A DNA stretch of 64,000 nucleotides, taken from positions 6,016,501-6,080,500 of the forward strand of contig NC_091975.1 of assembly GCF_036711975.1 (NCBI RefSeq), in the 5' to 3' direction. Shown here piece after piece: positions 1-64,000 of this stretch. Position 1 is the stretch's first letter; each line of letters begins with the position of its first letter. A program made the position numbers and the translations under genes. The notes beneath the pieces were generated by a model. It was not told where the DNA came from. It searched no databases and saw nothing but the letters and a program-made list of their open reading frames with translations. Origin of the DNA: Onthophagus taurus. Lineage: Eukaryota; Arthropoda; Insecta; Coleoptera; Scarabaeidae.

Positions 1-235
1 GAAATAGATCAAAAGGAGATAATCAGCAAAATAGAAAGAAAGCAACTAAACTGGTACACCTACATAATTAGAATAGTAAAAAAGGTATTTGAAGCAAAGA
101 ATAACAATAAGAAAAAGAGGAAGAAGTGGGAGGAAAGAGTAGCAGATGTTGAAAAGAAGACAGGGAAGACTCTAGCAGATATAAAGGAATTAACCAGGAA
201 CCAGAGGGAATGGATTTATGCTATATCTGATGCCA
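1..235 (+). mobile_element. 3' end of a LINE (RTE-like), truncated by the window edge
   Basis: Plus-strand translation reads like the C-terminal tail of an RTE-type retrotransposon polyprotein: a 'RKQLNWY' block, a basic KKKRKKWEE stretch, then 'TRNQREW' shortly before the end. These are the usual final motifs of such LINEs (family knowledge from memory). It lies in the first visible intron of the minus-strand RRP8 gene. Its last bases (ATTTATGCTATATCT) recur at about 7655-7670, next to the same flanking sequence, so the two are probably copies of one insertion that was later duplicated. Confidence 0.6.
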
Positions 236-260
236 TCATAATAAATGTTTTAAAACATAC

Positions 261-862
261 ATTTTTTTGATACTTTTAATGATTACATCTAAAGGATTTA
301 TAGGCCATTTATTAACTTGCTGTCTATATCCTTCATGGTAAGCTTGAAAAGCTTTCGGATCTTTTTTAAACATATCTTTAGCTGATTTTCCTTCGATTGT
401 GTATAATTCTTCGTTTATATAACGAAATCTCGACGATTTCAAACGTTCCATCATTCGTTCTCTTAACGAAAGTTTCATAAATTCCTTTCTTGATTTTAAT
501 AACGTGTGGTACTCATTGGATTTACCACCAGATGTGGAATTTTTATTCTCGATACTTTTTATTTTTCGTTTTTGATTTACAACTTGATTTTGAGTTAATT
601 TTTTTTGGTTAATTTTTAATTGTTTTGATGGGTTTTCGGGTTTATTAGGCAAATTATTTTTGGGTTTTTTATTTTTTTCCTTCTTTTTGGATGAAACACT
701 TTCATTTGATGCTTTTGATCGATGACTTTTCTTTTTCTAAAAAATTTGATGTAATAAAATGATTAGAAATAATAATCTTTTTACCTTTTTTTTGAAGAGA
801 TTTTTAATTTTTTCATCGGATACTTCACTATTATCCCATTTAGGAGTTTTAAATGTGTCCAT
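261..862 (-). CDS. RRP8: Ribosomal RNA-processing protein 8 (nucleolar methyltransferase), N-terminal part
   Basis: RRP8/nucleomethylin is a nucleolar SAM-dependent methyltransferase acting on rRNA. Two exons are visible: 785-862 (26 aa from the ATG, with 'TPKWDNSEVSDEKI') and 261-736. Exon 2 has a lysine/asparagine-rich nucleolar-type linker, then the conserved block that precedes the methyltransferase fold: RMMERLKSSRFRYINEELYT, then FKKDPKAFQAYHEGYRQQV and KWPINPLDVIIKSIKK. The reading frame hits a stop a few codons past a good donor (GTATGT, minus strand, just left of 261). The catalytic Rossmann domain should therefore lie left of the window after an intron that contains a LINE piece. 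Position 261 is the exon end, not the protein end. The gene is divergent from AFG1L, and their start codons are 576 bp apart. The family call is firm; integrity of the off-window part is unknown. Confidence 0.88.
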
Positions 863-1438
863 GATTATAAAAATCACATTGGTAAGAAAAGTAAGGTTAT
901 GTTAGGTTATGTTTCTGTTTATTTTGATTATTTTTATCAAAAAATTAGGTTGGTGTCAATGAGTGTCAAATTTTTTTGAGTTATGTGAGGTTAGAATTAA
1001 GTGTCAAAATGTAAGTAAAAAAATTTATGATTAAATTAAATTCGTTTAAATAAAACGGAATTAGGTCGCGCTATCTTATCTTGTACTCTCGTCGACGACA
1101 ATATAAGTCAATATTTTTATTTTAATTAATTTATTTTCGTTTCGATATCTCTAAGCCCCATTCGACTCTCTACTAAAGGCTTCGAAATGACCTTACATTT
1201 CATATTTATTTTCGTTGGCGGTCACGTTCGTGACGAAATTCGCGGTAAATATTACGTAAAATCGAACGAATCGTCTCTATTGTTTGGATTATCCGATACG
1301 GGGACCGTTCCGTTTGGAATTCCACTTGGAATTCCGCTAAAACAAAAAGGTTAGGTTAGTTATGTGTTTTATGTGTTATCTCGTTTATTTAAACCTATTT
1401 TTTTTCAGTTCTTTTAAGAATATCTCGGTGGAAAACAG
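863..1438. promoter_or_regulatory. Divergent promoter region between RRP8 and AFG1L
   Basis: These 576 bp separate the start codons of two head-to-head genes, so both promoters must lie here. I see no clear TATA box. The stretch at about 1060-1350 is more CpG-containing than its surroundings, which suits housekeeping promoters. An imperfect repeat of GGAATTCC-type blocks occurs near 1310-1335. No RNA gene was recognised. Confidence 0.5.
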
Positions 1439-2773
1439 ATGGCAACTATATTTCTTGTGAGAGGAAAATTCGTTTGTAAATGTTGTTCGTTACAAATACG
1501 ACGGTTATCACAAAGTAGAGTTAATTTTAAAGCTGATGGACCAACACCAGTGGAAGTTTTAAATAAAAAATTAAAAAATGGGGAGTTGTTGAGGGATGAA
1601 GGACAAACGGAAGTAATCGAGGCGTTACAAAGACTATACGAGAATATTCAAGGTTATGAACCACCTAAAAAAAGTCTACTAAATCGCTTGTTTAATAAGA
1701 AAAAGCAAGTTCCTATTAAAGGTTTATATATTTATGGATCAGTCGGTGGGGGTAAAACTATGTTAATGGATATATTCTTTAATTGTTGCAAACAAGAAAA
1801 AAAATCAAGGGTACATTTTAACCAATTTATGTTAAAAGTCCACCAAGATATTCACGACATCAAATCGGATATTAACATAGATCACCGTGATAAAGATGCT
1901 AAAATTTATGATCCAATCCCAAGAATCGCGGAAGTAATCACCGATAAAAGTTGGTTAATGTGTTTTGATGAGTTCCAAGTAACCGATATTGCTGATGCAA
2001 TGATTTTAAAGCGATTATTTACACAACTATTTGAAAGCGGGGTTGTTGTTGTTGCAACAAGTAACCGAGCACCGGACGATTTGTATAAAAACGGGTTGCA
2101 AAGGGCAAATTTTGTACCTTTTATACCAATTTTAAAATCACATTGTGAAGTAATCAATTTAGACTCGGGTGTTGATTACCGTTTGAAAGGTCAAGCTGGC
2201 CAAACGCATTATTTTGTTAAATCGCAACATGAGGGTGAAGACCCCGTCGATAATATTTTTAAAGAACTCATCTCAAAAGAAAACGATTTTGTTAGGCCAC
2301 GTACTTTTACTATTTTAGGACGAAACGTTACGTTTAATAAAACATGCGGTGGGGTTTTAGATACAAATTTTGAGGAATTATGTTGTCGTCCGGTTGGAGC
2401 TAGCGATTATCTTCATCTTACGCAATTTTTCCACACGATTATCATTCGGGATTTACCTCAACTTAGTTTGAAGCTTCAATCGCCAGCTAGAAGATTTATT
2501 ACTTTGATCGATAATTTGTATGATCACCGAACTAGAGTTGTAATTTGCGCTCAAGTTCCGCTTAAACAATTATTTTTAAAGAAAAAGATGGATGGGGATG
2601 AAATGAGTGACGAACAAAGGGTTTTAATGGACGATTTAAATATCGTTAAAGGAGATGCTAATTTATCAGCGAACGTTTTTAGTGGGGATGAAGAAATTTT
2701 TGCGTTCGATCGGACTTTATCGAGATTATCTGAAATGCAAACTAAAGAATATTGGGATGCCGCTGAAAGATAA
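1439..2773 (+). CDS. AFG1L: AFG1-like mitochondrial AAA+ ATPase (LACE1/AFG1L)
   Basis: This intronless 444-residue ORF has the length expected for the family. AFG1-like ATPases sit in mitochondria and help turn over respiratory-chain subunits (family knowledge). The N-terminus is basic with no acidic residue in the first 30 positions, as in a matrix-targeting peptide. Walker A is GSVGGGKT at about residues 100-107. Walker B is LMCFDE at about 173-178, followed by [12 protein letters not shown], a family hallmark. The '[19 protein letters not shown]' sensor/arginine-finger region follows at about 203-221. The C-terminal '[15 protein letters not shown]' also matches the family. The ORF is intact. 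A 40-bp stretch of this gene (about 2143-2179, CGGGTGTTGATT end) recurs at 7739-7775 as a relic of a local duplication. The 200 bp downstream are AT-rich 3' UTR/intergenic DNA. Confidence 0.95.
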
Positions 2774-2977
2774 TTTTTAATTAATTTTTTTTTTTTTAAT
2801 AGGAAATCTTGTAAATAATTTTTTTGTAATTTATTTTTTGTGTGTATAAAAGAATTTTTTTTGATTTTAGTATTTATTCGTACTTATTTCATTGTGTATG
2901 ATGTAAATATGAAAAAAAACTGCCAATAATTTTATTAATTAAACAAATTTAATTGTATTTTTTTTTTGTTTAGGAAA

Positions 2978-3134
2978 AGAAATATATTTTTTTTTGATTA
3001 AATCGTTTTATTTTAAATTAAAAACCCCGATTTATAATACTAATTTTAGGTTTAATAACCATTTTTAACGCAACATAAGCTATCAGTCTGGAAAGAATTA
3101 AATAAATCGCGACATCATTAAAGCGTATTCAATG
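2978..3134 (-). pseudogene. Decayed copy of the last ~40 codons of the ABCG transporter
   Basis: This stretch is nearly identical to 7776-7935, the 3' end of the intact ABCG gene. Reverse translation gives SIEYALMMS, then a stop and frameshift, then RLIAYVALK and VIKPKISII before the terminal codons. It has no upstream exons and ends abruptly at 3134, where Penelope-type sequence begins. It is best read as the left copy of a direct repeat that flanks the retroelement cluster. Confidence 0.85.
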
Positions 3135-4735
3135 GAAGAGAGAAAGAAAGAGTCATGGAAGAAATACATAACAACAAGAATCTACGGACTACCGACTACG
3201 GACTACCTCCGCCCTATCGTCAGCGCCATCAACTCCCCAACATACCAGCTGGCTAAACATCTTGCAAAGATTCTGTCCCTCTTTACAGGTAACACGGAAT
3301 CGTATGTCAGGGATTCTACACATTTTGTGGAATCGGTAAAAGGTGTAAAGCTGGATGCTAGGGATATGTTGGTAAGTTTCGATGTGGAATCCCTTTTTAC
3401 TAGGGTACCAGTTAAGGATGCTGTAGACCAGGATACGTGCCAGATCTGGTGGAGTATTGCTTATCGTCGACGTATTTCAGCTGGAAAGGAGAATTTTATC
3501 TAAGAGAGAAAGGGATCTCCACTATCGCCAGTTATAGCTAATTTCTACATGGAATTATTCGAAGAGGACGCTTTGAAGAAGAGCCAGTGGAAACCAAAAC
3601 TATGGTTCCGATATGTGGATGACACGTTTGTGATATGGCAACATGGTCAAAAACGGCTCCAAGAGTTCTTGGATCACTTGAACTCTCAACATCCTATGAT
3701 TAAGTTCACCATGGAAACAGAAACTGCCAAAAAACTACCTTTCCTAGATGTGTTGTTCACCAGGACGACAAATACAGATATAGAACTTGGTGTATACCGA
3801 AAGAAGACCCATACCACAGGTATTTACAGGCATGTTCACATCATCATCCCCAACAGAAGAGGTCCGTGATCCGTACATTATTTCAGCGAGCAGCGAGACT
3901 ATGTGAAGGAGAGAATTTGAAGAAGGAGCAACACTTTCTACGAGGCGTGCTGCAGAAGGATGGATATTCTTCGAGGGACATCAACCAGGCCATCAAGCAG
4001 CGAAAGCACTTGGATTTATCTGTCTTCCCTATGTTTCAGGTGTAACGGAACGAATTGCTAGGCACCTCAAGAAGAACGACATCGTAGTGCAGTACGGCAC
4101 GGTCAGCAAAATTCGGAACACACTCCCGATAGCCAAGGACAAACTAACTCCATTAAAAGGAGCGGGAGTCTATCGACTATCGTGTAATTGTGGGAAGGTT
4201 TATGTTGGCCAAACTGGACGCAACGTCGAGTGCCGCATCAAGGAGCATGAGAGGGATGTAAGGCTGAAGAAGATCCAGCAGTCGGCGGTTGCGGAACATT
4301 GCCATGCAGAGGGGCACCGAATAGACTTCGAACAAACAAAGGTGCTGGCTAGGGACAACAGATACTACCAAAGACTGACAAGAGAAGCCATAGAGATTCA
4401 CCGACATAAAAATAACGTCAACAGAGAGGATGGCTGGGAGCTTAGCAGAACATGGAAGATGGTGGTGAACACGAAGACCTCTTCCCGCCTCACACCGGAC
4501 GCGACACAATTAGTTATTAATTAGTTTGTGATTAGCGTTAACTGATTAGTAATTAGTTTTTTCCGACTTATATATAGTTACCGATTTTTTGATCTCGTCA
4601 CTTCGAACCAGTTTCTGAAGAAGGTTGCAACATGGCATCCGAAACGTCAAACCTTTTATTAAAAGACGCACGGCAAAACCCGAAAGTTTCTAGTGTTAGT
4701 TCTAGTTTTAGTTCTAATCTTAGTTTAACATAACA
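3135..4735 (+). mobile_element. Penelope-like retroelement (broken)
   Basis: Three plus-strand reading frames make up a decayed Penelope-like polyprotein. Frame 3132-3503 carries the N-terminal RT part (LRPIVSAINSPTYQLAKHLA and DMLVSFDVESLFTRVPV). Frame 3549-3869 carries the catalytic YVDDTFVIW box and the KLPFLDVLFTR block. Frame 4087-4524 carries the GIY-YIG endonuclease (GVYRLSCNCGKVYVGQTGR, then RIKEHERDV and AVAEHCHAEGH). The RT/GIY-YIG pairing defines canonical Penelope elements. Stops and frameshifts between the blocks make it inactive. The 3' part ends in a hammerhead-like motif and TAGTTCTAG-type repeats. The element starts exactly at the breakpoint of the ABCG duplicate. Confidence 0.92.
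4612..4650 (+). ncRNA. Hammerhead-ribozyme-like motif in the Penelope tail
   Basis: CTGAAGA (4615-4621) fits the hammerhead core CUGANGA. A short stem II follows (GG.TGC pairing with GCA.CC around an AACATG loop), then GAAACGTC (4641-4648), which supplies the GAAA core and a minimal ACGU stem III followed by C. Minimal type I hammerheads with a palindromic stem III, active as dimers, are known from Penelope-like elements. Activity here is inferred. Confidence 0.55.
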
Positions 4736-4739
4736 ACAA

Positions 4740-6430
4740 ATTCCGAAGAGGATAGAGCAAACTATAGAACATGGTAAGGATATATTCAGAACAAGCTTAA
4801 GTGAAACATACAGATGGAATAACAGGAAATTCAGGAATCGAATAAGAAAACTGAAGGGAGATCAAAGGAAACAAATAAAAGCCTTCAAGGACAAAACAAC
4901 GAGATAGACAACTACAAAGGGAATTCTGGACATATGGAGGAAAGAGAAGATAATAAAATGGAAATAAAAAATAACCCGAAAGAAGTATTATATTAATAAT
5001 ATTTATTTGTCGCAAAGAAATATGCGTAAAATAGTCGAGTTAACGGATAGGTTCTGGACAACGAGGGGTTTGAGGCAGGGATGTCCACTTAGTCCCGCTC
5101 TGTTTGCCTTGTATACCGCAGACATGGAAGACAGATTGACCGGTGGGCAGATGGGAGGTGTGGTTGTAGGGAGGAGGAAGGTGCATTCACTGGCTTACGC
5201 GGATGATTTGGTGGTAGTGGCGAGAGAGGCGAAGGAGATGAAGGCGATGATGCGGAGTTTGGAGAGTTACTTTAGGGGGAAGGCTCTGGAGGTGAATGTA
5301 GGAAAGACAAAGGTTATGAAGTTCTGTAAAGGGGGTAGAAGGAAGAGCGAAGATTGGAGGTGGGAAGGGAAGGAGATAGAGGAGGTGAGGGAGTACACAT
5401 ATTTGGGGTACAGATTTAGAGAGGACAACAAGGAAGGCGCGCATGTGAGGGCAATGGCCAAGAAGGCGAATAAGGTGATGGGGCAGGTCTGGGGGTGGGG
5501 AGAGAGATTATTTGGAAGGGATATAGGAAAAAGGAAGATGATATTCGATTAGAAGTGTTATGATGTACGGGGCGGAGCTTTGGGGGTGGAAAGAGCAAGG
5601 GCTGTTGGAAGGCGTACAGGCTAGGTATTGGAGATGGGTTTTGGGGTTGGCAAAAGAGACACCGGAGTACATAGTCAGAGAAGAGGTGAAGGTTGATAAG
5701 TTAAGAGTGGAGGCGGGTAAAAGGGCGGTACGTTTTGAGGAGAGGGTTGAAGGGAGGTCTCAATGTAAAATTTTGGGGGAGTGCTGGAAAGAGATTAAGG
5801 CAGGGAAAGGGGGTTACGGGCAACGAGGGAGGGAGGAATATTTCAGAAGGGTGGGGTACTCAGTGAAAGCGGTAGATGATAGAAGGAGGGAAGGGATTGA
5901 GATATGGAAAGAGCTGGAGAGCAGGGATAGAGATGTACAGAGGCAAGAAAGAAGGGGGCAGATAAGGGAGAGCAGGTACAACCCTAAGTACGAGGAAATA
6001 ATAACGGAGGGATTGCCGAAGTACCTGTCGGTGGAGGGGGATGAGGAGGGGAAGAGGATGGTGGCAAGATTCAGATGCGGCAATGAGGAGAGAGCGAATA
6101 GGTATTGGATGAGAGATGATGAGAGGGGTTGTAGGCTATGTGGGGGGGAGTGGGAGTCGTTGGAGCACCTACTGAGGGAGTGTGACGAGCTAAGAGAGGA
6201 GGTGATCGGCTGGAAGCAGGTGCTGGGGGAGAGGGCAGAGGGAAGAGAATGGATGAGGGAGGTGGTGGCGACAAGGCAGCGTAGGGAGATGCGGGGAGGA
6301 GATGGGGAGGGGTGGGATAGGAAATAAAATGTATTGTATTGTAATGTGATATATGTAATTGTAGTATTGTTAAAATTTAATTGTTTGTGGAATGTAATGC
6401 TGAGTTTGTAGCAATAAACTTAATTATTAT
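4740..6430 (+). mobile_element. LINE (non-LTR retrotransposon) ORF2, 5'-truncated
   Basis: Frame 5007-5552 has the RT motifs GLRQGCPLSPALF and LAYADDLVVVA, then YTYLGYRF. After one stop/frameshift near 5552-5560, frame 5560-6327 continues with YGAELWGW and the C-terminal zinc-knuckle-like CRLCGGEWESLEHLLREC (about 6131-6184). A short AT-rich 3' UTR with AATAAA (about 6411-6416) ends the copy. Coding DNA is strikingly purine-biased (GAGG/GGAG runs), unlike the host genes. Stretch 4740-5000 contains charged fragments that may be the displaced linker between endonuclease and RT. I do not assign a clade. Confidence 0.85.
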
Positions 6431-6987
6431 TAGTAAAATAGTCAACTTCACTTTTCCTCTGAAGATGGGCAACGGCAACTCAGAATAGGCTGGTGGCAAT
6501 TTATTATATAATTTTATGCACATATAATTAGTGCTTTGTTATGCTCTTTGATGCGGTGCTGTGGAATGACGATCCTGTTTTTCTGCCTACTATCCGTGCA
6601 AAAAGTCAAGGCCCCTCACTTTAGAGATCGATATCTTCGTAACCGCTCAATGGAAAAAATTGCGGTAAAGTTTATTGTAATCAGTGAACATTTCTGCGTA
6701 TCACATGTTAATTTGAAAATTTTCGGGTCCGCGGTTTATCTTTTACCGCGAGTTAAGTGAAATAAGTATCATATTTTGACATATTTTATTATTATAAGTG
6801 ACATATTTTATTTTTCCGATATTCCATACAGTTTCACGGAAAATTGCGGTTTAGTAAGACGCCGTTATGTCGAAAATGGCTGATCGCAAGTCGGATTCCG
6901 TTATTAGTTTTTCAAAATTAGAGCTCCCTAATTTTTGAAGAGCGATTTAATGGAATTACAAATTAAAGAGAAACAGAAATGAACTCT

Positions 6988-7135
6988 GCGGGGTGCCGGG
7001 GCTTCCGTCCAATCGGAACACATGGTGCGTCCCAGACAGGATGTCGCGCCTTATTTCTTTATGTAGGTAAGATAAAGGCGCGACGTACTGTCTGGGACAT
7101 ACCATCTCTTCCGATTGGATGGAACCCCCCTCTCC
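6988..7135. repeat. Inverted repeat hairpin, arms ~50 bp
   Basis: The left arm (about 6995-7047) contains CCGTCCAATCGGAACACATG, and the right arm (about 7077-7130) contains its near-complement around TCTTCCGATTGGATGG. The spacer is ~30 bp. The shared CGCGCC/GGCGCG ends mark the inner edges. It looks like a small foldback unit inserted at the edge of a LINE fragment. The preceding 6431-6987 holds no gene I can support. Confidence 0.65.
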
Positions 7136-7670
7136 CCGCAGAACTTACTTTTGCTGGATTAAGAGTTTGGAAGTTTGAAGCGATGATCCCACACCTCGAT
7201 GCCATATTGAAGTATGTAATTAAAGTTCTAGCAGCCTTATGCGTTGAGATAATCCTTATTCTTCTGATGAGGTAGGTTGCTGTGGCAAACTTTTTTGTAA
7301 CGTATTTTATATGTGAATTCCATTTCAGGTGGGAATCTATGTTAAGACCAAGGATTTTAATCATATATCCCGTATCTGGCTCTCTATTGGTGAGTATGAG
7401 TGATTGCTCTATTGCTGGCGAACCACTCTTTCGCCAACAATCTGTCTCTAGATGTCACCAACAGCGAAGTATCATCAGCGAAAAGGCACGTCAAATCAGC
7501 TGTCAAGTTTTGTAGTTTTGTCTGTTGCCTAGAACAGATCCCTGTGGCACTCCCTGCCCTATCTGTCTTCTTGCCGAGAATCTTCCTTTCCAGTAAACCA
7601 TTTGTGTTCTATCCTGGAGTATGTCTTGAAGTACCCCTTATACCGTAGTACTCTAATTTATGCTATATCT
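7136..7670 (-). mobile_element. Jockey/CR1-type LINE reverse-transcriptase fragment
   Basis: On the minus strand, 7661 down to about 7400 encodes GQGVPQGSVLG, the RT motif typical of Jockey/CR1 elements, and then LFADDTSLLV, the catalytic FADD box. The normal spacing between them is lost, so there is an internal deletion. The ORF 7364-7059 gives ILGLNIDSHLKWNSHIKYV and IRRIRIISTHKAARTLIT, which normally follow the RT core. The frame is broken several times. It is a dead fragment in opposite orientation to the two retroelements on its left. Confidence 0.8.
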
Positions 7671-7775
7671 AACGCGATCAGACATAAGGGTGAGGAGAAG
7701 AAGATTTATCATAAATGTTTTAAAACATACATTACAAACACATTGCGAAGTAATCAATTTAGACTCGGGTGTTGA
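7645..7775 (+). other. Mosaic of duplication relics (LINE tail, RRP8 splice site, AFG1L exon piece)
   Basis: Three short blocks copy sequences found in order at the left of the window. The LINE end with ATTTATGCTATATCT matches about 200-216. ATAAATGTTTTAAAACATAC matches 241-260, which is the RRP8 intron/donor. A 37-base block ending CGGGTGTTGATT matches AFG1L at about 2143-2179. Immediately after come sequences matching 2978-3134. Order and orientation are conserved, as expected of a tandem duplicate after internal deletions. Confidence 0.8.
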
Positions 7776-7815
7776 TTGAAATATATTTTTTTGGATTAAA
7801 TCATTTTATTTTAAA

Positions 7816-10800
7816 TTAAAAACCCCGCTTTATAATACTAATTTTAGGTTTAATAACTCTTTTTAACGCAACATAAGCTATCAGTCTGCAAAAAATTAAA
7901 TAAAACGCGGACATCATTAAAGCGTATTCAATGGACGATTCGGACATTCCCATTGTTCTCAGTATTAACTCCGGATCACGAAAATGACAATAAATCTCAT
8001 CGGCGCAATCAAGTAAATCTCGATCGCGCAATAAACTCACGCATAACCCTTCAAGACCATGTCTCATGTAATCGAGGAACATGAAAAATTTCATTATTGG
8101 TCCAACACTTCCGTGGTAACCCATTCCGTACATACAGATTAATAAAAGAACCACACCTAAAGCTGAACCTATTACAGCACCCATCTATAAAAAGAAATTA
8201 AAAAATAATTAAGAAAATCGTTGATTAAAAAAAGATTACCGTTGGTTTAAATGTACTTCCTATGGATAAACCAATTCCGTATGACGTTAATGCTATTATT
8301 AAGGTTACAATGTTGAAATAAAAAAATCTTGGTATTTCCATCGGTTGATCAGTCATTACATAAACTAGACAGTTGAATAGAAAACTTAAAATAATCTGGA
8401 AAATTTTTGAAAATGAATAAGTTGTTTATGAAGTAATGTGTCAAATGAAAATGTTATGTAGAAAACTTTAATAATCGTTAAGTGTATTCTTGTATTTTTG
8501 GGGTATCTTAATTATTATAAAAGGTAACATTAAGTATATTTTTAATGTTCTTATTTTACTGAATTATTATTTTGTACAGACAAAGATACAAGAAGCAAAG
8601 GAAGCTGCGAAGAGAGCAAAGTTATAGATTTGGGAGGAAGTTAAATAAAAATTATAGGAAAAATCAAGAACAATTCCGGAACGTAGTCAAGAGGTTAAAG
8701 CAAAACTAATACGGAACATAAAGAATCAGAAAGGGGCACTACAGACATATTAAAAACATGGAAAACACATTATGAGGCAAAATTTAAACAAGAGGATACA
8801 GAAGAGAGGAAGCAACCTAAGAAAGGAATCATCTGGTTCGAATAAAAGAAGAACCTAAGAAAATGTTCAACATCAGGCCAGAAGGAAAGAGAAACAGGGG
8901 TAGACCAAGATCCCAATGGGATGGAGAGATTGAGAAGATGGTTCAAAGAAGAGTCTCGCCGAAGTATGGACAATGGCCAGAGATAGAAAGATGTACAAAA
9001 GATGGATCCAAAACCCAACACCGTAAGGTATATATAATTAATGTAAATATAATTAAATAATATTAATTAATTCAATCAAAAATATAATTTCTAAGACTTC
9101 TAGTAATTCAAGTAAAACAACATTTTTATGCGAAATGAAATTTTCTACATACAATTTTCATTTAATAATTTCATAAATTAATATTATTACCATTAAAGGA
9201 ATATTAGAGATTGTTAAAGATGTATAATACGCCTTTAAACTATACCAATGGTTAAAATACTCTCGTTTTATAACTTCTAATTCAAAAGGAACTAAAAAAA
9301 AATAAGATTATCAAAAAATTCGAAAAGAAATTTCTGTCTTACATAATAAAATAGGACTCATTATATAAGTGTAAACATAAAATACAATCATCGCAATTTG
9401 TAATTTAAAATTAGCTATAGCTTGATTGGCGTTGTTTCCGACTGCGAAAAACGACATTCCTATTGCAGCCGCGCTAAGAACGTGATTAAGAGTTTGTATG
9501 CCTAAAACCGTTTTATTTCGACTCAATTGTAGGAACATCCGGGATAATAAAACGTAAACTTGAACATGAAACGGAACTGGATATCGGAATACCTCGAAAA
9601 TGTCATCGGATTTCTCAACCGGATTTGTAGTCGGATTATAAACTTGACTTTGTGCGATAAATTTCTCGGTCAGAATCGTGTCACAATTATTTATTTTGCC
9701 ATTACTACTCGCGGTTGAAAGTAGTTTTGTTGTCTTATTGTTTCCACTTAATTCAATTACTTCAAAAAAAATAAAAAAGATTAAATTAAACAGATTAAAA
9801 ATTCACTTACAATAATCTGCCGGACTTGAATAAGCCGGACAAGGATATTCAATTCGTTGTAAAAATGGTACTATTACGTTTACACTTCCGTTGTAAACAC
9901 AAAGACCTTCTGACATGAAATAAACTTGATCGAAAAGATAAAATAAAAGATCTGACGGTTGATGAATCGTGCATATTATAGTTCTTCCTTGTTTAGCTAA
10001 TTCCTTTAAAAGTTGTATACACTGTTTAGCAACGACGTTATCTAAACCCCTAAAAAATTTATTAATTATAAATATAGAAATAGTTCAAAGGCGAATTATG
10101 TGTCAAGGTTTGTTTATTTATTAATACTTGGAATTTTTTGGTGCTTATTATTAAATAAACAGTTTGATTCGGATTATTTTCGTAAATGGTGAAAACGATC
10201 TTCATAATAACACCAATTAAATCTTGTCATATCTATTATATTTATAATTAGATAAATTTCTGAAAAACACCCAATTTCTTAAAATCAAAATAGAAATTTC
10301 AAAAATATTCAAGAAAATAATTCGTTTGTTAAATTCAAGGTTTGTTTATGTAGTTTAAATTAAAATAGGTGAAATTTAAAGTGACTTACGTAGTTGGTTC
10401 GTCTAAAAACAAAACAGGCGGATTATTTATTAATTCCAGTGCGATAGCCACTCTTTTTCTTTGTCCCCCTGATAAATGTTCGGTTCTTGTGTCTTTTGTT
10501 GCTTGCAAACCCAGCATGTTTATGACATTTTCAACCTTTAAAATATTTTTATTTGTAATACGTATGTTTTATTCAAAAGCAGTGTACCAAACGAAAATAT
10601 CTCTTATAATTTGAGCAATTTAAAACGAAATTTTAATTACTAACATTTTTAAGCCACACAAATTGTTTTGCGTAATTGAGATAGTGAATTGCGTAGACCA
10701 ATTTGCAAAAAATAATTATGGTTCCATAAAAAAACTAGTTATTACTGTTATTAGACAGCCTTTGTATTTATGAAATTTATTTTTTCTACGATCCGTTTGG

Positions 10801-13800
10801 TTAGTTAAATCTCTATTTATAGGAGGCGATTTAATTTTAAATAAATTTGAGCAATTATGTACAATTATGTTATAAAGAATGATAGTTTTTTAGCGAATTA
10901 AACCATCAAAGTTGATACTATATATAATGTAATTAATGACTTAATTACTATTAATAATTTTTTCCTAGGGACTCTGTTTTATGATCCGTCTACGTTTTCA
11001 GGCTCGAAACTTTCTAGCTCTTTCTAGGAGACAAATATTTTTGTTGAGACAAATACGAAAATATGAAAATTTTACGAATTTGTTGTTTTTTAAGATGATG
11101 GTAACACTGGGAAATCTGAGCATATTACAAAAAAACTTTTAGAACAAAAGTTGTAGCAAATTATATTCTTAACAATATTGCTCTCTTCTAGTTTTGCTCT
11201 AAGACTCATAGATATTGAAAAAAATACGAAAATATGAAAATTTTACGAATTTGTTGTTTTTTAAGATGATGGTAACACTGGGAAATCTGAGCATGTTACA
11301 AAAAAACTTTTAGAACAAAAGTTGTAGCAAATTATATTCTTAACAATATTGCTCTCTTCTAGTTTTGCTCTAAGACACATAGATATTGAAAAAAATACGA
11401 AAATATGAAAATTTTACGAATTTGTTGTTTTTTAAGATGATGGTAACACTGGGAAATCTGAGCATGTTACAAAAAAACTTTTAGAACAAAAGTTGTAGCA
11501 AATTATATTCTTAACAATATTGCTCTCTTCTAGTTTTGCTCTAAGACGAATAGATATTGAAAAAAATACGAAAATATGAAAATTTTACGAATTTGTTGTT
11601 TTTTAACATGATGGTAACACTGGGAAATCTGAGCATGTTATAAAAAAACTTTTAGAACAAAAGTTGTAGCAAATTATATTCTTAACAATATTGCTCTCTT
11701 CTAGTTTTGCTCTAAGACGCATAGATATTGAAAAAAATACGAAAATATGAAAATTTTACGAATTTGTTGTTTTTTAAGATGATGGTAACACTGGGAAATC
11801 TGAGCATGTTACAAAAAAACTTTTAGAACAAAAGTTGTAGCAAATTATATTCTTAACAATATTGCTCTCTTCTAGTTTTGCTCTAAGACGCATAGATATT
11901 GAAAAAAATACGAAAATATGAAAATTGTACGAATTTGTTGTTTTTTAAGATGATGGTAAGTAACACTGGGAAATCTGAGCATGTTACAAAAAAACTTTTA
12001 GAACAAAAGTTGTAGCAAATTATATTCTTAACAATATTGCTCTCTTCTAGTTTTGCTCTAAGACGCATAGATATTGAAAAAAATACGAAAATATGAAAAT
12101 TTTATGAATTTGTTGTTTTTTAAGATGATGGTAACACTGGGAAATCTGAGCATGTTACAAAAAAACTTTTAGAACAAAAGTTGTAGCAAATTATATTCTT
12201 AACAATATTGCTCTCTTCTAGTTTTGCTCTAAGACGCATAGATATTGAAAAAAATACGAAAATATGAAAATTGTACGAATTTGTTGTTTTTTAAGATGAT
12301 GGTAACACTGGGAAATCTGAGCATGTTACAAAAAAACTTTTAGAACAAAAGTTGTAGCAAATTATATTCTTAACAATATTGCTCTCTTCTAGTTTTGCTC
12401 TAAGACGCATAGATATTGAAAAAAATACGAAAATATGAAAATTTTACGAATTTGTTGTTTTTTAAGATGATGGTAACACTGGGAAATCTGAGCATGTTAC
12501 AAAAAAACTTTTAGAACAAAAGTTGTAGCAAATTATATTCTTAACAATATTGCTCTCTTCTAGTTTTGCTCTAAGACGCATAGATATTGAAAAAAATACA
12601 AAAATATGAAAATTTTACGAATTTGTTGTTTTTTAAGATGATGGTAACACTGGGAAATCTGAGCATTTTACAAAAAAACTTTTAGAACAAAAGTTGTAGC
12701 AAATTATATTCTTAACAATATTGCTCTCTTCTAGTTTTGCTCCAAGACGCATAGATATTGAAAAAAATACGAAAATATGAAAATTTTACGAATTTGTTGT
12801 TTTTTAACATGATGGTAACACTGGGAAATCTGAGCATGTTATAAAAAAACTTTTAGAACAAAAGTTGTAGCAAATTATATTCTTAACAATATTGCTCTCT
12901 TCTAGTTTTGCTCTAAGACGCATAGATATTGAAAAAAATACGAAAATATGAAAATTTTACGAATTTGTTGTTTTTTAAGATGATGGTAACACTGGGAAAT
13001 CTGAGCATGTTACAAAAAAACTTTTAGAACAAAAGTTGTAGCAAATTATATTCTTAACAATATTACTCTCTACTAGTTTTGCTCTAAGACGCATAGATAT
13101 TGAAAAAAATACGAAAATATGAAAATTTTACGAATTTGTTGTTTTTTAAGATGATGGTAACACTGGGAAATCTGAGCATGTTACAAAAAAACTTTTAGAA
13201 CAAAAGTTGTAGCAAAATATATTCTTAACAATATTGCTTTCTTCTAGTTTTGCTCTAAGACGCATAGATATTGAAAAAAATACGAAAATATGAAAATTGT
13301 ACGAATTTGTTGTTTTTTAAGATGATGGGAAATCTGAGCAAGTTACAAAAAAACTTTTCGAACAAAAGTTGTAGCAAATTTCATGCTTAACAATATTGCT
13401 CTCTTGCACTTTTCCTCTCAGACGAATAGATATGAAACTACTACTGTCAGCATATTTTTATTGAACTAAAAATAGTGAATCAAAGTTAACAATTCTCCTT
13501 AAGTAAACAAGTTTACTCAAAAAATATTTATTACTGCAAAACATGATTTTTGCGAAAAATAAGGTTACGTTGTTAGGTGTGATATAATAAATGAGTAATG
13601 TTTTTCTTCAAAACAAGATTTTAGAACCAATTAAGTTAATTACATTTGATATTTTCGTTTGGACATCTACTTTTTGCAACTTATAACCAAAAATAATTAC
13701 AATGTTATCTTTATGTCTCGCGTCTAAATTGTTATCCAATTTAAGTTTAGCTGCATAATCCATCGCTTCTTTAACAGTTAATTGTTTTTGAATTAGATCT

Positions 13801-14784
13801 TCTTGCATAATGTAACAAGATAGTTTTTGGAACGCTTTTAAATCTCTTTGAACTCCGTTTATTTTTATGTTACCACTAATTCCTTGGGTTCTATTAATAT
13901 TAAATTAAAACATTTAATTTTTAATTAAGTGATTAATACGCACATTCGGCCGGCTAAAACGTTTAACAAGGACGTTTTTCCAGCTCCGCTTGGTCCTAAA
14001 ATACCAATTAGATTTCCGGCACAAAAAGAACCATTTAAAGAATGCAAAATATTGCGAACATTTTCTGAAAAGATTAAAAAATAACTGGTTTGTTGACGTA
14101 AAAGTATAAAAAAGAAGATATGTATATCGTTTTTGTTGTATCGATAATCTAAAATGTTGTGTAATTTTTGTTAAAACGTTTCTAATGGAAAGTTAGAAAA
14201 AAGTTTCTATTGGTTTTAAAAACATTTAAAGTAAATTAAAGTTTAAATTGATTTGTTGACAAAAAATTTAATTATTCTAAACGTTTTAGTTAATAACTAA
14301 TTAATAATAATTATTCATTAATACAATCGGATCATTATTTCTTAATATAAAAATGATAATTTCGAGATAATTATTATCTAAATCAAAACAGGAATTTAAA
14401 CTTGCAAAGTTGCTAACAATTTGTTTTCTTTCTCATTACCGTTTTCTGTTTATTTCTTTCTCTTTTTTAGAGAGTTTTAAAGAGAAATGGTTGACGCAGA
14501 TTAAATTAATACAAAGCCAGCAAAATAAACAATGATAAAGTTATTTCTTTTTATCGTTTGACCCAAAAACCTCTCGAATATTAATAAAAATTCAACGAAA
14601 GAAATGAAATAATTTTTTAAAAACTTTATTGAAAATTGTTATCTTATCATTTCATAATATTTGATAAATTAACCAAAAAATAATTATTTACGGTAATTTA
14701 CTTACTGTTTTCTCGGATGTTAAAGTTTAAACCTTCAAATTGAATATCCACGGATGGGCAACGTTTAAAAATCTTTTCAGTCAT
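7816..14784 (-). CDS. ABC transporter, subfamily G half-transporter
   Basis: Nine exons join in frame: 14706-14784, 13944-14064, 13701-13890, 10390-10535, 9811-10049, 9343-9759, 9191-9291, 8240-8395 and 7816-8184. They sum to 1818 nt, or 605 aa, normal for an ABCG half-transporter. The ATPase domain comes first: Walker [10 protein letters not shown] (about residues 50-58), signature LSGGQ (about 151-155), Walker [13 protein letters not shown], and the H-loop CTIHQPS. The membrane half follows, with the family motif [17 protein letters not shown] and a last exon carrying the [13 protein letters not shown] loop and a final hydrophobic helix. Half-transporters of this group dimerise to export lipids, sterols or pigment precursors; the substrate cannot be told from sequence. 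The start Met is [10 protein letters not shown]. The fourth visible intron (10536-13700) holds a satellite array. It is one of a former tandem pair (relic at 15110-15345). Confidence 0.93.
8570..9060 (+). mobile_element. RTE-like LINE fragments in an ABCG intron
   Basis: Plus-strand reading around 8580-8700 gives basic KEAAKRAK and [19 protein letters not shown], typical of the endonuclease-RT linker. At 8863-9000 it gives the C-terminal [20 protein letters not shown]. The whole RT core between them is missing, so the copy is internally deleted. It lies in the intron between exons 8240-8395 and 9191-9291. Confidence 0.6.
10970..13440. repeat. Satellite array, 171-bp unit, ~14 copies, inside an ABCG intron
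   Basis: The landmark GATATTGAAAAAAATACG occurs at 11211, 11382 and 11553 and so on, giving a constant 171-bp period. Units are near-identical and differ by occasional single bases; one unit near 11950 has a small GTAA duplication. The edges (about 11000-11050 and 13320-13440) are diverged. High homogeneity suggests recent amplification or gene conversion. Short ORFs inside are chance. Confidence 0.97.
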
Positions 14785-15109
14785 TTTATTAACAAATTCT
14801 TTAAGCAAATAAAACACTTCAACACAACACTCGAAACCGAACCTAACAAGCGCTAAGTGTTGAATGAAACGCGTGGTGAACAACTCCGCGATATAATCCC
14901 ATCAGCAATTTTAATCACAATTTTAAATGTGATAAAAAGGTTTAAACCAAGACTAAGGTTACAGGTTTTTATGTTATGTCCTTGTAGTTAAGTTAACCTT
15001 AATATTTTTTTGTTTATATTTATTATATTTAACAAAAACTTTTATTTATTCTAGTTTTAACGACTCGCTTTAAAACAAGATTACTCATCAACCAGATTAG
15101 GATTAAATA

Positions 15110-15345
15110 AATTATTGACTTCGTTATGGCGTATTTCAAGGAACTCTCGGCCATTCACATCATCCTCAGCATTAACTCCGGATCTCTCAGGTAACAGTAA
15201 ATTTCTTCGTTGCACTCGAGTAATGCGCGACCTTGCAATAAACTCACGCAGATACCTTTAAAACCGTATCTGGTGTAATTAAGAAACAAAAAGAATTTCA
15301 TTATTGGTGTTTTCATAACCCATTCTGTGGATGCAAATTGCTAAG
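15110..15345 (-). pseudogene. Decayed last exon of a second ABCG gene
   Basis: Reverse translation gives TPIMKFFLFLNYTRYGFKGI, then CVSLLQGRALLECNEEIYCY and LRDPELMLRMM. This is clearly homologous to the last exon of the intact gene ([19 protein letters not shown] and DPELILRTM) but divergent. A frameshift, stops and a foldback element inserted at about 15345 destroy it. No other exons of this paralogue were found, so the rest was deleted or displaced. The 14885-15109 gap contains only AT-rich DNA. Confidence 0.8.
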
Positions 15346-17765
15346 ATTACAAATTTTTACACCAGTGTGAAGTTACCCATAAATTCAATCCATAAAAAAA
15401 ACTGTTTTGTTTGTGTATCGATTTTAATGATTAATAGCTCATTAGAAAGATCTCCTGGAGTAGAGCATAACATAGTTTTGGCGGCGCAGATTTTAGGCGG
15501 GAACACCTTAAATTCCGCGAAAACAGTGAAATATATAAAAAACATCTCTAACTTTAGAGTCCCAAAAATTGAAAAGTAATTAATATAATATCAGGTATGA
15601 TTACCAAATCAGAATGCGTATACTGTCTTCTATACAAAAGTGAATTTTGGTCGTCGCTAAATCATATGGGTAATTAGAAAAGTGCCAGGCGGTTCTTTGA
15701 AAATAAAATCCTATTCATAAGTATAACTTTTTTGTTAATGGTCCGATTTAGGTTTGGGTAATACCTTTTTGGAAAGGGTTCGTTCTGTAGATCATGTCAT
15801 AGTAATGGCGGCGTGAAATTCTAACAATAACGGTACTTAAACGATTAAAAAGGTTATAAACAATCATATCCATAAATATAACGTTATTGTTAATTGTCTG
15901 TAACTAACTAATAACTAATAAATATAACTTAATACGAGATGTGTAATAAACGAAAAGTCAAACAAAGTGCCAGAAGAGAGTTGAGCGAAATGCGATCCAT
16001 TAACATACAATTCTCAGTATGAAAATACGACCTTTAACAACAGCCAGGAACATTTAAAACAAATTTCCAAAACTAGATTATCCTTTACAAGCAGATTGAT
16101 ACAATTGTGGAGTTCTTGTCTGTGATTTGATTGACTGTATATTATCAAATAAATCATTAAATGCAGATTCATTCAGAAACATCATTATTGAAACTTTATT
16201 AAAAAAACTCCGACTCATTAAAGGAAAAATGTCTCTATTTCGCTGAAGAGGTTCATAATGAATTCAAATACAAACAATGCTCGTAGATGGCCCATGATAC
16301 CTGCAAAAATAGTTTGGACGAGCGGTTTGAATTTTGTAGACAGCGATCTTAAACTGTAATGGGGTAATGTAGTTTAGTAAAATTGAAGACTTCTGTTAAT
16401 TTTGTATTTTCCAAACAGGGCCTTAGTTAAAAAAAAATAAATAATGAAAATTTGAAAAAACTTTGGATACGTCACCGTCGTTTCGCAGGCGGTTGGTTGA
16501 AATAAAAATCAATAAAAGTGCATGAGCGAGATGCCACGAGAATCTTATGCGCTAGAAGAAGAGATCCGAACGATTCACGTTTTGTCTGATCTTCTTGATC
16601 TTACGTGAAAACCTCGTAAACGTAACCAAAGCTGTTATACAGGGAATTTTGAATTTTAATATTAATTATTGCAAAAATTAAACATTTTTAGAATCTGAAA
16701 ATGTTAGCAATCCTTCTATTTTTACATACTTTATTGATTTTTTGAAAGACTGTCTTTCTATTTGATTGAGGGTAACGGCCCTATACGGTACAATAAAAAT
16801 GTGCCATCAATTTTTATATACAATTTAATGTAGCAACTAAATGTAACTACAATTAAATTAGATTTTAGTAGTTGACTACTTATACAATTTTGTTTAATTT
16901 TGATCTCATTTTGTAAGTAATTGTTGTAGCGAGTTTTAGATACTTATTATCTAAAACTATATAGAAAAATTATATAATATACAGTTAACTTGTCGTTAAT
17001 AATAATGAATTATAGTATTTTATTAATATACTGTGTTTTTACTTATTATAAAAGTGGGATAGTTACTAACAATGTTTAAAGGACTAAGAATATAATTATT
17101 TATAACGTTTTTAATCGTTTAATCACCCTTATTGTTAGAGTTTCGCGCCGCCATTACTATGATATGATCTACAGGACGAGCCCTTTCCAAAAAGGTATCA
17201 CATATTAAAATCGGAAAATTAACAAAAAACTAATATTTATGGGTATGATTGTTTATAACGTTTTTACTCGTTTAATTACCGTTATTGTTAGAATTTCGCG
17301 CCGCCATTACTATGACATGATCTACAGGACGAAATCTTTCCAAAAAGGTATTACAAACTTAACTCGGACCATTAACAAAAAAGTTATACTTATGGATATG
17401 ATTTTGCTTTTCAAAGAACCGCCTGGCGCCACGTACGTCTGGAAACAGGTTGGTGCGTTGTTGCACTTTTCTAATTACCGATATGATTTAGCGACGACCA
17501 AAATTCACTTTTGTGTAGAAGACAGTATACGCATTCTGATTTGATAATCATACCTGATATTATATTAATTACTTTTCAATTTTTGGGACTCTAAAGTTAG
17601 AGATTTTTTTTATATATTTCACTGTTTTCGCGGAATTTAAGTTTTTTAACTCTACGAGATCTTCCTAATGCGCCATTAATCATTAAAATCGATACACAAA
17701 CAAAAAAGTTTTTTTTATGGATGGAATTTATGGGTAACTTCACACGGGTAATTTTTACCTATTCT
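15345..17765. mobile_element. Non-autonomous foldback element with ~500-bp inverted arms
   Basis: The left arm (about 15355-15900) and right arm (about 17100-17760) are inverted copies. GTGTGAAGTTACCCATAAAT near 15366 is mirrored near 17738. The blocks with AGACAGTATACGCATTCTGA and GGCGGCGTGAAATTC/GCGCCGCCATTAC are also mirrored. The right arm holds two tandem copies (about 17100-17220 and 17245-17400) of a subunit present once on the left. The interior (15900-17100) has no coding potential I can see. ORFs at 15331-15579 and 17239-17544 fall in the arms and are not genes. It interrupts the ABCG relic. Confidence 0.85.
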
Positions 17766-17999
17766 TATTTTTCCACCTACCTACTTTACAAGCCGGTATC
17801 TTCGTTGTCTTTAAAGATAGCGAATTATTAACTACACCATTAGAAAGGTTAATTTTTTCTTCATCCAAAAACGTTTTGTTCTTCAAAATATCTATAGGCG
17901 TTGGCTAAAAAACACGTCTAATAAACAATCGTATATATAGAATCGGCCTTTCTCAATATAACTCTTTTATTTGGCAGGAACAGCAAATTAACGCAATAT

Positions 18000-18400
18000 C
18001 AATTGTATCGAATAAGAAATTTTCTGCTCTATACAGTGGTACATAACTTTCATAAATCGCATGCTTGTACAAGCATTTATCTCCCCAAAATTGCAAAAAC
18101 CGCGTAAAATTGTCTCATGTAAATGTTTACGACGTCATCACTTTCTTTTGTGATACGGACAAAACTCTGAAAGCATATAGCACCTATAGAGAATTTCCCG
18201 CTCTATACAATGGTGTGTAACTTTTGTAGATCGCATGGTTGCACAAGCATTTACCCTCCAAAAACTGCATGTAATTGTCGTATATAAATGATTAGTATCA
18301 TAACTGTCATTAACATCATTCTTGTGCAACCATGCGATCTACTAAAGTTATATACCACTGGATAGAGTGAAAAATTTCCTATGTGTTTGATACTGCTTTA
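18000..18400. repeat. Small repeat cluster with direct and inverted copies
   Basis: A block with CTCTATACARTGGTRYRTAAC followed by ATCGCATG.TTG.ACAAGCATTTA appears at about 18030-18080 and again at 18210-18255. An inverted copy (GTGCAACCATGCGATCTA) lies at about 18325-18360. It is probably a MITE-type remnant. No gene was seen in 17766-18518. Confidence 0.6.
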
Positions 18401-18518
18401 GTTCTTATATTTAGTATTATATTGGCTTCTTATATTGGCGGACGAAAGCTCGGAATAAGATAGTGTTGGTTGGGTGGTCCTTCAAAATTAAATTTATTTT
18501 CAATATTAAGATATATAA

Positions 18519-21500
18519 TTAATTCCTAGCTGCCCCAAAAATCCCCATAATTAATACAAACAACTGCATTATTTCCGTGTACAAAATAATAGCACCTAAA
18601 ACGTATTCTTCCGGTGATAACTCGTATTTCTTTCCGCCCAAAATTAATTGAGTCATAAACATAAAATACTAAAACGAAAATAATGAAATTATTTTTTTTA
18701 TAATCAATTATTTTGTAATACCAAAGAAGTCACTAACGCTGCAATTGACGCGTAAACCAAGTACAAAATTCTTGTAGTCTCGTTCCAACCCATTATCATC
18801 ATTGTAATCATCGTGGCTAAACCAAACAGTGATATAACTAACCCGATTAAACATAAATACATTCCACAGCCAGTTATGTCGATCTAAAAAAGGTTTCGTA
18901 AAGAAATTTGTCGAGTCAAAATTAAAGTATTTACGCATTTTTGCATCGCTAAAATGGTTACTGCAAGACAAACAGCTGCTGTTATACCAAAACTATAAAG
19001 AACTATATCCGGGGCGTAAAGTGCTGCTAGTAATGCGTATCCTATTGCAGATATAATAGTCTAAAAATTAAAATAACTAATGTTTCTAATTTCACACTAA
19101 CACCATCTTTTGATTAGCCTACATAGTAACTATCAGTATACTTAGAAGTAGAATCATTTGGATTTAGCCGCACGTCTTTAAAGACGGCTAAACCCAAATG
19201 ATTCTAGTTCTAGGTATAGTGTTAGTTCTAGTTTTACCCTTGCACTGTCACTAGAACTAATATTAGACCTAGAACTAGAAACATTTGGGTTTAGCCGTAT
19301 GTCTTTTAAGACGGCTAAAGCCGAATGATTCTAGTTCTAGATCTAGCGCTGCATAACAATTGGATCACTTTATACATCACTTGACTAAGCGACATTTTAT
19401 CGTTTTTAGAAATTTGCATGCTGTCTGGTAGGTAATGGTGTAATAAGTAAGTTTTTTAATCTAAAATAATGTTGTAAGAATCGACTTAGATACGACACTT
19501 AAATATACCAAGAAATTCCACAATAGAAAAAATAGATGAACCTACAATTTCGGACCAGTGTCGTTCTCTAGATATTAGTATAAAATTAAAAGTTTATGTC
19601 TTTTATTTTATATAGAATTTAAGTTTAACTAGTTTCGGCCCTTGGCCATCTTCAGAGACTCTACAAATAGATTAACATCTCTCATGTTATCCATTTTACA
19701 AACGACAGCAGTAGGTAGCGCTAGTTAGCATAACATATCACTATGTTGCATATTTTTATTGCACTTATTGCATTTGAGTTTAGCTAAACCCTAATATTTC
19801 TGTGTTAGTTCTAGTGATAGTACTAGTGTAAAGCTAGAACTAACACTAGACCTAGAACGAGAAACATTCGGGTTTAGTCGTGAAAAAAACTTTCAGTTGC
19901 CAATGTCAACTTTAATTTTATTATTATATTCGTAATCTTTAAAGTCTTTTTTAACCTTTAAATTGAGTCCAAACATGACACATTTATCTCAAAACACCAA
20001 AAAGTTCGATCTTTCAACTATAAATTTTGACATATTTGTCAACTTCATAAAAAATCCTTTAAAATGAGTACAAACTCGACATATTTACCTTTAATATTAA
20101 TGGAAATACAATCACTTCCGGCTTGAGACGTCAACGTCAATTTTGACATATTTGTCATCTCCATTAAAAAACCTTTAAAATGAGTCCAAAGATGACGCAC
20201 TTATCTCAAAAAACAAAAAAGTTAGATTAAAAAACATTAAACCCGAAGTTAGCAACAATGAAGATAGCAATTTAATTTTTAAATATTAATACCAACCTTA
20301 ATTTTTGATTTTTTTATTATATTTCCGTTTTTGTGACAAATGTTAATACATTTTATAAAAATTAAGAATATGTTAGAATGACGTTGACATTTCAAACCGG
20401 AAGTTGCTTATAGCTCGAGTAACATTGGAATTAAACGTATCATGTTTGGACTCATTTTAAAGGATTTTCCACGACGATTACAAATATATCAAAATTGAGG
20501 TTGACATTTTAAACCTGAAGTTAGTTATCATATAATAGACAAATGGACAACTTCATGGTGCTCTTTCATGTTGTATTCTTTATTAAAAAAAACTTTTAAA
20601 ATGAGTGCAAACAAGACGCACTTATCTCAAAAAACAAAAAAGTTAGAATAAAAAACATTAAACCCGAAGTTAGCAACAATGAAGTTAACAATTTAGTTAG
20701 TTAGAAGTCAACAAGTTAGCAATTTAATTTTTAAATATTAATACCAACCTTAATTTTTGATTTTTTTATTATATTTCCGTTTTTGTGACAAATTTTAACA
20801 CATTTTATAAAAATTAAGAATATGTCAAAATGACGTTGACATTTCAAACCGGAAGTTGCTTATAGCTCGAGTAATATTGGAATTAAACGTATCATGTTTG
20901 GATTCAGTTTAAAGGATTTTTGACAGCAATTACAAATATGTCAAAATTGACGTTGACATTCTTAACCGGAAGTTGACCATAACTTCATTAATATTGAAGA
21001 TAAATATGTCGTGTTTGTACTCATTTTAAAGGATTTTGAATGAAGATTACAAATATGTCAAAATTGAGGTTGCCATTTTAAACCTGGAGTTAGTTATCAT
21101 ATAATAGAAGTGTTATAACTGATGTTAATCTAGTGTTAGTCACTTTTCCGCACTTTTTTGGGTCATTTCACATTGATTAAAAAAAATCGTCGATTTTTAA
21201 GTCACATGATGATTCTTGAATTTTCCCAAGTTTCTTAATATGTTTTGTTAAAAAAGAGCGCTCTTAAATTTTAACCTGTAAACTTGTAACACTTCGTCCT
21301 TAATTTCATTTTACAATTTTTTAAACTTTAATTAAAAGATCTTTTTTAACAAAAGAAAAAGAAACATTAAGAAACTTGTTTGTAAAATGGATAAAATGAG
21401 AGTTGTTAATCTATTTGTAGAGTCTCTGAAGATGGCCAAGGGCCGAAATTAGTTAGACTTAATTTCTATATAAAATAAAAATCAGTTTAAAAGTACAAAA

Positions 21501-22661
21501 TCAAACTCTAGATTATTTTCTTCAAAAATTTTTACACGAATCATCATATTGACTCTAGTATTTGTAGTTAAATTTATGCCACGACAGAAACACCCTGTAT
21601 AATAGTAAAACGTACCAAGCGGCTTCTGTGCTTGTGATAGCTGTCATCAGTGTTCTGTGATAAAAATAGACAGTCATCAAACAATTTTCAATAGTTTGAG
21701 CCTGTCTATTTTGAGAAGTCTTATGTTTTTAGAGAGATGAAAACGAAAATCTCGTTTTTCTCAACATTGTTCATTTGTCGCTTAGTCAAATGATGCATAA
21801 CGCGGTCCAATTAAAACTAGAACTAACACTAGACCTAGAACTAGAATCATTCGGGTTTAGCCGTCTTAAGAGACGCCCGGCTAAGCCCGAATGATTCTAC
21901 TTCTAAATTTAGTGTTAGTTCTTGGTCTAGTGTTAGTTCTAGTTTTAATTGCTATGCAGAGTTCTAGAACTAGAACTAACACTAGGCCTAGAACTAGAAA
22001 TATTCGGGTTTTCGTAACAGTAGAAGCACGTGTACTGGAAGATTAATAAAGAATTATTTAAATTAACTTACATAAATAGCAAATAAAATGAAGTTTAATG
22101 GATAATTTCTTCGCGCAGCTTGAACACATACTAAAACCATATAAAAAATTAAAGATACCATTCTAGAAATGAATTTAGCTTTGTTAAAAGTGTTGGGAGA
22201 TAATTTCTTAGTTAAATCTTACAAGAATATTATCGATACGAAAAAATATCTCCGCGCAAATAAATTGCAATTGGGCCTAAAAAAAAGTTATTAGATTAAA
22301 AATGAAAATGATTGAAAAACTTACTCGAATTGAAATAGAGCGATTACCGCGGCTGTAAAACCGAGTTGCATAAATAGTAAAAAATAAACTTTTTTAATAA
22401 AAGCGTGTCGAATCGCCCTCGATGTAAATTCATTTTCGTAACTATCTACAGAGTCCTCATATTCTGGGCGACGTCCCGGTTGAACAGCCGGCGTTCTAGC
22501 CGCGTTTATAGGAGGTACGTGACCACCCTAAATAAAATTTAATTAACACAAATTATTATTAAATAAATTTTCGAGTATACATCGTAATAAACTGGTTTTC
22601 CACCAACCATATATCGTCCATCATTTCTTTCTCCACCTCCAAACAGTCCCAATTTATACAT
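18519..22661 (-). CDS. Lifeguard/TMBIM family (Bax-inhibitor-1 superfamily) membrane protein
   Basis: Seven exons join in frame: 22581-22661, 22325-22527, 22223-22276, 22072-22162, 18935-19060, 18722-18883 and 18519-18668. They total 867 nt, or 288 aa. The N-terminus is glycine/proline-rich and cytosolic (MYKLGLFGGG, then GGHVPPINAA). Then come RAIRHAFIKKVYFLLFMQLG, the classic start of the seven-helix Lifeguard core, NYPLNFILFAIYTIISAIGY, DITGCGMYLCLIGL and the C-terminal LILGGKKYELSPEEYVLGAI. Family members sit in Golgi, ER or plasma membrane and modulate Ca2+ leak and cell-death signalling. The short exon 22223-22276 is the least certain but keeps frame. The intron 19061-22071 is filled by an inverted-repeat element. 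Confidence 0.9.
19620..19656 (-). ncRNA. Hammerhead-ribozyme-like motif (minus copy)
   Basis: Minus strand: CTGAAGA (19655-19649), a 4-bp stem II GGCC/GGCC with a small loop, then GAAACTAGTT. ACTAGT is palindromic, as expected for a dimer-forming minimal stem III. Core bases CUGANGA and GAAA are intact. Activity is untested. Confidence 0.5.
21422..21455 (+). ncRNA. Hammerhead-ribozyme-like motif (plus copy)
   Basis: CTGAAGA (21426-21432), TGGCCAAGGGCC (stem II) and GAAATTAGTT. It is the inverted partner of the 19620-19656 copy. One base in the stem III palindrome is changed (ATTAGT for ACTAGT), so it may be inactive. Confidence 0.45.
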
Positions 22662-22996
22662 TTAAATGACAAATGACAAATCATGACAAGTCTAATGACA
22701 TAAAAGATAATTAAGAATCTAATTTATTTATCCATTTAGAACTGTACAAAGTTGTTGATAACATTTTTATTAATAATTATTTATTTACAACTCATCTACA
22801 TCTATCAAAAATTAAAATCTTGAGAATAATAAGACCTAATAATTTAAAATACTTGGTTGATATCTCAAAAAATGTCTATTTTATAAATTACTAATAGTTT
22901 AAAAATTATTAATAACTTAGAATTAAAAAAAAATAATAACACAGACATTGATTAAAAAGCTTCTTTTAAGACGTTCTTTTTAAATTATTTCATTAA

Positions 22997-24419
22997 TTAA
23001 TCGATCGTTTCCGCCCAAGGATGTTCTATATGTCCATATTGTATCGCATACAATTGATCTCTTATCCTTGCATACAAAGGGCTTTTATGTTCAGTTGTAG
23101 GTATTTTAATATCCTGCCCTAAATATGAAATTGACGAAATCGGGCTAACTATACAAGCAGTTCCCGAACCAAACATCTCCAATATTCTTCCTTCTTTATG
23201 TAATTTAACCAATTCTTTCATCGTAACCGTTCGTTGATTAACTCGAAATTCGTTCCATTCTTGCGCCATTTCAATAATCGACATCCGCGTAACTCCAGGT
23301 AAGATTAAACCGTTTAATGGAGGCGTAACAAGTTCTTTTTCACCCTCATCATTAATATAAAACATAAATACATTCATCGTTCCGACTTCAGTTAATTGAT
23401 GATCTTCACCGTAAAGCCATAAAACTTGTTGGAGACCCCGTTTAGTTGCTTGATTTTGTACCCGAATCGTTGGGCCATAATTTGAGCCCATTTTTCGATC
23501 CCCACACCCGCCGGGCCAAGCTCTTGTGTAAGATGGATCAGCTAAAAGTGAAACTGAATCATTCCCCGTCGAAAAATACGCCCCAACTGGGCATAAGATT
23601 GTGAATAAAAGTGCTGATTCTGATTGAGCAACTCCTAAAGTTCCCTAAAATTAAAAAAAATTAATTATAAACAAATTTTTTATGATTAATCTTACATCGA
23701 TTCCAATAAGAGTTGGGCGAATATACAAAGAAGCACCTTCAGCATGTGGAACCCACTCCTGATCGATAGAAATAAGTCGTTTCATACATTTGGTCATTTC
23801 ATCATTATGAAAAGTTGGTAATCCGGAAGATTTTGCGGAAAGATTCATCCTATTCATGTTCATATCGGGCCTAAAAATTCTTATTCGACCGTCGACACCT
23901 CTATAAGCTTTCATCCCTTCAAATAACTTCAAAGAAAATTAGATTTATATTTTTAAAATCACTTTATTAAATATACCTCAATGGCGTAGTGAAGTACTTT
24001 AGCCGCTGGATGCAAAGAAATATTTTCAAATGGAATAATTTCCGGTTTTTGCCACCCCCCTAAAGCTTCATGATAAAAAGCTTTCATCATGTGGTCCGTA
24101 AAAACCGAACCAAATTTTAATTCACTCACATCGGGTTTCATGCGGAGTTGATGGGGTTCGGCTAAATTCGTTTTTAAATCTGCAAACTAAACAATAAAAA
24201 TTATTAATTGCAAATATACTTGTTATATTAACTTACCCTGAATGTTTCTAGTTGAGAATCACTTTTCTCTTGTTCGTATGGTCTAATATCTTCAACTCCA
24301 AGTGCTTCTTTTACTTTTAAATGGCAACTTCTCGCTGCTTGTTTCAATTTGTGTTGGTGTCTCAACACCCATCGGCAAGCACACTGCAAAACATTAAATA
24401 TATATAAATAAGAATTCAT
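22997..24419 (-). CDS. Branched-chain-amino-acid aminotransferase (BCAT)
   Basis: PLP-dependent enzyme that interconverts Leu/Ile/Val and their 2-oxo acids with glutamate. Exons are 24237-24383 (or to the Met at 24419), 23977-24186, 23696-23926 and 22997-23644, all phase 0. Landmarks in order: [20 protein letters not shown], the PLP lysine in [42 protein letters not shown] and [13 protein letters not shown]. Starting at 24419 gives 423 aa with a basic, possibly mitochondrial, leader. However, TTTTGCAG at 24384-24391 (minus) is a good acceptor, so an upstream first exon is also possible. The redox CxxC of mammalian BCATs appears as CIVS here, with the second cysteine replaced. Confidence 0.94.
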
Positions 24420-25190
24420 TTTAACGAAAGCGTTCTTAAAATGATTCGTATTTCCGAGGTTAAAGACACGATTAACCAGTTTTCAGTAATTACCTTTTAC
24501 CACTTCAGATAGAACGGGAAGCTGTTAAATGCTGTTAGAACTTGAATTGATTGACGTAGCTCAATAAGAAAATTAAGGTTTAATTATATTTAAAGTATAG
24601 GTTTCAAGCTGTGTAAAACCACTTTCGAATATTTCAACACAATTAAAAACAATAATTTAAAAAATACACAAGCGTTTGTGCTTCTTTGATAACCTTGACA
24701 TTTTGTTATAAATTTAAATCATAGACGCATCGTTCGTTGTTGTTACTAAGAAAGTTTTAATCTCGATATCTTATTCAAAAACAGCAATTAAAGAAAATCA
24801 AAAAAGTGAACCTTTTGAACTTTCTACAGACAACCAGTTGCGGAGTTGCGGCTGTTATATCAAGGTCAACAACCAGGTTTATATGAATTATTCAAAAAGA
24901 CTATAGAATAATAACTGTATACATTCTAGAAGTTATATTCTGGGGAAAACGTTGATAAAAAAATCAAAAAAATGTAAAACGCTACGTAAAAGTTTATGTA
25001 CTTTGAAGATAAGAAACGGAAAATGATAAGGCATTAAAGGCAATGTTGAGTTAACCTTGAAAAATGAGTTGAGTTTATCTTTTTGAAGTGATAAGGAAGA
25101 TTTTAAAGAATGCTTGCAAAATATTTCTAAATTTATTCTGAACTTTTTAAACACCTTCACAGTTAGCTTTAAACAAATTCATTCTTCATT
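24420..25190. other. Upstream region of BCAT, no gene recognised
   Basis: This AT-rich DNA must hold the BCAT promoter if transcription starts just upstream of 24419. The minus ORF at 24933-25160 has no recognisable domain. Its right end grades into the satellite through diverged GAGATAT-containing units. Confidence 0.4.
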
Positions 25191-28100
25191 TAAAACAGAT
25201 GTTTTTTGAGATATCTGATCCAAAAACAAATCTCAATAACTATCGGGTTAATTTCTCACTCATAAAATAGGCTATATAGATTTCACACCGTTTTTAAAAA
25301 ATTGTGAAAAACCAGATTCCTAAGATATCTTAACAAAATGCTCGAAATTTACAGAAGAAAATATGTACTTTATTATGATCAAACCCGTATTTGAAAATCT
25401 CGATTCGTTTTTGAGATATTAATTTTTGAACTCAACCTCAATTTTTATGATTTTATAAAGTTGACAATTTTGTACCAAGTTTTTCAAAAAATTGGGAAAA
25501 ATCGAATTCTTAAGATATCTTGATGAAATGTTTATGAGTTATAAAGGAAAGTATGTATTTTATAATGATCAAAACCGTATTTGAAAATCTCGATTCATTT
25601 TTGAGATATTAATTTTTGAACTCGACCTCAATCTTTATGATTTTATAAAGTTGACAATTTTTTACCAAGTTTTTAAAAAAATCGGGAAAAATCGAATTCT
25701 TAATATATCTTGATGAAACGTTTACGATTTATAGAGGAAAGTATGTATTTTATAATGATCAAAACCGTATTTGAAAATCTCGATTCATTTTTGAGATATT
25801 AATTTTTGAACTCAACCTCAATTTTTATGATTTTATAAAGTTGACAATTTTTTACCAAGTTTTTAAAAAATCGGGAAAAATCGAATTCTTGAGATATCTT
25901 GATGAAACGTTTATGATTTATAGAGGAAAGTATGTATTTTATTATGATCAAAACCGTATTTGAAAATCTCGATTCATTTTTGAGATATTAATTATTGAAC
26001 TCAACCTCAATTTTTATGATTTTATAAAGTTGACAATTTTTTACCAAGTTTTTAAAAAATCGGGAAAAATCGAATTCTTAAGATATCTTGATGAAACGTT
26101 TACGATTTATAGAGGAAAGTATGTATTTTATTATGATCAAAACCGTATTTGAAAATCTCGATTCATTTTTGAGATATTAATTTTTGAACTCAACCTACAT
26201 TTATATGGTTTTATAAAATTGACAATTTTTTACAAAGTTTTTAAAAAAATCGCGAAAAATCGAATTCTTAAGATATCTTGATAAAACGTTTACGATTTAT
26301 AGAGGAAAGTATGTATTTTATAATGATCAAAACCGTATTTGAAAATCTCGATTCATTTTTGAGATATTAATTTTTGAACTCAACCTCAATTTTTATGATT
26401 TTATAAAGTTGACAATTTTTTACCAAGTTTTTAAAAAAATCGGGAAAAATCGAAATCTTAAGATATCTTGATGAAACGTTTATGATTTATAGAGGAAAGT
26501 ATGTATTTTATTATGATCAAAACCGTATTTGAAAATCTCGATTCATTTTTGAGATATTAATTTTTGAACTCAACCTCAATTTTTATGATTTTATAAAGTT
26601 GACAATTTTTAACCAAGTTTTTAAAAAATCGGGAAAAATCGAATTCTTAAGATATCTTGATAAAACGGTTATGATTTATAGAGGAAAGTATGTATTTTAT
26701 TATGATCAAAACCGTATTTGAAAATCTCGATTCATTTTTGAGATATTAATTTTTGAACTCAACCTACATTTATATGGTTTTATAAAATTGACAATTTTTT
26801 ACAAAGTTTTTAAAAAAATCGCGAAAAATCGAATTCTTAAGATATCTTGATAAAACGTTTACGATTTATAGAGGAAAGTATGTATTTTATAATGATCAAA
26901 AACGTATTTGAAAATCTCGATTCATTTTTGAGATATTAATTTTTGAACTCAACCTCAATTTTTATGATTTTATAAAGTTGACAATTTTGTACCAAGTTTT
27001 TCAAAAAATTGGGAAAAATCGAATTCTTAAGATATCTTGATGAAACGTTTACGATTTATAGAGGAAAGTATGTATTTTATAATGATCAAAACCGTATTTG
27101 AAAATCTCGATTCATTTTTGAGATATTAATTTTTGAACTCAACCTCAATTTTTATGATTTTATAAAGTTGACAACTTTTTACCAAGTTTTTAAAAAATCG
27201 GGAAAAATCGAATTCTTAAGATATCTTGATGAAACGTTTACGATTTATAGAAGAAAGTATGTATTTTATTATGATCAAAACCGTATTTGAAAATCTCGAT
27301 TCATTTTTGAGATATTAATTTTTGAACTCAACCTCAATTTTTATGATTTTATAAAGTTGACAATTTTTTACCAAGTTTTTAAAAAATCGGGAAAAATCGA
27401 ATTCTTAAGATATCTTGATGAAACGTTTATGATTTATAGAAGAAAGTATGTATTTTATTATGATCAAAACCGTATTTGAAAATCTCGATTCATTTTTGAG
27501 ATATTAATTTTTGAACTCAACCTCAATTTTTATGATTTTATAAAGTTGACAATTTTGTACCAAGTTTTTCAAAAAATTGGGAAAAATCGAATTCTTAAGA
27601 TATCTTGATGAAACGTTTACGATTTATAGAAGAAAGTATGTATTTTATAATGATCAAAACCGTATTTGAAAATCTCGATTCATTTTTGAGATATTAATTT
27701 TTGAACTCAACCTCAATTTTTATGATTTTATAAAGTTGACAATTTTTTACCAAGTTTTTAAAAAATCGGGAAAAATCGAATTCTTAAGATATCTTGATGA
27801 AACGTTTACGATTTATAGAAGAAAGTATGTATTTTATTATGATCAAAACCGTATTTGAAAATCTCGATTCATTTTTGAGATATTAATTTTTGAACTCAAC
27901 CTCAATTTTTATGATTTTATAAAGTTGACAATTTTTTACCAAGTTTTTAAAAAAATCGGGAAAAATCGAATTCTTAAGATATCTTGATGAAACGTTTATG
28001 ATTTATAGAGGAAAGTATGTATTTTATTATGATCAAAACCGTATTTGAAAATCTCAATTCGTTTTTGAGATATTGATATTTGAACTCTACCTCAATTTTT

Positions 28101-28400
28101 ATGATTTTATAAAGTTGATAATTTTTAACCAAGTTTTTAAAAAATCGGGAAAAATCGAATTCTTAAGATATCTTGATGAAACATTTATGATTTGTAGAGG
28201 AAAGTATGTATTTTATTATGATCAAAACCGTATTTGAAAATGTCGATTCATTTTTGAGATATTAATTTTTGAACTCACTCTCAATTTTTATGATTTTATA
28301 AAGTTGACAATTTTTTACCAAGTTTTTAAAAAATCGAATTCTTAAGATATCTTGGTGAAACGTTTATGATTTGTAGAGGAAAGTATGTATTTTTTCATGG
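25190..28400. repeat. Satellite array, ~190-bp unit, ~17 copies
   Basis: The landmark TTTTTGAGATATTAAT recurs with GAGATATT at 25413, 25603, 25793 and 25982 and so on, a period of 189-190 bp. Unit features are TTCTTAAGATATCTTGATGA, TATGATCAAAACCGTATTTG and a variable A-run. Variant units (for example ACCTACATTTATATGG at about 26195 and 26760, spaced about three units apart) suggest blocks were copied together. Flanking units are diverged. There is no coding capacity. Confidence 0.96.
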
Positions 28401-30479
28401 TCAAAACCGTTTTTGTAAATCATGTTTGGTTTTTGAGATAACAATGATTGAATCCAACCTAAATTTCTATGATGTCAGAAAGTTAATAATTAAAAAAGAT
28501 ATTACGGAAAAAATAAAGATCCAATTTAGCCAAAATCATACAATTTTATCTGCTTGCTAAATGATCTTCGAAGATTCTGTGTCAAAGTTTTTGGAGCACA
28601 TAAAGAATCAAATATTGGACTTGAATCTGCACGAAAACAGAAATAAATTGTCCTGGCAATTTTGTTTGACATTTCAGAAGTGTTAGAAATGTTAAATATT
28701 GCTAATATCTCAAAAAAGTAATCTCCACGATTCAAAACGCATCTTTTAAGGCATCAATTACTTTCACCAACTAGTACCCACAGCCTTTAAGTCTTCAGCA
28801 AGAGCAACAGCTTAATTAACATCATTTTCATCTTTCAAGGTAGACGTCTAAGATAGTGTATTGTTTGGAAAACTTTTAGAACTTGCCAGAAAATCTCAGA
28901 GGGCTAATAAACGACAATCAATCAAAAAAATTTTGCTCTTCGTATTGTTTTATATGTTTGAGAACGATTTGTGAGCAATATTTGTTTTTAACAGCCGAAA
29001 ATCCAAAGATATTTTATAAAAATCTTTTTTGCTTTCAAATATTTGAGAAAAACTAACCATACATACTGTAATTAATAAGTAATTTTAAAATCGTTAAAGT
29101 GAAAGTGAAAGGTATTAAAGTTGTTTAATGTTATTAAATTAATATTATTTTTCTTTAAAATAGATCTATTTAAAAAAGACTTATTTTAAAGAATAGACCT
29201 TGAACTGCCTTAATCTTAACGGTAAAAGGAATCCCCATAAATTTTAGTCAGGTCAAAAAAACTGAAAGAATTTAAAAAAATTAAGCAGGTAAACAAGAAA
29301 ATACAAACCTTTTGAGTTTGAATAACCATTCTTTATCTTCGATGTAATTAAATTCAAAAAAAAAATCGAATCACAAAATTTAAAACTTTTTTTGTTCACT
29401 GGGTTCCAAAAAAATACTACTTCTTATTCAAAAACTTGTCAAAATTTCGTTTTCTAATTATCTTAATTATTTTTGATGATGTTTCTTTACGAACGTATGG
29501 AATCTCACTAACTTAAAACGCTCCCTTTCTTAAATACTTATTATAGCGCACTTATTTCTGTCTCCCTGCAACCGAACTGAACCGACTTTATCTCTAGTCC
29601 GTTTGACGTAACCTGTACAGAAAACAACAACTGAGGCCCCACTCGTTTCAACCTAAAACACATTCCCCCACCACAACCACCCAAGAAAAAAGCTACAAAC
29701 TTCGCCAAAATTCGTCGAAAAAAAACTGCGCAGAAAAAAATTCTTTCAGAAAAAAAAAACGTTCTTAAACGTGGTTTGTTGTTTATAAATCTTCCGATTT
29801 GTAGGAGGTGTGGCTACCTACGTAAGAAAAGTAGAGAGAAAGGGGGTCGTTTGAACCAAGAAGTTGCGTTGAATCTTGAGAGATCTCAAGTTTTAAACAG
29901 AATGAGAGAGATCGAGATATTGACGCGGAGACACACCGCCTCTGACGTGGTGTTTGTCCTCGTTTTTCAAACGTTTCAGGAAAATGAGGTGGTTTAGTGG
30001 TCTCTCTCAGTTTCTCTAAGAATCGTGAAAGAAATGAGATGGAGAGAAAATTTTAAGATAAGATATAGGTGTAATTTATCTGTATAGAATAAGAGATTGT
30101 CAGACCCCCTGCGAATTATATTACGTTAACCTTAGCTAAAAAAATGATTATGAAATGTTATGCGATGTGGTTTTAAGTTTATATTTTTATATCTTGAGGT
30201 GATAAAGCTATTTTCTTTCCAGGTTTCTTCGTTTATGTAGGAGATTAAATGATCATCTGCTATCCTTTGCTATAGGTGATATCATACTGCCATTAAAACT
30301 GTATCAGAAATTAATAAATATCTCAAAACCTTGCGTTGAGACAAAAAATGACAAGATTAAGATTAACAAAAGTCATGAAGACTTGTCTAAACTTGTTTAA
30401 TATTTTCTGGAATTAGGTGAAACGGTTTAAAATCAACTTCTTCTACTTTCAACTAGGAATGCATTCCTGTTTGTCAAGC
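28401..30479. other. Gene-poor stretch with one GC-richer island
   Basis: Mostly AT-rich DNA with short chance ORFs. The part at about 29530-30010 is richer in G+C, with CCCCCACCACAACCACCC and GAGAGA runs, and could be a promoter or 5' UTR, for example of a distant BCAT first exon. The ORF 29776-29997 (73 aa, arginine-rich) matches nothing I know. No RNA genes were recognised. Confidence 0.35.
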
Positions 30480-30760
30480 CTCATGTTTGGATTTTACTCC
30501 CTAGACGAAGAGAATCAGCTCTGTGTTCATCTCTTGGGCGGTCGTCCTTGTGGTCTTTTTCCTTTCGGTCATCCACACATGCATATTCTGGCCAATCTCC
30601 ACTTATTCTCATACCCTGTCTTATCCTGCATGTTTTCATGATTTGTTCCGAGAATATTTTGAAGTCGGTGTCATTTCTACTTCCATTTTTCTGTCTTATT
30701 TGAGATGGTGTGTTCTTTAAAATATTCCATCCATTCTGTTTTCCTAAAATCAACTGGATT
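30480..30760 (-). mobile_element. Possible LINE 3'-end fragment
   Basis: In one minus frame the translation contains PKGKRPQGRPPKR, which resembles the KGKRxxGRPxxRW tail of RTE-type LINE proteins (compare 8863-9000). The frame is broken on both sides. I do not see RT motifs. Confidence 0.4.
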
Positions 30761-32085
30761 TATTAAACATGATCAAAATTTTGTCAGAAATGACTAAATA
30801 TGTTAAAACTTTGAATTAAGACTTTCTGAAATGCTTAAAAATTTGTCTAAAACCTTCTAACATTTTCTGGAATACTTCGAAATAAGTGTAAGATAGTTGA
30901 AATTACTAGAAATGTATCAGAAATCATTAATTATATCAAAAAATGATTTAGCTGCGTATTAAAAAGTAAACTAAAAACGATCCTCGTCATTATCTCAAAC
31001 TAAAATTCGTCACATCCACAAGATGATAACGTAAAAAAACATTGCGAAACATTAAAACGTAATAACTACAATAATAATAATCAACACCAACGTAAAACTT
31101 AATTTTTCAAATAAAAAGGAAGCATTAAACGTAATTTCGATTTTACGTCGGTTTCGTCTCTGAACATTTTTTGTTTATTAAACATTTATTGTTCTTTTTA
31201 TGCATTCATGTAACTTAATTATTCCATTTTCCGATGCAATTTTTCCTATTGTTTTTAGCAACGAATAAAACGTAATTATTGCCCTTTTATCAACTCGACA
31301 CGTGCATTACGGAAAGTTTATCATCATAAATTTGAAAATTCTTTTTTTTAATGGATATAAATTTAACACTATTAAAAAGATGCTCGAATTCTTTAATGAA
31401 AAATATTCTAAGCTAATTGAATTTAAAAAATTCTTTGCGAAAACTTTAAAATAGTTCTAAAATACTCGTGTGGTTATTTTAGTCGTAGAAGTCGTTATAA
31501 GATATATTTAGGGAGAACCTTCAAACGTGAAATTTGCACTTTCCCCCTAAAAACTATTTTAAATTTAACGAAATATATTACTTTTTTGCCAAGTTAATAA
31601 GTTTTAACGATTCTATTAGAAAAACCCGAATTTCTCAATACGACAGTAAACACTTATCAAAAAAAGATAAACAGATCAATTATTAACACATATTTAGCAA
31701 TACACGTTTTAGTTATAAAAAAATAAAAAAAATTGGAGATTTTAGATTAAAAATGAGTTAAAATCTGGGTGTGTCTAATTTTTATACAAAAATAAAACCT
31801 ATTTCGAGTTAAAAAACATTCTGTTTACATTTCTTTGCCAAGTTTACGTCGAATAGTAAAAATAAACCTTTCTTTCATTTTTTAAATAAATCATTTTAAA
31901 TTTAAACTTTCCCTCCATATTCACACCAACTTAATAACATTAAATAACCTTAAAATATAGATCTCTACTTTATCGATTATTGAAATGTCAAAACATTTTA
32001 AAAATAGCATTAAAAAGTATTAAATCCACATTTATCTTGGTCTTTTTTAATAAGATTGTGCGTAAATCCATTAATTTTTGTAAAA
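30761..32085. other. AT-rich intergenic DNA upstream of SDHAF2
   Basis: I see no ORF, repeat array or RNA gene that I can support. The SDHAF2 promoter should lie within the last few hundred bases. Confidence 0.4.
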
Positions 32086-32655
32086 ATGAGTGGTTTATTA
32101 CGTAATTTTATACGTGTAAGTAAAAATTGATTGGTTATAACCTCACTTTTTATTCTAACCTAATTTTGTTGTAGGTAAAAAGTATTAATAATCATAATAA
32201 GTGGTTATTTACAACGGTCAAATTAACTAGAGAACCGGATGATATCGTTCATTTCCCTGATAAACCCACTGTAGCTATCAAAGAATATGAATCACCTCGA
32301 GAAGAATCCATGGACACTCAACGAGCTAGGTTATTGTATCAATCGCGAAAAAGGGCTATTTTAGAAAACGATTTATTATTAAGCAATTTTGCTGATCAAT
32401 ATTTAAAAAGATTTAACAAGGATCAATTAGATTCTTATGATAAGTATGTATTTAATGTTAAATGATTCTTTTTAATTTAAATAAATTCTTTTTAGTTTAA
32501 TCAATCGCGCTAGGAACGATTGGGACATTTTTTATTGGATCACTAATAAAGAACCGACCCCTGAAGAGTTTCAAAGTGATGTCTTGGAAATGATTAAGAA
32601 ATTTGTTGGGAGCAGACTAGGAAAAGGAACACTTAGACAACCCGATTTAAATTAA
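32086..32655 (+). CDS. SDHAF2: Succinate dehydrogenase assembly factor 2 (mitochondrial)
   Basis: SDHAF2/Sdh5 promotes flavinylation of the SDHA subunit of complex II in the mitochondrial matrix. Exons are 32086-32115, 32175-32443 and 32496-32655, totalling 459 nt, or 152 aa. Landmarks: an N-terminal basic leader ([10 protein letters not shown]), [31 protein letters not shown], then [19 protein letters not shown] and a C-terminal [18 protein letters not shown] end. The family's Arg-Gly flavinylation loop is usually LxxRxxxRGxxE. Here it reads [11 protein letters not shown], with Ala where Gly is usual, so this position deserves checking. Splice sites are GTAAGT and GTATGT with TTTAG/GTAG acceptors. 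An AATAAA lies at 32707-32712. Confidence 0.93.
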
Positions 32656-34847
32656 AATGGTTTTGAAAAAACCATCGTTACTTTAGTAACATTAGTTGGT
32701 GTATATAAATAAAGATTTATATTAAAATTATTTTCGAATATGGCAACCAAACTTCCTCCCCAACATTCATCAATGTCCTTAATGCTTTTTAGGTTGCATA
32801 TATATCAAGGAATTAAATTCATTTTAAATCATAAGCAACCAAACTTGTTTTAAAACTATTTAGGTTGCTTATATATTACAACAAAAATTTTATTTCTCAT
32901 TTAAAGACAATGAAATATATCTTAATTAATTAATTGGGTAAATTGATGGATTTAAAAATAAAAAAATTGTCGAATTAATATTACGATTGGATCGAAAAAG
33001 TATCGAGAGTTTTCTGCTTATTTTCTTATCTATTAATAGATAGATTTATAAATAACCCTAGACAGTTTACATTCCAAAGCCAAACTGACCGCTTCGACGT
33101 GAATCTTCAGCGAGTTAAAACGATTTTTCGTTTGAAAATTTAGTTAAAATTTGAAACGTTAAATCGACCGGGAAAAATTTGGAAGCGAATCGTTTTATTG
33201 ACGGTCATCGTTGTCGGCCAAATTTTTGTGTCTTGTAAAGACGGAAAATTCGCACGAATCGATTGCAACAGAAATAAATTCTTGGCTGGGCGCCGTCGAG
33301 GTGTAGGCCAAGTTTTATTTACAACGGGGGCAATATTTATTTCTAAATATCCAATTTTGTTGAACACAAAAAGGATTTTTCGTGAATGTGTATCTTCTAG
33401 GATTACGTTTTAAATTAACCGTAAACGATTCGAACAAATATTACGTAATTTAAAACGTATTTGTATTCGATAATTTCTATTTTTATAACGACTCGTTACC
33501 CATTAACTGATAAAACGCGGAATTCGAATTTCAAATAAATCTTCATCAACGACAAAAAAAATTAAATATTTATCTTGCAATCAAAATAATTTATGATTAA
33601 GTTTAAAAAAAAAACGATATAAACTATTTATTTAGAAAGGAAATATTGATTCATTTCTTGGCGTGGGCGATATGCCTTCAATTTACCAAAACAAGAATTT
33701 TTCATCGACTTCATTACGATGCAGTGACTCACCCGACTACACGAATGTATGACGTAGCTCGTACTTATTACAATGTCTCAAGACTATTTTTGTCAATGAA
33801 TGCTTCACTTTGAAAATTAAGATAAAGCATATTTAAAAAAATTATTTTTAGCACTTATTTTGTTATCTAATATAGTTGATACATTAGCACTTATTTTATC
33901 AGAAAGAGAGTAAATTGTTTAGTCTGTACTGATATTAGATTATTATAATGGTTATTTTGAATTATCAATTTTGATTATTTTTTGAATACTAAAACGGAAT
34001 ACAAAAACATTTATTGCTGGATATTGAGGATAATCTTAGCACCAATATACTTTAGTTGTCAAAAAATAGGTGTCCATAAACGTCTTAGAAAATATAATTT
34101 GTATGCATACAAGTACATAATCCTAACTTTTCTTTTCTAGCTCAACAAAATTTTATTACAAACATTTTATGAGAAGTTGAGTATGGTTGCTTAATGCAAC
34201 AATATGCATTAACACATTGCCTTGATAACACGATAAGGACTATGAACTATGAGTAATAAATACAGGAAAAGAATCAGTGGGATGTCCAAAAAAGAGGTAG
34301 TACGACGATTAAAAAGGAAGAACCTGGCGAAGATGTCTTAAGACGCTAACTTTTTGTTCAAAAAATAATTCATAAACAAATACAAATAAGAGGGTGACAT
34401 TGAGCTTTATAAATCGTTTTTCCTAAAGGTTTAAATATCTAATAAAAGAAAGATCCAGAAACAAATATGCATGAGCCAATTAAGAGATACAAAAAAGATT
34501 TGTGCAATAAAATAAAAGAAGGCAAATTAATTTAATAAAAATAATCACAAAATTTCGTTACTAAAGTTGTTTTTGCATTAAAATTTTGAATAATTTCAAA
34601 AATAACATTAGATTAATCTTCACATTCCAAAACAACTGCATAATATTTCAATTTTGCATTCGTAAGATAACTTATCTTCCTTTATAGCTTTTAATTAATA
34701 AAAAAAAAAACATTACAGTCATAATTTGAAAATAAATCTTGACTCAACAACAAAAATTTTCATCCCAAATTAGTCCATATACACAACAAATACCATATAA
34801 AATATTAAAACATCGTGGGAGAGCCAACGTCTTTCTTTTTTGTATTT
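32656..34847. other. Intergenic region, no gene recognised
   Basis: This contains the SDHAF2 3' UTR and then AT-rich DNA. Overlapping ORFs on both strands at 33140-33413 have no recognisable domain and are probably chance in a slightly GC-richer patch. Confidence 0.4.
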
Positions 34848-35128
34848 TTCTAGAATAAAATCCCCCTATTGTAGTACATCAAAAACGTAGGTAACACAAA
34901 CAGCGCTTGCGCTTTGCCATCGGTCTATTTAAATCCCGTTGGGGGGCCCAACCCGAGTCACGAAACCGACACTCACGAGAAACTCCAAGTTATAGTGAAG
35001 AGATTCTGTCGTTCAGTTCTCATCGTGAATTAAAAAAAAATTAAAACGTTATATATAAAATTTTCGTACGAGTGCGTCAATACTTACACCGATCGTTAAA
35101 GAAATTGTGATTTGGAAGATTTTTGAAG
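34848..35128 (+). promoter_or_regulatory. Promoter and 5' UTR of the sHSP gene
   Basis: TTCTAGAA (34848-34855) is an inverted heat-shock-factor dyad (TTCnnGAA). TATTTAAAT (34926-34934) is a TATA-like box ~200 bp before the ATG, and GC content jumps right after it. Transcription probably starts about 34955-35015. A single dyad is weaker than the usual three-unit element, so heat induction is uncertain. Confidence 0.5.
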
Positions 35129-36476
35129 ATGTCTCAAACGGTTAAACGCGATATTCCCATTAAATTGGGCGATTTTAGCGTCATCGACACCGAATTTAGC
35201 AACATCCGTGAACGTTTCGATGCGGAAATGCGTAAAATGGAGGAGGAAATGAGCCGTTTCCGCTCAGAACTCATCAATAGGGAATCTCAAAATTTTTTTA
35301 GATCAACTACAAGGTAAATTTAAAAATATTTATATACTAATATGAGTTTGTTTGTATTATATTTCGGGTAGGGTATATCTAAGTTGCTATGGCTACTAAA
35401 AATTAAGATCAATAATAATTTTTTCCCTTTCTAAATTTATTTTTTTATTATTTATTGTTAATTATTGAACCCCCACGCGATTTTTTAAACCTATTTGTAT
35501 GCACACGAACCTTATATGGTTCGTTAGGTTGAAAACTCGTTTCAAGATATGGGTTAAGTTACGGTTATTTTTTTTCACTTTTTAATACATGTTTTTTTTA
35601 ACGTCTTGTACACATGTTACGTTATCGCGTTGATATGTTATTAAAAACACGATAGTTTTCGTTTTAAAAACGCCGATAACGTAATAATCGTTTGAAATAT
35701 TTCAGATATCAAGTTTTAAATTCGAAACGCTTAAAAAACTAACTTAAGTTAAAGCTTACCTGTATCACAAAAACGACGATTTTGGTTTTAATTAATTAAA
35801 ATTTGATTACTAACAGCTTCTTTTAACTTGCATGTCTTACGAATGCGAAACAATTTCGGGAAAGGATGGTAACACTAAATCTTCATCGAGTAGCAGGTAA
35901 ATTCGATGTCTTTGTGAATGTTCCCAACTTCTTTAACCTAATTATTAAAAAATAGATTGTTTAAAAAAAAAAAAAAAGAAATAAAAAATTATTTTATACC
36001 CTTTTTTTAATTAGCACAACAACTTCATCTTCAACAAATCAAACATCCGGAGGAGATGTTTGCGCCCGCCCAGGTGGTGGTGGTGGTGAAGTAAAAACGT
36101 GGTTAGACGATTTAAACTCGCCATTAGTCCAAGGGGATGGCGATAAAAAAAGTTTGATGTTGAGATTCGACGTCAGCCAATACACTCCGGAAGAAATCGT
36201 TGTTAAAACCGTTGATAATAAATTATTGGTTAGATTAAGACTCATTCTTTAACCCCATTTATTATTGATTTACATTTCTTTTAGGTACACGCTAAACATG
36301 AAGAAAAATCTGAATCAAAATCGGTTTATAGGGAGTACAACAGAGAATTTTTGTTACCAAAAGGTACCAATCCGGAACAAATAAAAAGTTCTTTAAGCAA
36401 GGATGGCGTTTTAACCGTTGAAGCTCCACTTCCGGCCATTACTTCCGGAGAGACCATGATTCCAATTCAGCACTGA
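35129..36476 (+). CDS. Small heat-shock protein, CG14207/HspB8 type
   Basis: Three exons, 35129-35313, 36015-36228 and 36285-36476, give 196 aa. The N-terminus KRDIPIKLGDFSVIDTEFSN followed by IRERFDAEMRKMEEEM is characteristic of the insect CG14207 (HspB8-like) group. A Ser/Thr-rich linker and a five-glycine run follow. Then comes the alpha-crystallin domain: LMLRFDVSQYTPEEIVVKTV, LLVHAKHEEKSESKSVYREY, FLLPKGTNPEQIKSSLSKDG and VLTVEAPLP. The C-terminal MIPIQ supplies the I-x-I oligomerisation motif. These chaperones hold unfolding proteins and act in chaperone-assisted autophagy, notably in muscle. The start is the ATG at 35129. An in-frame alternative first exon sits at 35832-35896. Confidence 0.94.
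35832..35896 (+). CDS. Candidate alternative first exon of the sHSP gene
   Basis: ATG at 35832 opens 21 codons plus two bases (MSYECETISGKDGNTKSSSS..) and ends at a canonical GTAAAT donor after 35896. Its phase (2) matches the main first exon, so it can splice to 36015 and give a 156-aa isoform in which the IPIKLGDFSV leader is replaced but the alpha-crystallin domain is whole. The serine run continues smoothly into exon 2's SSSTN. It lies in the first intron. Transcript evidence is needed. Confidence 0.5.
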
Positions 36477-36777
36477 TTAAAATAAACCCGTCAAAAATTG
36501 ATTAAATGGGGTTTTAATCGCACTTTTTGTAATACTCTTGAATTCTTTGACAAAGCGAATTTATAATATTTTTTAGTTTTTTTTTTTAATTAATTTTCTT
36601 TTGGTAGCTACGCGTTTTTTAGGACGTTTCTAATTTATTTGTGGAATCGAAATTTTAATTTAAATTAACTATACACGAAGTTGTAGTGTTGGGAATTAAA
36701 ATGACAAAATTGTATATGTATATTTATATAATAAACAAATATATTCAAAAATGCAATTTTTTCTTAAATTTACATTT

Positions 36778-39700
36778 TTAAGTTCTTAAATTAGCTAAAG
36801 CCTTATCTAAGATATCTTTTTTAATCTTAGGATACTCAGGATTATTTTTTAAAACAATTTGACAAACATCAATAGCATCAGCGTATCGTTTTCCTTTCAA
36901 ATGACAGTGAGCTAAACGATACCCAATAACGGCATTCGATTTTCCGTTAAATTTCCATGCTGAATAATACATTTGAGCCGCCTCTTTATATTTTTGTTCC
37001 TTCTCAGAAATGTTTCCATAAAATTCCAAAGCTTTACAACACGCCCGGTTATGTTGCAAAATTTTCTTCAACAATTCCAATGCTAAATCATATTTAGACG
37101 ATTTCATATAATAATCAGCCAATAACAACCAACACCTTTCTAAATATTCGGCGTCTTCAAACGACCAAACCGATTTCATCACCCTTTTAAGTTGATTTTT
37201 AGCCCGCTGACTTTGTTTTAATAAAGTATGCGCTAAAGCAATACCTAAAATAGGGCCCACATTATCTTTATAGCGATCCTGAGACGCCAACGATATAAAA
37301 TCTTCGAGGGCTTGTTCAATCGAAGGTTTCTCTTTGGTGGCGAGTAATAAAAAATTCTTAAATAGCTTATATTTTAATTGATCCTCGCCGGTCGAGTCAA
37401 TTTTCGATTTTAATTCTTTTAATAAACGATCCGCCGTTTTTAAAGCCATCGAACGCGAATCTTTGTACTCGATATCATCGATATCGATAAAATGTTCACC
37501 CAAAATCTCATCTTCGGGATTTAAACAAATCTCGATCATGTTGTAAATCGCCTGGCGATTCCAATCTGAACTTTGACGGGCGATGTTAAAATTTCTTAGA
37601 GCACCATTTAAATTCCCCGAGTACCATTGGTATAAAGCTAATGAATAACAAAAACCTGGACAATAATAAAAAATTTATTATTACTATTTTAAATATTACT
37701 TGGTTTATTTATTATAATTAATAAGGAAATGAAGGAAGGAACAAATCCCATATAATTTGATTATTAATTTTGACATTTCTTAACTACCAGAGTTGACTCA
37801 TTATTAAATTTGACGTGTATTTATTAAATACGTAGTTTCAAAGTCGAATTTGATCTGACGTGTTCATGTTGAAACTTTCTAGTTCTAGTGTTAGTTCTAG
37901 TTTTAATTGTCATTCAGCGCTAGATTGTTGTATGTCTTTATTGAAGTACTAGCAAGGTTAAATATACGTATTAGAAAAGTACAACATACGCATTTTGTAT
38001 TTTTATGGGGTGCCTAATACTTTTGGCCAAGGCTGTATATTAGATTATACAGGGTGATTTATAACATACGGAGGAGACTAAATGGGTAGGTAGTTGAGGT
38101 CAAACTGAAGAGATTTTCTTAACAATGTTTTGTTAAAATCTTAATAGTTACATAGATATCGCATGTTAATTTTTTAAATAAGTTAGCGTCAACTTTTGAG
38201 AACCGCTGATATTCACTAAAGAACAATTAAAATACTTGTCAACGCCATCCTCATTTTTGAAGGAGCTGTCAAAGTAGACAATTTAATTGTTTAGTTTTAA
38301 TACGTAATTTATGAAAAGAAATAATAGATGTTAATTTATGAAACGGATAATAATAATGTTTTAAATGCAAAATTACAAAATCTCTAAAACAAGAAAATAA
38401 CATAATATTAATAATAATCTCTTTATAACATATATTCAAACTGCTGTCCTTGCATTTCGACGCACAACGAATCCAATTTAACGATAATCGTGGAAATCGT
38501 GGACGTATGTCCTCTGTAGCGGCAGTGATGCGATGTCGTAGTTCGTCGATTGTATTAACCTCGGTGGCATATACTCTATCCTTCATGAATCCCCATAAAA
38601 AAAAGTCCAATGGGTGCATTATCGAGGAAATCTCGTACATTACGACTAAAATGTGCAGGACAACCGTCGTGCATAAACCACATCTCACGTCGCATTAGTA
38701 GCGGAATATCTTCCAGGAGTACTGGCAGATTTTCTTGTAAAAACTGTAAATAAGAAGTTCCATTAAGAGTTCCTGGTAATTCGAAAGGCCCTATTAACGT
38801 ATTGTTCACAATTCCCGCCCATAGATTCACTCTGAATCGTTGTTGAAAAGAGCCTTGACGAATAACGTGTGGATTTTCGTCCGACCACACATGGGAATTG
38901 TGAACATTTAGAACACCATTTCTGGTAAAACAGCATTCATCCGTTACCAGTATACTGTCCGCAAAATTGCAACCGCAAAGGATAGTCAGCGGGAGTCAGT
39001 CCTTGCACTTTTTGAAAATGATAGGGATGTAAACCGTTACTTTTCAACGTACGCTAAACAAAATTCTGGGATACCTCGAGTTGGTGAGAAATTTGACGAC
39101 TACTCGTGCTTCGATCTGCTTCCACAATTTCTAGAATTTCTTCTTCCACATTCACTCCATGTCTGTTTAGTCTACCGCCACCAAGACCTTTCTTAGGTTG
39201 CAAATTTCCTGTCTCTCTTCCCCGCTGGATTAACCGAAGAAAAGTGTTTTCAGAAGGGATCTGTCGATTTGAATATCGTTCTAAATACAGACGTCTTGCG
39301 TGTGCAGCGTTTTCTCCAGCAGCTCCATAAATACCGTATTTTCTCGAATGTAATCCGCACCTTTCTTACAAATTTTATGTACTCTAAAATCAAATGCGGA
39401 TAACAATCGGGTGCGGATTAGATTCGCAGTCGTATAGTTGTAATTTGGAAAATAGTAAAATAAAATTACATCATAACAATAAGACTTATTAAGGGTTTTA
39501 GAACGATATTTACATTTTTATGTGTCATTTTCTTCCCATACTACGTCATCTTCGGATTATACAAAACTTCTTAAATGATGTTATAATATTGTTTTCAGGG
39601 ATCGTTTTCCATGTCGCCTACACTCACTGAGCAAGTTCAGAAGCTCCTTTAATTGCTCCCGATTTTGTTAATTCTCAAGTTTGTTAATATACATATACAT

Positions 39701-42700
39701 ACACAGGTTGTAGTATGGATGTTATTCCACCAGGTATTATTATTATGACAAGAAGTCTAAACCAAGGGCAATCAGTCTATGATTAATTAATATCCTTATT
39801 TAATAATCCTCCTGGTCTAAGACTCCATACTTGTCTTAATCATCAGCTTTTCCATTATCCGTCCTTTTTGTTGTGCCCTAACTAGGACGTCATTCAGGAA
39901 GTCTTTCAGATTTCAGAATGGTTTTTCTCAATATTAATAATGTCGGAAATTTTTCCCTATCACTTGTTACTGCTAGCATCAATGTTATGCGCAATTTTTC
40001 GGAACCACTCGTTTATAAAGAAATTTCCCACACACCTCTTCTTTCCAGTGTGTAATTGGGTGGCATATCCAGATATACTACCATTTCGTTGACATTTACA
40101 GTTTGAGACAAATTGAAATTTTCTTGAAAATCATTAGGAGCTTTTGGGAAATTGTAGTTCTGCGCCTCAACCATAACACCATTCGGCGCATAAATCCCAT
40201 AGTCCAACCTTAGCTAGTATTAAAAATTTTTTAGTCCCTCCTTTCGTTTTTCTTGAGAGAACTAGAAAACTGCCTCGTCAATTTCATGAAATCATCTCTT
40301 CTTTGACCCGGTAAATTTTTTGCACGATGCCTCACAGTCTGCAATAGCTACCTTGTCTTTCCGCAACAGCCGCAACGTTACTCTCATTAACAGCAAAAAT
40401 TGTACCAGCTTTTCGATTTCCTTAACGCTAATTTAATAACAACTCTTTAAACTTTGCCGTATAGAAGAACCTTTTAGATTTTTGCTACTTTTTTTAATAA
40501 TTACGCTATTATATAATTATTAATAATTAAGCACACACCACGTTCGAGCTACTACGAGGGCAGCATATGAACGGAATTCGTGCTAGGCAATACTATTTTT
40601 TTTTTAAATTATATTTATTTTTCAAATTTTTCTGGCTTGGTAAATTTGAAGTCTAGTCTAATAAAAACTCGTCGTAAGCAAGGTTTCTTTAGATGCATCA
40701 GCGTCAGTCAACAGAAAAAATATATATTTATGGTTAACAACAAGCATCGCATCGTTTTGGTGTTGTCGAATTGCTCAAAGAAAGATGCGGATTACATTCG
40801 CAAACTAAATTTTTTTACCACTATGCATTTTTAAAATCGGGGTGCGGATTAGATTCGAGTGCGGATAAGATTCGAGAAAATACGGTAATAAGCATATCTA
40901 CGTATTCTTCGTTACTGTACATTACCATTGTATTTTTTGATTAGTAAAAATTCTAATTTTGACGTTAAATGACATTGATTATTAAAATTAAATGACATGT
41001 CCGTTGCTAGGTAACCAAGTCAACTGGAATGACAGCAATAAAAACATGGTATCAGCGGTTCTCAAAAAACAAACATCAGTTTTTGAGTGATTTAACAAAT
41101 TTTTAAATAGCCGTAACTGTCATATTACAAAGATTTTATTATTGGTGCTAATCAGGCATTGCTTAAGTAACCCCGAAATATTCGCAGTTTGAATTTAACG
41201 TAGTGTAATACCGTATATCGTAAGAAATGCTATCTTTGTGATTATTACGTTGTAGTCAAAACATTATTAAGAAAATATCTTCAGTTTGGCCCATAGTACT
41301 TGCTCTTTTAATCTGCTCCGTATGTTATAAATCACCCTGTATAGTACAACTAGAATCATTTGGGTTTAGCCGTCTTAAGAGACGAAAATAATAATTCTAG
41401 TTGTAGTTTATTATTTAAAGTTGTAAAAAAGTTAATAAAATAATTTTACCTGGATCTTTTGTAGGAATAAAAATTTCTTTTTCAGCATGCTCTAAATATT
41501 TTAAAACATCCTCAAGATTCCCAGTTCGACGCATTATCTCAATAAATCTAACTAAAGCACGCCAATTTGTTGGTTGTTTCGATAAAAGTTGAGTAAAATG
41601 ATAAATAGCCATATCAAAATCAACCTAAATGATATTACAACAAAAAATGTTTATTAAAATTTAAAAAAATTTATAATTTTTACCTTTCTGAATGCAACAT
41701 CGGCCATAAGAACCGTTCCATCCTCGTTTTCAGGATCGATACTTAATAAATTATTACAAGTCTGTTGACATAACTCCATTTTATTCATTTGCATATAAAG
41801 TTTAGCTAAGCAACCCAAAATCGTACAATTATCCGGGGAAATAACTAAAGCTTCTTTGTAAAATTTAATTGCTTGGTCGAAATCTCTCGATTCAATTGAT
41901 AAATTAGCTAATTTTTGATATAAATTTAATGAAGAGATCATTTCTTCATCGGTTAAAGTCATCCTTTGAACTGAATATAATTTATTTAATCTCGATTGAG
42001 TTTCGGATGTGTTTATTAAAACATTTATCGTTTCGGCATTGTTGGATTTCTCGTAAGTTTTCGCTAATAACTTTTGTAGCTTAATTAAATATTTTAACGA
42101 GGTTTGGTCGGAAATTCCTTTATTTTTTTCGGCATCAATTTCGTTTTTCAAAAAATGTTCCGCGTTTACATATTGTTTCAATTTAATATACAAATCAGCT
42201 AATTGAAGTTTCATCGATGAATCATCGGTTAATTTGATCGTTTCAATGTAATAATTAATCGCTTTTTCATAATTATGGGTAATAATTAAAGCTTCCCCCA
42301 TTTTTTTCGTTAAAAACGGATCTTTCGGGTTCATTTTTAACGCGGTTTCATACGAATTTAAAGCATTTTCTAGTTCCAAAATGTTTAAATACGCATCACC
42401 TAATAATACGTAACTTTCCGCGTCGGGGATTTTATTAACTAATTCTTCGTAGCATTTCAAATAAGCTTGTTTATCTTTGCGTTGTTTTAAATAAATTTGA
42501 GCTAATTTTGATTTGGCTTCTAAATAATAAACATCGTTTGGTTTTATTTTGTTTAACATATCAACAGCTGTTTGTATTTCTTTATTTTTAACCATTTCAT
42601 CAGCGCTTAATAAAATAATTTTTGCTTCTTCTGGAGTGTCCTTAAATTCTTCGATTGCGTCTTGAAGCAATTTCGAAGCTTCGTGAATTTGTTTTAATAA

Positions 42701-44581
42701 ATTATGCATGTTTATTAGTTCAATGTAGATTAAGCTTTTATCGGGTAAAGAAACTTCGTCGATGAAGCTCTTTTTTTGCTTTAAATTTGCGAGGTTTAGA
42801 GCCATTGTGAAGTATTTAATGGCTTCCTCGTAATTGTTTTTATGTTTTTCGATTAATCCTGATATTAAATGAAACAACGAGTTTTCTCTTACTTTAAAAT
42901 TGTAACTTAAACCAGCCTCTAAGCTTTGTTCGGCGCGATCGAATAAGTTTTTATCTAATTGTATTTGTGCCATCAACAAATAAATTTCGCTCGAAGGATT
43001 TTTGTTGATTTTGATTAAATTTTCGATTATGTTCATTGCCTCGGCACTATCTCCTTTGAAATAAAGTATTTTCGCTTGTAAATGTTGAGCTTGATCGTTC
43101 CCCGGGCAAGATGACGTGATTAATTTTAATATTTCAAGTGATTCTTTTAAAGATTCATCCCCTATTTTAGTAGTTTTAAAGTTTTGTGCTGTACAAGAAA
43201 ATGAAATGACACTTAAAAACTCTTGGATTAAATCCATAAGGAAAATTGGGTTTAACAATTTCAAATAATCAACGCCGAATGAATAAAAACGGATTTTTTT
43301 GAGATGGGCGCTTTTAGCTAGCTTTAAAAATTTAATTTTCGTCTCATTCTGCTCAGAAATTTTCGCTTTCATATAAAATAACACCGCGGGGATTTCGCGT
43401 TCTTGTAACTCCATCAAGAAATCAATTTGATCGTTAACGTTATTAAGATTCTTTTTGTTAACATTCTCAAGTAACTCACATAAAGAAGAACCGATTAAAG
43501 CGTCAATACTAGAATCGTTTAACTTTAAAACCGACTTAAAATAATAACTGGCTTCTTTAAAATTATTTTGTAACAAACATTGATAACCCATTTCAGTTAA
43601 AAATTCGTTACATCCCGGTGATTTACTCAAACATTTCTCGATCATTTTAAAAGTTTCCGTTAAAATAACGAGGTTTTTAGTAATTCGCGAAAATAATTTT
43701 GCATTTTCTAACAAAATTTCGGGATTTTTCGCCTCGGAATTTTCAATTTCGTTGATTAATTTTTTAATAAAAATAGAAGCCTCGTCGAAATTCGAATCGC
43801 GACACAAAAAAATTAAAACATTCATTCTAACGGCTTCTAAATTGTTCAGATCTAAATCAAAAATGCGATTAATTATTTCTAAGGTCGCTTCGAAATCTTT
43901 TATTGAAAATAAATACTTCATTTTCGCTATTAACGGTAAAACGTTTGAAGGAAATCGAACTATTGACTTGTTTATAAACGATAAAGCATCGTCATAATTA
44001 TTTTCGCTTATTAAACTTTGCGTCACCCCAAAAACTGCGTCTAAATCCCTTGGGTTATCGTTTAAAGTTTTTTTAAATAATTCGGAAGGGTTTTTGTCGA
44101 TACTTTTCCCAATTTGTTTTAAATTAATTATAATCCAACCTTTTAAAGCAAACCCTCGGGGAAAAGCTTCGTTTTTTAATAAACTCTTATCAATAAACTC
44201 CAAGCTTTTCTCATATTTACCCAAAACGAGCAACAAAAAAGCTGTGTAATAATAATCTAAATAATTAGCATTCCTTTTTAACTCCTTCAACTCATTTTCA
44301 AACCCACCCTTTTCATTATTACTTAAATTACTAAATTTATTAACATAATAAGCTCCAATTAGCGATGATAACCTCAAAGAATCTTCACTCCTCAAACTTT
44401 CAAATTCTTGCAAACTTTGTTGATATCGCTTATTTAATAATAAAGCTAAAGCGTAATGAAAATTAAATTTAACTTCGTTGTTATGCTTTGATAATGCATC
44501 TTTAGAAACGGTTAAAAGGTTATTTAGATATCTTTCACGGTAAAGATAAAAAATTAAATTTTCTGTATCAAAAGGATCCAT
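36778..44581 (-). CDS. TTC21B: Tetratricopeptide repeat protein 21B / IFT139 (ciliary IFT-A subunit)
   Basis: Three exons, 41684-44581, 41450-41624 and 36778-37655, total 3951 nt, or 1316 aa, the same length as I recall for human TTC21B. IFT139 is part of the IFT-A complex that drives retrograde transport in cilia; in insects it is needed mainly in sensory neurons and sperm-related cells. The whole protein is TPR arrays, with repeated patterns such as YKEALVISPDNCTILGCLAKLY and ALNSYETALKMNPKDPFLTK. The N-terminus MDPFDTENLIFYLYRERYLN and the final ADAIDVCQIVLKNNPEYPKI and DILDKALANLRT fit the family. The 3.8-kb intron 37656-41449 holds nested DNA transposons but splice sites look intact. The ATG is 32 bp downstream of the stop of a NATD1-like gene on the same strand. 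Confidence 0.95.
38430..40930 (-). pseudogene. Tc1/mariner-type transposase, split by a pogo insertion
   Basis: Read on the minus strand, the N-terminus lies at about 40927-40886 (MYSNEEYVDML) and continues at 39333 after the pogo element with YGAAGENAAHARRLYLERYS. The DDE part follows: RFRVNLWAGIVNNTLIGPFE, FMHDGCPAHFSRNVRDFL and HPLDFFLWGFMKDRVYATEV. Stops and frameshifts occur at about 38950-39060 and 38580-38690. The family is the IS630/Tc1-like transposase common in insects, as I remember it. It is dead. Confidence 0.85.
39334..40885 (-). mobile_element. pogo/Tigger-type transposon inserted in the mariner-like element
   Basis: A 1552-bp element has inverted ends beginning CCGTATTTTCTCGAAT, followed by .TAATCCGCAC or .TTATCCGCAC. 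TA lies at both flanks (39332-39333 and 40886-40887). Inside on the minus strand, 40013-40207 encodes NVNEMVVYLDMPPNYTLERR, matching the DDE segment of pogo/Tigger transposases (usual form 'xxPVYFDMPxxYTV'). The rest of the transposase is too decayed to read. It is younger than its host element. Confidence 0.85.
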
Positions 44582-44613
44582 TTTAATGTTACAATAGTTG
44601 CTTTATTTAGATC

Positions 44614-45421
44614 TTAAGCTCTAAACGTCCATGTGTGTTCAATTACATAGGGATGATACTTATCGTAGTTCTTCTTATAAAAGTCTTGAAGAAATTCGCA
44701 AGTTAACTTCATACGCCACTTTTGTTCGATGATGTAATCAAATGTTTTCTAAAAAAAAATAAAAAATTAGAATTAGATTTTAATATTAAGAGAAAAGGGA
44801 TAAAATGGGAGTAAAACCTCTGCGAGTACACCAGAATGCCCTAACCCACGGAATTGGCGGGGAATTTCAGTTTCGTTTAAGTGGAGAATACCATTTTCTA
44901 TAGTATACCTAATTATTCCCCAATCATCACAAGGGGGACATCCTAATCTTAACATGAACTGTTTAAATTTAGGCAAATGCTTGAATGTATGCATTGTTTT
45001 AAAGTGAAACGAAAAATTTTACCTTTTTATCATCTAAAATTGACAGTTACACAAAAACATGAATGTATGAAACGTGTGTTGTCATGACAACCAATTGACC
45101 TCATTAATTTTTGTTAGTGCGCCATCTATGATTGAATCGACGAAATTTATACTTACAACAAAATTTAAATAAATAAATTTTATTAATAAATGTTTGTAAT
45201 ATTATTACCTCAGCAAAAATAGATCCAATTCCATGTCCTTGATATTTATCAGGAACAACGGTGTGTCTTAAATCATACACGTCATCGGTATTTGCATATT
45301 TCATTGTAGCGTAATCACCTTGGGGTAATTTTAAACGAAACATACTATCGCTGGTTATTTTTTCGATGTTGCCTCTTAACACAAAATCACGAATGCTCGT
45401 TGACATAGTTCTCGTCCACAT
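44614..45421 (-). CDS. NATD1-like GNAT-fold acetyltransferase, two candidate first exons
   Basis: The terminal exon 44614-44748 encodes KTFDYIIEQKWRMKLTCEFL and ends ..HTWTFRA. Two phase-0 first exons could join it. The near one (44817-44994, MHTFKHLPKF..) contains RQFRGLGHSGVLAE. The far one (45209-45421, MWTRTMSTSI..) contains KYQGHGIGSIFAE. Both carry the CoA-binding Q/RGxGxG/A motif of the small NATD1/GTLF3B family, and I could not find a separate second exon for the far one between 44995 and 45208. Products would be 103 and 115 aa. The family's substrate is unknown. The stop lies 32 bp upstream of the TTC21B start codon, so UTRs must overlap or be very short. Confidence 0.8.
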
Positions 45422-45667
45422 TTTGAATAAACTAGACTAGACTGAAAGAAAAACTGATATAATATGAGCAAATTTTAACTTCTCTCTAACCTTTAAAAAG
45501 GACGTTTAAAAAAACTGTTGACTTCCAATAATAACTTGTTTATGAGGTTTAAATCGAGATTATTTACGTTTTTCTAAAGTTAGGTTAGAAAACGTTAATG
45601 TATAAAGTCCATCACTCCCAAAAGATTCAAGGTCACTACTTTTAGGTTATATTTTTAGGTTATACTT

Positions 45668-46005
45668 TTAATAAGCAACAATATATCTCCGATAAGCATA
45701 TCTGTGTTGATTATAATATCCAATTAAGAAATCACATGTAAGTATCATTCTCAGGTCGTTCGTTGCTATATAATCGAAAGTTTTCTACAAATTTTAATTA
45801 TTAAAAATTTCATACATATTTTTAAACAAATTAATTTCTTTACCTTTGCTAAAATACTAGCATATCCTTGTCCCCGGTGTTCTTTAGGTATATAAGTGTT
45901 CATCAAATAATAAATACCATGTCTATAGCTATAAGATATTTTTCCATACTCTCCATTAAGTTTTAAGAGAAAACAACCAAGGTGGGGCGCATTATGAACA
46001 GACAT
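45668..46005 (-). CDS. NATD1-like GNAT-fold acetyltransferase, tandem paralogue
   Basis: Exons 45844-46005 (54 aa, MSVHNAPHLG..) and 45668-45784 (38 aa plus stop) join at phase 0. The CoA-binding motif is HRGQGYASILAK, and the second exon starts KTFDYIATNDLRMILTCDFL. At 92 aa it is a complete small protein of the same family as its neighbour and shares the single intron position, so it arose by tandem duplication. Confidence 0.82.
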
Positions 46006-46167
46006 TGATGAGAATTGTTAATAAACGCAGAGAATTTTGAATTATGTATCGAAAAAATATTGAAAATGTCAAATTGTGATTGACTTTGAAAATAAAACAA
46101 AAATGTTTTTGATGTACTTTATTTATTGACCTAAATAACAACAAAATTAACCGTGAACATTAACAAA

Positions 46168-48340
46168 TTAATTGTACATTTGTTTTAAAACCGCCAAATA
46201 CGAATAAGACGTCCTTAAAATCATCATTAACGTCCCCAACGTTAAATTAAAGAATTTCCCAGCTGTCAAAATCGTTGGGATTTTGGATCGTTCCATAATG
46301 ATGAAGAGATATTTGTTTACATTTGGGTTTAAAGTGTTCCATTCGGACATATAACAAGCTTCACCAACTCCACTACTCTAAAAAAAGAATATAATATTAA
46401 ATTTAAAGTATATATAGTACATTTCTTTTTAATGTTAACAGATACACAAAATATTAATAAGTTACAATACTCAAAAAACTACAAGAATCAACAGAAGGCT
46501 TCATTACATAACTCATTCTTTCAGTGTCACGTCAAAACAACTATCTGTAATGGATCATGGACCACTGCGAGCTATCGCCATTGTGTGAAGTGGCCATAAA
46601 TGGTAGATAATGGTGATGGTAATGGCAAAGAATGGCTTTGAAGCAGTCGAACACCACACATCATAGGGTGCACATAGCCGAGGCAATGCTGTGATTTGGC
46701 AGAGATGGTATTGGGGTTTTCCTAGACGATGTTAAGAATTATTGATATTAAAAGATGCCTTGGACGATATTAAAAGATGCCTGGGACGATATTAAGATTC
46801 TCTGGCACTAGCTGTCCGAGATGATGTTGAGATCAATTACTAGATTTATACAAGACATTCTGTGGAGCGATTTACAGATGATAAAGTCAATTTCTTGCCA
46901 ACCTCGAGATTTTTTGAGCATATTTGGGACACTATGGAGATAACCTGCGAAAAATCCGACATCATTCGCCAACACTGCAAGCTTTTCATGATTTATGACA
47001 GGTTGCTTGAACCACAATAGTTCAGGAAATCGCAAGAAACGCAACCACAGAACCTCCATATGTCGTTGCATCCATCTTAGCTTAAATTTGTTAGATATAC
47101 CTATTATTGTAAACAATATGGAGTGTTTTATTTTAATAGTATCTTATTGTTAGTTGAGATTAGTAAGTCATTAACTAACATAATGTCAATGTTTTTGAAA
47201 AAGAATCTACACATTTCCCGAAATACTTACATTTACATTTTAATAACTTACCTTATCTAAAATGTCATGTCCAAACCAACTGTAAATAGCAACTTGGTTT
47301 AAATTACAAAAAAAGTACAGAACTAAAGTGACGTATTGGATTTTTTTCGGGGACATCTAAAAAAAATTGATTACATTTTTGAGTAATTAATAACGTTTTT
47401 TTTTTTTTGATTTACAACAAATACTTGAAATCCCGTTACACACATTATAATGATGCTGCAAAGAAATTGGATGAAAATCCCAGTCGAATACATCTCCTCA
47501 ATTTCTTTAACAAAACTAAAAATTTAAAAATTAATAAACATTAAACGCAAATAATTTATTTAATTACTTTAAAATCATGTTATGGTGATCGATATTCCTT
47601 CGTAATCTTTTAGTAATAAGGCGATTCTTATTTTTTTCATTTTTTGGTAAATCATTAGTTACATTTTGTAAATTATCTTTTAAAATTTCGAATTGCGACG
47701 ATGCCAAACTTATCATCGCTGCGTTTATGCAATCCAAACTTGTGTGATTGTAACCGTTTAAAATTAACGCGCAAAGTTGATAAACGTAAATGATAAATTG
47801 ATATTTATCGGTGTTGATGGGAAACCAACCTGGTAAAGGGGTAGTGTGCTCGATGTAAGGAAAAATTGCGAAAAAAATGATTGTTAAACCGACTGATGTT
47901 CGATACATCGTAGCGAAAAAGGCGGTCATTTTAATCGCTCGAACAATAAATTTATCCTGGTTCTCGGTGTGAATGTTAAACATTGGTTGTTTTAAGTAAT
48001 TCTCTAATAAATCAAATTGTTTCCATCTTGCTAACATGTTAAATGTTTTCCATAAATACGTGGTTTGAGTTAAACCAAAATAAAGACATTCGAGGATTTC
48101 GGGTAGATTTTTGATTTCCACCCCGATTTTCATCACCATCGATATTATTAATGTTATAGAGATCGTTGTACTTATCGTGCATTTTATTAACAATTTGAAA
48201 GTAAAAGAATCTTTCCCGATTGGGTAACCGAAAAATTTTAGAATTGCTTTTTCAGTTTTGAAAGCATCAAAATGACTTGGCCTCTAAAATAATTATATTA
48301 AAAATTACTTTTGGATTATATCAACAAATTTTACCTTCAT
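46168..48340 (-). CDS. Odorant receptor (7tm_6), tandem copy 1
   Basis: Exons are 48335-48340 (Met-Lys only), 47568-48283, 47416-47515, 47252-47356 and 46168-46377, totalling 1137 nt, or 378 aa. Insect odorant receptors are seven-helix ion-channel subunits that work with Orco in antennal neurons. Landmarks: LKFFGYPIGKDSFTFKLL, a long helix-rich exon 2 with SLDCINAAMISLASSQFEIL and LKDNLQNV, then VKEIEEMYSTGIFIQFLCSI and YSWFGHDILDK. The C-terminus is YLFIIMERSKIPTILTAGKF then RTSYSYLAVLKQMYN. The two-codon first exon is inferred from frame and a good GTAAAA donor. The intron 46378-47251 contains unclassified GATG-rich sequence and a meaningless ORF (46808-47116). Confidence 0.88.
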
Positions 48341-48528
48341 TCTTTTAACGAAAAGCTTTAACGAAGTAACTTTAAAATTAAGAAAATTCTCATTATATAT
48401 TATTATAAGTGAATTAAGCTTTTATGAGTTAATTTGCGTCATTTTCTAATTCGCTTATTATAACTACAGAAATTATTAATTAAAATAAGTGCAATTACAT
48501 TGAAATTAATTCATTTTAACGTGGGATT

Positions 48529-51500
48529 TTATTGTTTTTGATACATCTGTCGAAGAACTGCGAAATACGAATAAGCACTCCTTAAAATCTAAAAAAGAAT
48601 AATAATTAAACATGTATTATTAAATTATTAAATAATTAAATCATTACAGACATAAACGTGGCTAACGAAAGAGTAACAAAATAACCAGCTGTTAAAATAA
48701 TCGGCCTCTTCGCTCTTTCCATTATAATAAAAAGCATCTTTTTATTTTTAGTGTTAAAATCGGTCCAATTCGACATGTAACAACATTGCACCAAATCGGA
48801 ACTTTTCTCCAAAATGATTTGACCGAACCATTCGTAAATTGCGATTTGGAAAACCATCGTTATAAAGTAAAATGTCATCAAGAAAAATCGCAAACTTTTC
48901 ACTGGGGTCTAAAAACGATCGAAACGTTACGTCTCTTTATATGTAGAAAAATTAAGTTTTTTGCTAACAATAAGAAATTGAATTCCCGTCATGCACAAGA
49001 TAATCACACCGGAAATCATTTGGAAGAAAATTCCGTAAGTGAAAATTTCTTCGACGCGTTGAACGAAACTGAAAATTAAAAAAAAAAGAAATAGAAATAA
49101 TAAAATATAGAAGACGATACTACTAAATGTTTGGAAGATTGTTGATGACGACATTGACTTTGAACATTGTTGGATACCAGGGATGGGTTTGAAAGTTATT
49201 CGAGATGACGTGAATGTTGAGATGTAGAATAACACTAGTCTACAAAAAAAAAATCATAAAATGTACAGGGTGGTTCAAATACGATGTCCAAATAGGCTAA
49301 CTCGAAAACTATAAGAGTTAGAAGAAAAGTAGCTGACATGTCATGATCTCGGTTTTCGAGAAACTGCTAATGCCGAAAACCTCATAGCGCTATCGTCTTT
49401 TGTTTTTCCGCTAGAGGCCAAAATTGAAAATATCGTAAAACCCGCAAATGTAATTATCTTGGTTATTATTATAGGTGGAGTATTATAACTAAGACATTAT
49501 ATGGACACTTTTTTACAGAGAATTTAATGACGTAGTCAAAAAAATTTTGTCGGTTTTAGATTTTGAGATATTATCACAATTTTCGTTTTTTTAAATGGAA
49601 ACAACCACTGATAATTCGCTTAATAAATTCGTTATTTTTTTCTGATTACAAAAATATAGGGTTTGACAGGTCTATTTCTTATTGTTTTAGAATAAAACTA
49701 AAAATAAACTTTTCTTTTAGTGTTGTCGAAGAAATTAAATTTACAGTTTCCTGTAAATTACGGTTCTATAACTAAAAATTAAAAAAACATATTTTTGATA
49801 TTTGAAACAAATATATTTGTTGAACTGTTTAATCTATATATGTTTTACACAAAAGTTGGAATAGATTGCATTATTTCACATTGTTTATTACGATTTAATA
49901 TTATTTTTAAATGACTTAATAAATTATCGATAGATGGCGCTCATATGTTTTTTTTTTAATTCAAATAAACATAGCAACATTTGTTTGTATTCAAAAATTT
50001 TCTGAAGTGTCACTTTAAAAATCCCGTTTTTAAGATCAATTACAAAAATTTTAAAACGTTTGACATGTTAGAATGTTACATATTAAAAAATTATTTGTTT
50101 TTAAATACCAGAACTTATATTCGTATTTAATTGTTAACTTTTTAGATTTTACCTACCGCCCCGTAACTTACAGGAAACTGTAAATTTAATTTCCTCGACG
50201 ACACTAGATGGAAATTTTATAAAAAAAGGTTTATTTTTAGTTTTATTCTAAAACAATAAGAAATAGACCTGTCGAACCCTATATTTGTAATCAGAAAAAA
50301 ATAACGAATTTAATAAGCGAATAATCAGTGGTTGTTTCCATTTAAAAAAACGAAAATTCTCATGATATCTCAAAATCTAAAACCGAAAAATTTTTTTTGA
50401 CTATGTCATGAAATTCTCTGTAAAAAAGTATCCATATAATGTCGTAGTTATAATACTCCACCTATAATAATAACCAAGATAATTGCACTTATTGGTTTTA
50501 CGATATTTTCAATTTTGGCCTCTAGGGGAAAAACAAAAGACGATAGCGCTATGAGGTTTTCGGCATTAGCAGTTTCTCGAAAAACGAGATCATGACATGT
50601 AAGCTACTTTTTTTCTAACTCTTATAGTTTCCGAGTTAGCCTATTCGGACATCGAATTTGAACCACCCTGTACATCTGACGCCACTGTATTTTTCTTATG
50701 TAGTTTGGTCCCCTAAACCCAAAAATCACATTTAAAATTTTTTCTATGGATACGTTTTGGAGCTATGACTTTTTTTTTTTTAAAGGTACTTTGACTATTT
50801 GCAGCATATCTCGAGTTAGAGATGACCGATCTGGTGGTGCTATTCATCAAATTAAAGAGTATTGTATAGCACATAATAAATGGTATTAATGCTTATTCCA
50901 ATCGGTTCGGTAGTTTTAAAACAATGACCCATAATATGTGAAAAAAGGATTTTTTTAGACAAAATGTGAACCAAAAATTCATTCAATATCCGTGTAGAGT
51001 CGTAGAAAAATTCTTTTTTACCTTCTACGTAAAGTTTGCTCTTTTTAGAAGACAATACGCAGGATACGCAATATGTACGCAATATGTACGCAGGATGAGA
51101 ATCGGTGGAGAAATTACCAAAAATTATGATCATTTGTGAGTCAAAGTGCCAACATCCAGCTTTTCCTGTTTCTGTAACTTTTCTCAAAAAGCACGAAATA
51201 CAGTTCTTCATTCAGTTTATTTTGATTGTAACACTTAGGTATTTATAAAATAGTATGCACAAGTCTTAGAAATAAGTTTGCCCCCCGCTTTGCCTTCTGT
51301 TTCTTTGAGAATCCGTCTCTCTTATGAGGAACCAGATATAGTCTCCCATCATTCTTTCATCCCAAATTCCCTGATAACACCGCTCAATGTTCTTCATTTG
51401 TTGGTGGAATCTTTCACCATGTTCGTCACTTACGTCACCAAGATTCTCCGGGAAGAAATTTAAGTGTGAGTGTAAAAAATGAATTTTTAGAGACATATTT

Positions 51501-54500
51501 ACACCTGTTGGAAAAAATTAAAATAAAATTAAACGTATAACTGAAAATAATGAAATAACGTGTATTTGTAAACTGCCTACATCCCCATAGCTTTTGAAAT
51601 GTACATCGAAATTAAATTCAGAATAAAAAACGTGTCATTCCTTCATTGTTTTTTATTCTGAATCAAAATGTCTCTTAACTCGGAACCTGCAGGGATGCCG
51701 GTACTTTACGGATACCCGGAATAATAATAATAATGATCTACACCCATTTTTGCATAATTCTGAAGCAAATTTTCAACAATTGTCTCGTAATTCGGGCTTT
51801 TATTGTTTCCAAGAAAATCAGAAACAATTAACTGAAACGAATTCCAGGCTGCAGCTTCAACGGATGATAAATAGGTTTGAAATTTGTCATCTTTTAAAAG
51901 TTTTTTTATTTGTGGACCGTTGAAAACACCTTCCTTGATTTTTGCGAATGAAAGATTTTCAAATAAGGTTCTTAAATAAGCAAACGGTTGGCCTTCTATA
52001 TCCAGCGCTTTCACAAAATTCTTGAAGAGTCCAAGTTTAATATGTAATGGCGGTAGAAGGATGTTTTCTTTTTTAATAAGAGGCAAGTATTTAATGTTGC
52101 CCTCGCCGAGGGTGTGGCTTTTTCTTTCAGGCCATTGCTTCCTCTTATAATGGTGTTCCCTTGCGCGGCTGTCCCAAAGACAAAGGAAACAACAATATTT
52201 CGTGTAGCCGCTTTGTAAACCACATAACATGCCTGTGACTTTAAATCGGTTCAAACTTTCCAGTCATGGTCTTCGTAATTAAGAGATTTTAATAGTTTAA
52301 CCATTGTTTCGTACGATTCTTTGGTATTTACAGCATGCGCGATCGGAATTGATGGTTTTTCATTTCCATTATGCAAGAGAACTGCTTTCAAACTACTTTT
52401 ATTGCTATCAATAAATAACCGCCACTCGTGTGCATTATAAGGCTGGCCAAGCTCCTCGAACAAACCGGGAATGTCTTTGCAAAAGCATATGTTATCAGTT
52501 CACGTATAATACTTTGTGTAAGGCCTGTCACGGTCTCTGTAATATGTTACTTTAACACTCGTATCCAAAAAGTGATATTGCTTCATACGAGAAACATGTA
52601 ATTCTGCTTTCTCCTTTGACAGCTCCAAGTCTCTCACCCAATCATTCAGTTCTTCCTGTGTTAGAAGATGCTGTTCATGCTGTCCTTGACATTCAGTTAA
52701 ATCACTTCGGAAATCTGACGTGTCAGTACTTGAGGACTGAGATATAACGGAAGTTTGGGACTGAGATAAATCAGGGCAGTTGGGGATGGGAAGTGTATCT
52801 GAATGCGGAACTGGAAACGTGACAGATGGTACATTTGCATAAACCCATCCCAACCCAACCCAACCCAATCATTCAGTTCTTCCTGTGTTAGAAGATGCTG
52901 TTCATGCTGTCCTTGACATTCAGTTAAATCACTTCGGAAATCTGACGTATCAGTACTTGAGGACTGAGATATAACGGAAGTTTGGGACTGAGATAAATCA
53001 GGGCAGTTGGGGATGGGAAGTGTATCTGAATGCGGAACTGGAAACGTGACAGATGGTACATTTGCATAAACCCATCCCAACCCAACCCAACCCAACCCAA
53101 TCATTCAGTTCTTCCTGTGTTAGAAGATGCTGTTCATGCTGTCCTTGACATTCAGTTAAATCACTTCGGAAATCTGACGTATCAGTACTTGAGGACTGAG
53201 ATATAACGGAAGTTTGGGACTGAGATAAATCAGGGCAGTTGGGGATGGGAAGTGTATCTGAATGCGGAACTGGAAACGTGACAGATGGTACATTTGCATA
53301 AACCCATCCCAACCCAACCCAACCCAACCCAACCCAATCATTCAGTTCTTCCTGTGTTAGAAGATGCTGTTCATGCTGTCCTTGACATTCAGTTAAATCA
53401 CTTCGGAAATCTGACGTGTCAGTACTTGAGAACTGAGATATAACGGAAGTTTGGGACTGAGATAAATCAGGGCAGTTGGGGATGGGAAGTGTATCTGAAT
53501 GCGGAACTGGAAACGTGACAGATGGTACATTTGCATAAACCCATCCCAACCCAACCCAACCCAATCATTCAGTTCTTCCTGTGTTAGAAGATGCTGTTCA
53601 TGCTGTCCTTGACATTCAGTTAAATCACTTCGGAAATCTGACGTATCAGTACTTGAGGACTGAGATATAACGGAAGTTTGGGACTGAGATAAATCAGGGC
53701 AGTTGGGGATGGGAAGTGTATCTGAATGCGGAACTGGAAACGTGACAGATGGTACATTTGCATAAACCCATCGCATATTTTTCCCAATTCCGGTTTGTTT
53801 ACTTAGGCAAAAGTAGCAGTCGGTTGTATGACAAAGTGGTTCTTTCCAAATCATTGATAACGTTAAAAAAAGTTATAAATTATAAAGTATTTTTAACATG
53901 AAATACATACCCTGGCGCGCCGGAGGCCCATCCACTAAGATTTATATGACAATTAAGACATAAAAAACTTGGTGTCCATTGTTCTTGAAGATTCTCAGCT
54001 GGTATTCCAAAATATTGGAGATAATTTTCTTGTACCGAATTAGTAAATTTACGTATGTTTTTCTTGACGACATATTCACCACACACATAATGCTGTGGAA
54101 TACCAGCTGAATATGCTGAATATGGAACTCGAATGAATAACTTTAGCAATCTTAGTGTCCACGAAACCTTCCCTTACAGTGGGTACAGTGGGGGTTTTTA
54201 TGATGCTCACTTTTTTCTTAACATTCCGGGAAAAAACCTTTTCATTTGTCCACGAGAAACGTATTTATTTTAATATTGTTCAAGTAGGTAAAAAAAGATG
54301 GGACAAACCTGTGTGCGAAGAACCTTTGTTCTAAAACCGATAGTTTTCCAAGAATAATAAAATGCACTGGTACCTCAAATATCCTTTTTCAAGTAAACTT
54401 AATTCACTGAGTAAAACGGCAATATACGTTAGGAATACCGAAAAATATAGAAACAGGAAAAACCTGGGCATCTTCCTATTGTAAAAGTACAAACCTTATG

Positions 54501-57046
54501 TAAAAAATAAGATGGAATTTTTGCGGCTCTCCAAGGTGTTTTGTATTGTGATTTTTGATTAAAAAAACCGTTTTTCAATTCAAATATCCAATAAAAATTG
54601 CAGTATTCCGTTTAAAATAACGAAGTTGTAGGCTATTTCCGGTACACTGGATGTGGCAGCCATCATGAAATTATTTTAAATCGAAAGATTGGGATGAATA
54701 GAATAGCTCCTATACGTAAAATCTCAGAAACGTATGAAACATGAAACCTAAAAATTTCTAACGGTATACTTGCGCGGAATTTCTTGTACAGGGTGTCCAA
54801 ATTTCGATGGGTTTGCAGGGTATCTCAGTTATTATGAAAGATAGAAAGTTGCGGCTTTCGCGAACCTGAGCTACTTTTTTGTGAAACTTACAATGGTGCA
54901 AACCAAATTTTCATAGCCCTCTTCGTTTTTGATATACAGGGAGTGTTTCAAAATTTACGATTTTCAGACACATCTTATATCTCGGCTATGCGAAAACGTA
55001 AACACGGGTTCTAATAGATTTTTTCACGTAGAACCCAATGGTGCACGTAGAATTTTTCTAGTCATCACGGTTTGTGAGTTATAAAGAGTTAATTATTTTA
55101 GAAGTTGAGTATTCAGTATTTGGGTTGTGTTTATAACTCAAAAACCGTGATGACAAGAAAAATTCTACGTGCACCATTGGATTCCACGTGAAAAAATCTA
55201 TTAGAACCCGTTTTTAGTTTTTTACTGAGTTTCCGGATAGCCGAGATACAGGAGGTGTCTGAAAATCGTAAATTTTGAAACACTCCCTGTATATCAAAAA
55301 CGAAGAAGGCTATGAAAATTTGGTTTGCGCCAGTGTAAGTTTCACAAAAAAGTAGCTCAGGTTCGCGAAAGCCGCAACTTTCTATCTTTCATAATAACTG
55401 AGATACAATGCAAACCCATCGAAATTTGGACACCCTGTACAAGAAAAAGCTGTGCTCTCACATATAGAAGATCATAATTTTTGGTAATTTCTCCACCGAT
55501 TCTCACCCTGTGTACCTTATTGTCTTCTAAAAAGAGCAAACTTTACATAGAAAGTAAAAAAGAATTTTTCTGCGACTCTACACGGATATTGAATGAATTT
55601 TTGGTTCACATTTTGTCTAAAAAAAATTCTTTTTTCACATATTATGGGCCATTAGTTTAAAACTATCGAACCGATTGGAATAAGCATTAATACCATTTAT
55701 TGGCTATACAATACTCTTTAATTTGATGAATAGCACCACCAGATCGGTCATCTCTAACTCGAGATATGCTGCAAATAGTCAAAGTAACCAAAACGTATCC
55801 ATAGAAAAAATTTTAAATGTGATTTTTGAGTTTAGTGGACCAAACTACATAAGAAAAATACAGTGGCGTCAAATGTACATTTTATGATTCTTTTTTTGTA
55901 GACTAGTGTAATCAGGAATGTTTGACACGATGTTGAGATATGCTAGGAATGATGCTATGAGATGTCTGGGATGATGCTTATGTGTGGTATCCGACCATGT
56001 AACCATGTCGATGGCTAACAGAGACAATATTAAACCAATATCATGCCTGGTACACGGATGCTTTAAAGGCAGTTGGATCCGGAGTAGGCATTCATTTCAG
56101 GAATGGTATGAAGGTGATGTTTATGGGTGTCTGCACTCATATTGAATTGATAGTGATGAAAACTCAGATTGGATAATCTTGAGATGTACCAGGGGCAATT
56201 ATTAAAGGATGTCTGTACTCAACTCTAAAATGGCGTTGTGATACTTAACACATTTTTGTAAATTCTGCTCAATTTCTTCATCATCGTGACCTAAATGATT
56301 CTCAAGGTAATCTTTAAGTATTTCAAATTGAGCGGAAGCGACGTTAACCAAAGCCACACAAATACAATCCAAAGACATGTTGTTGTAAGCGTTTAACATA
56401 AAACAAACCAGCTCGTATATAAATTGACCGTAAAGATATTTCTCCGGATCGAAACCGAAATAAACCGGAACCATTAAATGTTTAGTTATAAACGGAAAAA
56501 TCGAATACATCGACGCCGTAAACAACGCGATTCCTTGATAAACACGGGCGATAATGAAGTGGTATTTTTCCATATCGGTGATGAAATGATCTTGAGAGAC
56601 TTTATGCGATTTAAAAATGTCGGTTTCTAAGATGTCTTCGAGTTCGTCTAGATATGGTTTGTGGTAAACGAAAGAATACAGTTTTAATACGTTTCCGAAT
56701 TGCATGAAGAAGAAGTATAAAGCTTCGAAAATTTTTTGTATTTCTCTGCGATCCATGTACATTTGCCAAATCATTGTAAAACATAGAGATGTTGAAAATG
56801 AGAGGGTTAAGTAACGCATGAATTTTTTGAATGGCTTCATCGGTTTTCCTTTGTAAATGTAAATTCCGGTTAAGAAAAGAAGATATTGCTCAGTGGCAAA
56901 GATTGATTGAAATGTTGGCCTCTAAAAAATATTAGATTTATAATGGTTATTAAATTAAAATTTTTTAAAATTACTTTTTCATTTTTTTCTTCTTTCTCTT
57001 TTTTATCACTTTCAACGTTAACAATTGTAGTTATTTCCTTTTCCAT
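48529..57046 (-). CDS. Odorant receptor (7tm_6), tandem copy 2, split by a 7.2-kb intron
   Basis: Exons are 56975-57046, 56224-56921, 48969-49068, 48648-48908 and 48529-48588, totalling 1191 nt, or 396 aa. It starts with a charged leader (MEKEITTIVN..), then RPTFQSIFATEQYLLFLTGI, MSLDCICVALVNVASAQFEI and FVQRVEEIFTYGIFFQMISG. The end is YEWFGQIILEK, LFIIMERAKRPIILTAGYFV and RSAYSYFAVLRQMYQKQ. The second intron (49069-56223) holds a complete 6.7-kb transposon. Its donor is GTTGAG, a weaker match, so splicing efficiency is a question. It is related to copy 1 but differs in 3' intron positions: no intron at the EK/SS site, and one before ILRSAYSY. The ORF is otherwise intact. Confidence 0.87.
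49266..50670. mobile_element. Foldback/MITE element, arms ~510 bp, TA target duplication
   Basis: Ends are CAGGGTGGTTCAAATACGAT and the near-complement ending TTGAACCACCCTG, with TA on both sides (49264-49265 and 50671-50672). The arms (about 49266-49780 and 50160-50670) are nearly perfect inverted copies; the spacer is ~380 bp. No ORF was seen. It interrupts the left arm of the CACTAG element, and the uninterrupted right arm shows the pre-insertion sequence (TGTACA intact). Confidence 0.92.
51266..54149 (-). pseudogene. Transposase-like gene of a widespread unnamed family (DDE-type, zinc-binding), decayed
   Basis: Minus-strand order: 54149-53919 has Cys-rich CGEYVVKKNIRKFTN and SFLCLNCHINLSGWASG. 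53854 leftward has KEPLCHTTDCYFCLSK and WVYANVPSVTFPVPHSDTLP. 52650-52500 has LTQEELNDWVRDLELSKEKA. 52463-52251 has EWRLFIDSNKSSLKAVLLHN. 52254-51732 has TDLKVTGMLCGLQSGYTKYC, then CFLCLWDSRAREHH and LLPPLHIKLGLFKNFVKALD. After an intron at about 51513-51731, the last exon has MSLKIHFLHSHLNFFPENLG and VSDEHGERFHQQMKNIERCY. Conserved D (LFIDSNK), D (TDLK), CxxC..HH and E (DEHGERFH) suggest a DDE catalytic core. I recall close relatives as uncharacterised arthropod and cnidarian proteins. Decay signs are a TGA near 52500, a 1-base frameshift near 52250, and a minisatellite expansion at 52641-53790. Confidence 0.72.
52641..53790. repeat. Minisatellite: five ~230-bp units, each ending in a TTGGG run
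   Basis: Unit starts (ATCATTCAGTTCTTCCTGTG) lie at 52641, 52868, 53100, 53337 and 53564, so lengths are 227, 232, 237 and 227. Lengths differ by multiples of 5 because of a CCAAC/TTGGG pentamer run at each junction. Each unit duplicates transposase codons around SQSQTSVISQ and LTQEELNDWV. Because lengths are not multiples of 3, the frame shifts from unit to unit. Confidence 0.95.
54789..55437. mobile_element. Small foldback/MITE, arms ~310 bp, TA target duplication
   Basis: Ends are CAGGGTGTCCAAATTTCGAT and its complement, flanked by TA (54787-54788 and 55438-55439). The arms mirror each other almost to the centre (about 55095). Inner landmarks are AGGTTCGCGAAAGCCGCAAC and ATTCTACGTGCACCATTGG. 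It lies just inside the right arm of the CACTAG element. Stretch 54150-54786 between the transposase gene and this element holds nothing I recognise. Confidence 0.9.
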
Positions 57047-57653
57047 TTTTGATTGGATTTGATAAAGTTAAAATTGGGTTACCGTGCTTTTATAGTGACT
57101 TTAATAATACTTAATTATTGTTTCAATTTTTTATTGGGTTATTACTGAGATTATTTCATGGAGTAATTAGAAAATCGTTATTTTATATTGAAGTTTTAAT
57201 TGACACAAACTCATTTTAATCGATTCGTTTTTATTAAGAATTAAACCGCAAAATGTTAATCGTAAAAACAGCAAAAACCAATCCTTTTCTAATCGGACCA
57301 GAGTACACAAGCCCATAAATAACAACAATTTTACTACTTCACAATCGGAAATTGTTTTTTAAAATTACACCGAATACAATACGCTGACTCAAACAGTTTT
57401 TTTATTTGCTTTTCTCCCAGTTTGAATACTTACTTTGAACACTCACATTTTAATTTTCGCTCTCTTAGTGTATGTGTGTGTTGTGGTGTGTTTACAAAAA
57501 CATTTATTATTGACGGTATAACAAAACCCAACTTTGTGATGTCACAAAGATTCACGTAATCCATCAGTTGATCTCAAAGTTTTATAATAAACACATTAAA
57601 AGTTAAAAATCTTTAAAAAATCTTTCCTAATAATTGTAATTAATCATTTTAAG
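57047..57653. promoter_or_regulatory. Divergent intergenic region between OR copy 2 and the aminopeptidase
   Basis: 607 bp separate the two start codons, which point away from each other. A TGTATGTGTGTTGTGGTGTG patch lies near 57470-57490, and AT-rich sequence precedes the aminopeptidase ATG (AAGATGGG). No specific box can be assigned. Confidence 0.4.
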
Positions 57654-60600
57654 ATGGGCGGAGAAAGTTACAACATGAATTCATGCCAATTTGACTTTAT
57701 AAAAGAAGAATCATACACAAGAAAAGGTTGCTTCGTAACAACCCCCAAAGCGATTCTTTACGTTATCATTGCGATTATTTCATTGATTATCGTAGCTTTA
57801 GTTATGTACTATTACGGTCCTTATTCTTCAGTTGTTAAGGTAAATTATTCATTATTTTTTCACGGTAAACGATTTTTTCTCACGAGTTAAATCACGTGTA
57901 ATTTATTTTTAGACGATTGAAAAATCCATGGACATTGAGAAACTTCTTAATGATTCAGTAGGAAATATATCCCAAGATATTCGATTACCAAAAGATTTAG
58001 AACCGACTTTTTACCAACTCAAAATAGACCCTAAAATCGGCATCGAAAACCGCGACATTTACGAAGGGGAAGTTACAATTCGATTCAAATGCAAATATAA
58101 AACTAAAACGATCGTTTTAAATGCCGAAAATTTGGATATCAATAACATTGAGGTGTTTCGAATCGATTCATTTCAAAATCGAACGAAAAGGGACGTTTTA
58201 GATAATAACACAAACGAAAATTTAAATGAAATCGTCTCAAATTCCACAAATTTTGATTTATCAAATTCGTCTTTAAATTTTGCGGATTCTGATGGTTTTT
58301 CGACTTTAAATTCAGTTAATGAAGAAATAACAACTATTTCAGGGTTAAATTCTTTTGAATCGACGAGTTTTAGCGACTTAAAATCGACTACGATGGCTTC
58401 TAGGGTTATAGAAAAAGACCGGATGGACAAAAATTACAAAAAATTACCGGGTAAGATAAATTATAGTTGTAGTAAAAATATTTTATTTAATCTTGATATC
58501 TCAATTCGTTCTTAAGATATATTTTTTACAGGGTTAAATTAAAAAACTCGTATCACCGGTGTTTTTAGAAACGAAAGAATTATTTTTGGTGCGTTGAAAC
58601 TGTAAAAAATTTGTAATAAAATGATTTTTATTTCATTTTGATATCTCCATTCGTTCTTAAGATATGATTAGTTAAATAACATTATTTTAACTTAACCTCT
58701 GTAACTACAAGGTTGAACTAAAAAAATCGTATCACCGGGAATTTTCAAAACGAAGGAATTATTTTGGGTGTGTTGAAAATGCATAAAATTTGTAACAAAA
58801 TGGTTTTTATTTCATCTTGATATCTCAATTCGTTCTTAAGATATGATTAGTTAAATTGCATTATTTTGATTTAACCTCAATAACTATAGAGTTCGATTAA
58901 ACAAGTCGTATCACCGATGTTTTTAGAAACGAAGGAATTATTTTGAGTGTGTTGAAAATACATAAAATTTGTAACAAAATGGTTTTTATTTCATCTTGAT
59001 ATCTCAATTCGTTCTTAAGATATTATTAGTTAAATTGCACTATTTTGATTTAACCTCAATAACTATAGAGTTTGATTAAACAAGTCGTATCACCGATGTT
59101 TTTAGAAACGAAGGAATTATTTTTGGTGGGTTGAAACTGTAAAAAATTTGTAGTAAAATGGTTTTTATTTCATCTTGATATCTCAATTCGTTCTTGAGAT
59201 ACCATTCTTTAAATTTCATTATTTTGACTTAACCTCTATAACTACAGGGTTAAATTAAAAAAGCTCGTATCACCGGTGTTTTTAGAAACGAAAGAATTAT
59301 TTTTGGTGGATTGAAATTGTAAAAAATTTGTAATAAAATGGTTTTTATTTCATTTTGATATCTCCATTCGTTCTTAAGATATGATTAGTTAAATTACATT
59401 ATTTTAACTTAACCTCTGTAACTACAAGGTTGAACTAAAAAAATCGTATAACCGGGAATTTTCAAAACGAAAGAATTGTTTTGGGTGTGTTGAAAATGCA
59501 TAAAATTTGTAATAAAATGGTTTTTATTTCATCTTGATATCTCAATTCGTTCTTAAGATATGATTAGTTAAATTGCATTATTTTGATTTAACCTCAATAA
59601 CTACAGAGTTCGATTAAACAAGTCGTATCACCGATGTTTTTAGAAACGAAGGAATTATTTTTGGTGGGTTGAAACTGTATAAAATTTGTAGTAAAATGGT
59701 TTTTATTTCATCTTGATATCTCAATTCGTTCTTGAGATACGATTCTTTAAATTTCATTATTTTGACTTAACCTCTATAACTACAGGGTTAAATTAAAAAA
59801 ATCGTATCATCGGTAATTTTTAAAACGAAGGAATTATTTTGGGGGTGTTGAAAATACATAAAATTTGTAACAAAATGGTTTTTATTTCATCTTGATATCT
59901 CCATTCGTTCTTAAGATATGATTAGTTAAATTGTATTATTTTGATTTAACCTCAATAACTATAGAGTTCGATTAAATAAGTCGTATCACCGGTGTTTTTA
60001 GAAACGAAGGAATTATATTTGGTGGGTTGAAACTGTATAAAATTTGTAGTAAAATGGTTTTTATTTCATCTTGATATCTCAATTCGTTCTTGAGATACGA
60101 TTCTTTAAATTTCATTTTTTAGACTTAAGCTCTATAATTACAGGGTTAAATTAAAAAAACACGTATCACCGGTGTTTTTAGAAACGAAAGAATTATTTTT
60201 GGTGGGTTGAAACTGTAAAAAATTTGTAATAAAATGGTTTTTATTTCATTTTGATATCTCCATTCGTTCTTAAGATATGATTAGTTAAATTACATTATTT
60301 TAACTTAACCTCTGTAACTACAGGGTTGAACTAAAAAAATCGTATCACCGGGAATTTTTAAAACGAAGGAATTATTTTGGGTGTGTTGAAAATGCATAAA
60401 ATTTGTAATAAAATGGTTTTTATTTCATCTTGATATCTCAATTCGTTCTTAAGATATGATTAGTTAAATTGTATTATTTTGATTTAACCTCAATAACTAC
60501 AGAGTTCGATTAAACAAGTCGTATCACCGATGTTTTTAGAAACGAAGGAATTATTTTTGGTGGGTTGAAACTGTAAAAAATTTGTAGTAAAATGGTTTTT

Positions 60601-63600
60601 ATTTCATCTTGATATCTCAATTCGTTCTTGAGATACGATTCTTTAAATTTCATTATTTTGACTTAACCTCAATAACTACAAGATTAAATTAAAAAACGCG
60701 TATCACCGGTGTTTTTAGAAACGAAGGAATTATTTTTGGTGGGTTGAAACTGTAAAAAATTTGTAATAAAATGGTTTTTATTTCATTTTGATATCTCCAT
60801 TCGTTCTTAAGATATGATTAGTTAAATTACATTATTTTGACTTAACCTCTGTAACTACAAGGTTGAACTAAAAAAATCGTATCACCGGGAATTTTCAAAA
60901 CGAAGGAATTGTTTTGGGTGTGTTGAAAATGCATAAAATTTGTAATAAAATGGTTTTTATTTCATCTTGATATCTCAATTCGTTCTTAAGATATGATTAG
61001 TTAAATTGCATTATTTTGATTTAACCTCAATAACTATAGAGTTCGATTAAATAAGTCGTATCACCGATGTTTTTAGAAACGAAGGAATTATTTTGGGTGT
61101 GTTGAAAATACATAAAATTTGTAACAAAATGGTTTTTATTTCATCTTGATATCTCAATTCGTTCTTAAGATATTATTAGTTAAATTGCACTATTTTGATT
61201 TAACCTCAATAACTATAGAGTTTGATTAAACAAGTCGTATCACCGATGTTTTTAGAAACGAAGGAATTATTTTTGGTGGGTTGAAACTGTAAAAAATTTG
61301 TAGTAAAATGGTTTTTATTTCATCTTGATATCTCAATTCGTTCTTGAGATACCATTCTTTAAATTTCATTATTTTGACTTAACCTCTATAACTACAGGGT
61401 TAAATTAAAAAAGCACATATCACCGGTGTTTTTAGAAAACAAAGAATTATTTTTAGTGGGTTGAAACTGTAAAAAATTTGTAATAAAATGGTTTTTATTT
61501 CATTTTGATATCTCCCTTCGTTCTTAAGATATGATTAGTTAAATTACATTATTTTGACTTAACCTCTGTAACTACAAGGTTGAACTAAAAAAATCGTATC
61601 ACCGGGAATTTTCAAAACGAAGGAATTGTTTTGGGTGTGTTGAAAATGCATAAAATTTGTAATAAAATGGTTTTTATTTCATCTTGATATCTCAATTCGT
61701 TCTTAAGATATTATTAGTTAAATTGCACTATTTTGATTTAACCTCAATAACTATAGAGTTTGATTAAACAAGTCGTATCACCGATGTTTTTAGAAACGAA
61801 GGAATTATTTTTGGTGGGTTGAAACTGTATAAAATTTGTAATAAAATGGTTTTTATTTCATCTTGATATCTCAATTCGTTCTTGAGATACGATTCTTTAA
61901 ATTTCATTATTTTGACTTAACCTCTATAACTACAGGGTTAAATTAAAAAAACACGTATCACCGGTGTTTTTAGAAACGAAAGAATTATTTTTGGTGGGTT
62001 GAAACTGTAAAAAATTTGTAATAAAATGGTTTTTATTTCATTTTGATATCTCCATTCGTTCTTAAGATATGATTAGTTAAATTACATTATTTTGACTTAA
62101 CCTCTGTAACTACAAGGTTGAACTAAAAAAATCGTATCACCGGGAATTTTCAAAACGAAGGAATTGTTTTGGGTGTGTTGAAAATGCATAAAATTTGTAA
62201 TAAAATGGTTTTTATTTCATCTTGATATCTCAATTCGTTCTTAAGATATTATTAGTTAAATTGCACTATTTTGATTTAACCTCAATAACTACAGAGTTCG
62301 ATTAAATAAGTCGTATCACCGATGTTTTTAGAAACGAAGGAATTATTTTGGATGTGTTGAAAATACATAAAATTTGTAACAAAATGGTTTTTATTTCATC
62401 TTGATATCTCAATTCGTTCTTAAGATATTATTAGTTAAATTACACTATTTTGATTTAACCTCAATAACTATAGAATTTGATTAAATAAGTCGTATCACCG
62501 ATGTTTTTAGAAACGAAGGAATTATTTTTGGTGGGTTGAAACTATAAAAAATTTGTAGTAAAATGGTTTTTATTTCATCTTGATATCTCAATTCGTTCTT
62601 GAGATACCATTCTTTAATTTTCATTATTTTGACTTAACCTCTATAACTACAGGGTTAAATTAAAAAAACTCGTATCACCGGTGTTTTTAGAAAAGAAAGA
62701 ATTATTTTTGGTGGGTTGAAATTGTAAAAAATTTGTAATAAAATGGTTTTTATTTTATCTTGACATCTCCATTCGTTCTTAAGATATGATTAGTTAAATT
62801 ACATTATTTTGACTTAACCTCTGTAACTATAGGGTTGAACTAAAAAAATCGTATCACCGGGAATTTTCAAAACGAAGGAATTGTTTTGGGTGTGTTGAAA
62901 ATGCATAAAATTTGTAACAAAATGGTTTTTATTTCATCTTGATATCTCCATTCGTTCTTAAGATATGATTAGTTAAATTACATTATTTTGACTTAACCTC
63001 TGTAACTACAAGGTTGAACTAAAAAAATCATATCACCGGGAATTTTCAAAACGAAGGAATTGTTTTGGGTGTGTTGAAAATGCATAAAATTTGTAACAAA
63101 ATGGTTTTTATTTCACCTTGATATCTCAATTCGTTCTTGAGATACGATTCTTTAAATTTAATTATTTTGACTTAACCTCAATAACTACAAGGTTAAATTA
63201 AAAAAGCACGTATCACCGGTGTTTTTAGAAACGAAAGAATTATTTTTGGTGTGTTGAAACTGTATAAAATTTGTAATAAAATGGTTTTTATTTCATCTTG
63301 ATATCTCAATTCGTTCTTGAGATACGATTCTTTAAATTTCATTATTTTGACTTACCTCAATAACTACAAGGTTAAATTAAAAAGCTCGTATCACCGGTGT
63401 TTTTAGAAACGAAGGAATTATATTTGGTATGTTGAAACTGTATAAAATTTGTAATAAAATGGTTTTTATTTCATCTTGATATCTCAATTCGTTCTTGAGA
63501 TACGATTCTTTAAATTTCATTATTTTGACTTAACCTCTATAACTACAGGGTTGAACTAAAAAAATCGTATCACCGCTGTTTCTAGAAACGAAAGAATTAT

Positions 63601-64000
63601 TTTTGGTGTGTTGAAACCGTATAAAATTTGTGATAAAATGGTTTTTATTTCATCTTGATATCTCAAGTCGTTTTTGAGATACGATTTTTTAAATTGCAGT
63701 AGTAGTAGTAGTTTATCCAGCTTTATTTTGACATTGTGTCGTAGCAACTCATTCAACATTTCTTAGGTTCAGGTAGTTTTTAAGTGCCTTAATTTTTTTA
63801 GATGAAATTTTATCAACAACTTTTATAAACATAACAACTCAAAACAACGACCCAGAAAATTTAAAATATTCGATTAGACTCAAAAAAGATTTAGAACAAA
63901 ATAAAGATTATCTGCTCAAAATCAACTTTAAATCGAATATAACAGAAGCGTTTCACGGACTTTATAAAATCATTAGCGATAATAAAAGGTAAAAATAATT
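57654..64000 (+). CDS. M1-family membrane aminopeptidase (aminopeptidase N-like), N-terminal exons
   Basis: Exons 57654-57839, 57913-58450 and 63802-63988 join in frame, and the gene runs off the right edge (donor GTAAAA at 63989). A short cytosolic tail precedes a signal-anchor helix (AILYVIIAIISLIIVALVMY, about residues 34-53), as in type II membrane aminopeptidases. Then come the first beta strands of the M1 N-terminal domain: RLPKDLEPTFYQLKIDPKI, then YEGEVTIRFKCKYKTKTIVL and NAENLDI. Exon 3 has YLLKINFKSNITEAFHGLYK. Between them is a Ser/Asn-rich insertion with many N-glycosylation sequons (about 58200-58400), longer than usual. The zinc-site HExxH is not in the window. Intron 2 (58451-63801) is almost entirely satellite DNA. 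Confidence 0.87.
58475..63700. repeat. Satellite array, 179-bp unit, ~29 copies, inside an aminopeptidase intron
   Basis: TTTTGATATCTC/CTTGATATCTC recurs with GATATCTC at 58640, 58819 and 58998, a 179-bp period. At least three monomer types alternate, told apart after TATCACCG: type A GTGTTTTTAGAAACG, type B GGAATTTTCAAAACG, type C ATGTTTTTAGAAACG. Their order is not random: blocks A-B-C-C' and A-B-C' repeat, a higher-order structure of about 716 and 537 bp. The right end degrades into a TAGTAGTAG run near 63700, and ORF 63556-63759 there is chance. Confidence 0.97.

Follow-up and report, generated by a model that had tools for sequence, protein, structure and literature searches.

The element at positions 49233–55908 of the window, the whole stretch of 64,000 nucleotides of the Onthophagus taurus genome that was analysed, is very probably a decayed copy of a Chapaev3 transposon, assigned by published hallmarks, with a transposase of about 560 amino acids that is predicted to be of the RAG1/Transib type. 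It has the ends CACTAG...CTAGTG; CACTAGTCTACAAAA starts at 49233 on the plus strand and its reverse copy closes the element at 55908, and the CACTAG termini and the TAA on both sides given in the initial annotation can both be read in the window sequence. The extent of 49233–55908 proposed there is confirmed as that of an element, but the native length is about 4.2 kb and not 6.7 kb. The inverted arms, given as about 450 bp, are the element's own terminal repeats but measure about 475–500 bp, with the left one split by a nested 1.4-kb element, and the predicted multi-exon gene has three exons on the minus strand but is broken in this copy. The parts of the window copy, compared where indicated with the near-full-length copy at locus L023, are as follows.

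49230–49232, no strand: left target-site duplication TAA in the context A-TAA, read in the sequence
49233–49267, plus strand: outer 35 bp of the left terminal inverted repeat, CACTAGTCTACAAAA..., 100% identical to L023 positions 1–35
49266–50670, no strand: nested fold-back element CAGGGTGG...CCACCCTG with TA on both sides, edges ambiguous by 1–2 bases
50669–51131, plus strand: inner part of the left terminal inverted repeat, corresponding to L023 positions 30–465
51266–51505, minus strand: transposase exon 3, with HFLHSH as the H(4)H motif and DEHGERFHQ containing the proposed catalytic E, placed by conservation
51736–52856, minus strand: transposase exon 2, the catalytic part, with FIDSNK (D1), DLK (D2), CFLC and LPPLHIKLG
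52636–53858, minus strand: coding minisatellite of five copies with CCCAA pentamer joints and spacings of 227, 232, 237 and 227 bp
53910–54089, minus strand: remnant of transposase exon 1, the N-terminal zinc domain, placed by alignment to L023
54789–55437, no strand: second nested fold-back element CAGGGTGTCC...GGACACCCTG with TA on both sides, its inverted arms and ends read in the sequence
55436–55908, minus strand: right terminal inverted repeat ending ...TTTTGTAGACTAGTG, placed by comparison with L023
55909–55911, no strand: right target-site duplication TAA in the context TAA-T, read in the sequence

The fold-back element at 49266–50670 is foreign to the transposon, having inverted arms of its own and no counterpart in L023, and the rest of the left repeat of about 820 bp is deleted. 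The three-exon structure is judged from homologues whose reading continues unbroken. The window copy has lost the region of the start codon (L023 positions 1172–1286), and its exon 2 is interrupted by two in-frame stops and shifts frame at the second catalytic Asp. The unit of the minisatellite is a stretch of 227–237 bp from exon 2, the spacing of which shifts in 5-bp steps through the CCCAA pentamer. The window copy is thus dead, cannot code for a transposase, and is at most movable in trans. Both nested fold-back elements have CAGGGTG..CACCCTG ends and TA flanks, and possibly belong to one non-autonomous group.

A search of the host genome with the 15-mer CACTAGTCTACAAAA, allowing at most one mismatch, gave 126 matches, 56 on the plus and 70 on the minus strand, against 32 (18 and 14) when the pattern was reversed as a control, and among the 100 places listed of the 126 there are at least 22 inverted end pairs less than 10 kb apart. 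Further copies of the end flanked by TAA-like duplications, the first check that the initial annotation called for, are therefore present: in the sample of 21 paired ends of this subfamily (subfamily 1; 20 fetched loci and the window, with C6:28032695-28034301 left out) an exact 3-bp duplication is found in 19, three of which (L018, L024 and L025) are copies of one insertion. The two exceptions are L015 and L028, and the left end of the latter is AAC instead of CAC. Over all subfamilies, 30 of the 32 loci with both ends visible have an exact duplication, namely TAA in 15, TTA in 13 and TAG in 2, where the background frequency of TWA is 0.075. The A..T insertion context is a strong preference, as 25 of the 30 duplications lie in it (L063 is counted here with one side out of range); the five outside are L014, L016 and the single insertion represented by L018, L024 and L025.

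Five near-full-length copies of 4.13–4.21 kb were found (L012, L015, L017, L022 and L023), four of which align end to end with L023 (4,177 bp) at 96.2–97.7%. In a joint alignment the pairwise differences among the five are only 1.0–1.7%, indicating that the amplification is fairly young, and their inverted repeats are 782–819 bp long and 88–95% identical within each copy. Some paired copies are shorter, 570–587 bp at L018, L024 and L025 and 1.6 kb at L011 and L028, and resemble non-autonomous derivatives. The insertion of about 580 bp at L018, L024 and L025 has flanks in common on contigs C5 and C14 (twice), as expected of segmental duplicates of one event. At L015 (C3:18592387-18596593) the host flank is repeated inverted up to the other end, over 664 bp at 99.2%, and at L017 (C5:12473456-12477641) 407 bp of inverted host flank at 99.0% comes before a 94-bp piece of transposon end with its outer TAA intact. 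These inverted flanks in two of the five near-full-length copies suggest a template-switched repair of a break at the element, or an assembly fold-back.

Empty sites, a further check named in the initial annotation, were looked for by comparing the joined flanks of 28 loci with the stretches of host genome covered by the analysis. For three of the pairs a paralogous copy of the host repeat spans the junction: a single stretch of L010 does so for both L012 and L056, and L035 does so for L021, with identities of 73, 81 and 88% for L012, L056 and L021 over 113–259 columns. In each of these empty sites TAA or TTA stands once, against twice in the filled site. Since L012 belongs to subfamily 1 and L056 to subfamily 2, and both entered the same trinucleotide of the same repeat, the two subfamilies read the same target. 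By comparison of copies, precise insertion with TWA duplication can be followed in several lineages, with a fairly recent amplification. An assembly artefact was considered for the whole element and dropped, as the paired ends recur at many places and have empty sites.

A search of the genome with the catalytic part of the transposase gave at least 153 matches (best 150 of 828 candidates scored). Seven of the best eight gene matches lie between paired ends and the eighth is less than 1 kb from a single exact end. Three more subfamilies were recognized in addition to the one in the window. Subfamily 2 is 54–56% identical in the query region, has the ends CACTGGACAACA, and shows both ends in seven of nine loci (2.06–2.19 kb), all seven with a 3-bp duplication, and one end in L048 and L051. 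Subfamily 3 ends in CACAGGGGAACA on one side and CACAGAGCAACA or a variant on the other, with both ends in three of five loci (2.56 kb), all three flanked by TTA, and one end in L061 and L065, while subfamily 4, with the ends CACAGGCCGACA, has both in one of three loci (L063, 3.27 kb, duplicated) and one in L064 and L066. The single ends of these six loci all adjoin TAA or TTA. The recount of ends across subfamilies did not require a duplication, and agrees with the first scan of subfamily 2, which did. Whole uninterrupted frames are present in L052 of subfamily 2 and in L059, L060 and L062 of subfamily 3.

The CAC..GTG termini are found in all four subfamilies as CACTAG, CACTGG, CACAGG(GGAAC) and CACAGG(CCGAC). 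By eye, the ends also have the pattern CAC[TA][AG]N4ACA in common. One subfamily-1-like end next to TTA is seen at L057 and one end at L044, and no end was seen at L037, L041, L042, L047 and L067 in stretches of 3.3–3.6 kb, which are too short for a 4.2-kb element. Gene copies without termini would speak against the link between gene and ends; there is no clear case of this, with six loci of other subfamilies showing one end and five showing none in the stretches covered. The tie of protein to termini and target duplication claimed by the initial annotation is seen in four subfamilies. The converse case, the same termini around unrelated transposases, was looked for in nine loci read for open frames, and in two of them, L009 and L021, the ends enclose other elements, as judged by reading the frames. 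A Penelope-like frame lies between the ends of L009 (C1:18122485-18126684), and frames resembling a Gypsy polyprotein and a tyrosine recombinase lie between those of L021 (C7:20187078-20196573). Pieces of Chapaev3 are also present in both, and the foreign frames are therefore taken as probable nested insertions. The ends, duplications, empty sites, gene-to-end linkage, subfamilies and internally deleted copies are all read from genomic sequence.

The claim that the protein is a DDE-type transposase holds, judged by conservation and a predicted structure. D261, D315 and E513, the proposed catalytic residues (with E510 as the other candidate for the E), are invariant in 84 of 84 sequences, as are CFLC (C334, C337), PLH (H383) and HFLHSH (H491, H496), so that the C(2)C..H arrangement of the CMC group, which had been pointed out from the window copy, is present. 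The AlphaFold model (pLDDT 91.7) has an RNase H core of the RAG1/Transib type, in agreement with the fold expected of a DDE transposase; a model without this core would have contradicted the reading. The nearest solved folds are RAG1 and HzTransib, with strong matches, but the identity in these structural alignments is only 10–14%. The transposase is thus predicted to share the RAG1-type core fold.

For Chapaev3 (Kapitonov and Jurka 2008, as cited in PMC4411706), Zhang et al. 2014 (PMC4079192) give as hallmarks that the ends are CAC/GTG, that TWA is duplicated on insertion between A and T, and that the transposase, 556 aa long in Garfield_BM, carries C(2)C, LH and H(4)H motifs; Merrow, Garfield and Conan are the Chapaev3 elements of that paper. 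The features found here, CAC...GTG termini, a 3-bp TWA duplication, C(2)C/LH/H(4)H and a predicted RNase H-type DDE core, are those of Chapaev3, and the element should therefore represent a new Chapaev3 family and not a new superfamily. The likeness extends to TWA sites mostly between A and T, to the length of the transposase, and to short internally deleted copies, and subfamily 2 (2.06–2.19 kb) is close in size to Garfield_BM (2,289 bp). There are also differences, as subfamily 1 is about 4.2 kb with inverted repeats of about 820 bp and a gene with two introns, whereas one or two exons are described for Chapaev3 genes (PMC4079192), and five of the 30 insertions are outside the A..T context, whereas insertion is described as "always" between A and T (PMC4079192). 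L015 and L028 are without a direct duplication. The published bracovirus copy of Chapaev3 was the target of two viral-contig scans, neither of which turned up a relative.

The initial annotation had regarded the group as undescribed, that is, as a CMC-related superfamily that has these ends and comparable motifs but a transposase of separate descent. In favour of this, no Pfam model scored above cut-off for the query, the PDB sequence search with protein and profile gave no relevant match, and the named homologues among the 120 listed are all "uncharacterized" or "hypothetical protein". A missing Pfam model says nothing about Repbase, and the published Chapaev3 hallmarks (PMC4079192), including the TWA duplication and C(2)C/LH/H(4)H, are all found here, which leaves a separate superfamily improbable. 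A true Transib or RAG-like element is less probable still. The strong fold match to RAG1 and HzTransib points in that direction, and Kapitonov and Koonin 2015 (PMC4411706) count Chapaev3 among the clades of a broadly drawn Transib superfamily; a 2025 paper groups the lineages as CMCT with Chapaev3 as a sublineage of Chapaev (PMC12730594). Transib, RAG1 and amphioxus ProtoRAG are predicted to have the core fold in common with our transposase, but this has no significant sequence match to the solved members, reaches just the low identity given above in the structural alignments, and gave no hit to the RAG1 catalytic Pfam model. The ends of Transib and of RSS likewise begin with CAC, but the target duplication of Transib is 5 bp, against 3 bp here in 30 of 32 loci. 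Canonical Transib also differs in being without the N-terminal zinc domain (PMC4411706). A PIF/Harbinger-type element is hardly credible: the 3-bp TWA duplication would suit it, as PIF/Harbinger also duplicates TWA, but the CAC..GTG ends, the C(2)C insertion, the nearest folds being RAG1 and Transib, and the lack of the Harbinger transposase model among the query's Pfam hits stand against it. Harbinger and Transib proper were both dropped.

The fold model backs, as far as a prediction can, the view drawn from sequences that Chapaev3 groups with Transib and RAG1. In the favoured reading, the transposase, with its predicted RAG1/Transib-type core, would bind the element ends, cut just outside CAC, and insert the excised DNA mostly at ATWAT, through a staggered cut of 3 bp that gives the TWA duplication. 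A nick at the 5' end of the element followed by a hairpin on the flanking DNA might be expected by resemblance to RAG1/Transib, and the transposase may dimerise through its N-terminus.

The N-terminal domain contains three CxxC pairs and is predicted to be ZAD-like, as its best fold match is the ZAD of M1BP (64 residues at 1.5 A, 22% identity) and ZADs take the first four places among the Foldseek chains. It is plausibly a dimerisation module. In its predicted fold it resembles the ZAD of the insect ZAD-C2H2 transcription factors, but it has a third CxxC pair with His and is fused to a transposase and not to C2H2 fingers. At the sequence level, the best zf-AD (PF07776) score among 34 N-termini is 24.7 bits, under the Pfam cut-off of 28 bits, where two real ZADs used for comparison score 45.4 and 36.9. 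Two of the three Onthophagus N-termini match zf-AD (E 0.0015 and 0.019) and the third does not. A Chapa zinc domain is described as common to Chapaev3 and RAG1 (PMC4411706). RAG1_imp_bd (PF12560) is hit by 13 of the 34 N-termini when E values up to 10 are allowed (best 0.0012), by four of 84 whole proteins and by one of 46 in a second protein set. Counting against the ZAD reading, the unrelated BIR domain also matches 11 of 34 N-termini (best E 0.0069), and in the second set zf-AD is found in only two of 46 proteins (best E 0.37). The N-terminal consensus with X gave no domain match, and the PDB sequence search with the N-terminal profile and one N-terminus gave neither ZAD nor RAG1. Profile-profile comparison of the domain with four ZADs is weak with so few sequences (probability 2.9%, P 0.016), the score of 18.0 lying above the mean of the shuffles (10.8, sd 2.2), with one of 200 as high; a ZAD sequence search gave five short proteins, and the alignment with four was too ragged for use.

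The Chapaev3 N-terminal zinc domain could be one homologous domain with ZAD and with the three-motif zinc-finger region at the N-terminus of RAG1, a tentative proposal that we consider somewhat unlikely. If true, the ZAD-C2H2 factors would descend from a zinc-finger protein that took over the dimerisation domain of an ancient transposase of the CMC/RAG lineage, ZAD being the head domain of the largest insect transcription-factor family. Among the literature matches listed, in part the top entries of longer lists, none links ZAD with a transposase. To our knowledge, both the model of a RAG1-type fold and the ZAD-like domain add to what is known.

The protein family is large, with at least 1,835 and at least 3,021 matches in two protein searches (best candidates scored), and proteins labelled as uncharacterised or hypothetical are hereby given a name, ends, a target rule, empty sites and a structural model. 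An O. taurus protein (P0001) covers 83% of the query at 96% identity. P0002 from the bee Anthophora retusa is 78% identical to the beetle query, and the beetle's other subfamilies are about 50–56% identical to it in the catalytic part; the bee protein is the closer one, which makes horizontal transfer a possibility.

The transposon is flanked in the window by odorant receptor pieces on the minus strand, at 48636–49253 and 56202–56921. The pieces cover positions 226–309, 186–230 and 2–193 of 7tm_6, the 186–230 piece being under the Pfam cut-off, and are in order on the minus strand, which probably places the element within an intron of a single odorant-receptor gene.
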